Origin: Acidimicrobiaceae bacterium
Lineage (GTDB): Bacteria > Actinomycetota > Acidimicrobiia > Acidimicrobiales > RAAP-2
DNA length: 45,308 bases
NCBI GenBank assembly: GCA_003133325.1
Contig: PKXA01000069.1
Location: forward strand, 89,887 to 135,194
Direction of reading: 5' to 3'
Shown here: positions 1-45,308 of the stretch, one piece after another
Layout of the letters: every line of letters begins with the position of its first letter
How positions within the stretch are numbered: position 1 is the stretch's first letter
Made by a program: the position numbers and the translations under genes
Notes under the pieces: generated by a model
The model's input: only the letters and a program-made list of their open reading frames with translations
Databases searched by the model: none
Told to the model about the DNA's origin: nothing

Positions 1-480
1 ACCGGAGACATCCAGATGGGCCTGGCCCGGATGCTGCCCCGTACCGAGGTCATCGTGGTGACGACGCCTCCCGTCGCCGCCCAGAAGGTGGCGGCCCGCA
101 CCGCGGATATGGCCCGCAAGGGCTACCTGCGGGTGGCCGGCGTCATCGAGAACATGAGCGACTTCACCTGCGAGCACGGCACTTCGTACGCCCTGTTCGG
201 CTCCGGCGGTGGTGCCCGCTTGGCTGCCGAGGTGGGCGTCCCCCTCATTGGCCAGGTCCCGCTCCATCCCTCGGTGTCGGCCGGTGGCGACGCCGGGACT
301 CCGGTGGCACTCGAAGAAGGTCATGCGCTCGCCAAGGTATTTGCCGACATGGCCGAACAAGTGGTGACCACCATCGCCCCGGTGGTCCCGATGGATGGGT
401 GTAGCGCCCGACTTCTCGAACGGGTGGAAGCCGCAGTGGACGCCGGGGTACTGGCAGTCAGCCCGGCGTCGCGGAGCTGA
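1..480 (+). CDS. Mrp/NBP35-type P-loop ATPase, C-terminal part (gene starts before the window)
   Basis: Open from the first base and ending in TGA at 478-480. The visible start reads TGDIQMGL, which matches the switch II region (PPGTGD) of Mrp/ApbC/Nbp35 ATPases that carry or transfer iron-sulfur clusters. Further on are the family signatures GVIENMSDF and LFGSGGGARLA, then the conserved LIGQVPLHPSV. The Walker A half lies upstream of the window. In many Mrp proteins the ENMS motif is followed by a CxxC that binds a bridging cluster; here it reads CEHG, so only the first Cys remains. The last 40 residues are a poorly conserved tail. An internal ATG at position 16 is not the true start. Confidence 0.9.
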   Translation, partial: TGDIQMGLARMLPRTEVIVVTTPPVAAQKVAARTADMARKGYLRVAGVIENMSDFTCEHGTSYALFGSGGGARLAAEVGVPLIGQVPLHPSVSAGGDAGTPVALEEGHALAKVFADMAEQVVTTIAPVVPMDGCSARLLERVEAAVDAGVLAVSPASRS

Positions 481-563
481 CCGGAGGAGGTCCCGGCGCC
501 AGGTGTGGGCACACCGTCAGAAGCATCTGCGGTCGATCGCTCTTGATATCGATGACCGTCAAC

Positions 564-1487
564 TCACAGCGGGTCGGCCTTTGGCCACGACAGGCCACGG
601 GCGGGAGCGGGAGCGGGGGCAATCTGGACATCGGCTTCGGTCCCCGAGGCCATCTTGGCCTCGATGGCCTCCTCGTAACCATCGTCACCGGGTCGCAGCA
701 CCAGCACCTGCCCGTCTTCCACCAACACGATCGGCAGCACCGTCGGAACGTCGGTCACTTCTTCTGCCCATGCCATGACCTCGACGGTGGTCCGGAATCG
801 ACCGATGCGCTTCAGGTTCTCGATGGTGGGGGGAAGCAGTTCGATGTCTCCGGCCTCGAAGCGGTGCAAGGCGTCGGTCGGGCGGATCCAGATGGACGCG
901 ATCGTCTCGCCATCATCGTGGCGGGCCACCTGTCCCGAGGGTGCGGCGGTGATGAAGAAACGGGTGTCGTATCGCCGGGGTGCCAACTCAGGCGTGATCC
1001 AGTGGCTGACGTAGTGCACCGAGCCCACGTCGAGGGCCAGTCCCTCACGACGACAGATGTCGAACAGCCGCAACGTCCCGGCGTTCAGGGCGTCCCGGTA
1101 GGTGACGAACCGTGCCGAGGTGTCCGGGTCGGTGGTGTCGAGGAACCGCCTGTCGGAATCGGCCTCATCGCCGGGCCGAAATGCCAACAGCACCCCGGCC
1201 TCTTCGAAGCACTCCCGTAGGGCCGCCACCCAGAAGGCCAACCCGCCTGACGGAATTCCGAGGATGGCACTGGCTTCGGCGTCGGTGCGGCCCGGGCACA
1301 GAGCCTCGATGTCGTCCCCATAGTCTTCGGGGTCGACACCGCCACCCGGGAAGACGAAGACACCCGCCACGAATTCGGAAGCCAGATTACGGCGGAGCAT
1401 GCAGACTTCGACGGCCGGTGCACCGTCGTCGTCGACCGCATCCCGAACCAGCATCACCGTGGCGGCATCACGGATGGGGACGGTCAT
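564..1487 (-). CDS. NUDIX hydrolase (NUDT19-like, 307 aa)
   Basis: A cytoplasmic pyrophosphohydrolase of the NUDIX fold. Near the N terminus it has the substrate-side motif FVFPGGGVDPED. The catalytic NUDIX box is recognisable around residues 84-106 as GGLAFWVAALRECFEEAGVLL, where REcFEEaG supplies the metal-binding glutamates. The long insertion between the glycine-rich motif and the box, and the 307-residue length, resemble the NUDT19/CoA-pyrophosphatase-like branch, but the substrate cannot be read from sequence. It starts with ATG 30 bases after the stop of the alpha/beta hydrolase on the same strand, so the two are probably cotranscribed. It converges on the Mrp gene. Confidence 0.88.
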   Translation of the reverse strand: MTVPIRDAATVMLVRDAVDDDGAPAVEVCMLRRNLASEFVAGVFVFPGGGVDPEDYGDDIEALCPGRTDAEASAILGIPSGGLAFWVAALRECFEEAGVLLAFRPGDEADSDRRFLDTTDPDTSARFVTYRDALNAGTLRLFDICRREGLALDVGSVHYVSHWITPELAPRRYDTRFFITAAPSGQVARHDDGETIASIWIRPTDALHRFEAGDIELLPPTIENLKRIGRFRTTVEVMAWAEEVTDVPTVLPIVLVEDGQVLVLRPGDDGYEEAIEAKMASGTEADVQIAPAPAPARGLSWPKADPL

Positions 1488-1517
1488 CGGCTCAGGCTAC
1501 CGCCGCCGTCAGACGGT

Positions 1518-2423
1518 TCAGACGACGCGGAGGGAAGGGCGGACGACGAGCGCCCCCGAATCCACCAGCGCGTGGATAGCCAGTTCCCCGAACGCCTCAG
1601 GGTCGGCAATCAACCACGCGTGGGATCCGTTGACCACCACTCCGTCCACCCCGGCCGCCTGTCGCATTTCGTCGAATACGGACCGGGGCACCAGCCGATC
1701 CCGATCCGACCACGCCACCAGTACCGGAGTGCGGCGACGGGCAATGGCCTGAATCTCCATCAACAGATCAGCCCGCCGGATGAAGTCGCCGGTACGGAAC
1801 ATTCCCAGCGGGTTCTGCATCAGGTTGGGGATGAAATCCTCGAGTAGAGCAGGGAGAACCCGCATGAGGTGAGGCGAGTGGAACAGATCGGTCCAGAAAT
1901 AACGTCCCCAGTCCCACGCCGGCCGCTGGGTCATGGTGCGGATGCCATCAGGGGACGAGGCCCAGGTGGGCCCGCCAATGGCATTTGCCAACAGCAAGGA
2001 ACCCGCCCGACCGGGATGGTCATGGACGAAGGCCGCCGACACGCCGCCCCCGAACGAGTGGCCGGCCACCAGGGCCACCCAGCTTTCTCCGATAGCGTCC
2101 AGAAATCTCCCGGCCCAGGTCGCATAGCCAGTGAACGACCGCTGTTCACCCGGAAGTTCCGGGGTACCACCGAAGCCGGGCATGGCCGGGGCGTAGACCC
2201 GGCAACCGGCCATTCCCATACGCCGAATCGGCTCCCGGTAGCCATTGGGCCGTAGTCCCCACCCGTGGAGGAACAACGCCGGCGGTCCCTCCCCTGAGAC
2301 CGCATAGTTCACACGATGGCCGTCAACCACCACATTGCTCCAGGTCACGGCTCTGGAATCCCGGGTGGTGCTGTCGCGATCCGGCGCCAGCAACGTCTCG
2401 GCAACGGCAGGTGCACCCGGCAT
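1518..2423 (-). CDS. alpha/beta-fold hydrolase (301 aa)
   Basis: A single-domain alpha/beta hydrolase. The oxyanion region is LFLHGWGLRPNGY, the nucleophile elbow is GHSFGGG, the acid is the Asp in WSDRDRLVP, and the catalytic His lies in NGSHAWLI near the C terminus. The complete triad argues for an active esterase, lipase or similar enzyme; no motif fixes the substrate. The first 30 residues are outside the fold, so a shorter start is possible. It is the first gene of a two-gene unit with the NUDIX hydrolase and is divergent from the DUF929 gene at 2561. Confidence 0.85.
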   Translation of the reverse strand: MPGAPAVAETLLAPDRDSTTRDSRAVTWSNVVVDGHRVNYAVSGEGPPALFLHGWGLRPNGYREPIRRMGMAGCRVYAPAMPGFGGTPELPGEQRSFTGYATWAGRFLDAIGESWVALVAGHSFGGGVSAAFVHDHPGRAGSLLLANAIGGPTWASSPDGIRTMTQRPAWDWGRYFWTDLFHSPHLMRVLPALLEDFIPNLMQNPLGMFRTGDFIRRADLLMEIQAIARRRTPVLVAWSDRDRLVPRSVFDEMRQAAGVDGVVVNGSHAWLIADPEAFGELAIHALVDSGALVVRPSLRVV

Positions 2424-2560
2424 ATCCGGTCACCCTAGGCACAATCCTCGCCCGGCGTCGGGATGCACCACCGAGGATGGGTTTCTTCACCTGACCGCAC
2501 CCCCTCTGATCGAACAGTTACGCTCACGGGGAGCAAAAGGCGAAGAGGAGTCGGCAGACG

Positions 2561-3625
2561 ATGGCTGTGGAACAAAAAAAGGGCGCAGGGGGCGGCAACA
2601 CACCCAAGCCGGGCGGCAAGGCACCCAAACCTGTATCGGGCTCCCCATCAGCCAAGGATGCCAGCCGGGCCCAGAGCCGCCCCATATCGGGAAAGAAACC
2701 GGTGGGCAAAGGAGGGAACACCCCCCGTCCCGGTGGCAAGAGTCAACCCACTCCCGGTCCCCGGCGCATGTCCGGCGCCCTGATCGCCTGGGGTGCGGTG
2801 GGCCTGGTCATCATCATCATCGCGGTGCTGGTCATTGTGAAGGCGACCAGCAGCTCCTCCAACTCCAACGCCGCCTTTACGCCGGTGACCCCGGCGGCGG
2901 CGTCACTGGTCAAGGACGTCACCAGCATTCCGGCTTCCGTCTACGACAAGGTGGGCACGAACATCCCCTCGGTGGCCACCCCCAACCCGCCGATCGTGCT
3001 GTCAGGTCAACCGGCATTGACCCTCAACGGCCACACCCCGGCGATGTTCTATTACGGCGCGGAATACTGTCCGTACTGCGCCGCCGAGCGGTGGGCGATG
3101 ACCGCCGCGCTCTCGCGGTTCGGAACCTGGAGCAACTTGGATGTGACCGCCTCGTCACACACCGACGTGGATCCTTCCACCAACACCTTCAGCTACCGGA
3201 ATGCAACCTTCACCAGCCCCTACCTCACCTTCGTGTCCGTCGAGCAGTACACCACGACTCCGAGCTCCAGCGGGTATACCAATCTGCAGAATCCCAACAA
3301 GGCGGAGGCGGCGGTGCTGAGCAAGTACAGCTCGCCGACGTACATTCCCGGAGCTACCGCCGGACAGATCGGGTTTCCCTTTATCGATATCGGCAATGTG
3401 GCCCTGATATCGGGTGCCACCTACAGCCCCCAGATGCTGAACGGGCTCAGCCATTCCGACATCGCCGGCAATCTGAGTGACCCGACCAATTCAGTCACCC
3501 AGTCCATTGTGGGTACCGCCAACTACATCAGCGCCGCCATCTGTGCCAGCACCAAGCAGCAACCATCGACTGTCTGCCAGAGTTCGGGTGTCCGAGCCGC
3601 GGCCACAGCTCTCAAACTGGGCTGA
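2561..3625 (+). CDS. DUF929 membrane-anchored thioredoxin-fold protein (354 aa)
   Basis: The first 65 residues are a cytoplasmic Gly/Pro/Lys-rich tail in which GGNTPkPGGK occurs twice. One membrane helix (about residues 68-92, IAWGAVGLVIIIIAVLVIVKA) anchors the rest outside. The outer domain carries the redox motif YCPYCAAERW, a thioredoxin-like CxxC with the preceding FYYGAEY strand typical of DUF929. A second conserved Cys pair lies near the C terminus (ICAS...VCQS). I infer a DsbA-like thiol oxidase working with the VKOR protein encoded next. ATG has a GAGGAG ribosome site upstream. The paralogue at 4147 shares the same core without the tail repeats. Confidence 0.85.
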   Translation: MAVEQKKGAGGGNTPKPGGKAPKPVSGSPSAKDASRAQSRPISGKKPVGKGGNTPRPGGKSQPTPGPRRMSGALIAWGAVGLVIIIIAVLVIVKATSSSSNSNAAFTPVTPAAASLVKDVTSIPASVYDKVGTNIPSVATPNPPIVLSGQPALTLNGHTPAMFYYGAEYCPYCAAERWAMTAALSRFGTWSNLDVTASSHTDVDPSTNTFSYRNATFTSPYLTFVSVEQYTTTPSSSGYTNLQNPNKAEAAVLSKYSSPTYIPGATAGQIGFPFIDIGNVALISGATYSPQMLNGLSHSDIAGNLSDPTNSVTQSIVGTANYISAAICASTKQQPSTVCQSSGVRAAATALKLG

Positions 3626-3651
3626 CCCGGCAGTTGTTCGGAGATAGGACC

Positions 3652-4143
3652 ATGCCCACGCTGCGCTGGCAGCCCATCCTCACACTGATCCTCAGCATCT
3701 GCGGGCTCGGTGTGGCCACCTATCTCACCATCACCCACTACGACACCCATGTGGCGCTGGTCTGCGCGGACAACGGGGCCATCAACTGCGAGAAGGTCAC
3801 CACCAGCCCCCAATCGGTGGTCTTCGGGATACCGGTGGCCGTACTGGGTCTGGCATTCTTCCTCCCCATGATCACCATGTGCTTGCCGGCCCCGTGGCGC
3901 TCAGCCGACAGGCGCATCCATCTGGCCCGGCTCATCCTGTCGATCACCGGCGTCGGAATGATCATCTACCTGATCATCGCCGAACTGTTCATCATCAAGG
4001 CGATCTGCCTGTGGTGCACTGGAGTCCATGTCATCACCTTCATCCTGTTCGTGATCATCGTGACGGCGGCGCCCGTCGTGCTCACGCCCGGATACGGGCT
4101 CGGGACAGCCAGGGCTGACCACCTGGCTCCCGACGGGTCGTAA
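3652..4143 (+). CDS. VKOR family disulfide-forming membrane protein
   Basis: A small protein of four hydrophobic segments. VKOR proteins oxidise a DsbA-like partner and pass electrons to quinone. The quinone-side active site CLWC is on the fourth helix (IIKAICLWCTGVHV), and two loop cysteines (VCADNGAINCEKV) correspond to the shuttle pair facing outward. SPQSVVFGIPVAVLG is the usual conserved serine-proline stretch after the loop. ATG at 3652 is preferred because GGAGATAGG lies just upstream; an in-frame TTG at 3634 would add six residues. It sits 26 bases after one DUF929 gene and 3 bases before the other, clearly one operon. Confidence 0.88.
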   Translation: MPTLRWQPILTLILSICGLGVATYLTITHYDTHVALVCADNGAINCEKVTTSPQSVVFGIPVAVLGLAFFLPMITMCLPAPWRSADRRIHLARLILSITGVGMIIYLIIAELFIIKAICLWCTGVHVITFILFVIIVTAAPVVLTPGYGLGTARADHLAPDGS

Positions 4144-4146
4144 GGA

Positions 4147-5010
4147 ATGCCCGCGGAACCCGATCATCTCCCCTATACCCGGACGTCCCGCTTCGCGTGG
4201 GGCGCGGTGGTGGTGATCCTGGTCGGCGTCACCGCTCTCCTCGTCTACACGTTGACCGATACCCCGACCACCCTCCGGGTGATCCACCGGGCAGAGACTT
4301 CACCCGACACCCTCCTGGCGCTGGCCGCCGTGCCCGTCTCCACCTTCGACGCCGTCGGCATCACCGCTCTGGACGCCGGGCTCACTCCCCCGACCGTGGT
4401 GACCGGACAAGCCCCCCTGTATGCGGCGGGAAAGCCCGAGGTGCTCTTCGTGGGGGCGGAGTACTGCCCATTCTGCGCGGCGGAGCGGTGGCCCCTGGTG
4501 CTGGCACTCTCCCGATTCGGCCACTTCGGGATGCTCCATGACATACTGTCGTCGACCACGTCGGTCTTCCCGGGAATCCAAACCTTCAGTTTCTTCGACG
4601 CGTCGTATACGAGTCCGTACATCACCTTCACAGGTGTCGAGATCTACTCTGACGTGGCTGCCCCCAGCGGCGCGTTCACCAAGATCACCAACCTCACACC
4701 GGGCCAGCAGTCCCTGATGACGCATTACGGGGCCGCGAGCCGCACCGGCAACGCCACCTACCCACTGGTCGACATCGACAACATGGTGGTGTCGACCACC
4801 TCAGGCTTCAGTCCGGCGACAATCTTGCGGCGGCCCAGGTCGACGATCATCGGCGACCTGAAGAAGGGGGAGACGCCGGACAGTCGGGCCATCGTGGCGT
4901 CTGCCAACTATCTGGCCGCGGGGATCTGCGCGGCCACCAACCAGCAACCGACCTCGGTATGCACATCGAAAGGAGTCCGGGTCGCCGCTCAGTCGCTGGG
5001 TGTGGCCTGA
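4147..5010 (+). CDS. second DUF929 membrane-anchored thioredoxin-fold protein (287 aa)
   Basis: It has a short cytoplasmic N terminus and one membrane helix (about residues 14-36, [21 protein letters not shown]). The outer DUF929 domain has [20 protein letters not shown], nearly identical to the 2561 protein around the CxxC. The distal cysteine pair is also kept (ICAAT...VCTS). The gene begins 3 bases after the VKOR stop, so translation is probably coupled. Two diverged DUF929 copies flanking one VKOR suggest two substrate-side oxidases, or an oxidase and an isomerase, fed by one quinone reductase; the split of roles is inferred only. Confidence 0.85.
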
Positions 5011-5045
5011 CCGCGGCAGCCGGCCACAGAAAGAAGCCCCGACGG

Positions 5046-5303
5046 TCAGCCGGCCTGGCGATCGGTCAACAGCTTGCGTTCCATTTCATTGAGGCCTCCC
5101 CAGATCCCATGAGGCTCACGAATCCGGACGGCGTAATCGAGACAGTCGGACTGTACCGAACAGGTGGAGCAGATTGCCTTCGCGTGTGCCTCACGCTGGA
5201 GCTTCTCCTCTTTACGCTCCGCATGGGCGGGAGGAAAGAAGATCTCGGCGTGAGGCCCGCGGCACGACGCTCTGATCTGCCACGTGTCGAGAGCTTGCGC
5301 CAT
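5046..5303 (-). CDS. WhiB family iron-sulfur transcriptional regulator (85 aa)
   Basis: A compact Wbl protein that should bind a [4Fe-4S] cluster. The four cysteines are visible: one in ASCRGP, two in AICSTC and one in SDCLDYA. They are followed by the G[VI]WGG turn (GIWGGLNEMER) and a basic C terminus. The chosen ATG at 5303 gives MAQALDTWQ and has GGAAGGA just upstream; a longer frame to 5390 lacks conserved residues. The Wbl subclass is unclear: the IREPHGIWGG block is unlike WhiB4, although the neighbouring ArsA pair is the gene set that flanks whiB4 in mycobacteria. Confidence 0.9.
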   Translation of the reverse strand: MAQALDTWQIRASCRGPHAEIFFPPAHAERKEEKLQREAHAKAICSTCSVQSDCLDYAVRIREPHGIWGGLNEMERKLLTDRQAG

Positions 5304-5497
5304 TGTTTCCTTCCCCCTTTGCCAGTGGGTACTGCCCCCACGCCAGCGAACGTACTCGCGCCGCGGCACGGAGACAAGGGGTCTGACCACGATTTCCTAC
5401 GCAGCCCCTCCACCAGTGCCGGCCAGGGGCCCTCCACCCACCCCCGTTCGGCCCAAAACCGCCGATGGGCGGCCGGAACGCTACGCTCCGGAGCATC

Positions 5498-6553
5498 ATG
5501 GACGTCAGCACATTCTGCACGCAGAGTCACGTCCTGATCGTGGCGGGCAAGGGCGGGGTCGGGAAGACGACCATGGTGGCGGCCATCGCCCGGATGGCAG
5601 CCGACGCCGGACTGTCGGTCCTGGTCATCGAGCTCGAAGGTCGATCGGGTGTCTCCGACGCCTTCGGTCACGGTGACACCATCGATTACGCCGGGGCCGT
5701 GCTCAGCGCGGCGGGCGCCAACGAGGTCGAAGAGGACCTCGGGCCCGAGAGCGAGGCGCCACACATCCCGCCGGGCAGTGTGCAGGCTCGCCGGATCACC
5801 CCTGACGATGCCCTCATCGAATACCTGGCCGATCACGGGCTCCGCCGGTTCTCGAAGCGCTTGATGTCGTCGGGAATCATCGACATCGTGTCGAGCGCGA
5901 TTCCCGGCATCCGGGACATTCTGGTGCTCGGCAAGGTCAAACAGATCGAGCAGGCCGGCCTCGCCGATCTGGTCCTCGTCGATGCCCCGGCCACCGGCCA
6001 CGCCATGACGTTCCTGTCATCGGCCAGCGGACTGCTCGATGCCGCCCGCGGGGGCCCGGTCCGAACCCAGGCCTCCGAGGTGGTGGAACTACTCACCGAT
6101 CCCTCCCGGTGTCAGGTGGCGTTGGTGACCCTCCCCGAAGAGATGCCGGTGAACGAGGTCGTCGACGCTGCCTACCAACTCGAGGACAAGGTGGGGATCT
6201 CCCTCGGTCCGATCATCGTCAACGCCTGTTACCCACCGATTCGGGGGCTGGAGGTGTCGGCTGCCGACGCCGCCGAGTCCGCCGGTGTGACCCTCGACGA
6301 CGACTTGCGTGAGGCCCTCGACGCCGCCAGTGCCTTCCACCGCACCCGGGAGGCCCTCCAACGGGAGCAGATCGACAGGTTGGAACATGAACTACCGTTA
6401 CCCCAGCTGCGGGTGCCCTTCGCCTTCGCGGCGTCCATCGGTCCCGATGAGCTTCAGTTTCTGGCCGACGCTTTGAAAGCGGGGGTCACTGCGCTCCCCC
6501 ATACTGCGCTCGCAGATACCGCGCTTCCCCACACCGAAGCGGCTGTCCCATGA
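5498..6553 (+). CDS. ArsA/Get3-like ATPase, first of a pair
   Basis: A P-loop ATPase of the ArsA/Get3 class with the deviant Walker A GKGGVGKTT close to the N terminus, and LVDAPATGH as switch II / Walker B. No arsenite-binding cysteine cluster is seen, so an arsenic role is not supported. Mycobacterial relatives (Rv3679-Rv3680 type) are an adjacent pair next to a whiB gene, as here. The ATG at 5498 follows GGAG; an upstream ATG at 5465 would add 11 unconserved residues. The C-terminal 30 residues carry a short repeat (ALPHTALADTALPHT). It overlaps the next gene by ATGA. Confidence 0.85.
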   Translation: MDVSTFCTQSHVLIVAGKGGVGKTTMVAAIARMAADAGLSVLVIELEGRSGVSDAFGHGDTIDYAGAVLSAAGANEVEEDLGPESEAPHIPPGSVQARRITPDDALIEYLADHGLRRFSKRLMSSGIIDIVSSAIPGIRDILVLGKVKQIEQAGLADLVLVDAPATGHAMTFLSSASGLLDAARGGPVRTQASEVVELLTDPSRCQVALVTLPEEMPVNEVVDAAYQLEDKVGISLGPIIVNACYPPIRGLEVSAADAAESAGVTLDDDLREALDAASAFHRTREALQREQIDRLEHELPLPQLRVPFAFAASIGPDELQFLADALKAGVTALPHTALADTALPHTEAAVP

Positions 6554-7707
6554 GCGAGGGCGTCACCCTTACCGACATTGCCCAGGACCGGGCGATCGTT
6601 GTCTGCTGCGGTGCGGGTGGGGTGGGAAAGACCACCACCGCGGCGGCGTTCGCTCTGCACGCCGCCCGTCTGGGGCGAAAAGCATGCGTGGTGACCATCG
6701 ACCCGGCTCGGCGACTGGCCAACTCGCTGGGGCTCGATGCTCTCTCCAACCGGCCGTCGCGGATCGAAGGTGACTGGCCGGGAGAGCTCCACGCGCTGAT
6801 GCTCGACCCGAAAGGCACCTTCGACGACCTGGTCCGCCGCTACGCCGATACCCCCGATCAGGCGGAAGGCATCCTGGCCAATCGGATGTACCGGAACCTC
6901 ACCGGGGCGCTCTCGGGCACTCAGGAGTACATGGCCATGGAGAAGCTGCACGAGCTGGCAGAAGAAGGTGGCTTCGACGTGGTGGTGGTCGATACCCCTC
7001 CCACCCGGCACGCCCTCGACTTCCTCGACGCCCCCCGTCGGCTCACCAGCCTCTTGAACAACCGGCTCTTCCAGGTGCTGATGATGCCTACCCGGGCATC
7101 GCTCAAATTCGTGGGAATGGCCGCCCATGCCCTGCTGCGCACCATCTCCAAGGTTGCCGGAGCCGACGTGGTCCGTGATGCGGTGACGTTCTTCCAGGCA
7201 TTCGAAGGGATGGAGGAGGGATTCCGGACCCGGGCCAACCGGGTCCGTGAGCTGCTCACCCTGCCCAGCACGGCATTCATTCTGGTGGCCTCACCCTGGC
7301 CCAACTCCGTCGATGAGGCTGTGTTCTTCGCCGGCAAGCTGGCCGAGTCGGATATGTCGGTGACCGCCCTCATCGTCAACCGGGTACAGCCGCGCTTCAT
7401 AGACAACAGCCGATTGGAGCAGCTGACGGCCATCGCCGGCCGGGCAACGGCGGAAGGCGGCGCTCTGCAGGATCTCATCGACAACCTGGCCGGTTATACG
7501 GTGGCGTCGGATCGGGATGAGCGAACCTACGGCGACCTGGTGGCCCGGATCGCTCCCGCCCCGGTCTCGCGGGTTCCGCTCCTCAACACCGATGTCCACG
7601 ATCTCGACGGGCTCGAGGTGATCGCCGATCTCCTGTTTCTCGGCGACGGGCGGGGAGCCCGGCCTTCGGCTGAGGCGCCTGGCGAACCATCCCAGCCGGC
7701 GAGCTAG
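6550..7707 (+). CDS. ArsA/Get3-like ATPase, second of a pair (385 aa)
   Basis: Starts inside the stop of the previous gene (ATGA overlap), so the two are translationally coupled and probably form a heterodimer. It has the deviant Walker A CGAGGVGKTT, a switch I-like VTIDPARRLANSLG, and switch II / Walker B VVVDTPPTRHALDFLDAP. TIDPARRLA and DTPPTRHAL are characteristic of ArsA-like ATPases of Actinobacteria. The central segment (FVGMAAHALLRTISKVAG) is hydrophobic and could be the client-binding region used by Get3-like proteins. Function is otherwise unknown. Confidence 0.87.
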   Translation: MSEGVTLTDIAQDRAIVVCCGAGGVGKTTTAAAFALHAARLGRKACVVTIDPARRLANSLGLDALSNRPSRIEGDWPGELHALMLDPKGTFDDLVRRYADTPDQAEGILANRMYRNLTGALSGTQEYMAMEKLHELAEEGGFDVVVVDTPPTRHALDFLDAPRRLTSLLNNRLFQVLMMPTRASLKFVGMAAHALLRTISKVAGADVVRDAVTFFQAFEGMEEGFRTRANRVRELLTLPSTAFILVASPWPNSVDEAVFFAGKLAESDMSVTALIVNRVQPRFIDNSRLEQLTAIAGRATAEGGALQDLIDNLAGYTVASDRDERTYGDLVARIAPAPVSRVPLLNTDVHDLDGLEVIADLLFLGDGRGARPSAEAPGEPSQPAS

Positions 7708-7717
7708 CCTCAGGTCC

Positions 7718-8143
7718 GTGCGCTCAATCCTTGTGGCCAGCGACGCGCCGTCGGTGAGGGCTGAAATCGCCGCCATCGCAGGACGCCCGGACATCGCCAT
7801 CCGTGAGGCCCGATCCGGGCCGGCGGTGCTCGAGGAGGTGGCCGAGAGCCGTCCGGACCTGGTGGTGGTCGACCTCCAGATGGGCAACATGGGTGGGATG
7901 GCTGTCTGCCTCGAGCTACGTCTCGAGGAGTCGTACGGCAGTCTCGAACATGTGCCGGTGCTGATGCTGCTCGACCGTCGTCCCGATGTGTTCCTCGCCC
8001 GCCGTTCAGGCGCCGAGGGGTGGGTGGTCAAGCCGCTCGACCCCATCCGCCTTCGTCGGGCCGTCACCTCATTGCTCGACGGTGGTACGTACTATGACGA
8101 GTCCTACCAACCACTGTCGGTCGTCCCCGCGACCGGCTCCTGA
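7718..8143 (+). CDS. stand-alone response-regulator receiver protein (141 aa)
   Basis: A single receiver domain with no output domain. The phosphoacceptor Asp is in LVVVDLQMGNMGG. The conserved Lys is in GWVVKPLDPIRLR, followed by the usual last helix. The N-terminal acidic pair is reduced to one Asp (VASDAPSV), so Mg binding may be altered. It begins with GTG 10 bases after the ArsA-like gene, and a CBS protein follows 32 bases later, so it may be part of that operon. No histidine kinase is in the window. It could signal through protein contact. Confidence 0.75.
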   Translation: MRSILVASDAPSVRAEIAAIAGRPDIAIREARSGPAVLEEVAESRPDLVVVDLQMGNMGGMAVCLELRLEESYGSLEHVPVLMLLDRRPDVFLARRSGAEGWVVKPLDPIRLRRAVTSLLDGGTYYDESYQPLSVVPATGS

Positions 8144-8175
8144 AGGTCTTCACCGACCCAACGAAGGCAGGGTCC

Positions 8176-9177
8176 GTGTTCCGACGACACCAGAATCGGC
8201 ATCTGCAACCCATTCAGAAGCGCCGCACCCTGCTGGGGAGGGGACGGTCGGCGGCAGCGGTCAGTGACCGCAATGGCGCTGCCGGGATCGGGGTCGGCCG
8301 CGGGGGTGATGCCCAGGAACAATTCATCGTGGAGGCGCTCGACGATCTACGCGATACCGTCGTCGGCGAGATCATGACCCCGCGGGTGGACGTGGTGGCT
8401 TTGTCCATCCCGGTGACGGCCGACGATGTCACCCGGGCCGTGCGTGAATCGGGCCACAGTTGCTTTCCGGTCTACGACGACAATCTGGACGACCTGATCG
8501 GGGTGTTGTTCGTCAACGATCTGATCCGGGCCGGTTGGAAGGTGCAAAGTGGGAGGCCCGAGGACCAACGGATCGACGATGTCGGGGCCCGGAGTTCCAT
8601 CCCTGCAGGGGCGATGCCGACCGACCCCGCCAACCAGGCAATTCCCGATCCGGTGGATATCTCCCGCCGCCTCCGCCAGCCCTTTTTGGTACCCGAGTCG
8701 CGTCTGGTGTTCGACGTCCTGGCCGAAATGCGTCGCCACCGACGATCGTACGCGGTGGTGGTGGACGAGCACGGTGGCGTCGAGGGTGTCTTGACGATGA
8801 AGGACGTGTTGGGAGCGCTCGTGGGTCATCTTTCCGACGAGTTCGACCCTGACGACGAGCCTGACGTGGTGAGGGTGGACGGAAGTCGCTGGCTGGTGGA
8901 CGGGCGGATGAGCGTCGACGATGTCCACGATCGCCTGGGGATCGATCTCCCCGAGGGTGAGTACGTGACGTTGGGGGGATTCCTCTTCGACGGCTTCGGG
9001 CATATCCCGGCCGAAGGCGAGGTGCTCGCCGTCGACGGATGGGAGCTCCGGGTGTCCGAGATGGACAAGCGACGGATAGCCAAAGTGGTGGCCAGGCGGG
9101 TCACCGTAGGTGACCCCGGTCCCAGGCACGACGCGGCGGCCGGTGAGACGGGGAGCGAGCGCACAACCGTCGGCTAG
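8176..9177 (+). CDS. CorC/HlyC-type CBS-domain protein (333 aa)
   Basis: Resembles CorC-like proteins: a CBS pair followed by a C-terminal CorC_HlyC (transporter-associated) domain. The first CBS starts at VGEIMTPRVDVVALS, and the second contains RRSYAVVVDEHGGVEGVLTMKDVLGALVG. The final domain is seen as WLVDGRMSVDDVHDRLGIDLP and YVTLGGFLFDGFGHIP. There is no CNNM membrane domain, so it is the soluble CorC form linked to Mg/Co homeostasis. About 60 residues before the CBS pair are low-conservation, and the GTG start at 8176 is only the best available choice. Confidence 0.82.
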   Translation: MFRRHQNRHLQPIQKRRTLLGRGRSAAAVSDRNGAAGIGVGRGGDAQEQFIVEALDDLRDTVVGEIMTPRVDVVALSIPVTADDVTRAVRESGHSCFPVYDDNLDDLIGVLFVNDLIRAGWKVQSGRPEDQRIDDVGARSSIPAGAMPTDPANQAIPDPVDISRRLRQPFLVPESRLVFDVLAEMRRHRRSYAVVVDEHGGVEGVLTMKDVLGALVGHLSDEFDPDDEPDVVRVDGSRWLVDGRMSVDDVHDRLGIDLPEGEYVTLGGFLFDGFGHIPAEGEVLAVDGWELRVSEMDKRRIAKVVARRVTVGDPGPRHDAAAGETGSERTTVG

Positions 9178-9220
9178 CATTCTTCTGTTCTGGACCGGCT
9201 GGTAAGCCGGCTCCGGTCAA

Positions 9221-9298
9221 CGGGCTGTGGCGCAGCTTGGTTAGCGCGCTGCGTTCGGGACGCAGAGGTCCCCGGTTCAAATCCGGGCAGCCCGACCA
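9221..9298 (+). tRNA. tRNA-Pro (anticodon CGG)
   Basis: A cloverleaf can be folded directly. The acceptor stem CGGGCTG pairs with CAGCCCG without mismatch. The anticodon stem is CTGCG/CGCAG around loop TTCGGGA (anticodon CGG, proline). The T arm contains CCCCGGTTCAAATCCGGG. The discriminator A is at 9295 and CCA is encoded at 9296-9298. Confidence 0.95.
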
Positions 9299-9380
9299 TT
9301 GAAGTACCCGGTCAGCGGGGACGCGGATCCCGGCTGTGGGACGGATCGCTCCCGCCAGGCGCCGAGCACAGGGTGCCGCC

Positions 9381-9406
9381 CGTTCGACTCCGTTCGACTC
9401 CGTTCG
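9381..9406. repeat. 10-bp direct repeat after the lipase stop
   Basis: The decamer CGTTCGACTC occurs twice in tandem (9381-9400) and a third partial copy follows (CGTTCG, 9401-9406). It lies just past the lipase stop codon, between that gene and tRNA-Pro. No hairpin or protein site is evident. Confidence 0.6.
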
Positions 9407-9412
9407 CCCCTC

Positions 9413-10496
9413 TCAGCGGAGGCAGGAGTCGGTGACGTAACACTTCAGGGGAGGTTCGCTCGTCACCATGCCCGTGGTGAGCCTGCCCGGCACTTCTGCG
9501 ATCAGCGAAGCCTCGTTGCTCATCAATGAGACGGCAGTGACGAAGGGCATCAGCGGGTCGGAGCAGACCGCGTTGGTGTCGATGGCGGCGAGGTGAGGGA
9601 GCGAGCCGGGGGCGGCCAGGGCCGCCATGGCCACCGCGTAGACAACAGAGGACGCCAAGATGGTCAGGTGCTCGAAGGGTTGGAGCGGACAGATCTGTTG
9701 CTCGGCGACGTTGAGGACGTTGGCGGCCGCGGGCAACGGTGAGACAGGGGTGGTGGTGATGTTCAAACCGGCCAACTCGTCGGTATAGCTGTAGATGTCG
9801 GTGTAGGCGATTCCCGGGAATGTCTGCCGGAGAGAGTTCATGGCGGTGATGAAGTGGGGCGGATCACCGTTGATCCGTTTCACCTCCTGCCATACCGCCG
9901 GAACGCATTCCAACCCGCACACCGGCGCCGCCACGTTGCCGCCGCCCTCGTTGTCGGGTGCGATGCCGACCAGACTGGCCACCATCGGCCGGATGTCGGG
10001 CCACCAACGCAATGCCCACCGCGGGGAGGTGCTCGCCCCTTGGCTCCATCCGATCAACTCCACTTGGCGACCGCTCTGCGCGTGCAGGCTCCGCACCGCG
10101 TTGACGACGTACTCAGCCGCTATCTGCACGTCGCCGTCACTGTGATCCGGCACCGTCACCGTGCAATACGGCCACCCACGAGAGGCGAAGGCCGGATCGT
10201 AGTTCCAGCTGTAGGCCTCTTGAGGGTCGAACACCGTGGGAGGAACCTCGAGGATGATGTCCCGGGTGGCTGATGCCGGAGGCTGAGAGCAGTGCAGTGC
10301 AGTGCAGTGCAGCATCGAGCGTGGCGGGCGACTCGCTCAATGCCGGGCCGGGTTGATCGATGGGCGCGTACACGGGGGCGGGACCAGTGGTGACCGACGC
10401 CGCGGGCGACGTGGATCCAAAGGAGGCGGTGGTGGCGCACAACGACACCACGACCGAACCCGTCACTGTCAGCAGAACCTTGCGAAACCAGGTCAC
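9413..10496 (-). CDS. secreted CALB-like lipase, frame interrupted at a 5-bp repeat
   Basis: Two frames together encode one lipase of the Candida antarctica lipase B type. The upstream frame (from GTG at 10496, with AAGGGG before it) gives a signal peptide (MTWFRKVLLTVTGSVVVSLC) and runs into TLDAALHC, which matches the mature CALB start LDAGLTC. The downstream frame (10315 to 9413) holds the catalytic domain: nucleophile GWSQGA, acid in YSYTDELAG, and histidine in CPLQPFEHLTI. All three match CALB (TWSQGG, YSATDEIVQ, VIDHAGS). The frames meet in the ACTGC repeat at 10289-10312. With one repeat more, or two fewer, a continuous secreted protein results. It may be phase-variable, decayed, or translated from the internal ATG at 10315 without a signal peptide. 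Confidence 0.8.
10289..10312. repeat. GCAGT pentanucleotide tandem repeat inside the lipase gene
   Basis: About 4.8 copies of GCAGT (ACTGC on the coding strand) with no mismatch, placed exactly where the reading frame of the secreted lipase breaks. A five-base unit shifts the frame with each gain or loss, so slipped-strand mispairing would switch the gene on and off. Confidence 0.9.
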
Positions 10497-10746
10497 CGGC
10501 CACACACCCCTTCTCGAGCAAGCCACCCTCGGTCGCCCTTAGGTAGCAGGTGCGCTTCCACAGAGCCAATCGGCAAGGACCACCTCGAGGTTGAGGACAT
10601 GACTCCTGACCGACAATCGACCGTGGCGATGATGGCTGATGTGGCCGATCAACCTCGAGGATGGCCAATCCCCACCGCCGCCACGTGCGAATGACCAGTT
10701 CAGCACAGCCCGTAGGATCTCGGAAATCGATAGGGGAGGAAACACC

Positions 10747-11712
10747 GTGGAGATGGAGTATCGACGTTTGGGTGGGTCGGGGCTGAAAGTCAGCGTGCTG
10801 GGCTTTGGCTCGTGGGTGACATTCGGGCCCCAGTTGGCCGGCGATCTGGCCGAGCAATGCCTGAGCGCCGCACACGATGCCGGAGTCAACTTCTTCGACA
10901 ATGCCGAGGCCTATGCCGGCGGTGAGTCGGAGAGCATCATGGGCAAGGCGATCGATTCCCTCGGGTGGCCCCGCCACAGTTACGTCCTCTCCACCAAGTT
11001 GTTCTGGGGCCTCCACGAGGGGCCCAACATGCGGAACACCCTCAATCGCAAGTACCTCCTGCAGGCCATCGACGCCTCGTTGGAGCGGTTGGGCCTCGAT
11101 TTTGTCGATCTTCTCTACTGCCATCGACCTGATCCGGACACTCCCATCGAAGAGACGGTGTGGGCCATGTCCGACATCATCACCAGTGGAAAAGCGCTCT
11201 ACTGGGGGACCTCGGAGTGGCCGGCCGCCGCGGTGCGCGAGGCCTGGGACATTGCCGATCGCCACAACCTCCATAAGCCGGTAGTGGAACAGCCCCAGTA
11301 CAACCTGCTCTGGCGGGACCGGGTCGAGACGGAGTACGCCCCCCTTTACGAAGACATCGGGCTGGGCCTCACCACCTGGAGCCCGCTCAGTTCGGGCTTG
11401 TTGACCGGCAAGTACCTCGACGGCGTCCCCGACGGCTCGCGCGCCACACTGCCGGGGTATGAGTGGTTGCGGAACCTGCTCACCGACCCCGAGCGCAATC
11501 AGAAGGTGCGCGAGCTGCAGTCCATCTCCGAGGAGTTGGGTTGCTCTCTGGCCCAGATGTCGATCGCCTGGTGCGCCAAGAACCCCCACGTCTCCTCGGT
11601 CATCACCGGAGCAAGTCGGGTCGAGCAGGTCCACGAGAATCTCAAGGCCCTCGAGGTCATCCCCATGCTGTCCGACGATGTCATGGCCCGCATCGCCGCC
11701 ATTACCGGCTGA
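10747..11712 (+). CDS. aldo/keto reductase (Kv-beta/YghZ-like)
   Basis: An NADP-dependent aldo/keto reductase with a TIM-barrel fold. The start reads [20 protein letters not shown]. The catalytic set is visible: Asp and Tyr in [14 protein letters not shown], Lys in VLSTKLFWG, His in [28 protein letters not shown] and [21 protein letters not shown] form the cofactor pocket. The overall pattern is that of voltage-gated K-channel beta subunit-like reductases. GTG at 10747 is favoured because GGAGGA ends 6 bases upstream; ATG at 10753 is the alternative. It overlaps the 3' end of the convergent membrane-protein gene by 11 bases. Confidence 0.88.
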
Positions 11713-12232
11713 CCGGGACCGAGACGGGGTCATCCGGGGGTTGCCCTCTGGCGGCGTGTTCGAGGTAGGCCATTTCGATCACCCGACGGCTCACCCGCCG
11801 GGCCACATAGAGCGAGAATGCCGCCGCCGGTAGTTCGACGAGCACGGCGAGAATCACCGCCGTGACAAAATTGCTGCGGCTGTCGGAGGTGGTGACATCG
11901 AACCACGCGTCCACCACCAGCAGAGTGGCCGCCGTCGTCGCCGGGAACTGCACCCGGGGATCCATCCGAAAGGCCAGGTAGGCCGCCCCGGCCAGGGCCA
12001 CCACCAGGAGCGTGTCGAATCCCACCCAGGTGCCCCGGTAGTGATGTTCGAGGTTCCTCTTGGGCAGACTCAGGGCCAGGTACACGATCCAGGGCAGCAG
12101 CCCGGTGGCCACAATGAGATAGATCCAAGCCAGACGCCGAGATCTCCGCCGTACCTCCGGGGAGGTCTGCACACTCCCGTCAACCACGACCGGCTGGACC
12201 GGCTTCCTCTCCGTCGATCTCCTTCTCGGCAC
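11702..12232 (-). CDS. small integral membrane protein of unknown function (176 aa)
   Basis: No family recognised with certainty. Four hydrophobic segments are evident (roughly residues 33-54, 71-89, 97-113 and 124-144), after a basic, proline-rich N terminus and before a charged C-terminal tail. The start is GTG with AAGGAG-like bases inside the first codons rather than before them, so the exact start is uncertain. It is encoded alone between the convergent aldo/keto reductase and the polyphosphate kinase gene on the same strand, about 90 bases from the latter. Confidence 0.65.
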
Positions 12233-12320
12233 CCGGCCAGCTTAGAAGTGCGGGCCGGGCCCAGTGGGGTCGTCAGGGGCGCCGGACGCTGAGGCAATGG
12301 CTATGTCATCGATTGCCGGG

Positions 12321-14486
12321 CTACGGCACTCGATCGGCAGCGGCCGGAAATCCCCGATCCGGGGGAGGACGGGACAGGACGACCTCGTCATGCGGCGTAT
12401 TCCTGTCGAGGGCCGACGCCTGAAGCGACTGCTGGGCGCTCACCCCGGCAACTGTGGGAATCCGGTGCCAGGTCCCGTCGGATGCCAGTGACCACGACTG
12501 GGTGTCGTCAGCCAGGTTGAGCGACAGGATCTCCTCTAATTGGGCGACCGCCTCGGGGTCGGCGACGGGGACCATCGCCTCGACTCTCCGATCGAGATTC
12601 CGACGACGGAGATCAGCCGATCCGATGTAGAACAGGGCGGACCGGCCCGCCTCGCCCCCGAATCGCAGAATGCGCGAGTGCTCGAGGAACCTGCCGACAA
12701 TGGAACGCACCCGAATCGTCTCGGACATGCCCGGCACACCGGGACGGAGGCAGCAGATTCCCCGGATGACCAGATCAATCGGCACACCCGCCTGCGAGGC
12801 CCGGTAGAGGGCATCGATCACCACCTGATCGTCGAGCCCGTTGACCTTGATCACGATACGTCCCTCGGGACCGGCCTTGGCCTCTTCTTCGATGCACTCG
12901 ACCACCCGCTCACGGATACCGCCCGGTGAGGTGACCAGCTCCAAGTACTGGGGCGGCTGGCTGAATCCGGTGATGTAGTTGAAGAAACGGGTGACGTCGG
13001 CCCCGAGCTCGGGGCGCGACGACAACACACCGAGGTCCTCGTACATGCGGGCCGTCTTCGGGTTGTAGTTGCCCGTGCCGACGTGGACATAGCGCCTCAC
13101 GTGGCCGCCCTCTTGGCGGACCACAAGGGTTGTCTTCGCATGGGTCTTGAGGCCCATGAGCCCGTAGATCACGTGGGCACCCGCCTCTTCGAGCGCCCGG
13201 GCCCAGCCAATATTGGCCTCCTCGTCGAAGCGGGCGGTGACCTCGACCAGCACCGCCACCTGTTTGCCGCGTTCTGCCGCTCTCACCAGTGCCGCCACCA
13301 CCGGGCTGTCTCCCGAAGTCCGGTACAGGCACTGTTTGATGGCCAGTACGTGGGGATCAACCGCGGCTTCATCCATCAACTCCTCCACCGACGCCGTAAA
13401 GGAGTCGTAGGGATGATGGACGAGCACGTCCTGTCGGTCCAGCACCGAGAATATCGAGGGGTTGTCGTCCAACTCGGCCGACAAGAAGGCCGCCGGGACC
13501 ATCGGCGTCCACGGCTCGTCGTGCAGTTCGGGGCGATCCAGGGCGTGGATGGCCCACATGCAGTCGAGCCCCAGGGGTCCCCTGAAGAAACAGACATCCT
13601 CGGCATCCAGTCCCAGGTCGGCGGTGAGGCGCTCGACCGGTTCGGAGGAAGTCCTCGAGTCGATCTCGAGTCGGACGACGGGCAGAAACCGTCGTCGTCG
13701 CAGCTCCTCTTGGAGGGCGAGCAGCAAGTCGTCAGCGGCGTCCTCGTCGAGGGCCAGGTCCGCATCCCGGGTCACCCGGAACACGCATGCGGGACCCACT
13801 TCCATCCCGGGGAACAGCTCGTGGAGGAAGGCCACCAGGACCTGCTCCAGGGGGACGAAGTGAGCGCCGCCGGGCAGCGGCAGCAGTCTCGGCACATTGG
13901 GTGGAACCTTCACGCGTGCGAAACGTCTGCTCTGCTCGGTCGGGTCGCTCACCTCGACGCCGATGTTGAGGGAGAGATTGGAGATGTAGGGGAACGGATG
14001 GCTGGGGTCCACCGTCAAGGGGGTGACAACCGGCAGGATGAGTCGGTCGAAGAGGTCGTGAAGATGCTCCCGGTCATCGGCGTCGAGGGTGTCCCAGTCA
14101 CTCAGCTCGATCCCCTCCACCGCCAACGCCGGGATCAACCCATCCACCAGAAGTGCCTCTTGACGGCGAACCATCCGCTCCATCGATGCACGCACATCGC
14201 CGAGCAGTTCCCCGGGAGTGAGCCCACTGGGGCCCCGGGTCTTGATGCGCGCCACCACTTGACGCTTCAACCCCGCCACCTGCACCTGAAAGAACTCGTC
14301 AATCCGTTCGCTGGTCAGAATGAGGAACTTGACCCGCTCGAGCAGGGGCACCCCGGCATCGTCAACCAGGTCGAGCAACCGTTGGTTGAAGTCGAGATCG
14401 GAAAGCTGGCGGGCGAAGTAACTCAGCACCTCGCCATCGGACGCTCCACCAGTACCCGACGCCTTGGCCGGTTCTCCGCTCATCAC
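12321..14486 (-). CDS. ppk1: polyphosphate kinase 1 (721 aa)
   Basis: Reversibly polymerises ATP gamma-phosphate into inorganic polyphosphate. Length is normal for Ppk1. The N domain begins SYFARQLSDLDFNQRLLDLVDD; the head domain has PLTVDPSHPFPYISNLSLNI. The catalytic region carries the phospho-accepting histidine in LKTHAKTTLVVR and the conserved YVHVGTGNYNPKTARMYEDLG. The second phospholipase-D-like site has FLEHSRILRFGGE. DRRVEAMVPV near the C terminus is also typical. It starts at ATG 14486 (a second ATG follows directly). It is divergent from inorganic pyrophosphatase, putting polyphosphate synthesis and pyrophosphate removal at one locus. Confidence 0.95.
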   Translation of the reverse strand: MMSGEPAKASGTGGASDGEVLSYFARQLSDLDFNQRLLDLVDDAGVPLLERVKFLILTSERIDEFFQVQVAGLKRQVVARIKTRGPSGLTPGELLGDVRASMERMVRRQEALLVDGLIPALAVEGIELSDWDTLDADDREHLHDLFDRLILPVVTPLTVDPSHPFPYISNLSLNIGVEVSDPTEQSRRFARVKVPPNVPRLLPLPGGAHFVPLEQVLVAFLHELFPGMEVGPACVFRVTRDADLALDEDAADDLLLALQEELRRRRFLPVVRLEIDSRTSSEPVERLTADLGLDAEDVCFFRGPLGLDCMWAIHALDRPELHDEPWTPMVPAAFLSAELDDNPSIFSVLDRQDVLVHHPYDSFTASVEELMDEAAVDPHVLAIKQCLYRTSGDSPVVAALVRAAERGKQVAVLVEVTARFDEEANIGWARALEEAGAHVIYGLMGLKTHAKTTLVVRQEGGHVRRYVHVGTGNYNPKTARMYEDLGVLSSRPELGADVTRFFNYITGFSQPPQYLELVTSPGGIRERVVECIEEEAKAGPEGRIVIKVNGLDDQVVIDALYRASQAGVPIDLVIRGICCLRPGVPGMSETIRVRSIVGRFLEHSRILRFGGEAGRSALFYIGSADLRRRNLDRRVEAMVPVADPEAVAQLEEILSLNLADDTQSWSLASDGTWHRIPTVAGVSAQQSLQASALDRNTPHDEVVLSRPPPDRGFPAAADRVP

Positions 14487-14701
14487 CCAACGATACCGGC
14501 CCTGTCAAACAGAGGCATCAGGGTGAAACTTGACGATCGCCTCCGGCAGACCGTTGAACCTCTCGCTCACGGGGGGACAACTCCCACCGTGGCCTGGGGA
14601 GGAATGGGGCCCCGCCAACCCAGGTCGGGTGGGGGGCCGGTAGGTTGCAGGGGACGTTCCACCCGGTGGGGTGGGTCGACAACAGACAGGATGGTGCCGA
14701 T

Positions 14702-15202
14702 ATGGTTGACGATCGCTTGCTCGAGGTCATCGTGGAGATCCCTCGAGGCAGCCGGAACAAGTATGAGTACGACCACGAACGTCACCTGATCAGACTCGAC
14801 CGGAGGCTGTTTTCGGCCACTTTCTATCCGGCTGACTACGGATTCGTGCCCGACACCCTGGCCGAGGACGGGGATCCCCTCGATGCCCTGGTCCTCATCG
14901 GCGAGCCGACCTTCCCCGGGTGCCTGGTGGAAACCCGGCCGGTGGGCGTGTTCTGGATGTCCGATGAGATGGGCCCCGATGCCAAGATCATCACCGTGGC
15001 CTGCGGCGATCCCATGTGGGAGGCCGTGAGGGACCTCGAGGGACTGCCTCCTCACCTCACCATCGAGATTGCTCACTTCTTCGACGTGTACAAGGACCTC
15101 GAACCGGGAAAACTCACCAAAGTCGAGGGTTTCGAAGGGGTCGACGCCGCCTGGGAGGAGATCGACCGCTCGTACGCACGGGCCAAGGAAACCCGACCCT
15201 GA
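14702..15202 (+). CDS. ppa: inorganic pyrophosphatase (family I, 166 aa)
   Basis: Hydrolyses PPi to 2 Pi, pulling biosynthetic reactions forward. Family I signatures are clear: EIPRGSRNKYEYD at the N terminus, YPADYGFVPDT, and the metal-binding DGDPLDALVL. ITVACGDP and IAHFFDVYKDLEPGK follow. The ATG at 14702 fits the family start (MVDDRLLEVIVEIPRGS); 19 extra upstream codons in frame are not conserved. AGGA lies about 10 bases before the start. The length is usual for bacterial family I enzymes. Confidence 0.95.
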   Translation: MVDDRLLEVIVEIPRGSRNKYEYDHERHLIRLDRRLFSATFYPADYGFVPDTLAEDGDPLDALVLIGEPTFPGCLVETRPVGVFWMSDEMGPDAKIITVACGDPMWEAVRDLEGLPPHLTIEIAHFFDVYKDLEPGKLTKVEGFEGVDAAWEEIDRSYARAKETRP

Positions 15203-15241
15203 GTCTCTGCGCTTCCTACGATCGTTTGAGACCGCCACCCC

Positions 15242-15907
15242 CTACCGGGACTGGTCGCTTCTCCATACGGCCGCACCCAGCAGGATGATCTGCAGCTTTC
15301 GTTCCGCCTCGTCAGCGATGCGGGGCAACTCGGAGGCGTCCTCGGGACGCGCATCGAGCGCCAGTTCGGAGGCGGCGATGATCGTCTGGACCACCAACGA
15401 CGAAATGAGCTGGAGATCGGCTGAGCTGACCGTAGCCAACCTCGGCATGCGGGCCAGGTCGGTGGCCAGTTCGCTAGTGAACAGTCGTATCTCCTGTCGG
15501 ATGGCCATCCGCATGGTGCTCGATCCGCCGTAACGCTCCTTGGCGATGAATCGAAAGTGAAGCTCGTGTTCGAGCACGTAGTCCAAGAAGGTGTCGACCG
15601 ATTGGCGGATCAGGTGGGTGGTCGGGAGTGGTTCGGAGCGAACCTCCCGCATCAAGCCCCGCAGCGTGGCAAACGACTCCTCCACCAGGCTCATCCCCAA
15701 CGCCTCCATGGTGGGAAAGTGCCGGTAGAACGCGGCTGGGACCACCCCGGCATCCTTGGTCACCTCCCGGAGACTGAGGCTGGAAAAACTCTGTTCACCG
15801 CTGAGTCGGGCCAGGGCGGCATCGAGCAGTCCCCGTCGGGTCCGCGACTTCCTCTCGTCCCGGGAGCCCGGCTGCTTCCTTCGCCGATCAGAGGGTGGGG
15901 CTGCCAT
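15242..15907 (-). CDS. TetR-family regulator of the desaturase operon (DesT/FabR-like)
   Basis: The N-terminal helix-turn-helix reads LSLREVTKDAGVVPAAFYRHFPTMEALG, close to DesT/FabR-type fatty-acid regulators. A ligand domain with EHELHFRFIAKERYGGSSTMRMAIRQEI follows, a motif seen in that group. The gene is divergent from a ferredoxin reductase-desaturase operon, and the shared region carries two 18-bp palindromes, so it very likely represses both directions in response to acyl-CoA. ATG at 15907 is preferred: TAATAT lies 6 bases upstream with no ribosome site, which fits a leaderless message. GTG at 15913 is the longer alternative. Confidence 0.85.
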   Translation of the reverse strand: MAAPPSDRRRKQPGSRDERKSRTRRGLLDAALARLSGEQSFSSLSLREVTKDAGVVPAAFYRHFPTMEALGMSLVEESFATLRGLMREVRSEPLPTTHLIRQSVDTFLDYVLEHELHFRFIAKERYGGSSTMRMAIRQEIRLFTSELATDLARMPRLATVSSADLQLISSLVVQTIIAASELALDARPEDASELPRIADEAERKLQIILLGAAVWRSDQSR

Positions 15908-15918
15908 CGGCACATATT

Positions 15919-15936
15919 AGTGAACAGATGTTGACT
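15919..15936. promoter_or_regulatory. operator 1 (imperfect palindrome) of the desaturase control region
   Basis: AGTGAACAGATGTTGACT differs at two positions from the perfect palindrome 38 bases downstream. It covers the TTGACT (15931-15936) that would be the -35 box of the reductase gene, and it overlaps the last base of the TAATAT -10 box of the divergent regulator gene. A bound repressor would block both. Confidence 0.8.
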
Positions 15937-15966
15937 TGACCGGTAACGCCGTTTAGAGTGAACATA
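15931..15966 (+). promoter_or_regulatory. leaderless promoter of the reductase-desaturase operon
   Basis: TTGACT (15931-15936), a 17-base spacer, TAGAGT (15954-15959), then six bases to the ATG at 15966. There is no ribosome site before this ATG, so the message probably begins at the start codon. Confidence 0.7.
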
Positions 15967-15974
15967 TGTTCACT
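15957..15974. promoter_or_regulatory. operator 2 (perfect 18-bp palindrome) over the reductase start codon
   Basis: AGTGAACATATGTTCACT is a perfect palindrome. It includes the ATG of the reductase gene and part of its -10 box. The form (AGTGAAC, short centre, GTTCACT) is that of DesT/FabR-class operators of unsaturated fatty acid genes. Confidence 0.88.
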
Positions 15975-17051
15975 ACCGTCCTTGAACGCACGGCCCGGTT
16001 CGGTGCGACCCTGAGTTCCCCACTTCCGGTGGATGCATTCGCTCGGCTGGTGGATCCATTGTGGTCGTCAACCGTGTGTCGGGCCCGGGTCACCCGCATC
16101 ATGAGGGAGACCCCCGATTCCGCGAGCATCGTCCTGCGTCCGGGGCGCGGTTGGGAGTCTCATCAGGCCGGCCAATGGATTGCCGTCGGTGTCGATATCG
16201 ACGGCGTGAGGCACCGGCGTCCCTACTCACTCACTTCGGTTCCCGTGCGGGCTGACGGTTGCATCACCATCACCGTGCAAGCCGTCCCCGATGGAGTCGT
16301 CTCCAACTTCCTCGTCCATCAGCTACAGGTGGGCGAAATCGTCCACCTCGATCCTCCCAACGGTGACTTCACCTTGGGATCGCACTCTTCCTCCCCCCTG
16401 TTGTTCATCACCGGCGGGAGTGGCGTCACCCCGGTCATGGGCATGCTCCGGACCCTCGATGCCGCAGACGTCGCACTGGACGCGGTCCACCTCCACTACG
16501 CCGCCTCTCCGGACCAGGCGATCTTCGCCGACGAGTTGCGTCGTCTGGCTGTGCGCCATTCCGGGTTCGGTTTCAAGTTCGGCGCCACCGGAACCGGTCC
16601 GATCCCGCCGGAGTTGGCGTTGACCACCCGACGCCTCGACGCCCTGTGCCCCGACTGGTCGGCTCGGGAGACCTGGATCTGCGGACCCGCCCCATTGCTG
16701 GCGGCAGCCGAAGCCATATGGGAGTCGGCAGGTATCAGCGATCAGCTCCACAGTGAGCGGTTTCAGCCAAGTCTCACCGCCACCAATGGCACCAAGGCCG
16801 GCATCGTGCAGTTCCTCGACAGCGGAGTCGAGACCCCCGGCGATGGCATCCGGCCTCTGCTCGAGTTGGCCGAAGAGGCAGGACTGTCTCCCAAACACGG
16901 ATGTCGAATGGGCATCTGCCATACCTGCGTGGTCCGACTCAACAGTGGATCGGTCCTCGATCTTCGCGACGGACGGATCCAAAGTGACGAAGGGGACTTC
17001 GTCCAGATCTGCGTCTCCGCACCGTGCGGCGACGTCTCACTGGAACTCTGA
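15966..17051 (+). CDS. flavodoxin/ferredoxin reductase with 2Fe-2S domain, desaturase electron donor (361 aa)
   Basis: Passes electrons from NAD(P)H through FAD and a 2Fe-2S centre to the desaturase encoded next. The FAD site RRPYSLTS and the nucleotide-binding loop LLFITGGSGVTPVMGML lie in the first 170 residues. The C-terminal plant-type ferredoxin domain has cysteines at about 313, 318, 321 and 349 (CRMGICHTC ... QICVS). The order FNR-ferredoxin and the adjacency to a desaturase match the Rv3230c-DesA3 pair of mycobacteria. Its ATG lies in operator 2 and no ribosome site precedes it. The desaturase gene follows 10 bases later. Confidence 0.92.
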   Translation: MFTTVLERTARFGATLSSPLPVDAFARLVDPLWSSTVCRARVTRIMRETPDSASIVLRPGRGWESHQAGQWIAVGVDIDGVRHRRPYSLTSVPVRADGCITITVQAVPDGVVSNFLVHQLQVGEIVHLDPPNGDFTLGSHSSSPLLFITGGSGVTPVMGMLRTLDAADVALDAVHLHYAASPDQAIFADELRRLAVRHSGFGFKFGATGTGPIPPELALTTRRLDALCPDWSARETWICGPAPLLAAAEAIWESAGISDQLHSERFQPSLTATNGTKAGIVQFLDSGVETPGDGIRPLLELAEEAGLSPKHGCRMGICHTCVVRLNSGSVLDLRDGRIQSDEGDFVQICVSAPCGDVSLEL

Positions 17052-17061
17052 AAGGAACCCC

Positions 17062-18189
17062 ATGACTTCCACTCTCAGCGTCGAACGCGAAACCGACCAC
17101 ACCATCGTTCCCATCACCACCCTTCGGACAGTTCATCAGCATCCGTCCGGTCTGGATGCTGATGAACTCGAGGCATTCGGCAAGCTCATGGATGACCTCC
17201 GCAATGAAATCATCTCCAACCGGGGGAAAGCCGATGCCGATTACATCCACCGCGTCATCGCGGTGCAACGCCGCCTGGAGGTGGCCGGAAGGCTGGCGCT
17301 GTTCGCCGGTGTCTTCCCGCCGTTCTGGGTAGCCGGTGCCGCCATGCTCTCGACGGCCAAGATCCTCGAGAACATGGAGATCGGCCACAATGTCATGCAC
17401 GGTCAGTGGGACTGGATGCGCGATCCCGAGATCCACTCGTCCACCTGGGAGTGGGACAACGTCTGTCCCTCCGACCAGTGGAAGCACTCCCACAACGAAA
17501 TCCATCACACCTGGACCAATGTCATCGGTCGGGACCGCGACGTCGGGTATGGCATCCTCCGCATCGACGAGCGCCAGCCCTGGTCGAAGGTGGCTCTCGG
17601 TCAACCCGTCTACGCCGCGGTTCTCGCCACGTTGTTCCAATGGGGCGTGGCCCTGCACGACGTAGAGATAGAAGAAGTCATGAAGGGTCGAAAGACCAAA
17701 GCCGATGCCAAGGCCCAACTCGCCGCCATCGCCAAGAAGGGCGGACGCCAACTGTTGAAGGACTATGTGCTCTTCCCCGCCATGGCCGGGCCGTTCTTTC
17801 TGCCGGTGCTGGTTGGCAACCTGACGGCCAATGTGGTCAGAAACCTGTGGACGTTCAGCATCATCTTCTGTGGGCACTTCCCCGATGGCGTGGAACGGTT
17901 CACCGAGGAGGACGTGGTGGACGAGAGTCGGGGCGGTTGGTACGCACGCCAGGTCCTCGGCTCGGCCAACATCGAGGGCAGCAAGGTGTTCCATATCCTG
18001 TCGGGCAACCTCAGTCACCAGATCGAGCATCATCTGTTCCCGGACCTGCCGAGCAATCGCTACGGCGAGCTCGCCCCCAGGGTGCGCGCCATCTGTGAGC
18101 AGCATGGAATCCCCTACAACTCCCGTTCATTCTCCCGTCAGTTCGGCTCAGTGATTCGCCGCATTGCACGGCGTGCCCTTCCGGGCTGA
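17062..18189 (+). CDS. membrane acyl-CoA delta-9 type fatty acid desaturase (375 aa)
   Basis: A di-iron membrane desaturase that introduces a double bond into long-chain acyl groups. The three histidine boxes are present and well spaced: GHNVMH (108-113), HSHNEIHH (142-149) and HQIEHH (319-324). Hydrophobic stretches lie around 76-100, 180-198 and 236-270. Sequence around the boxes (QWKHSHNEIHHTWTNVIGRDRDVGYG) is close to mycobacterial DesA3. ATG 17062 follows AAAGGA. It is the second gene of the operon controlled by the divergent TetR regulator, which would hold membrane fluidity in step with acyl-CoA supply. Confidence 0.93.
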   Translation: MTSTLSVERETDHTIVPITTLRTVHQHPSGLDADELEAFGKLMDDLRNEIISNRGKADADYIHRVIAVQRRLEVAGRLALFAGVFPPFWVAGAAMLSTAKILENMEIGHNVMHGQWDWMRDPEIHSSTWEWDNVCPSDQWKHSHNEIHHTWTNVIGRDRDVGYGILRIDERQPWSKVALGQPVYAAVLATLFQWGVALHDVEIEEVMKGRKTKADAKAQLAAIAKKGGRQLLKDYVLFPAMAGPFFLPVLVGNLTANVVRNLWTFSIIFCGHFPDGVERFTEEDVVDESRGGWYARQVLGSANIEGSKVFHILSGNLSHQIEHHLFPDLPSNRYGELAPRVRAICEQHGIPYNSRSFSRQFGSVIRRIARRALPG

Positions 18190-18384
18190 GCATCCGGTCA
18201 CCGGGTCGCCGGTCGGCGCGCCCCACCCGGGCAGGTGCCGGCTCGTGCGGCCGGGTGTCCTGAGAATGGAAGCGTCGAGACCACCCTCGCCTACGATCTA
18301 CGATTGAGGACTGAGGAAATCGGGTCAGAGAAGCCCACCTGCTGCAAGAGAGAAACAGGCAGGTTCGCTTGTGGCGCGTTCCCC

Positions 18385-18458
18385 GGGGATGTAGCTCAGT
18401 TGGCTAGAGCACCTGCTTTGCATGCAGGGGGTCGTGGGTTCGAGTCCCATCATCTCCA
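18385..18458 (+). tRNA. tRNA-Ala (anticodon TGC)
   Basis: The acceptor stem GGGGATG pairs with CATCTCC (one G-U). The anticodon stem is CCTGC/GCAGG around TTTGCAT (anticodon TGC, alanine). The T arm GTGGGTTCGAGTCCCAT is normal. No CCA is encoded. The 3' end is followed 115 bases later by an integrase fragment, so it is a likely attachment site. Confidence 0.95.
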
Positions 18459-18573
18459 CTCTGTTTTGCCTGGTAGCTGGCGTTACGCCTATCGGCCCCG
18501 GTCTCAACTCACCTCTGTCCCCACACTTGTCCCTACGAATCTGGGACCGGCAAAGAGAGGTGTAGGGGCAGCG

Positions 18574-18786
18574 ATGGCCGGATCCATTCGTCAGCGGAAA
18601 GATCGGGGCGCCAACACCTGGGAGCTGAGCGTGTTCATCGGTCGTGACAACCACGGTTGTCCGAAGCAGCGCAGCGTCGTGTTCCGCGGCAGCAAGAGGG
18701 CAGCAGAACGAGAGCTCGCCCGGCACGCCGATCTCGACAGCGACCGCGCCATAGACCTCCCGGCGCTCCTCGACGTCGAGGAGTAG
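18574..18786 (+). pseudogene. tyrosine integrase, N-terminal fragment (70 aa)
   Basis: The 70 residues (MAGSIRQRKDRGANTWELSVFIG ... GSKRAAERELARHADL) match the AP2-like arm-binding N terminus of phage and ICE tyrosine recombinases, which start with G-S-I-x-x-R and carry W-E-L-x-V. The core-binding and catalytic domains (R-H-x-x-R-Y) are missing; the frame ends in a stop at 18784-18786. It lies directly downstream of tRNA-Ala, the usual position for an integrase of a tRNA-targeting element. I read it as the remnant of the element that brought in the accessory genes that follow. Confidence 0.7.
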
Positions 18787-18793
18787 GAAGTCT

Positions 18794-19432
18794 TCAGACA
18801 AGCGCCGACTCTGTGGTGAGATTGGGCTTGCCGTCGTGTTCGTAGTGGAAGAACGCGTCGCTCAGCCACGCCGGCATCACTGCGGTCTCCTCCCGCAACG
18901 CGGTGAATTCGGCATGAGGCAGGACGGACCGCACCTGGGCGATGACCTCGGGGGTCACCTGGCCCCGGCCGAGGTAGCGCAACGCCGAGAGAGCAGTACC
19001 GGAGGGTCGCCCAGCGAGCGTCAGCTCTCTCGGAGATGCGTGTTGAAGTCGCATTGCAAGGTTGCCCATCCGTACGGTCTTGGAACGCCCGGAGGTGAGG
19101 AAGACGGGGGAGAGCGGAGTCTGGTTGCTCAAACCGAGCTGTCGAGCTGCCTCTGCACCGTGGACGCCGATCATCTCCCCGCGGCCCTCCGTGAGAGCCT
19201 CGACGACGGCACGAGGCACCGGGGGTACGGGGCCGACCAGGCGGCTGGTCTTGGGGCGGTAGTACACGCCACGGGTCGCTCGCTTGATGAGCCCTGAACG
19301 GACCAGGCGGCTGAGAGCCTGATCAACCGAGGCACGCGTCCCATGGCGAAGTAGGCGCGACGTCGGGATCGGTGTCCCGGGCGCTGCTTGCTCGAACTCC
19401 TCTCGGATTGCAGCCATGGTCGACGTGTTCAT
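18794..19432 (-). CDS. DUF6088/AbiEi-type antitoxin-like transcriptional regulator
   Basis: Resembles the AbiEi/DUF6088 antitoxin group: an N-terminal winged helix (PTSRLLRHGTRASVDQALSRLVRSGLIKRATRGVYYRPKTSRLVG) and a C-terminal domain with GAEAARQLGLSNQTPLSPVFLTSGRSKTVRMG. In AbiE systems this protein represses its own promoter and neutralises the nucleotidyltransferase toxin AbiEii. No AbiEii gene is adjacent, so it looks orphaned or uses a partner elsewhere. Candidate starts are ATG at 19450, 19432 and 19417; 19432 is chosen as it lies just after the operator-like palindrome. No ribosome site is visible. Confidence 0.7.
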   Translation of the reverse strand: MNTSTMAAIREEFEQAAPGTPIPTSRLLRHGTRASVDQALSRLVRSGLIKRATRGVYYRPKTSRLVGPVPPVPRAVVEALTEGRGEMIGVHGAEAARQLGLSNQTPLSPVFLTSGRSKTVRMGNLAMRLQHASPRELTLAGRPSGTALSALRYLGRGQVTPEVIAQVRSVLPHAEFTALREETAVMPAWLSDAFFHYEHDGKPNLTTESALV

Positions 19433-19459
19433 GTCAGATCTATTAGTCATAAATCTGAC
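19433..19459. promoter_or_regulatory. 27-bp interrupted palindrome at the AbiEi-like gene start
   Basis: Arms GTCAGAT and ATCTGAC with additional symmetric TAT/ATA inside a 27-base window ending next to the ATG at 19432. It is a probable autoregulatory operator, in line with AbiEi binding to inverted repeats in its own promoter. Confidence 0.6.
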
Positions 19460-19708
19460 ACCCGCAATCATCTGGGTAGGAGCGTCGCGGTTCAGGCGGC
19501 CGCACACCCCGTTGTCCGGAACTGGCCTCCGGGATCCCAGGCCGGTTCAGCGTCACCCTGCACCGGTACCCGTTTGGTGGCACGTCGGAAATCACCGGGG
19601 TGCCCGTTCGCCATGGCAAGCACCCGCGGCTCAGTGTGCCGGAATGTGTCCCACCGAGCCGACGAAGTGGGACTCTGCCTGGTAGCCGCCAATGGTCGCT
19701 GCGGGTGG

Positions 19709-19726
19709 CATATGGTCTACCATATG
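19709..19726. promoter_or_regulatory. inverted repeat before the first MazE-type gene
   Basis: CATATGGT, two bases, ACCATATG: a perfect 8-bp inverted repeat ending 4 bases before the ATG at 19731. It is probably the operator bound by the antitoxin or the antitoxin-toxin complex. No ribosome site is present between it and the start. Confidence 0.7.
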
Positions 19727-19730
19727 GTTT

Positions 19731-19976
19731 ATGAGTCGACGCGAAGTTCTCGTGCAGCTGGATGATGACTTGGTGACCCGACTCGATCTCTTGGCGTCCG
19801 AACGCGGGACGAATCGCTCCGCGCTCCTCCGCAGAGGAGCCATTGCGGTTTTGGACGCAGCAGACATGCGTCGTGCGGACGTCGAACTTCAGGCGGCGTA
19901 TCGTCGAATCCCGCAGGATCCGGACGTTGTCCAAGCGGCCACGCGGCTGGCCGCTGCGACCATGCCGGAGTGGTAG
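19731..19976 (+). CDS. ribbon-helix-helix antitoxin (MazE-like, 81 aa)
   Basis: The N-terminal 45 residues form a CopG/Arc-type ribbon-helix-helix (MSRREVLVQLDDDLVTRLDLLASERGTNRSALLRRGA), which should bind the palindrome just upstream. The C-terminal tail (YRRIPQDPDVVQAATRLAAATMPEW) ends with an acidic-aromatic stretch of the kind that plugs a MazF active site. The toxin gene starts 7 bases before this stop, the usual overlap for such pairs. ATG 19731 is chosen over an upstream ATG at 19692 because the palindrome would otherwise lie within the coding region. Confidence 0.85.
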   Translation: MSRREVLVQLDDDLVTRLDLLASERGTNRSALLRRGAIAVLDAADMRRADVELQAAYRRIPQDPDVVQAATRLAAATMPEW

Positions 19977-20293
19977 CCCGAGGAGACATCGTCTGGGTAG
20001 ACCTTGGCGCTCCTGCGGGTCGACACCCTGTCTGCGTCCTGACCCGTGATGCGGCGATCGCAGTGCTGTCCGCCGTCACATGTGCGCCCATCACCCGCAC
20101 TATGCGTGGGATTCGCTCCGAGATCGCCGTGGGAACTGACGAGGGGTTGCCGGATGCCAGCGTGATCACGTGCGACAACATCGTGACGTTGCCGAAGACG
20201 ATGCTGGCGGAGCCTGCAGTCGGCCACTTGAGCGTGGAAAAGCGTGCCGCCCTTGATCACGCGCTCCGCTACGCCCTCGACATCCGGTACTGA
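19970..20293 (+). CDS. MazF/PemK-family endoribonuclease toxin (107 aa)
   Basis: A PemK/MazF fold is evident: GDIVWVDLGAPAGRHPVCVLTRD, then VTCAPITRTMRGIRSEIAVG, then the strand CDNIVTLPKTMLAEPAVGHLS. Arg and Thr/Ser of the RNA-cleaving site are in the TRTMRGIRSE region. The GTG start overlaps the antitoxin stop. The frame is intact and the size is normal, so the toxin is probably functional. Target sequence cannot be predicted. Confidence 0.88.
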   Translation: MVARGDIVWVDLGAPAGRHPVCVLTRDAAIAVLSAVTCAPITRTMRGIRSEIAVGTDEGLPDASVITCDNIVTLPKTMLAEPAVGHLSVEKRAALDHALRYALDIRY

Positions 20294-20363
20294 TCAGTCG
20301 CCGACCGCGACCTCGAACCGTTCGGGGGCAGGGAGCAGCAGTCAGGCCGCGTGGCTTCGGGGC

Positions 20364-20708
20364 TCAGCCGGGAAGGTCGAGGATCATCGAGATGGCTTCG
20401 CGGATCTGAGCCAGGGTGGCAACTCCGACGTTGCCGCCAGTCGAGGCGATTCGCCCGGGTGAGACGGCGCGCAGGTGCTGACATTGGGCTGCTGAGGTGA
20501 GCGTGAGCCCATTGCGACCATCGGGTTCGATGGCTACCTCAGAGTCGAAGTTCCGTACGGTCGAGGTGAGGGGGACGACGTGGATGACTGATGGTTCGGC
20601 GTTCAAGATGCGCTGGGCCGTCACTACCACCGCAGGATGGCGGAAGCCGGCTTCTCGGCCTTCGGGGAGTCCGAGATCCAGATCGACGACGTCACCCGAC
20701 GTCGGCAT
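20364..20708 (-). CDS. second MazF-family toxin (114 aa)
   Basis: Another MazF/PemK protein, only distantly similar to the one at 19970. It starts MPTSGDVVDLDLGLPEGREAGFRHPAVVVTAQ and has the RNA-binding stretch VVPLTSTVRNFDSEVAIEP and the helix VATLAQIREAISMI. HPAVVVTAQ and PLTSTVR are the expected positions for MazF catalytic residues. The ATG overlaps the last 17 bases of the antitoxin gene on the same strand. The two MazF genes face each other 70 bases apart. Confidence 0.85.
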   Translation of the reverse strand: MPTSGDVVDLDLGLPEGREAGFRHPAVVVTAQRILNAEPSVIHVVPLTSTVRNFDSEVAIEPDGRNGLTLTSAAQCQHLRAVSPGRIASTGGNVGVATLAQIREAISMILDLPG

Positions 20709-20886
20709 CGAGCCAGGCTGTCTCGTCGTCTCGTAACGGTCGGGCGAGCTGGCTGCCGATACGGTCCTGTCGAAGCGCTCGAACCGCGAGCGTCACCGTA
20801 CGTCCCACGGTCGTCCCGAGGTCCTTGGCCAGCCGCTTGAGCTCCTCGTGGGTCTCTGGATCGATCCGCACACTCGTCGATTGCAT
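20692..20886 (-). CDS. ribbon-helix-helix antitoxin of the second MazEF pair (64 aa)
   Basis: Starts MQSTSVRIDPETHEELKRLAKDLGTTVGRTVTLAVRALRQDRIG, a clean ribbon-helix-helix, followed by a short acidic tail (DDETAWLDADVG) likely to bind the toxin. ATG at 20886 lies in the palindrome TTGCATGCAA. Upstream on this strand TATGCT stands 7 bases from the ATG and no ribosome site is seen, which suggests a leaderless message repressed by its own product. Confidence 0.82.
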   Translation of the reverse strand: MQSTSVRIDPETHEELKRLAKDLGTTVGRTVTLAVRALRQDRIGSQLARPLRDDETAWLDADVG

Positions 20887-20890
20887 GCAA
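20881..20890. promoter_or_regulatory. palindrome over the second antitoxin start codon
   Basis: TTGCATGCAA is a perfect 10-bp palindrome that contains the ATG of the antitoxin (minus strand, 20886-20884). Likely autoregulatory site; short, so some chance of coincidence. Confidence 0.5.
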
Positions 20891-21038
20891 ATCAGCATAC
20901 ACAGGGCATCGGCACGACCCGCTTCTCCCTCGCCAGCCTCCCGGCGGTTGGCGTCTCCACCAGTCAGCCCCGGCGACACCAGCCCGAATGTTCGGGGGCG
21001 CTCGGGCGCAGTCGATCGCTGGCGCATCGCATCTCGAT

Positions 21039-21054
21039 GTCATGATGTCATGAC
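21039..21054. promoter_or_regulatory. inverted repeat over the RHH antitoxin start
   Basis: GTCATGA, TG, TCATGAC: a 16-base inverted repeat including the ATG at 21050. The same bases can also be read as two tandem ATGTCATG units. No ribosome site lies before the ATG. Confidence 0.65.
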
Positions 21055-21259
21055 AAAGCAGACAACCGTTCGGCTTCCCGAGGACCTGGCCGAAGAGGCT
21101 GAAGCGGTGGCACGCGTCAAGGGCACAAGCGTGAACGCTCTCATCATCGAGTCGCTCTCCTCTGAGATCGCCCGTGTCCGAGCCGACGCGGAGTTCACCG
21201 CCCGGGCCAGCAAGCTCCTCGAACGCGACAAGGAATTGCTGGACCGGCTCGCTCGTTGA
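21050..21259 (+). CDS. ribbon-helix-helix antitoxin paired with a Doc-type toxin (69 aa)
   Basis: The start MTKQTTVRLPEDLAEEAEAVARVKGTSVNALIIESLSSEIARVR is an Arc/CopG-type ribbon-helix-helix. The remaining C-terminal helix (FTARASKLLERDKELLDRLAR) is of the type that covers a Doc/Fic active site. The next gene starts with TTG overlapping this stop codon, so the two form a toxin-antitoxin operon. The ATG lies inside the palindrome at 21039-21054. Confidence 0.8.
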   Translation: MTKQTTVRLPEDLAEEAEAVARVKGTSVNALIIESLSSEIARVRADAEFTARASKLLERDKELLDRLAR

Positions 21260-21728
21260 ACCGGTTCATCTCCCTGTCAGAGTTCCTGTGGCTGGCCGAG
21301 CAGGTGACGGGGATCGACGCCGACGTCCTGGCCAGATCGAGCCGGCTCAACCTGGCAGATTCAGCATTACACGCTCCCCGGGCGAGCTTCGGCGGTCAAG
21401 ACGTCTTCTCCGACCTGATCGATAAGGCGGCAGTGCTCGCCTGCCACCTGGCGTGGAACCATCCCCTTGTCTACGGCAACAAGCGGTCCAGTTGGGCGAG
21501 CCTCGTCATGTTCCTTGACCTCAATGATGTCGTCTGGGATCCCGACCCCCTGACGTCGGTGAAGCGGAAACGGCAATGGTCTCCGTCGTGGCGCACGATG
21601 TGGACGAAGCGTGGTTCGCCACGTGGATCCGCGAAGGCTCACGATCCGCCAACGGCAACGACCACCGGACGAGTCCAAGGGACGACGTGTCGACAGACTT
21701 TCGCTATCGGGAGACGAAACCCGAGTAG
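21256..21728 (+). pseudogene. Doc/Fic-family toxin with a frameshift in a C5 run
   Basis: The first frame (TTG start at 21256) gives MNRFISLSEFLWLAEQVTG and the Doc core HPLVYGNKRSSWASLVMFLDLNDVVWDPDP. This is close to the Doc/Fic motif HPF-x-D-G-N-K-R, but Leu replaces Phe and Tyr replaces the acidic residue. After that the frame turns into Arg/Ser/Pro-rich nonsense. A different frame downstream reads DVGEAETAMVSVVAHDVDEAWFATWIREGS, the usual Doc C-terminal helix, and stops at 21728. One extra C in the run at 21546-21550 would join them. Either the toxin is inactivated or this is a base-calling error in a homopolymer. Confidence 0.75.
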
Positions 21729-21855
21729 AACGAGCGCACGGCGACGATGGCATCAGCCCGTAGTTGGGCGTCGTCGGATCCCAGGTGGTCGACGACCACC
21801 ACGATGTCGCTGTCCTCGTCCCCGTCCCCGTCGCGCCCTCACCTGTGGAGTCCCG
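21704..21855 (-). pseudogene. possible nucleotidyltransferase fragment
   Basis: A minus-strand frame closed on both sides by stops reads GRDGDGDEDSDIVVVVDHL followed by about 25 residues and TAG. G-D-x-x-S-D-I resembles the metal site of MNT-type nucleotidyltransferases (GDADEDSDIDLLV), with the second Asp replaced by Val. It is far too short for a domain, has no start, and overlaps the end of the broken Doc gene. If real, it is debris of another toxin-antitoxin module. Confidence 0.25.
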
Positions 21856-21955
21856 GTTGATGCTTGCCACCTATGCCGATAATCGGCTTGTACCTCGTCC
21901 ACCGTGCGTGTTCCGTTGCGAGCTACAGTGCGTCTGAATCAGGGGGGTCCCGTCG

Positions 21956-23251
21956 ATGACACCAGCGAAGGCTCAGGTTTTCGGCCAGTCCGCAGGGCGG
22001 GCCGCGGCAGGTGCGGTGTCCTACATCGAAGCGACCCACCGTTTCGTCGCGGCCGGCCTCTTTGGTGCGACCAGAGCGATGCCCGGGAGTGCCCCGGTCC
22101 GTGCCGCTCACGACGCCATTTCCGGGCCCGTGTACGGCGGCGTCCGGTCTGGGTTCCTGGCCACTGGCTGGCTGGCTGGCGGAATGGCGTCGAAGGTCGC
22201 CGCTCTGCCCGCCACAACGAAGAAACGAACGAACCTGGCGGTCGCCGCTCTCAATGCCGCCGTCGGCGACCGGCTGTGCGACGCCAACAGCGCCCTGGCT
22301 ATCCGCATGGCTCTGCGTTCGAACGGCCGCGACGTCCGGATCCGACGTGACACATTGGAAGCCGCCTACTCCGGCGCCACGTCAAAGCTGGCAGTGTTCC
22401 TCCACGGATTGGGTGAAACCGAGAACTCCTGGAAGCTTCATGCCGACGAGTACTACCAGGACTCGACCGTCACCTACGGCTCACGACTCGCCGTCGGCCC
22501 CGGTTACACGCCGCTGTACCTGCGCTACAACACCGGCCTTCACGTCTCCGACAACGGGAAGCGACTGGCCGAGCTGTTGACCGCGGTTGTCGCAGCCTGG
22601 CCCACACCAATCGAAGAGATCGTCATCGTCGCCCACTCGATGGGCGGCCTTGTCGCCCGCAGCGCCTGTCACTACGGCGAGCAAACCCACGAACCATGGA
22701 TTCCAGCCGTGCGCCACGTCTTCTATCTCGGCGCGCCTCACCTGGGAGCACCCCTCGAGCGCCTCACCAGCTACTGGACTTGGGCGCTGTCGAAAACCGA
22801 ACCGACCCGGCCAATGGCGGCGCTGATCAACAGGCGCAGCGCCGGCATCAAAGACCTGCGCTTCGGCTATATCGTCGACGATGACTGGAGTGATTGCGAT
22901 CCCGACACCAACCTGAAGAGCCACCGCCACAACCTGCCGCTGCTGTCCACCGCCAACCACTACTCGATCAGCGCGACCATCACGACAGGACAGCACCACC
23001 CGCTGGGCTGGATCTTCGGCGACCTTCTCGTGCCCCCTGCCAGCGCCAACGGACGCCACCCACGGAACCGTCACATCCCGTTCGAAGTTGATCACCGCTA
23101 CCACCTCGGACACTCAAACCACTTCGACCTGCTCAACCATCCAGCCGTCTACGACGCCATGGAAGCCTGGCTGCAGACACAACCCCCTGGCGCGCAACTC
23201 GGAGGCCGCCCTTCCCTCACAACGGCAGGCAACCTCCCCGCTGCGTCGTAG
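21956..23251 (+). CDS. alpha/beta hydrolase, PGAP1/lipase-like (431 aa)
   Basis: The first 110 residues are Ala/Gly-rich with amphipathic or weakly hydrophobic helices (AGAVSYIEATHRFVAAGLFGATRA) and may associate with membrane or PHB-like granules. The hydrolase domain follows: LAVFLHGLGETENSWK (oxyanion loop), VIVAHSMGGLVARSA (Ser nucleophile), FYLGAPHLGAPLERL, and a late His in HSNHFDLLNHPAVYDAM. The GAPHLGAP motif is typical of PGAP1-like and lipase/esterase proteins. It stands alone between the toxin-antitoxin cluster and an MBL-fold gene. Substrate unknown. Confidence 0.82.
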   Translation: MTPAKAQVFGQSAGRAAAGAVSYIEATHRFVAAGLFGATRAMPGSAPVRAAHDAISGPVYGGVRSGFLATGWLAGGMASKVAALPATTKKRTNLAVAALNAAVGDRLCDANSALAIRMALRSNGRDVRIRRDTLEAAYSGATSKLAVFLHGLGETENSWKLHADEYYQDSTVTYGSRLAVGPGYTPLYLRYNTGLHVSDNGKRLAELLTAVVAAWPTPIEEIVIVAHSMGGLVARSACHYGEQTHEPWIPAVRHVFYLGAPHLGAPLERLTSYWTWALSKTEPTRPMAALINRRSAGIKDLRFGYIVDDDWSDCDPDTNLKSHRHNLPLLSTANHYSISATITTGQHHPLGWIFGDLLVPPASANGRHPRNRHIPFEVDHRYHLGHSNHFDLLNHPAVYDAMEAWLQTQPPGAQLGGRPSLTTAGNLPAAS

Positions 23252-23659
23252 GTCAGGACGGCAACGGGCGCACCAAAGGTCACCACCTCCAACCCAGAAT
23301 CACTGTGCCCCATGGCACACTCCTGGCGGGATGCCCAATGATCCGTGGCGCCCGATATTGACTGTCGGGCGGGACGATGCGCCGCATTGCTCACACCGTG
23401 GGCGTAATCCCACTTGAAGAATCGGAAGGCATGGCCCGGGGGACGTGGAGCCCCTTCGCCCTCTCCTCCGCGAGGCGTTCGGCTTGCTCGAGGGGCCGGT
23501 AAACACTCATTGCAGAAGCCCTTGGAGGGCTCGTCGTTCTCCGCGTGGGTGCCCCTGGACAATGACGCGGAGGCCATCGAGAGCCAAAACACTGGTGGGT
23601 GGCGCGGGGACACCTAGTCTGAGGCGGTGGCTGTGATCCCGCCCGATCCGAGGTGCACC
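23252..23659. other. no convincing gene
   Basis: About 400 bases between the lipase-like gene and the MBL-fold gene. Open frames exist on both strands but their composition is Arg/Ser/Pro-rich and none resembles a family I know. No RNA gene or strong hairpin was noticed. Confidence 0.5.
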
Positions 23660-24481
23660 ATGCAAGTAATCATTCTGGGCAGCGGAAGCCCGATTCCTGA
23701 CCCAGAGCGAGCTGGACCTTCGACGCTGGTTCGCACCTCTATCGGAGACTTGCTTTTCGATTGCGGGCGGGGGGTGCTCATGCGCGCCGCTGCTGCTGGG
23801 TCGGGTGCCGGAGCCTTCCAGGCGTTACTCCTGACCCACCTTCACAGCGACCACATCACCGACCTCAACGACGTGTTCACGATGCGGTGGGTCATGTCGT
23901 TCTCGCCCAATCCATTGCCCGTGTTCGGCCCGAGCGGAACAGCCAGGCTGCTGCACGCCACCGAGGCAATGCTAGAGCCGGACATCGGCTACCGACTTAC
24001 TCACCACGACGACCTCAAATGGAGACCCTCCGCTGTCGTAACTGAAGTTGGATCAGGAGTGATGCTCGACCAGGGTACGGTACGAGTCACGGCCGCTCCC
24101 ACGGATCATGCGCCCGTTCGTCCAACTGTGGGCTATCGCGTTGATGACGAAGGGAGGTCCGTGGTCATTGCCGGTGACACGGTGCCATGCGCGGGCCTCG
24201 ACCGGTTATGCGCTGATGCTGATGTACTCGTACACACTGTCGTCCGGCGTGATCTCATCGAACAGTTCGGCCTGCCCCGGCTCACCGACGTGCTCGACTA
24301 CCACTCGTCGGTACCGGACGCAGCTAGGACAGCTGAGCGAAATGGGGTCCGAAAGCTGATACTCACCCATCTGGTACCCGCACCAACACCTGGCACTGAA
24401 CAGGAGTGGCTGGACCAAGCCGCAGCCAACTTCAACGGAGAAGTCGTGTTGGCTTCCGATCTGCTGGCGGTTGAGGTGTGA
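23660..24481 (+). CDS. metallo-beta-lactamase fold hydrolase, RNase Z-like (273 aa)
   Basis: The N terminus MQVIILGSGSPIPDPERAGPSTLV is the RNase Z/arylsulfatase-type beginning. The metal site is clear: LLTHLHSDHITDLND (HxHxDH), VTAAPTDHAP, SVVIAGDTVPCAGLDRLCADADVLVHTV (Asp ligand) and LILTHLVPAP (last His). The substrate-recognition arm of true tRNase Z is not evident, so it is more likely one of the many generic MBL hydrolases. ATG 23660 fits the family start; an upstream GTG at 23627 would add 11 residues. Confidence 0.85.
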   Translation: MQVIILGSGSPIPDPERAGPSTLVRTSIGDLLFDCGRGVLMRAAAAGSGAGAFQALLLTHLHSDHITDLNDVFTMRWVMSFSPNPLPVFGPSGTARLLHATEAMLEPDIGYRLTHHDDLKWRPSAVVTEVGSGVMLDQGTVRVTAAPTDHAPVRPTVGYRVDDEGRSVVIAGDTVPCAGLDRLCADADVLVHTVVRRDLIEQFGLPRLTDVLDYHSSVPDAARTAERNGVRKLILTHLVPAPTPGTEQEWLDQAAANFNGEVVLASDLLAVEV

Positions 24482-24838
24482 CCTCAGGAAAAGGCCAGGC
24501 CACAGACCGTCCGTGAAGTGACGCACTATCCCGCCCTTCCAGCGGTCAAGGGCAGTTAGTAGCCGCTTGGCCGACCGCTTCACGATTGACCCGAGAGTCC
24601 GGGCCGCTCGACGCCGGATCACCCCTGCCAAGTCCTTCAAGAAGAGGGCGGGTCAAGGCAGAAAGGAGTCGACCACGAAGGTCCCTCCGGCCACCGACCC
24701 GCCGGTGGAGAACGCTAGCGAAAGAGTCGCCAAAGGCCCTTGACTTCCGTTAGGAACTCACTCCCTGCCCATGCGGCCGATCGGTACCCGCGATGCGCTG
24801 ATTCACCGATGTTCGTGAAGTCGTCCAGATGCGGTTCG
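24482..24838. other. no convincing gene
   Basis: About 360 bases between the MBL gene and the end of the convergent lipoprotein gene. It contains a loose inverted repeat (GGGCGGGTC around 24644 and GACCCGCC around 24697) with a long loop; no poly-T tract follows. Minus-strand frames here are Arg-rich and not family-like. Confidence 0.45.
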
Positions 24839-26143
24839 TCAAGTCCCTTTGCCCACACGCTGCATCTCCAGCCCGGTACTTGACACGGAAAGCCCTCTCA
24901 TGTTGCTCGCTACGAGCTGGTTGTACTCTCCGGTGAACACCGGATAGGAGGCTGCGTCGAGTTGAGGCGACCAGGTGAGGTAGCCGAAGAACGCCCTCGC
25001 CCCGTCGAAGAACGAGACGTAGGTGAACCCCTGCGCACGCACATACGTCGCCATCGCAGACAGGTACTTCACGTCCAATGGCTCCCAGAAGCTGTAGCTC
25101 TTCACCTTTAGCTCCTCCGGTGCCCCTTGCGGACCGGCTCCGGCTGTTTCCGCGGCAGTGGGCTTGTCGAGCCACGTCTCGTCCATGACGAGACCCCTGC
25201 CGGCCGCGTCCGCGGCGCTGACATCGGTCTTCAGATTGGCGATCTGCGCTGGACCGAGAGGGTAGACGTGCACGCCGAGGTAGTCGATCGACGTATGCGC
25301 CAGCAGAGCTTGGTCGATGGCTGGGGTCGTCCAGGTGCCTGTGCCGGCACCGACCTCGGTGCTACCCCGATTCAGGCCCGTGAGTTCTTCCGTCACTACC
25401 TGAACAGCCGCCGTGGGAGTGTTGATGTCGATGCCCAGCGCGTCGGAGAACGTGTCGGTTTCGTCGAGCAGCGAAAGGTAAGTCGGGTGGAGATCATCGA
25501 TGATGAGTTGTGCCTGGACCCGCTGCTCGCCGGCATAGGTGTCGATGGTGAGGCCGGCGTAGCTGATCGACAGGGAGGTGAGCGGGGTGCCCGAGAAGAC
25601 CGGGTTCTCCTCAACCGATAGCACCATGTGGTGCGCCCGCACCTGCTGGGCCACCCCTTCGTAGAAGTTCAGGTACTCCGAGCTGTCCGGGGTGGTCGGC
25701 AACAGTAGGGGGAAAGAGACGTCAACTGTGACCCCTTGCACACCGAGGGCCGAGAACGCGTCGAGCTCGGAGGTGACACCGGAGATCGCCGAGGAGGTGA
25801 GAAGTCCCGATCCAATGTTGCCGTTGGCGGCCAGCAGTTCAGTGCCGATCGTTGTTGACGGTTGTTTCTGTGGTGTGCCGACCTCAGACGCGAACCCATC
25901 CACCTCAGATTGGATTCGGCCGTACTGCGATTGGTACTGGGTAGGGATGGGCCCAGGCGGTTGTGAGATGGGAGTGAGATGGGGGCTGTTCGGTGGCGAT
26001 GATGGACGCGTCGTTGTGGTGGTGGGTGAGCCCGTCGGGCTCGAGCAGGCGCCCAGGACGAGCGCACTGCCGGCGACCACCACGAGGAACGCCATCCATC
26101 GGCACCGGGGCGGCTTTGGTGCTGATTGACCAGATTTCCCCAT
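24839..26143 (-). CDS. lipoprotein with a TIM-barrel glycosidase-like domain
   Basis: A signal sequence with a lipobox is clear (MAFLVVVAGSALVLGACSSP, Cys at about residue 32), followed by a Thr/Pro/Ser linker (TGSPTTTTTRPSSPPNSP). The 380-residue mature domain has the rhythm of a clan GH-A barrel: VQGVTVDVSFPLLLP, MVLSVEENPVF, YLSLLDETDTFSDALG, IDYLGVHVYPL, RGLVMDETWLDKP and FTYVSFFDGARAFFGYL. Glutamates in LLDETDT and MDETW sit where acid/base and nucleophile would be expected; this assignment is inferred. I cannot name the GH family. The ATG at 26143 gives a standard lipoprotein N terminus, although the frame is open up to 26368. Confidence 0.7.
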   Translation of the reverse strand: MGKSGQSAPKPPRCRWMAFLVVVAGSALVLGACSSPTGSPTTTTTRPSSPPNSPHLTPISQPPGPIPTQYQSQYGRIQSEVDGFASEVGTPQKQPSTTIGTELLAANGNIGSGLLTSSAISGVTSELDAFSALGVQGVTVDVSFPLLLPTTPDSSEYLNFYEGVAQQVRAHHMVLSVEENPVFSGTPLTSLSISYAGLTIDTYAGEQRVQAQLIIDDLHPTYLSLLDETDTFSDALGIDINTPTAAVQVVTEELTGLNRGSTEVGAGTGTWTTPAIDQALLAHTSIDYLGVHVYPLGPAQIANLKTDVSAADAAGRGLVMDETWLDKPTAAETAGAGPQGAPEELKVKSYSFWEPLDVKYLSAMATYVRAQGFTYVSFFDGARAFFGYLTWSPQLDAASYPVFTGEYNQLVASNMRGLSVSSTGLEMQRVGKGT

Positions 26144-26165
26144 TCTCGGAAAAGTACCAGGCCGA

Positions 26166-26198
26166 TGTGAGCGAACTGTGAGCGAACTGTGAGCGCTC
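26166..26198. repeat. three 11-bp direct repeats upstream of the lipoprotein gene
   Basis: TGTGAGCGAAC occurs twice exactly and a third time with changes at its last three bases. They lie 20-60 bases upstream of the lipoprotein ATG, on one face of the helix, and could be a regulator site. No promoter boxes can be fixed around them. Confidence 0.6.
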
Positions 26199-26472
26199 GG
26201 GATGACGGCGTAAGGCCCGTTGCCCCAGGTGCTCCGTTCGCTCACCTCGTGACGGTGTCGGTGACTCGCCTGTGGCGATGGTCTCAGATCTCCCATATCC
26301 CAGAATAATTGCATTTCTCTTGTCGTCCTCAGGGTCCACCGCTTCGCAGTTGGTCTCGTTGGGTCCACCAGAGTGGTGTACGAGGGATAGCCCGACCTGA
26401 GGGTCTCCCCGACGCGACGACCACCGCATCAATCTTCAAGAACCTACGAAAATTCACGAAGGAGAAGATGCG
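26199..26472. other. intergenic, probable IS256 left flank
   Basis: No gene is seen between the lipoprotein promoter repeats and the transposase stub. The AT-richer stretch around 26280-26330 may hold the lipoprotein promoter. The terminal repeat of the insertion sequence could not be identified. Confidence 0.4.
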
Positions 26473-26910
26473 GTGGAAATCACCAACACGATGGGCGCGT
26501 CAGCGCTCCTGCGCAAGTACCTGGAGTCCGATGCGGGTTACGACCTGCTGGCCGAGATGGTGAAGATGGCGGCCGAACTGCTGATGGACGCCGAGGTGGA
26601 CGTGCTCTGCAATGCCGCCTGCGGCGTCCGCACCGAGGACCGGGTGAACAGCCGGAACCGCCACCGGGAGCGGCGCTGGGACACCCGGGCCGGGACCTTC
26701 AACCTGGAGATCCCCAAGCTCCGCAAGGGCAGCTACCTGCCGGGCCTCCTCGAGCTCCGTCGGCGTGCCGAACAGGCCCTGGTCTCGGTGGTCTGCCAGG
26801 CCTACATCGAGGGCTTCTCGACCAGGCGGGTCGACGACCTGGTCAACACCACGTCGGAAGACTTCCCTCAATCCGAATGGCGGTGCCAGAGGGATCAGTT
26901 GGACACCTGA
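26473..26910 (+). pseudogene. IS256-family (Mutator-type) transposase, N-terminal fragment
   Basis: The first about 128 residues are typical of IS256 transposases: LAEMVKMAAELLMDAEVDVLCNAACGVRTEDRVNSRNRHRERRWDTRAG, then the hallmark [46 protein letters not shown]. After NTTSED the sequence stops resembling the family and ends about 20 residues later. The DDE catalytic domain is missing, so the element cannot transpose alone. GTG 26473 follows GGAGAAG. It marks the left edge of the TY-Chap/HD gene pair. Confidence 0.85.
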
Positions 26911-26949
26911 TCTACGCTGGCCGTGCGGGCAGCCAATGAAGGAGGCGGA

Positions 26950-28320
26950 GTGCCTAGATATCGATTCGATTGGGCGGCACTACCTGGTGGACTGTTGCGC
27001 GAGGTTCAGCGTGATCTCAAGTTGCCCGGTCCCGATCCAGCCGCGGCACTCAAGAGGGCTTTCGGTGCTCGACCTTCGGGTGAGTTCGTCAAGCAGGCCT
27101 GGGGGCCCCTGCGGGAGCGATGGATCGTCAAGGATCCTGTGGTGCGCAAGTCGGTCGTCTCGGAACTCCGAGCGAAGAGTCTGGGCCGCATGGAGACGAG
27201 AGTTGGTACGGCGAAAGGTGAGGTCGTCTATCTGCGTTCATGCCGGAACAGCCCGACATTGCGGTCTGTGGTTCTGGCGCATCTCCTGACTGCGGGCGAG
27301 GAGCTTCGCGCTCCCAAGGCCCCGGCTGCCGAAAAGGTGAACAATCGTGGCTCCTCCATCCTCGGCTCGTCGAAAGCATGGGCATCGTTGGCCGACGCAT
27401 TGGCGGTGACGCTGGCACAGCTGGAGGTCGACCAGTACCTGATTCTGAGCATCAGGGACAAACCCGATTACTTCGTCCAGTTTGCTCAGCAGGGTCCGTC
27501 CGGACTTCGGGCCGAGACCGTATCGAACGACTTTCTCGAGCAGTGGGAGCAACTCGATGATGACGCCCAGGCGCGACTGTCGTCGATCGGGTGGCAATCC
27601 CCGACATCAGGCAAAGGGAAAGGTCGGGACTCCATGGGGTCGCCGAACTATTTTCGGGACTGGGAGCTCCCTGTGCCATATCGAGAGATTGCCGATCTGG
27701 GAGTACAGACGCTGGACGATGTCCTCGAAGCCCGTCACCCGGGTCTTCTCGCCTACAGGGCGTTCGCCACGGGTGGCGCCGAGATCATCCTGCCAAATCT
27801 CGGATTGGTGAGAGAGAGGCCGCCGGCTCAAGCGCCTCAGCCAGCTCGTGCGCTGGCCCAGGCGGTACCGGCCAATCGTGAGGAGCTGCTCGAACAGGTG
27901 AAGGATGCGATGAAGGTCGTGCTCGGCCTCGACACGATCGTCACCGACGAGGAGGACGACATACCGGTGCGTGGCGAAACTGTCATCAGCTATGTGAGAG
28001 TCCAGAAGGACGCCCCGATCGTGTCCATATTCGCCCCGATCATCTGGGACATCGGCTCCCCTCCGGACATCCTCCAGGCTGTGAACGAGATCAACTCCTC
28101 CATCCGGTTCGGTCGCGCCGCCTGGGACGGAAAGGGCGTCGTGCTTGCGGCCGATGTGGTCGGATCTCCGCTCGTCACCGAGCAGTTGGCGACGGCCTTC
28201 AGGGCAGTGCTGTCGCTCGGAGACGAGTACGCGAAGAAGCTCCAGGAACGTTTCGGAGGCCGTGTGGCGCTGGGTCAGGCGCTGCCGCCAAGACAGGTTC
28301 CGACTGGCGGTTATCTCTGA
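26950..28320 (+). CDS. TY-Chap-like (T3SS chaperone/YbjN fold) protein (456 aa)
   Basis: No catalytic motif is seen. The N-terminal 75 residues (YRFDWAALPGGLLREVQRDLKL ... GEFVKQAWGPLRERWIVKD) are a charged helical domain. The middle part, LADALAVTLAQLEVDQYLILSIRDKPDYFVQFAQQGPSGLRAETVSNDFL, and the C-terminal part, VISYVRVQKDAPIVSIFAPIIWDIG to FGRAAWDGKGVVLAADVVGSPL, look like two copies of the YbjN/CesT-type peptide-binding chaperone fold called TY-Chap, which was described in comparative genomics of conflict systems. GTG 26950 has AAGGAGG just before it. It sits between two dead transposase stubs and is followed by an HD hydrolase on the same strand. Confidence 0.6.
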   Translation: MPRYRFDWAALPGGLLREVQRDLKLPGPDPAAALKRAFGARPSGEFVKQAWGPLRERWIVKDPVVRKSVVSELRAKSLGRMETRVGTAKGEVVYLRSCRNSPTLRSVVLAHLLTAGEELRAPKAPAAEKVNNRGSSILGSSKAWASLADALAVTLAQLEVDQYLILSIRDKPDYFVQFAQQGPSGLRAETVSNDFLEQWEQLDDDAQARLSSIGWQSPTSGKGKGRDSMGSPNYFRDWELPVPYREIADLGVQTLDDVLEARHPGLLAYRAFATGGAEIILPNLGLVRERPPAQAPQPARALAQAVPANREELLEQVKDAMKVVLGLDTIVTDEEDDIPVRGETVISYVRVQKDAPIVSIFAPIIWDIGSPPDILQAVNEINSSIRFGRAAWDGKGVVLAADVVGSPLVTEQLATAFRAVLSLGDEYAKKLQERFGGRVALGQALPPRQVPTGGYL

Positions 28321-28411
28321 TGTCAGGCGAGCGGCGATGCCGGCAACACCGTTGAACACGAATGCAGCCCGGCTCAGCGTGCTTGCGGCCGAGTGCGAAG
28401 GAGCAGGCAAC

Positions 28412-28993
28412 TTGAAGCTCACAGAACGATTCGACCGGGCACTGCTGCTTGCTTCCGAGCTGCATCGAAGTCAGATCCGAAAGGGCACCGAGATTCCCTA
28501 CATGGCTCACCTGATGGCAGTGTCGGCGCTCGTTCTCGAGAATGGCGGAACCGAAGATGAGGCCATAGCCGGGCTGCTGCACGACGCAGTGGAGGACCAG
28601 GGTGGTGCGGCGACATTGAGCCGGATCCGGGATGCCTTCGGGGATGACGTGGCCGAGATTGTGGCGGCCGCGAGTGACACCGATCAGACTCCCAAGCCTC
28701 CATGGCACCATCGCAAGGAGCAGTACCTCCTCCATCTCGAGAGCGCCAGTGTTCCTGTTCTGCGGGTCTCAGCGGCGGACAAGCTTCACAATGCCAGATC
28801 ACTCCTTGTGGACTTTCGCGTGGTCGGCGACGGGTTGTGGGAAAGGTTCAGCGCCCCAGTAGCCGAGCAACTCTGGTACTACCGATCGCTGGTTGACGTG
28901 TTCCAACGGCGGCTTGGTGGCACCTTGTCCTCCGAGCTCTCCCGGACAGTCGATGAACTCAGACTGTTGGCCAGTCCACAACATTCCGAGTAG
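28412..28993 (+). CDS. HD-domain small alarmone hydrolase-like protein (RelA/SpoT HD only)
   Basis: The HD motif set of RelA/SpoT-type hydrolases is present: ASELHRSQIRKGTEIPYMAHLMAVSALVLENGG, then AGLLHDAVEDQGG (HD and ED), and later RVSAADKLHNARSLL (the distal Asp). There is no synthetase, TGS or ACT domain, and the 193-residue length fits single-domain Mesh1/SAH proteins that hydrolyse (p)ppGpp or related nucleotides. TTG 28412 is preferred because GAAGGAG lies 8 bases upstream and the family normally begins right there; an ATG at 28337 would add 25 residues. It is probably cotranscribed with the TY-Chap gene. Confidence 0.78.
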   Translation: MKLTERFDRALLLASELHRSQIRKGTEIPYMAHLMAVSALVLENGGTEDEAIAGLLHDAVEDQGGAATLSRIRDAFGDDVAEIVAAASDTDQTPKPPWHHRKEQYLLHLESASVPVLRVSAADKLHNARSLLVDFRVVGDGLWERFSAPVAEQLWYYRSLVDVFQRRLGGTLSSELSRTVDELRLLASPQHSE

Positions 28994-29096
28994 GTGCACC
29001 ATTTCCAAGATGGCGGACGTTGGTTCCGACTGTTCGGTGGGGACCTCTGCATCCCCTCCAGTCGGACACGGACCGTCGATGATGCTCCTCTAGCTG

Positions 29097-29213
29097 TCAA
29101 GCCGCCTCGAGGTGGCCGGCCACCTCGGCAATCGGTTGGCCTTGGCCGAGGAGTTTGTCGCCCTCAGCCAACCTCCTGATGACCTGATCCGGTGTGTGCC
29201 GGCGATTCTTCAT
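29097..29213 (-). pseudogene. IS3-family transposase OrfA, N-terminal fragment (38 aa)
   Basis: ATG at 29213 opens MKNRRHTPDQVIRRLAEGDKLL and continues to GQPIAEVAGHLEAA before TGA. It matches the first helix-turn-helix of IS3 OrfA (RHTPEQIVRKLREADRLLAEG-x-x-x-AEV). The rest of OrfA and all of OrfB are absent. The bases before it carry TGACCTG and CAGGTCA as an inverted pair (about 29266-29289), perhaps the end of the element. Confidence 0.7.
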
Positions 29214-29432
29214 TGTGTGCGATCCTCCTCGCCCCATTCTGGGGCATCGGACTCTCACAGTGCGTTGACCTGGTTCAGGGGATCAGGTCACACCCACCCG
29301 TGACCGGACCCATCCCAGTCTCGAACTGGATATCGTCGACTTCCGCCGACCCACAAAGCTTGTCGGCGCATGCGATAGCGTCGCCTCTCAACATCTCGGT
29401 GTCCGGGAACGACCGGTTGAATAAGGAGAGGC

Positions 29433-30596
29433 GTGCAGGAGTTCAACCCTTATTCGAGACGACACCTCGGCAATCCGTTTCCCATCTACACGGAGCTGCG
29501 AGAGTCCCACCCGGTGTACCTCGACGAGCGACGTGGATTTTGGACGATCACTCGGTACGAGGATGTTCACGCGTGCCTCAAGGACTGGCGCTCGTTCTGT
29601 TCGGGACAGGGAATCACCCTTGACGGTTTCATCGGACTCAAGCCCATGCTCATCTTGATGGACCCGCCCCGCCACGATGAGCTGCGGCGGGTGATGCTCC
29701 ACGCATTCGCACCGAAGGTGATCGCGGGGATGGAGGCGACGGTGCGCCGCATCGCCACGGTGTTGGTCGACGATTTGGTGACGAGGGGACGAGCCGGCGA
29801 AGAGATAGACCTCGTTCAGGACTTCGGCGCTCCACTGCCGATCATGGTCATCGCTGAGATGCTCGGCATCGATCCGGCCGACCACGCCCAGTTCCGCCAA
29901 TGGTCGAACGGCATCATGTTGGCCAACGGACCCGACGCCGCCCAACTCCTCGAGTGCTACGGGGCGATCTTCGACTACTTCGAGTCGGTCGTGGTGGACC
30001 GACGAAGGGATCCGAGAGACGACCTCGTCAGCGCAATACTCCAAGCCGAAGTCGATGGGCAATCCCTCACCGACGACGAGGTGCTCGGGTTCTGCGCCCT
30101 GCTCCTCATCGCCGGGAACGAGACCACCGCCAATCTGCTCGGCAACATCGCCGTGATCCTCGACCAGCACCGTGACATCCGCCAACAACTAATCGACCAA
30201 CCAGAGCTGTTTCCGACCGCAGTAGAGGAGTTCCTCCGCTACGACGGCTCGGTCCCGACCTTGACCCGTACGCTGACGCGGGATGTCACGTTGCACGGCC
30301 AGCACCTCTCGGAAGGACAGAAGGTCCTGTTGGTGACCGCTGCTGCCAACCGCGATCCCCGCCAATTCGAGAATGCCGAGAGGGTGGACATCCGACGTGA
30401 TCCCAACCCCCACCTCGGGTTAGGTGTCGGCATCCACTACTGCATGGGTGCTCGCCTGGCCCGCCAGGAGGCGAGCCTCGGCTACCAGATCCTCCTCGAA
30501 CGCATGCCAGGTTACGAGGTCACCACCGACAAGGTGGAGTACATCAACACGCCCTCAGTACGAGGGCCGGTCCGGCTACCCATCACCATCGGATGA
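29433..30596 (+). CDS. cytochrome P450 (387 aa)
   Basis: A class I-type bacterial P450 without membrane anchor. The I-helix oxygen-activation motif is LIAGNETTANLLG; the K-helix ExxR is in VEEFLRYDG; the heme loop is LGLGVGIHYCMGARLAR with Cys as the thiolate ligand. The Phe that normally begins this loop (FGxGxHxCxG) is Leu here, seen in some actinobacterial P450s. GTG 29433 follows GGAGAG. A redox partner is not adjacent. It converges with a second P450 gene 108 bases away. Confidence 0.92.
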   Translation: MQEFNPYSRRHLGNPFPIYTELRESHPVYLDERRGFWTITRYEDVHACLKDWRSFCSGQGITLDGFIGLKPMLILMDPPRHDELRRVMLHAFAPKVIAGMEATVRRIATVLVDDLVTRGRAGEEIDLVQDFGAPLPIMVIAEMLGIDPADHAQFRQWSNGIMLANGPDAAQLLECYGAIFDYFESVVVDRRRDPRDDLVSAILQAEVDGQSLTDDEVLGFCALLLIAGNETTANLLGNIAVILDQHRDIRQQLIDQPELFPTAVEEFLRYDGSVPTLTRTLTRDVTLHGQHLSEGQKVLLVTAAANRDPRQFENAERVDIRRDPNPHLGLGVGIHYCMGARLARQEASLGYQILLERMPGYEVTTDKVEYINTPSVRGPVRLPITIG

Positions 30597-30704
30597 GCCA
30601 CAGCATTGTTCGGAACGCGTCACCCTGACCCGCTGAAGGCACCTGATCCTGTCCGGCAGTCGGACCAAGGGGCTGCCCCGACAGGGATTCGGGGTGCTTG
30701 GGAC

Positions 30705-31973
30705 TCAGCGCAGCGTGTAGGTGATCGGAAGGTGCTTGACGCCGCTCACGAAGTGCGCGGCCGACCATTGTGGCTCGCCGTCGAAATCGATGGTCGCCAC
30801 CCGCTCGAACACCTTGCCCAGCAGCGTCCGGATCTCGCGCCGGGCCACCTGGGCGCCGAGGCAGTAGTGGATCCCGAGCCCGAATGAGAGCAGTTTATCG
30901 GCATCGGGTCGGCCGATATCGAAGTGCATCGGGTCGGCGAACACGTCCTCGTCGCGGTTGGCCGACGGGTAGGACGTGAGCACGACGTCACCCTTGGGGA
31001 TGGTGACGCCGCCGAGCTCGAAGTCTTCCTGTGCCCACCGGAAGAAGCTGCGGACCGGGCTGGTCCACCGCAGGATCTCCTGGGCGGCGTTCCCGAGGAG
31101 GGAGGGGTCGTCCTCCAGCGCGCGCAGTTGGTCGGGATGGCGCAGAAGCTGCTCGAGCCCTCCAGAGAGAGCGAACGAGGTCGTGTCGTGGCCCGCAGTC
31201 GCCACGATGATGTAGTACCACAACCGCTCGATCTCGCCGAGGGGTTGGCCGTCGATCCGGCCATTGGCGATGACCGAGGCGAGGTCGTCGGTGGGGTGTT
31301 GCTGGCGGTCGGCCGTCAGCTCGTCGAAGTAGGCCTCGAACTTCCGGATGTTGCTGGTGACGAGCTCCAAGGGATCCGCGAAGTCGCCCAGGTACTCCGG
31401 GTCGGCAGCGCCGAAGAGCCCTTGGGTGAGCGAAAGCATCAGCGGCTCGTCGCTCTGCGGCACCCCGAAGATGCTCATGATGACCCGGAGGGTGAACGGC
31501 ACGGCCAGATCCGTGGCGAAGTCGCAGTGGCCGTCGAATTCGAGGAGCTTGTCGGCGAACTCGTCGGCGATCTCGTCGATTGCCGGCTGCAGCCCCTTGA
31601 CGGCGGCGGGCCGGAACCAGTCACTGGTGACCTGGCGGTACTGATCGTGCACCGTGCCGTGGAGTTGCACGAGGGTCCTCGGCAAGTCGATCCCGAGCGC
31701 GCCGAACATGTCGTACTGGAAGTCGGGGCCCGGAGCGGACCGCTCGGTGTTCCAGAACACGTCACTGCGGCGCGACACCGTGAACACGTCAGCGTGGCGG
31801 GTGATAGCCCAGAACGGCGGCCAACCCTCGGCCTCGACGCGCAGTACCGGAGCCTCGCGTCGTAGCTCGGCGACCGTGGCGTGCCACGCCTCCATGTCGC
31901 CGAACGCCTCGGGCGTGATGAGCACCAGGCCTCGGGGATCGGTGGTGCCGAGTGCGACAGGGATCAGTGACAT
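30705..31973 (-). CDS. cytochrome P450 (422 aa)
   Basis: A second soluble P450, clearly distinct from the one at 29433. Motifs: I-helix IVATAGHDTTSFALSGG, ExxR in AAQEILRWTSP, heme loop LLSFGLGIHYCLGAQVARRE. ATG 31973 has AGGAAGGA upstream; the frame remains open further up but the extra sequence is not P450-like. The N-terminal TPEAFGDMEAWHATVAELRREAPV resembles actinobacterial P450s acting on terpene or steroid-like compounds, but the substrate is unknown. The remnant and TetR gene upstream may belong to its control region. Confidence 0.92.
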   Translation of the reverse strand: MSLIPVALGTTDPRGLVLITPEAFGDMEAWHATVAELRREAPVLRVEAEGWPPFWAITRHADVFTVSRRSDVFWNTERSAPGPDFQYDMFGALGIDLPRTLVQLHGTVHDQYRQVTSDWFRPAAVKGLQPAIDEIADEFADKLLEFDGHCDFATDLAVPFTLRVIMSIFGVPQSDEPLMLSLTQGLFGAADPEYLGDFADPLELVTSNIRKFEAYFDELTADRQQHPTDDLASVIANGRIDGQPLGEIERLWYYIIVATAGHDTTSFALSGGLEQLLRHPDQLRALEDDPSLLGNAAQEILRWTSPVRSFFRWAQEDFELGGVTIPKGDVVLTSYPSANRDEDVFADPMHFDIGRPDADKLLSFGLGIHYCLGAQVARREIRTLLGKVFERVATIDFDGEPQWSAAHFVSGVKHLPITYTLR

Positions 31974-32004
31974 GGCATCCTTCCTAACAGGGTTCGATTG
32001 TTGC

Positions 32005-32379
32005 TCACCAGAGGACCGGCCGGGCACGGCAGGACCGGCTGGCTCTGACGCTACGGGTGTGGCCAGCGGTGATGCGGCGGCGGAGTACGTCGGGCATGTC
32101 GTGGCCTGCTCGATTGAAGTGGCGGGCGCGTTGGGAGAGGTATGGCCATGTGCGTCGAACTGCTGTGGCGAAGAGCCGGAGTCGGCGCTGGTCCCCTTCG
32201 GTCCAGGTGAGGCCGAGGACTTGTCGGGCCGATTCGAGCACCAGGGCGGTGCCGAACCAGATGTTGACGCGCATGATCGGCCTACCCACGATGGCCCGCA
32301 ACGGTCGGGGAACGCCTGGAGGTGGGTGCTCGCCTCGAGCGAGCCAGACAGCGGCACCGGGTGCATCAGTGCAACTCAT
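32005..32379 (-). pseudogene. possible C-terminal remnant of an MpaB/DUF2236 oxygenase
   Basis: The frame reads PPPGVPRPLRAIVGRPIMRVNIWFGTALVLESARQVLGLTWTEGDQRRLRLFATAVRRTWPYLSQRARHF, which resembles the last about 100 residues of DUF2236/MpaB-type oxygenases. The heme-binding first half is missing. The ATG at 32379 lies within the TetR operator and no ribosome site is obvious. If expressed it would be a 124-residue fragment; more likely it is what remains of a gene once divergent from the regulator. The family assignment is from memory of the pattern and is uncertain. Confidence 0.45.
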
Positions 32380-32388
32380 TGTGTTGCA
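32370..32388. promoter_or_regulatory. TetR-type inverted repeat
   Basis: TGCAAC, seven bases, GTTGCA, located 50 bases upstream of the TetR gene start and over the divergent remnant's ATG. Probable binding site of the TetR protein encoded next. Confidence 0.65.
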
Positions 32389-32437
32389 TAGTAGCAGCAG
32401 GGAGCGAGGTACGCTCAGCCTGGAGGAGGAGGTTCCT

Positions 32438-33100
32438 GTGGATTCGCCCCTGTCGATTCAAGGGCTGCTCGCCGACGATGCACTGCCGGCCGACGCGGTG
32501 GACGAGCGCATCCTCGACGCCGCGTTGGAGCAGTTCGCCCTGGTGGGCATCCGCCGCACCAGCGCTGACGACATCGCCCGGCGGGCGTCGGTGAACCGAA
32601 CGACGCTCTACCGGCGGATGGGCACCAAGGAACAGATCGTCCGCTCCGCTGTCCTCCACGAGACCCGGCGGATACTCACCCAGGTCGCAGCCGCGATCCA
32701 GGGCATCGACGATGTGTCCGAACGGATCACCCAAGGCTTCGTCGTCAGCATCACGATCCTGAGAGGCAACCCACTGTTTCGCCAGGTCCTCGCCTCGGAG
32801 CGTGAGGATACCCTGGTCTGGCTCACCATCGACGCCGGAGAAACACTCAAGATCGCCACCACATTCGTCGCCGCTCAGATCCGCCGCGCCTGGTCCGACC
32901 GGGGCCTGCCCGATGACGCCAACGCCGAACCGATCGCCGCGATCCTGGTACGTCTCGTCCACTCGCTCATACTCACCCCCGACGCTCCACCGGACCTGCA
33001 CAGCACCGAACAACTCCGCACCTTCGCCCTCTCCTACATACGGCCTCTGATCGACGGAGGAACGGCGGCATCGCTTTGCGAGATGGACGGGTCGAAGTAG
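32438..33100 (+). CDS. TetR-family transcriptional regulator (220 aa)
   Basis: The helix-turn-helix is RILDAALEQFALVGIRRTSADDIARRASVNRTTLYRRMGTKEQIVRSAV, a textbook TetR N terminus. The ligand domain is hydrophobic and not assigned. GTG 32438 has GGAGGAGGAGG 6 bases upstream; the frame stays open further back but without TetR features. The inverted repeat at 32370-32388 and the divergent oxygenase remnant and P450 on the other strand suggest it controlled a xenobiotic or lipid oxidation cluster. Confidence 0.9.
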   Translation: MDSPLSIQGLLADDALPADAVDERILDAALEQFALVGIRRTSADDIARRASVNRTTLYRRMGTKEQIVRSAVLHETRRILTQVAAAIQGIDDVSERITQGFVVSITILRGNPLFRQVLASEREDTLVWLTIDAGETLKIATTFVAAQIRRAWSDRGLPDDANAEPIAAILVRLVHSLILTPDAPPDLHSTEQLRTFALSYIRPLIDGGTAASLCEMDGSK

Positions 33101-33140
33101 ACCACCCGCCTGGCCGTGCGGAACTGGCCAGCGGAGAACT

Positions 33141-33479
33141 TCACCGGGCCGCCATGCAGTCCGGTATGACGAACCGGGAGTCGCCTCCGCTCCCCACCGC
33201 GATCACCATCTGCGGCGGCAAGAGGGTCCCCTTCCCAAACACCGCCCCCGTGAGCCGGCCGAACGCAATTGAGCGGTCACCACCTGGGTCGAACACGGCC
33301 GCGGTGGTCACTTCCCGACGGTCTCCGAGTCCCAATTCCCGGCCGAAACGCGGCGTGACGCCTTCCGGTCCCTGCGGATAGGGCACCGGGGAATGGAGCA
33401 TGGCGACCACACCGCCTACCATTGGTGCTTCCGGGGGGAACTTCGAATCGGCGATAGGCCGAATGCCAAGAAGCGCCAA
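33141..33479 (-). CDS. hypothetical protein (112 aa), doubtful
   Basis: A minus-strand frame with protein-like composition, less Arg/Ser-heavy than the shadow frames around it (VGGVVAMLHSPVPYPQGPEGVTPRF, GRLTGAVFGKGTLLPPQMVIAVG). It has only a TTG start at 33479 or an ATG about 20 codons later, no clear ribosome site and no recognised family. It occupies the otherwise empty 430 bases between the TetR gene and the secreted protein. Could be a gene fragment. Confidence 0.3.
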   Translation of the reverse strand: MALLGIRPIADSKFPPEAPMVGGVVAMLHSPVPYPQGPEGVTPRFGRELGLGDRREVTTAAVFDPGGDRSIAFGRLTGAVFGKGTLLPPQMVIAVGSGGDSRFVIPDCMAAR

Positions 33480-33530
33480 TCACAGAGTAGGTCTTGGGTG
33501 ACGCTGCACTGCAGAACGCAAGGGGACGTC

Positions 33531-35324
33531 GTGGGGAAGCGGTTGCGGGTTCTAACTTTGGTGATCTCGGTCGCGGCGACCCTGTTGGTCGTTCCCTCGG
33601 TCGGACAACTCGTGGCTGGTGGGTCGGCAGGTGCGGCCGCCGCTGACGCTCAACAGTTCACCGGGCGCGACATCTACTCGGCGGACGTCATCCCCAACCC
33701 CGATGGCCTGGGCTACATCATGTGGTACAGCGGTTGGCAGACTCAACAGGCCCTCAATTCCGGCCAGCTGGACACCATCTTTCGGCGGACCTCTCCCACC
33801 CCCAACGGCCCGTGGTCGAATCCCACCACCGACATCCTTCCCTCCCAGCTCGGGTCAACGGCCAGTGAGGTGGGCGATCCGTCGGTGAGCGTCGTGTCCG
33901 TGGGCACTTCGGATCTGTACACGATGTTCTTCACAGTGTTGTCGTGTGGTGTGGGATGCAACAACCAGGTGTGGTCAGCCACGTCCGGTGACGGCGATCA
34001 CTGGGCATCGTTCAAACGACTGGTCTTCACTGATGCCTACGGTTTGGACGCGTCCTCACCGTCGGTTGTGCTGGCGCCCTCGGGAGCACAGAGATGGACG
34101 GTGTACTACGGCGCCGACTGCGTGATCGGTGTGGCCAGCGTGGATGCCAATCGGGATCTGCTCACGTCTTCAGTCGCCTACCGAGGTTCTGGTTCGCAAT
34201 GCATGTCCAATCCCGATGTCTTTCAGAGCGGCTCCCGGTGGTACATGTTTTTCAATGTGCAGGAAACAACTGCGTCAGACGCGACCCGCTTCAACGTGTG
34301 GCAGATCAACTCGGCCTCCTCCACAGATTGGTCGCATTCGACCTCGGCACCGGTGATCCAGGTGGATGGGATCCAGCACTGTTCGGCGCTCACACCGTTC
34401 GTGCTGCCGGTAGCCCCCGATCAGTTCGATATCTATTACGGGTTGGTCCTCCCCGGTGCAAATGGCCAGTGCACCGATCTGACCAATTCGACGTCGATCA
34501 CGCTCGCCGGCAACCCGCCTCTTTCGCCACTATCCCCGGTATACCCGCCGGCTCAGAGCTGCGCCGGCTTTCCCAGCGGCAGCGTGACCGGCATGGCGCC
34601 TGGCCCAGGCGACGCCGGATACTGGATCGTCAACGCCGCGGGTCAGGTGGACGCGTGCGGTTCCGTAGCGAACAGTTACGGAGAGCTACCTTCAGCACCT
34701 CCATCACCCATCGTGGGGATTACGGCCACCCCCGACGGCCACGGCTATTGGTTGGTGGGACGGGACGGTTCGGTCTACGCCTTTGGTGATGCCGGGTTCC
34801 ATGGGTCCCTTCCTGCGGACGGAGTGACGCCCAGTCATCCCGTCGTCGGCATGGCAGCCACCCCCGACGGTGGGGGCTACTGGTTGGTGGCCTCAGATGG
34901 CGGCATCTTCACCGGTGGTGATGCACGGTTCCACGGTTCCACGGGTGGCTTCCCGCTGAATGCGCCCATCGTGGGCATGGCTGTCGATCCGGCCACAGGT
35001 GGTTATTGGATAGATGCCTCAGACGGTGGTGTGTTCGCCTTCGACGCTCCGTACCGGGGTTCGATGGGCGGATCGCGGCTCAATCGGGCGATTGTGGGCA
35101 TGGCTGTCGATCCCGCCAATGCCGGGTACTGGTTGGTGGGCGCCGACGGCGGCATCTTCTCCTTCGGGAGTGCCCCGTTCCACGGCTCGACCGGCAGTCT
35201 CGGACTCAACCGGCCGATCGTGGGCATGGGAGCGCCTCCGAACGGCGCCGGGTATCGCTTCGTCGCCGACGACGGCGGCATCTTCAGCTTCGGCTCCAGC
35301 CAGTTCTACGGATCGGCGGCGTAA
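33531..35324 (+). CDS. large secreted protein: glycosidase-like propeller plus GYWLV/DGGIF repeats (597 aa)
   Basis: A signal peptide (GKRLRVLTLVISVAATLLVVPSVG) is followed at about residues 40-340 by a domain resembling a five-bladed GH43/GH32-type propeller (YSADVIPNPDGLGYIMWYSGW, VGDPSVSVVS, SSPSVVLAPSGAQRWTVYYGAD, SNPDVFQSGSRWYMFFN). From about 350 on there are five to six repeats of roughly 45-50 residues built on PIVGMA-x-x-PDG-x-GYWLV-x-x-DGGIF-x-FGDA-x-FHGS. These repeats are common in surface proteins of Acidimicrobiia-type genomes and probably form a second propeller. GTG 33531 follows AAGGGGA; the frame is open earlier, but without a signal peptide. Likely cell-surface or exported; ligand unknown. 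Confidence 0.82.
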   Translation: MGKRLRVLTLVISVAATLLVVPSVGQLVAGGSAGAAAADAQQFTGRDIYSADVIPNPDGLGYIMWYSGWQTQQALNSGQLDTIFRRTSPTPNGPWSNPTTDILPSQLGSTASEVGDPSVSVVSVGTSDLYTMFFTVLSCGVGCNNQVWSATSGDGDHWASFKRLVFTDAYGLDASSPSVVLAPSGAQRWTVYYGADCVIGVASVDANRDLLTSSVAYRGSGSQCMSNPDVFQSGSRWYMFFNVQETTASDATRFNVWQINSASSTDWSHSTSAPVIQVDGIQHCSALTPFVLPVAPDQFDIYYGLVLPGANGQCTDLTNSTSITLAGNPPLSPLSPVYPPAQSCAGFPSGSVTGMAPGPGDAGYWIVNAAGQVDACGSVANSYGELPSAPPSPIVGITATPDGHGYWLVGRDGSVYAFGDAGFHGSLPADGVTPSHPVVGMAATPDGGGYWLVASDGGIFTGGDARFHGSTGGFPLNAPIVGMAVDPATGGYWIDASDGGVFAFDAPYRGSMGGSRLNRAIVGMAVDPANAGYWLVGADGGIFSFGSAPFHGSTGSLGLNRPIVGMGAPPNGAGYRFVADDGGIFSFGSSQFYGSAA

Positions 35325-35362
35325 GTTCGGCCTCGCAGCCGGCGGTCGGGGTCGGCTGCCCC

Positions 35363-35467
35363 CTACCGGTAGAGGCCGGAGATGCTCTCCCGACGGGCGA
35401 TCCTGCGGATGGCTTCGCCGATCAGTGGAGCGACGGGGACCACCTCCACCTCGAGCCCATCCACCAT
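35363..35467 (-). pseudogene. remnant of ribose-phosphate pyrophosphokinase (last 34 codons)
   Basis: The frame reads MVDGLEVEVVPVAPLIGEAIRRIARRESISGLYR and stop. It matches the C terminus of PRPP synthetase (V-x-V-APLLGEAIRRIH-x-x-x-S-x-S-x-LF). The catalytic body is absent; the sequence upstream on this strand is unrelated. A 10-bp tandem duplication lies right beside it (35475-35494). It is a gene scar, probably from a rearrangement at the right edge of the accessory region. Confidence 0.7.
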
Positions 35468-35474
35468 GACAGTG

Positions 35475-35494
35475 ATCGCCTGTCATCGCCTGTC
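35475..35494. repeat. 10-bp tandem duplication
   Basis: ATCGCCTGTC occurs twice in direct tandem next to the PRPP synthetase remnant. May mark the recombination point that removed the rest of that gene. Confidence 0.6.
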
Positions 35495-35605
35495 TCTGAA
35501 CGGTAGGGACGGCCCTCGTTCGGGTAGCTCATTGGTACTACTGTCGTAAAGACAGGTGGCGATGGCTGAGCATCGCCACTACGAGAGAGAATGGACGGAG
35601 GCGCT

Positions 35606-35872
35606 ATGCGATCGGGATTCGGTGCCGGATTCGTAGTCAGCATCTTGGTATTCGCAGTGGGAGCCGTTCTGTACTGGGGAATTACCACCACCCAGACCCA
35701 CGGGTTCCGTCTTTCCACCGTCGGTGTCATCCTCATGGTCATCGGGGTCGTCGGCTTGGTGATCAGCGCCGTGCTGACCGCCACCTCGGGGTCTTCGCGC
35801 CGCAGGACCTACGACCAGCAGTCGGTCGACAGTGCCGGGCGTCAATCGAACATTCACGAAGAAAACCGGTAA
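35606..35872 (+). CDS. DUF6458 small membrane protein (88 aa)
   Basis: Two membrane helices: FVVSILVFAVGAVLYWGI and VGVILMVIGVVGLVISAVLTA, joined by a short loop with TVGVILM. This is the layout and core motif of DUF6458, a widespread actinobacterial protein of unknown role. A hydrophilic, Gln/Ser/Arg-rich tail follows. ATG 35606 lies just after GGAGG; an ATG at 35591 would put GGAGG inside the gene. Confidence 0.75.
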   Translation: MRSGFGAGFVVSILVFAVGAVLYWGITTTQTHGFRLSTVGVILMVIGVVGLVISAVLTATSGSSRRRTYDQQSVDSAGRQSNIHEENR

Positions 35873-35992
35873 GTCGGTCAGAGCCCCGCATTGGCATCAT
35901 CGATGGGCTCCGGTCCATGATGGGCCAGAGGTGATGTCGGTCGGCACCGATCGGTGCCGACCCAGCGCTACCCCACCTCACGGAGGCTTCAG

Positions 35993-36466
35993 ATGGAAGG
36001 CGATACTGTCTCGGTCGAGCGGGTGATCGCGGTCGCACCCGAAGCCATCTTCGATCTGTTGGCCGACGTGGCCCGCCATCCCGAGATCGACGGCTCGGGG
36101 ACGGTGAAGCAGGCCAAGGTGGGCTCACCCCAACGTCTCTCCATGGGTTCCACCTTCGGCATGTCTATGCACATGGGCATCAACTACTCGATGGTCAGCA
36201 CGGTCATCGAGTTCGAAGAGAACCGGCGGATCGCGTGGCAGTCCCGGCCCGGAGGCCTCCTTGGTCGGATTGCCGCCGGGCGTATCTGGCGTTACGAGCT
36301 CGAGCCGGTCCAGGGTGGGACCCGGGTGAAGGAGAGCTGGGATATCTCCCACGATCACCAACGCCTGCTTTTGAAGTTGGGCGGTCTGCCCGAGAAGACC
36401 CGCTCCAACATCGAGAAGACTCTCGAGCGCATCGAACGTCTGACCACCAACCACGACACGACCTGA
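35993..36466 (+). CDS. SRPBCC (START-like) family protein (157 aa)
   Basis: A polyketide-cyclase/START-like ligand-binding fold: VERVIAVAPEAIFDLLADVARHPEIDGSG at the start, VSTVIEFEENRRIAWQSRPGG in the middle strands, and WRYELEPVQGGTRVKESWD before the C-terminal helix. Such proteins bind small hydrophobic molecules; no catalytic site is evident. ATG 35993 follows GGAGG by 6 bases. It stands alone, convergent with the LLM oxidoreductase. Confidence 0.85.
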   Translation: MEGDTVSVERVIAVAPEAIFDLLADVARHPEIDGSGTVKQAKVGSPQRLSMGSTFGMSMHMGINYSMVSTVIEFEENRRIAWQSRPGGLLGRIAAGRIWRYELEPVQGGTRVKESWDISHDHQRLLLKLGGLPEKTRSNIEKTLERIERLTTNHDTT

Positions 36467-36502
36467 GCAGAGCTTCACCTCGTATCGCAGCTTCAGCGGG
36501 AA

Positions 36503-37444
36503 TCAGCCCAGCTGTGCACAGTGCGGCAGTACCTCTTCACCGATCAGCTCAAGATGCTCGAGGTCGTCCAAGGTGAGGAACTGCAGGTACACCCGCTCCA
36601 TCCCGAGGTCGGCGAAGCTCGCCAGTTTCTCCACCAGTTCCTCAGGCGTTCCGCAGAGGCCGTGCTCGCGTAGATCGTCCACCGATCGTCCGATGTCTTT
36701 GGCGCGACGCGCCACTTCGGCATTGTCACGCCCACAACACACCACCTGGGCAGCCGAATACACCATGGTGGCCGGATCACGGTCGATGGCCTCACAGGCC
36801 AACTTCGTCCGCTCGAACTGAGCGACGGTGTCCTCCGGAGAAGAGAACGCTACGTTCATTTCCGAGGCGTAGGTTGCGGCCAACCGTGGAGTTCGTTTCT
36901 TTCCGTCTCCTCCGACAATCACCGGAGGTCCCGGTCGCTGCACCGGTTTGGGTAGTGCCGGGCAATCTTCCAACTGGTAGTGGGCTCCACGAAAGGAGAA
37001 CTTCTCGCCGCTGGGGGACGCCCACATCCCGGTGATGAGGGCCAACTGTTCCTCGAGCCTCTCGAACCGCTCCCCCAGTGGGGGGAACGGAACCCCGTAG
37101 GCGGTGTGTTCGGCGTCGAACCACCCGGACCCCAAGCCCAGCTCGACCCGGCCGTGGCTCATGGCGTCAACCTCGGCCACGGCTACCGCCAACAGGCCCG
37201 GGAGCCTGAAGGTGGCCGACGTCATCAATGTCCCGAGTCGGATCCGGCTGGTCTCCCGGGAAATGCCGGCCAGGGTGATCCATGCGTCGGTGGGTCCCGG
37301 AAGGCCATCAGAGCCGCCCATCACCAAAAAATGGTCACTCCGGAAGAACGCATCGAACCCCAGGCGCTCGGCAACTTGAGCCACCCGCACGAGTTGGTCA
37401 TAGGTCGCGCCCTGTTGGGGCTCGGTGAAGACACGTAACAGCAT
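36503..37444 (-). CDS. LLM-class F420-dependent oxidoreductase (313 aa)
   Basis: A luciferase-like TIM-barrel flavin/F420 enzyme. It starts MLLRVFTEPQQGATYDQLVRVAQVAERLGFDAFFRSDHFLVMGG, and continues with RIRLGTLMTSATFRLPGLLAVAVAEVDAMSHGRVELGLGSGWFDAEHTAYGVPFPP. These blocks are typical of the actinobacterial F420-dependent subfamily rather than FMN alkane monooxygenases. PPVIVGGDGKKRTPRLAATYASEMN is the phosphate-binding part. The gene is on its own; physiological substrate unknown. Confidence 0.88.
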   Translation of the reverse strand: MLLRVFTEPQQGATYDQLVRVAQVAERLGFDAFFRSDHFLVMGGSDGLPGPTDAWITLAGISRETSRIRLGTLMTSATFRLPGLLAVAVAEVDAMSHGRVELGLGSGWFDAEHTAYGVPFPPLGERFERLEEQLALITGMWASPSGEKFSFRGAHYQLEDCPALPKPVQRPGPPVIVGGDGKKRTPRLAATYASEMNVAFSSPEDTVAQFERTKLACEAIDRDPATMVYSAAQVVCCGRDNAEVARRAKDIGRSVDDLREHGLCGTPEELVEKLASFADLGMERVYLQFLTLDDLEHLELIGEEVLPHCAQLG

Positions 37445-37501
37445 GACCCTGGTTTAGTACACCCGGGCCCGATCGGGACGAGCGGACGTCGGGCGTCAGA
37501 G

Positions 37502-39181
37502 CTACTCGATCATCGCACCCGATCCAAGGACCCCTTGGTCGATCTCAGCATCGGCGGAGCCCGGGGCACCGCCCGCCATGGCCACATCCTCGGTCGGCCG
37601 CTCGAGGCCGGACTTGGTCCGGAGCTTCACCTCCCTGAGGAAGAGGGTCAGCACAAACGTGGCTGCGGCCACCGGCACGCCCACCAAGAACATCGTATGG
37701 AGTGAGCGCACGAACGACTCGAGGATTCCATGCTGCACGGCGACGGGGAAGGTGTGCAGGAGGGTGGGGCTCATGGAGAAATTCCCATTCACGTGGAGGG
37801 ACTTGGACTCGGCGCCGGGAACCAACAGCGGAATCCAGTGTCCGAGACCGGCAATGAAAATGGCCCCGAACAGTGAGGTGCCGAAAGCGCCCCCCAGCGA
37901 CCGGAAGAACGTGACGGCGGCGGTGGCGGTCCCTATCTGGGTGTGGGCGACCGCGTTCTGAGTGGCCAGCACCATGATCTGCATGGTCATCCCCATGCCG
38001 GCCCCCAGCACAATGACATAGAGACTCATCACGAGGTGCGAGGTGTGCAGCCCCAGGTGGGACAGCATCCACATGCCGATCACCATCAGGACCGTCCCGG
38101 CTATCGGAAATACCTTGTATCTCCCTGTTCGAGTGACGATCTGTCCGGAGGCGATCGATGTGACCAACAAGCCGACCATCATCGGCACCAGGAGGAGCCC
38201 GGACACCATGGCCGACACCCCGTCCACCAGCTGAAGATAGAGCGGCAAATAGATGATGGCGCCGAACATGACAATGGACAGGAGGAAGCTCACGCCGGCC
38301 GACACCCGGAAGATGCCGACGCGAAACAGGCTGGGAGGCAAGATCGGCTCGGAGGCCTTCCTCTCCCACAGGATGAAGGCGGTCACCAGCACCACCGCGG
38401 CGATGACCAGGATCATGATCGTCGACGATCCCCATCCGTACTGGGTCCCACCCCACACGGTCACCAAGAGGGTGGCGGTGATGGCCAACATCAGCAACAT
38501 CGCCCCCAGGTAATCGATGTTGTGCGATTGCCGACGGAATGGCAGCTTGAGGACCACCGAGGTGACGAACAGGGCGACGATGCCGATGGGCACGTTGATG
38601 TAGAAGATCCATCTCCACGACAGGTTGTCGGTGAACACCCCACCGAGGAGAGGTCCGGCCACCGACGCCAGTGCGAAGGTGGCGCCGAAGTACCCCTGGT
38701 AACGGCCGCGATCACGAGGAGCGACCACGTCGGCGATGATCGTCATGGCCATGGCCATCAGTCCACCGGCCCCGATGCCCTGGATCCCGCGGAAGGCGAT
38801 GAGCTCGCCCATGTTCTGACTGAAACCCGACAGCACGGATCCGATCAGGAAAATCACAATGGCGAACTGGAAGATTCCCTTGCGGCCCAGTTGGTCGGAC
38901 AACTTCCCGTACAGAGGGGTGGAGATGGTCGACGTCAACAGGTAGGCGGTGACCACCCAGCTGATGTGGTTGAGACCGTGCAGACTGTTCACGATGGTGG
39001 GCAACGCCGTACCCACGATGGTCTGATCGAGGGCAGCCAGGAACATCCCCAGCATCAGGCCGCTGAAGACTATGAGGATCTGTCGATGGGACAGTCCCTC
39101 GCCGGCAACTTCCGGCGCCGGGGCGCCGGTCGGTGCCGGGGCGACCTCGTCAGTCGACCTCGAGGGTGTTTCGATGCTCAT
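37502..39181 (-). CDS. MFS drug exporter, DHA2 (EmrB/QacA) type (559 aa)
   Basis: A 14-helix major facilitator that would export drugs or metabolites in exchange for protons. Motif A is [15 protein letters not shown]; the DHA2 motif is [40 protein letters not shown] at the N terminus; [23 protein letters not shown] is motif C-like. The ATG at 39181 overlaps the MarR gene stop (ATGA), so the two are coupled. A hydrophilic tail of about 40 residues ends the protein. It is probably controlled by the MarR repressor encoded first. Confidence 0.93.
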
Positions 39182-39720
39182 CGTGTGCCTCTCGGGGTCA
39201 TCTGCAACCCGGCGGCCAAGCGGAACAGTCCGGCAGCCAGGGCAGTGCGCTCTTCGTCCGACCACTCGGTGATGGCTTCGGCCAGCGCCTCTCGACGAGC
39301 TTCGGATACCGACTCCAACACAGCTGCGCCTCGGACCGAGAGGCTCAAGAACGAAGAGCGACCATCATGAGGATCGGGCACCTTGGTAATCAACCCGCCG
39401 TTGACCAGGTCGCGCATCTGGCGGCTGACCGTTGACAGATCGAGCTCCACCGCTTCTGCCAGTTCCGACAACCGGATAGGCCCGTACTCGGATACCCGGA
39501 CAAGGAGCCAGTACCCGGATCGGTCGATCGCCTCACCTTCGGCCAAGGCATGCTGGGGAACGCCGAGCCGGAGGATGGCCCGGCCCACCTGGGTCAATGC
39601 CCGTTCGAGACCGGCCGGGACCGAACAGCCCGCGCCGGCCGCTGAGGACGGCTTCGACCGGGCATCGGGGGTGGCGGCATCGGCAGCCGTCGTTGTGGTG
39701 GGGGTTGAAATGGTTGCCAT
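39178..39720 (-). CDS. MarR-family transcriptional regulator (180 aa)
   Basis: A winged helix of MarR type: [60 protein letters not shown], including the DxRS/x wing. Dimer helices flank it. The first 45 residues are a Thr/Ala-rich tail. ATG 39720 is the likely start; a longer frame to 39834 has no MarR features. As the first gene of the operon with the DHA2 exporter, it likely represses its own promoter and is released by a transported ligand. A short TTGTAACAA dyad lies about 75 bases upstream (39794-39802). Confidence 0.88.
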
Positions 39721-39843
39721 CGTCCAGTCAGTTCTGTTCCGGCCGCCAAAGGCGGTCCGGCACCCGCCCTCGGCGGCGGTCGCGGCTATCTGCTTGTAAC
39801 AACCAACTATATATGCGTCGGTGGTCCTGTCCAAATGCCCACG

Positions 39844-40584
39844 TCAGCGGGGCAGCCCCACGACCGGACGCCCTCCGCCAACGCATTCGACGGTCCGAGC
39901 CGCTCGTCTCTCCTCGATCACCGAGTCCCAATAGGCCGCCTGCCACCATGCAGTCTCGGGAGCGACCACCCGGCCCACCACCAGCACTCCGGCCACCCGG
40001 ACACCGGCAAGCCGCAGGGCCGCCACCGCGCTCTGCGCACGGGCGCCGGTCGTGAAGCTGTCGTCGACCACCAGGGCCCGGCGCCCCCGCTCACCGCAGC
40101 CGGCATCACCGCCCGACGTCACCGCGAACCCTCGCCTCGACGCCACCAAGTGATCGGTGGGCTCGGGTCCCCGGACCAGCAATGACAAGTGCTGTCGGGC
40201 CAACTCCGGCACCGCATCCACCAGAGCATCGACCGGGGCCATGGGGCGTTGCGAGGAGGGAACCCCCACCACCAGGTCCCACGGACCTCCGGTGCGGGCC
40301 AACAATCGGTCGCCATGTTCGCTCAGCCACCAGCGGAGGATGCCGGCCAACTGCGAGGTACAGATCGAGCGCGCTTCGGCCATCGGGGCGTCCTTGTAGC
40401 CACGGAGCAGGCGGTGCATCCTGTCGCCCACCCGATACGGCGTGACCGCGGTCACCGGTGCCAACGGCATCTGCAGGCGACCGATCAGAGTCGTGCAGCA
40501 GTAGCAGAGTGCGAACCCGGGTTGGGTGGGTCCTTCACACAGTCGGCAGATGCCGAATCCAACAGATGTCGATCCCACGGCCAC
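39844..40584 (-). CDS. ComF-like phosphoribosyltransferase family protein (246 aa)
   Basis: The N terminus has a zinc-ribbon-like CRLCEGPTQPGFALCYCC. The C-terminal half is a type I phosphoribosyltransferase fold with the PRPP loop RRALVVDDSFTTGARAQSA. This layout is ComF/GntX-like; relatives are needed for DNA uptake in competent bacteria, but many actinobacteria keep one with no known role. The GTG start is the best fit. The divergent or neighbouring genes (MarR operon, thioesterase) do not suggest competence. Confidence 0.75.
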   Translation of the reverse strand: MAVGSTSVGFGICRLCEGPTQPGFALCYCCTTLIGRLQMPLAPVTAVTPYRVGDRMHRLLRGYKDAPMAEARSICTSQLAGILRWWLSEHGDRLLARTGGPWDLVVGVPSSQRPMAPVDALVDAVPELARQHLSLLVRGPEPTDHLVASRRGFAVTSGGDAGCGERGRRALVVDDSFTTGARAQSAVAALRLAGVRVAGVLVVGRVVAPETAWWQAAYWDSVIEERRAARTVECVGGGRPVVGLPR

Positions 40585-40677
40585 GTACTCCCGCTGACGA
40601 CCGGCGTGATGCCGGTATCGGTTGCCGGCGACGTCGGTCGGATCGACCCGTCGCGAACGTGACGCGTGAGCTGAGGA

Positions 40678-41145
40678 TCAGCCGGCGGCGGCGCTGCCAT
40701 TTCCGCTGGGACCGGGGCGATGCAACATGAAGGTGCCGGTCGATCGACTGACCACCTGGTCTTCCTTGTCCCGCACGGTGGCCTCGCCGTAGGCAATTTG
40801 GCGAGCCATGCGCACCACATCGCCCCGCAGCCGGTACGACTCCCCGAGTAGGGCGGGGCGCATGGTCTCGATCTTCATCTCCAAGGTGGCCTTCGTCCTG
40901 TCGCGACCGGGAAGGGCGGAATTGATGGCGAAGTTCATCGCTGCATCGAGAAGCAGCCCGTGCACGCCGGCCTGGACGATGCCATGCGGGTTACAGGCGG
41001 GCTGAAGCGGTGTGAATATCCCGGTCACCCAACCCAGGTCCTCCCCGTCGACCCCGTAGTCGTCAAAGGACGCACCCACGGTACCGATCAGCTCCATTCC
41101 ACCGTTGCCCAACCAGCGGTCCATATCTTTGACTCGGCTACTCAC
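40678..41145 (-). CDS. PaaI-like hotdog-fold thioesterase (155 aa)
   Basis: A single hotdog domain. The catalytic region reads PHGIVQAGVHGLLLDAAMNFAINSALPGRD, where the HG and the Asp on the following helix are the usual active-site residues, and ATLEMKIETMRPALLGESYRLRGDVVRMARQIAYGEATVRD forms the outer strands. It should cleave acyl-CoA thioesters. It is divergent from the thiolase gene, about 230 bases away, in line with a role in acyl-CoA turnover. Start GTG 41145; ATG at residue 8 is possible. Confidence 0.85.
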   Translation of the reverse strand: MSSRVKDMDRWLGNGGMELIGTVGASFDDYGVDGEDLGWVTGIFTPLQPACNPHGIVQAGVHGLLLDAAMNFAINSALPGRDRTKATLEMKIETMRPALLGESYRLRGDVVRMARQIAYGEATVRDKEDQVVSRSTGTFMLHRPGPSGNGSAAAG

Positions 41146-41229
41146 GGGGCCGACCGTAGCGTCACCGTGGGTCGGCGTCGAAATCCGACCCGGCCATCAG
41201 GTTCGATCGACGAGGCACGGGTGGCACAC

Positions 41230-41257
41230 TTGACTCCGAATCCGGTCCGGGTAGAAT
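41230..41257 (+). promoter_or_regulatory. promoter of the thiolase gene
   Basis: TTGACT (41230-41235), 16-base spacer, TAGAAT (41252-41257). Transcription would start around 41264, inside the palindrome that follows, leaving a leader of about 110 bases before the ATG at 41377. Confidence 0.65.
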
Positions 41258-41258
41258 A

Positions 41259-41274
41259 TTGACCAAGCGGTCAA
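41259..41274. promoter_or_regulatory. operator-like palindrome at the thiolase promoter
   Basis: TTGACC, AAGC, GGTCAA: a perfect 6-bp inverted repeat covering the predicted transcription start. It is of the type bound by TetR-family regulators of fatty-acid breakdown genes. The regulator is not identified in the window. Confidence 0.65.
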
Positions 41275-41376
41275 GTTTTCCGCCCATGCAGTTGACGGGC
41301 CGATCGAAGGTCCGCAACAGCAGGTGTGGCCGGCAGGCAAGGGTCCGCCGGACCAAGACAAGAAAGGAATCCCATT

Positions 41377-42558
41377 ATGACGGATGCTGTCATTGTCGAT
41401 GCGGTGCGAACCGCTGGAGGCAAGCGCAACGGGAAGTTCCGCAATTGGCACTCGGCCGACCTGGCCTCGGAGCCGCTGAAGGCGCTCATCGAGCGCAACC
41501 ATCTGGATGCGGGCCTGGTGGAGGACGTCATCATGGGCTGCGTAATGCAGGTCGGCGAACAGTCGCTCAACGTCGGGCGCAACGCCGTGTTGGCCGCAGG
41601 ATTCCCCGACTCGGTTCCCGCCACCACCATCGACCGCCAGTGCGGTTCATCCCAGCAGGCGCTCCACTTCGGAGCCCAGGGTGTGATCGCCGGGGCCTAC
41701 GACATTGTCATCGCCGCCGGGGTCGAAGTCATGACGCGCACGCCGATGGGTGCATCGGTCGTACGCGACCTCGGATTCCCGTTCGGGCCCCGGGTGATGC
41801 AGCGCTATGCCGAGCGCGGTGGACTGGTCGGCCAGGGTGAATCGGCCGAGCTCATCGCCGAACAGTGGAACATCAGCCGGCACGACCTCGACGAGTTCTC
41901 CGTGCGGTCCCACCAGAACGCCGCCCGGGCCACCGCCGAAGGTCGATTCGAGCGCGAGATCATTCCGGTAGCGATCAAGGACGACGACGGTGCCGACACC
42001 GATGAGATGGTGACCGCCGATGAGGGTATCCGCCCCGATTCCTCGGTGGAGGTGCTGGGCAACCTCAAGCCCGCTTACCGGCCCGAGAATGGGCGGGTGA
42101 CCGCGGGCAACAGCTCGCAGATCACCGACGGAGCTTCCGCGGTCCTGATCATGAGTGAGGCGAAGGCCAACGAGCTCGGCCTGACCCCCCGCGCCCGGTT
42201 CCACAGCTTCGCGGTGGTCGGTAGCGATCCCATCAAGATGCTCACCGGGCCGATTGCCGCCACCCAGATGGCCCTCGACCGGGCCAAGCTCACCATCGAG
42301 GACATGGACGTCATCGAGATCAACGAGGCGTTCGCTTGTGTGGTGCTGGCGTGGGAGAAGGAGCACCACCCTGACATGGACAAGGTCAATGTGAACGGTG
42401 GGGCAATTGCCCTCGGACACCCCCTCGGAGCATCGGGTGCCAAACTGGCGGCCACGCTGCTCAACGAGCTGGAGCGCACCAATGGCCGTTACGGTCTGGT
42501 CACCATGTGTGAAGGTGGAGGCATGGCCAACGCCACCATCATCGAGCGCCTGGGCTGA
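41377..42558 (+). CDS. acetyl-CoA C-acyltransferase (thiolase, 393 aa)
   Basis: Cleaves 3-ketoacyl-CoA with CoA, the last step of beta-oxidation, or works in the condensing direction. The nucleophilic Cys is in TIDRQCGSSQQALHFGAQGV (about residue 91). NEAFACV, the His in NVNGGAIALGHPLGASGAK, and the second Cys in VTMCEGGGMANATIIERLG complete the active site. ATG 41377 follows AAAGGAA. Full length for the family. It has its own promoter, an operator-like palindrome and a terminator, and the divergent hotdog thioesterase also acts on acyl-CoA. Confidence 0.95.
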   Translation: MTDAVIVDAVRTAGGKRNGKFRNWHSADLASEPLKALIERNHLDAGLVEDVIMGCVMQVGEQSLNVGRNAVLAAGFPDSVPATTIDRQCGSSQQALHFGAQGVIAGAYDIVIAAGVEVMTRTPMGASVVRDLGFPFGPRVMQRYAERGGLVGQGESAELIAEQWNISRHDLDEFSVRSHQNAARATAEGRFEREIIPVAIKDDDGADTDEMVTADEGIRPDSSVEVLGNLKPAYRPENGRVTAGNSSQITDGASAVLIMSEAKANELGLTPRARFHSFAVVGSDPIKMLTGPIAATQMALDRAKLTIEDMDVIEINEAFACVVLAWEKEHHPDMDKVNVNGGAIALGHPLGASGAKLAATLLNELERTNGRYGLVTMCEGGGMANATIIERLG

Positions 42559-42617
42559 ATCGTCCGGAGATCCCCGGCCTCATTGCCGAAGCCCGGGAGA
42601 CACATGCACGAATCGGA

Positions 42618-42641
42618 GAACCGGCCCTCGTGGGCCGGTTC
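42618..42641 (+). terminator. intrinsic terminator-like hairpin after the thiolase gene
   Basis: A perfect 10-bp stem, GAACCGGCCC and GGGCCGGTTC, with loop TCGT, then TTCG. It lies 60 bases after the thiolase stop and 44 bases before the convergent crgA stop, so it may serve both strands. Confidence 0.8.
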
Positions 42642-42684
42642 TTCGCGTGCCCGGGGATTCGCCCACCGGGCGCAACCGAACCCG

Positions 42685-42993
42685 CTAGTGGTAGCGGGTG
42701 GCCACCATCAGGCCCGCGAAGATCGAGCCGATGGCTCCGACCAACCACCAGTTGGACACGCCGCCGGGAAGCACACCGGCATAGTTGAGGATGATGATGA
42801 GGACGCCGACGACGAAGAGACCGATGATGAGCCCCCCCATCCACTTGGGGCTGACCTTGGTGTTCTTCGGGATCGGTGGGGTATAGCGATCGCTACGCGT
42901 ATGTTCCCGCTCGGCCTGAGGTGTGGTGCGTCCACTTACGGAGCGCCCCTTCTTCGAAGCCCTGCCCGGGCCTGCTTTGGCTTTGGTTGCCAT
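42685..42993 (-). CDS. crgA: CrgA-like septation inhibitor (102 aa)
   Basis: A basic N-terminal tail of about 45 residues, then two membrane helices: [21 protein letters not shown] and [22 protein letters not shown]. This layout, the NWW... second helix and the terminal TRYH/W-H ending are those of CrgA, which interacts with FtsZ and penicillin-binding proteins at the septum. It stands beside trpG and pknB in the same relative orientations as the mycobacterial crgA-trpG-pknB block, which supports the call. The DUF881 gene found there is absent. Confidence 0.85.
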
Positions 42994-43070
42994 GGCGAAA
43001 GGATAGCCAGCCTTGGCCGGGGTCCGAATCCGGGGGTCATCCCCTGTGTGGCCGGTACGCTGATAACCGC

Positions 43071-43655
43071 ATGGGTACCCGGGTGCTGGTCATCGACAAC
43101 TACGACTCGTTCGTGTACAACCTCGTCCAGGAGCTGGGCGAACTCGGAGCCGAGCCTGTCGTCTATCGGAACGATGACATCGATATTGCCGGCATTCGCG
43201 CTGTTTCACCCGACGCCATTCTCATCTCGCCAGGACCCGGTCGGCCCGAGCATGCGGGCATCAGCCAAGCGGTCATCGCCGAGTTGGGCGGGGTCTATCC
43301 GATCCTCGGGGTGTGCCTGGGTCACCAGTCCATCGGCCAGGTGTTCGGTGGGGATGTGGTCGCCGCCCCCACCCTGATGCACGGCAAGACATCCCCCATC
43401 CATCACAACGGGACGGGTGTATTCGAGGGTCTGCCCAACCCGTTCGTCGCTACCCGGTACCACTCTCTGGTGGTGGAGCCATCCACGCTGCCCGACGTGT
43501 TGGAGGTCACCGCCACCACCGCCGACGGGGTCATCATGGGATTCCGCCATCGCCGGCTACCCATCGAGGGGGTGCAGTTCCACCCCGAGTCCATCCTCAC
43601 TCCGACAGGACCATCGTTGCTGGCCAACTTCCTCGCCGCTGCCGTTCGCGTCTAG
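43071..43655 (+). CDS. trpG: glutamine amidotransferase, anthranilate/aminodeoxychorismate synthase component II (194 aa)
   Basis: Supplies ammonia from glutamine to the chorismate-using partner subunit. It starts [22 protein letters not shown], with [12 protein letters not shown] as the oxyanion strand, nucleophile Cys in [16 protein letters not shown], and the His-Glu pair in [14 protein letters not shown]. TrpG and PabA cannot be told apart by sequence alone, and one protein often serves both. No trpE or pabB is nearby. Position between crgA and pknB is the mycobacterial one. Confidence 0.9.
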
Positions 43656-43707
43656 TCGACCCCGGAGGGGCCAGTGGCCGACAGGCGGGCCCGGGTCGTG
43701 CTCAGTG

Positions 43708-45308
43708 CTAACGCTTGGCGTGGCCTAATAGGCCGGTAGTGGTGGTCGTGGAGGAGGGGTTGGTGGTCGTCGAGGACGTCGCCGAAGTCGAGGTGGTGGT
43801 CGTGGAAGACGCCGCAGGAGGCGGCCCGGACGAGACCACCAGATTGACGGTGGAGTTGGGAGGAACCGGGGTCCCCGCCGCCGGATTAGACGCGATGACG
43901 ATGCCGGGGTCGTACTGCGACGACGGCTGCGAGGTCGAGACGCCGGCCACCAGCCCTCGATTACCCAAGAGGTTTCCCGCCTCCAGCTGGGTCAGTCCGG
44001 CGACCGAAGGCACCGTGACATTGGAAGGTCCGGAGGAGACAGTCAGTGTGACGATGGCACCCTGGTTGATGGATGCCCCCGAGCTCGGATCGGAGCTGAG
44101 CACCTGGCCCTGTTGGGCATTGTTGGTCTGGTACTTGACGGTGTACTGCAAGCCGGCCTGTCTCAGCACTGACTCAGCCGAATTCACGTCGGTGTTGGTG
44201 ATGCCGGAAGGCACTGTTGTCTTGGGGACCACCGGTGGGGCGGCGATCGTCAACGTCACGGTGTTCCCCTTCTTGACCAGGGCGCCGGCGGCCGGGTCGG
44301 TCTTGAGGACGGTGCCGGCGGCGTAGGTAGTGGTGGCCTGGGTAGTGGTGGCCACGGTGAGGCCGTCGGCCTTCAAGGTCGAAGTCGCCTGGGTCAACGG
44401 CTTTCCGACCACGTTGGGAAGATTGAACGACGACGCGCCCCCCAGATATCCGAGTTGGCGGGCCAGAAGGACACCAACCACGGCCAGCAGTACCAGTAGG
44501 GCAACCAGGACGATTGCGTAGGTCCGGGTCCGATTTCGTTCTCGGGTCCCCTCTGCCTCATCGCCGGGCCCGGTGCCCACACCGGAGCGAGCCTGGGCCG
44601 AGATCGCCTGGGTAACGTCCGCACCACCCACGGCTCCTACCGCTTGGGTCACACCCAATGCGGCCTGCATGGCTGTCGGGTCGTCCATCGCCAGCACGGA
44701 CCGGCCCTCGTTGAAGCGCAACAGGTCGGCCCGCAGGTCCTCGGAGGTGGCGTACCGGTGGTTGGGATCCTTGGCCATGGACTTCAAGATGATGGCTTCG
44801 AAGGTCGGGGGGATCGACGGGTTGATCTCACGTGGAACCGGCGGAGTGTCACGCACGTGCTTGGAGGCGACCGCCACCGGGGTGTCCCCCAAGAAGGGGG
44901 CCCGCCCGGTCACCATCTCGAACAGGACCACACCGAGTGAGTAGATGTCGCTCCGAGGGTCGACCCCGATCCCCTCGGCTTGCTCGGGCGAGAAGTAGGT
45001 GGCTGTGCCCATCACCGCGCCGGTCTGGGTCAGGCTCTCCTCGGTGTTGATGGCTCGGGCGATACCGAAGTCGGTCACCTTCACCTGACCTTCGTCGGTG
45101 ATCAGCACGTTGCCGGGCTTCACGTCACGGTGGATCACGCCGTGCTTATGGGCGTAGCCGAGCGCCGCAGCCACGTGGGCGCCGATGTCGGCAGCCCGAT
45201 CAGCCGACAGCGGGCCGGCCGTCTTCAGAATGGACGAGAGGGGTCGCCCGTCGATGAACTCCATGACTATGAAGTACGCCCCCGAATCCTCGCCCCAGTC
45301 GAACACCG
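43708..45308 (-). CDS. pknB: Ser/Thr kinase with PASTA domains, PknB type (N terminus outside the window)
   Basis: The visible part begins within the kinase N lobe (VMEFIDGRPLSSIL) and runs through the catalytic loop HRDVKPGNVL, DFG in KVTDFGIARA, and the activation segment MGTATYFSPEQAEG. A juxtamembrane stretch and one membrane helix follow (TYAIVLVALLVLLAVVGVLLA). Three PASTA domains come next (FNLPNVVGKPL; a second starting near PKTTVPSGITNTD; a third at NVTVPSVAGLTQLEAG), then a Thr/Ser-rich tail. PASTA modules bind muropeptides outside the cell; the kinase governs growth and division. Only the N-terminal start and glycine loop are missing. Confidence 0.94.
   Translation of the reverse strand, partial: VFDWGEDSGAYFIVMEFIDGRPLSSILKTAGPLSADRAADIGAHVAAALGYAHKHGVIHRDVKPGNVLITDEGQVKVTDFGIARAINTEESLTQTGAVMGTATYFSPEQAEGIGVDPRSDIYSLGVVLFEMVTGRAPFLGDTPVAVASKHVRDTPPVPREINPSIPPTFEAIILKSMAKDPNHRYATSEDLRADLLRFNEGRSVLAMDDPTAMQAALGVTQAVGAVGGADVTQAISAQARSGVGTGPGDEAEGTRERNRTRTYAIVLVALLVLLAVVGVLLARQLGYLGGASSFNLPNVVGKPLTQATSTLKADGLTVATTTQATTTYAAGTVLKTDPAAGALVKKGNTVTLTIAAPPVVPKTTVPSGITNTDVNSAESVLRQAGLQYTVKYQTNNAQQGQVLSSDPSSGASINQGAIVTLTVSSGPSNVTVPSVAGLTQLEAGNLLGNRGLVAGVSTSQPSSQYDPGIVIASNPAAGTPVPPNSTVNLVVSSGPPPAASSTTTTSTSATSSTTTNPSSTTTTTGLLGHAKR

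Follow-up and report, generated by a model that had tools for sequence, protein, structure and literature searches.

A CALB-Type Lipase Gene Split at a Pentanucleotide Repeat in an Acidimicrobial Genome: Probable Recent Frameshift of a Dispensable Gene

Results

The lipase locus

The window, by which we mean the whole analyzed stretch of 45,308 nucleotides (contig PKXA01000069.1 of the Acidimicrobiaceae assembly GCA_003133325.1), carries on its reverse strand an accessory, putative secreted lipase gene of the Candida antarctica lipase B (CALB) type. This gene lies between two conserved neighbors and is split into two reading frames at a tandem repeat. The relevant features are the following.

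8176..9177, forward strand: conserved flanking gene kept in relatives (CBS gene), which we take to be of the CBS-domain membrane-protein type
9221..9298, forward strand: tRNA-Pro (CGG), adjoining the lipase slot
9413..10288, reverse strand: CALB-type lipase catalytic domain by homology; 291 codons plus stop, no internal stop and no indel relative to the sister species
9668..9670, reverse strand: His codon of FEH (H216 in the frame that opens at 10315; invariant)
9779..9781, reverse strand: acid Asp codon of SYTDE, aligned to SATDE of CALB; present in 6 of 8 alignment rows
10043..10045, reverse strand: codon of the nucleophile, the Ser of GWSQG (S91 in the frame that opens at 10315)
10137..10496, reverse strand: signal-peptide and pro-region frame, VTWFRKVLL...YAPIDQPGPALSESPATLDAALHC, out of frame past the tract; signal peptide judged by eye
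10289..10312, reverse strand: repeat tract of 4.8 ACTGC units (GCAGT on the forward strand), where the frame breaks; the tract of the sister species has ten bases fewer
10313..10315, reverse strand: ATG just upstream of the tract; 1, 4 (as here) or 7 full units place it in frame with the catalytic domain, and by eye it is not preceded by a Shine-Dalgarno sequence
10507..10512, reverse strand: weak Shine-Dalgarno-like AAGGGG before the GTG start, by eye
10747..11712, forward strand: conserved flanking gene, divergent from the lipase and presumably of the aldo/keto reductase type

The catalytic frame matches CALB structures with phmmer E values from 2.3e-22 to 7e-19. The match begins at residue 8 (the last tract Cys) and extends no further than residue 274 of 299. 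In this alignment WSQG, TDE and EH stand in register with CALB. A preliminary description, based on the letters of the window only, had named a CALB-like lipase with intact Ser, Asp and His, and this assignment is borne out. A profile built from eight sequences matched CALB entries (E 1.4e-45 to 1.6e-42, extending to CALB chain residue 7) and the fungal lipase AFLB (6IDY, E 9.7e-54). Among the eight rows Ser and His are invariant (8/8) and Asp occurs in six. The two Aldersonia rows (L017 and L018) have Ser in the column of the acid Asp; in these proteins the triad may have another arrangement, unless the alignment is off at this column. The lipase-domain cysteines would presumably form disulfides, as in CALB. 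No Pfam or NCBIfam model recognizes the lipase protein of the window or of the sister species, and an AlphaFold2 prediction from six sequences (mean pLDDT 43.8) was too poor for a fold comparison with CALB. With homology to solved CALB structures and a predicted Ser-Asp-His triad, the gene shows two of the marks by which we would recognize the CALB type. A phage origin was also considered; a pattern-based scan of viral contigs gave zero matches.

The frame break and the number of repeat units

The 24-nt tract consists of 4.8 perfect, uninterrupted ACTGC units. The signal-peptide frame opens at a GTG (10494-10496), reads VTWFRKVLL...TLDAALHC into the tract and ends at a stop after 119 codons, while the catalytic frame runs from 10288 to its stop at 9413 with zero internal stops. 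Thus the two frames meet exactly at the repeat and hold the parts that the preliminary description had given them, with the signal peptide and TLDAALHC in one and the catalytic domain in the other. Scanning 1-7 full units, we found a single open secreted frame at 2 and 5 units and closed frames at the other numbers. The lipase gene therefore carries a coding-region repeat in which unit changes switch the frame, and it is correct that gaining one unit or losing two would restore a secreted product. The preliminary description took this arithmetic as a sign of possible phase variation, in which slipped-strand mispairing at the tract would turn secretion on (2 or 5 units) or off. We return to this reading below.

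The start region differs between the two species, with GTG and AAGGGG in the window and ATG and AAGGAGG in the sister. On start codon and Shine-Dalgarno sequence the start of the window's lipase looks weaker. A promoter and terminator scan of 9200-10800 returned zero sites.

The ATG just before the tract raises the possibility that the present repeat number is functional and that translation from this codon gives a leaderless cytoplasmic lipase. The frame from 10313-10315 is indeed open for 300 residues, and this ATG is in frame only at 1, 4 or 7 of 1-7 full units. However, we see no Shine-Dalgarno sequence before it, and the retained cysteines, as presumed disulfides, would suit an extracytoplasmic setting. 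Furthermore, the actinobacterial CALB-like PanLip without its signal peptide reportedly ended up mostly in inclusion bodies in E. coli (PMC12734981). We consider a leaderless enzyme very improbable. An even more elaborate proposal combines both ideas into a three-state switch, in which tract length would select the secreted lipase, the leaderless lipase from the ATG before the tract, or no lipase, with slippage persisting in a free-living actinobacterium from a lineage that has no known mismatch repair. To this we assign next to no probability.

Length of the tract compared to chance

Within 228 kb of this genome (the window and 11 further stretches) no other pentamer run is as long as these 24 nt, and in 20 replicates of an order-3 Markov model pentamer runs never exceeded 19 nt. 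In contrast, about 1.1 pentamer runs of 14 nt, the length found in the sister species, are expected per 228 kb by chance. A starting tract of this length therefore needs no selection. A 17-nt stretch of the ACTGC motif has no further copy across the 4.05-Mb assembly. A search of this assembly for duplicates of the lipase and of the tract also found none.

The repeat number at 10289-10312 rests on one assembly, a draft in 133 contigs, and an assembly or consensus artefact could hide a shorter tract and an intact gene. The draft state of the genome and the expected intact form, exactly two units shorter, both fit this explanation. However, there is no other motif copy in the assembly to cause a mis-join. 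In addition, short reads, if this assembly was built from them, would usually span all 24 nt. We regard an artefact as a slim chance.

We also inspected nine other long perfect repeats as members of a possible genome-wide family of repeat switches. By impression, as placed without gene calls, most lie between frames or at frame ends, and the repeat at 34924 looked like ordinary in-frame coding; the idea of such a family was dropped. Two further perfect tandem repeats in the window, an 11-mer repeat of 30 nt at 26166-26195 and a 10-mer repeat of 27 nt at 9380-9406, apparently lie outside genes; short tandem duplications are thus no rarity in this genome.

Comparison with related genomes

We searched 61 genomes for the lipase, including the genome of the window, with the genus represented by five genomes (again including its own). 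A match occurs in 11 of the 61, with fewer than 50 bits in six of these. Two pairs of records were taken as the same genes (L002 with L014, L005 with L019); the repeat flanks of L002 and L014 are identical. The sister species (G001, MAG Chersky.4_46; lipase L014) contains a lipase protein 95% identical to that of the window, read from an ATG without a frame break. The tract there measures 14 nt (2.8 units), exactly two units less than in the window, and encodes an ordinary Ala-Leu-His-Cys. This is the two-unit-shorter open form that the preliminary description had anticipated. The nucleotide alignment of window and sister shows 94.0% identity over 7342 columns. Among its gaps, listed for window positions 8000-14600, the ten-base gap at 10289 is the sole frame-changing intragenic indel: a six-base gap near the end of a small gene at 11721 keeps the frame and the remaining gaps are intergenic.

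When the repeat was counted in related genomes, as the preliminary description had advised, the ACTGC tract proved absent from all six more distant relatives (L015-L018, L003 and L004). Five of these (L015, L017, L018, L003 and L004) share 37-61% identity with the sister lipase, use different codons at the tract site and are in one frame. The spacing between the conserved Cys and the first strand is 8 residues in four of them and 9 in L003. For the sixth (L016, 66% identity) the contig ends before the signal peptide, and the sequence agrees with the short form from the LDA motif on. The shorter open form is thus shared by sister and outgroups, which makes the ten extra bases a derived feature of the window's lineage. 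The next closest lipases, L015 and L016 (65-67%), come from bins labeled Marmoricola and Acidobacteria, which suggests gene transfer or misbinning. Record names (Chersky, palsa) suggest that the relatives live in permafrost or peat and not in hosts.

The lipase slot in congeners

In the congener palsa_742 (L019) the neighboring genes are conserved, and the lipase is cut down to its last 72 codons. The first three quarters of the gene are gone, and some 250 bases, for the most part unmatched, occupy the slot (L019:4735-5000). This is an independent loss within the genus. Another congener (G003, 64% complete) has a different frame between the same two neighbors, without a lipase match. This frame (L030, about 4295-5070) is presumably short-chain-dehydrogenase-like. 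An 87-base match to the tRNA-Pro region was observed at L030 3853-3939. Given the replacement frame and this match, the slot beside the tRNA may exchange genes. Neither a lipase nor any close orthologue of the neighboring reductase turned up in G002 (87% complete), so that this genome is uninformative on the slot. The remnant in L019 and the different gene in the slot of G003 indicate that the lipase is dispensable.

Divergence and age of the break

Between window and sister the catalytic domain differs by 15 nonsynonymous and 14 synonymous changes (dN/dS 0.36) and the pro-region by 11 nonsynonymous and 6 synonymous changes (dN/dS 0.72), compared to dN/dS values of 0.105, 0.151, 0.213 and 0.305 for four neighboring genes. 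Fisher tests of the domain against neighbors gave p values of 0.03 (reductase), 0.10 (CBS gene) and 0.22 (PPK); with these three, the larger of the neighbors, pooled, the difference is not significant (p 0.10). The nonsynonymous share in the domain (15 of 29) is lower than the neutral 0.743 (binomial p 0.009). Such a deficit is expected if the domain still matters, and part of this signal comes from the sister branch. The neighbors have a higher dS (0.145-0.215) than the domain (0.065), for which local exchange or chance would suffice as a cause.

To polarize the 13 amino-acid differences in the domain, we took the allele common to L015, L016 or the L019 remnant as ancestral. Four changes are derived in the window, seven in the intact sister and two are ambiguous. 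Hence, the broken copy is not evolving faster than the intact one, and the break is probably recent. The lack of decay itself is weak evidence either way, since in 64% of simulations with 15 neutral substitutions no stop arises in the frame. Overall, the break is probably recent on the branch of the window or recently reversible; the data fit both.

Mismatch repair in the family

The genome shows zero matches to models of NucS, MutS domain V and MutL, while control genomes match. Within the family, the Pfam model NucS_C finds none of 37 genomes (own included) at the cut-off, apart from a fragment in G008 that stays below it, compared to 14 of 24 genomes from other families in the order. The full-length NucS model of NCBIfam matches none of 100 genomes sampled from the family, a count to be read next to its controls, of which 6 of 14 match and one of these above the cut-off. 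MutS_V is found in 5 of the 37 family genomes, in frames of 535 to 922 residues that are mostly paired, and the MutL model matches none of 61 relatives. Many of the genomes behind these counts are incomplete drafts. Judged by these models, most of the family may be without every known mismatch repair.

According to a 2017 survey, NucS occurs in three species of other actinobacterial classes, an acidimicrobial one among them, and some species seem to be without both mismatch-repair systems (PMC5290159). Missing mismatch repair may favor slippage in general; NucS, however, reportedly does not correct indels (PMC8228993).

Discussion

We consider it likely that the window records a recent, possibly segregating, loss-of-function frameshift of a dispensable accessory lipase, and not an on/off switch. 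The disruption is derived relative to intact orthologues, as befits a recent pseudogene. The starting state would have been a repeat-like 14-nt run of codons for Ala-Leu-His-Cys in a secreted lipase gene. This run would have gained two ACTGC units by slippage or by a ten-base tandem duplication, and the frame would have been lost. In its present form the gene would make no lipase but a peptide of 119 residues. This event would be recent, and the loss of function nothing unusual for a dispensable gene. Since the added units form a tandem duplication, occasional reversion is possible.

Several observations agree with phase variation as well. The frame arithmetic fits, the two-unit form exists naturally in the sister species, and the catalytic domain changes no faster than in the intact sister. 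A genome that matches neither MutS nor MutL nor NucS would leave slippage unrepaired by those systems. In meningococci, mod genes reportedly carry 3 to 37 tetra- or pentanucleotide units, and some at the low end of 3 are still classed as phase variable (PMC7157529). On the other hand, a Neisseria phasome study sets the pentanucleotide cut-off at five units or more and counts opa loci with 1-4 repeats as below it (PMC5953494). By this measure, taken from one study, the tract is too short both in the window (4.8 units) and in the sister (2.8 units). As 83% of opa genes (63/76, one study) have five or more units (PMC7157529) and mod genes start from three, 4.8 units is marginal rather than impossible. 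The sister tract is at chance level, and a tract kept in orthologues is not what we find, with zero tracts in six of six more distant relatives. The lipase gene itself is only a remnant in the congener L019 and missing from the slot of G003. We therefore judge a phase-variable (contingency) lipase to be unlikely, and on this point the preliminary description was not upheld. Nothing found here points to a selected switch.

A narrow literature query for phase variation in soil bacteria matched no paper, which is no proof of absence. With regard to phase-variable lipases, the lipase passage of PMC12817950 describes an insertion near lipG.

The recent frameshift that we favor is a further example of how a short tandem duplication inactivates a gene, and the two sister species clearly show the states before and after. 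It also calls for caution, because a frameshift at a repeat is by itself not phase variation. Should reads prove to be mixed in repeat number, phase variation would be extended to an apparently free-living acidimicrobial lineage.

How does this locus compare to known systems? In Neisseria opa genes the pentamer tract lies in the signal-peptide end of the gene. Like the window lipase, opa carries a five-base tract whose unit number sets the frame (PMC7157529, PMC5953494). In contrast, most opa genes have five or more units in one study, while the lipase tract comes to 4.8 units in the window and 2.8 in the sister species, and is missing from six more distant relatives.

As an enzyme, the putative lipase resembles CALB (1TCA group) and AFLB (6IDY): its sequence matches theirs along most of the catalytic domain, with the triad in register. 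The N-terminal motif of CALB is LDA-x-x-C. Unlike these two proteins, the window lipase is bacterial, carries YAPIDQPGPALS in its pro-region and has no Pfam or NCBIfam model. PanLip from Pseudonocardia antarctica is likewise described as CALB-like and actinobacterial, and is reportedly a secreted protein with a signal peptide, a putative propeptide and three predicted disulfides (PMC12734981). PanLip is intact and has been characterized, whereas the copy in the window is frameshifted.
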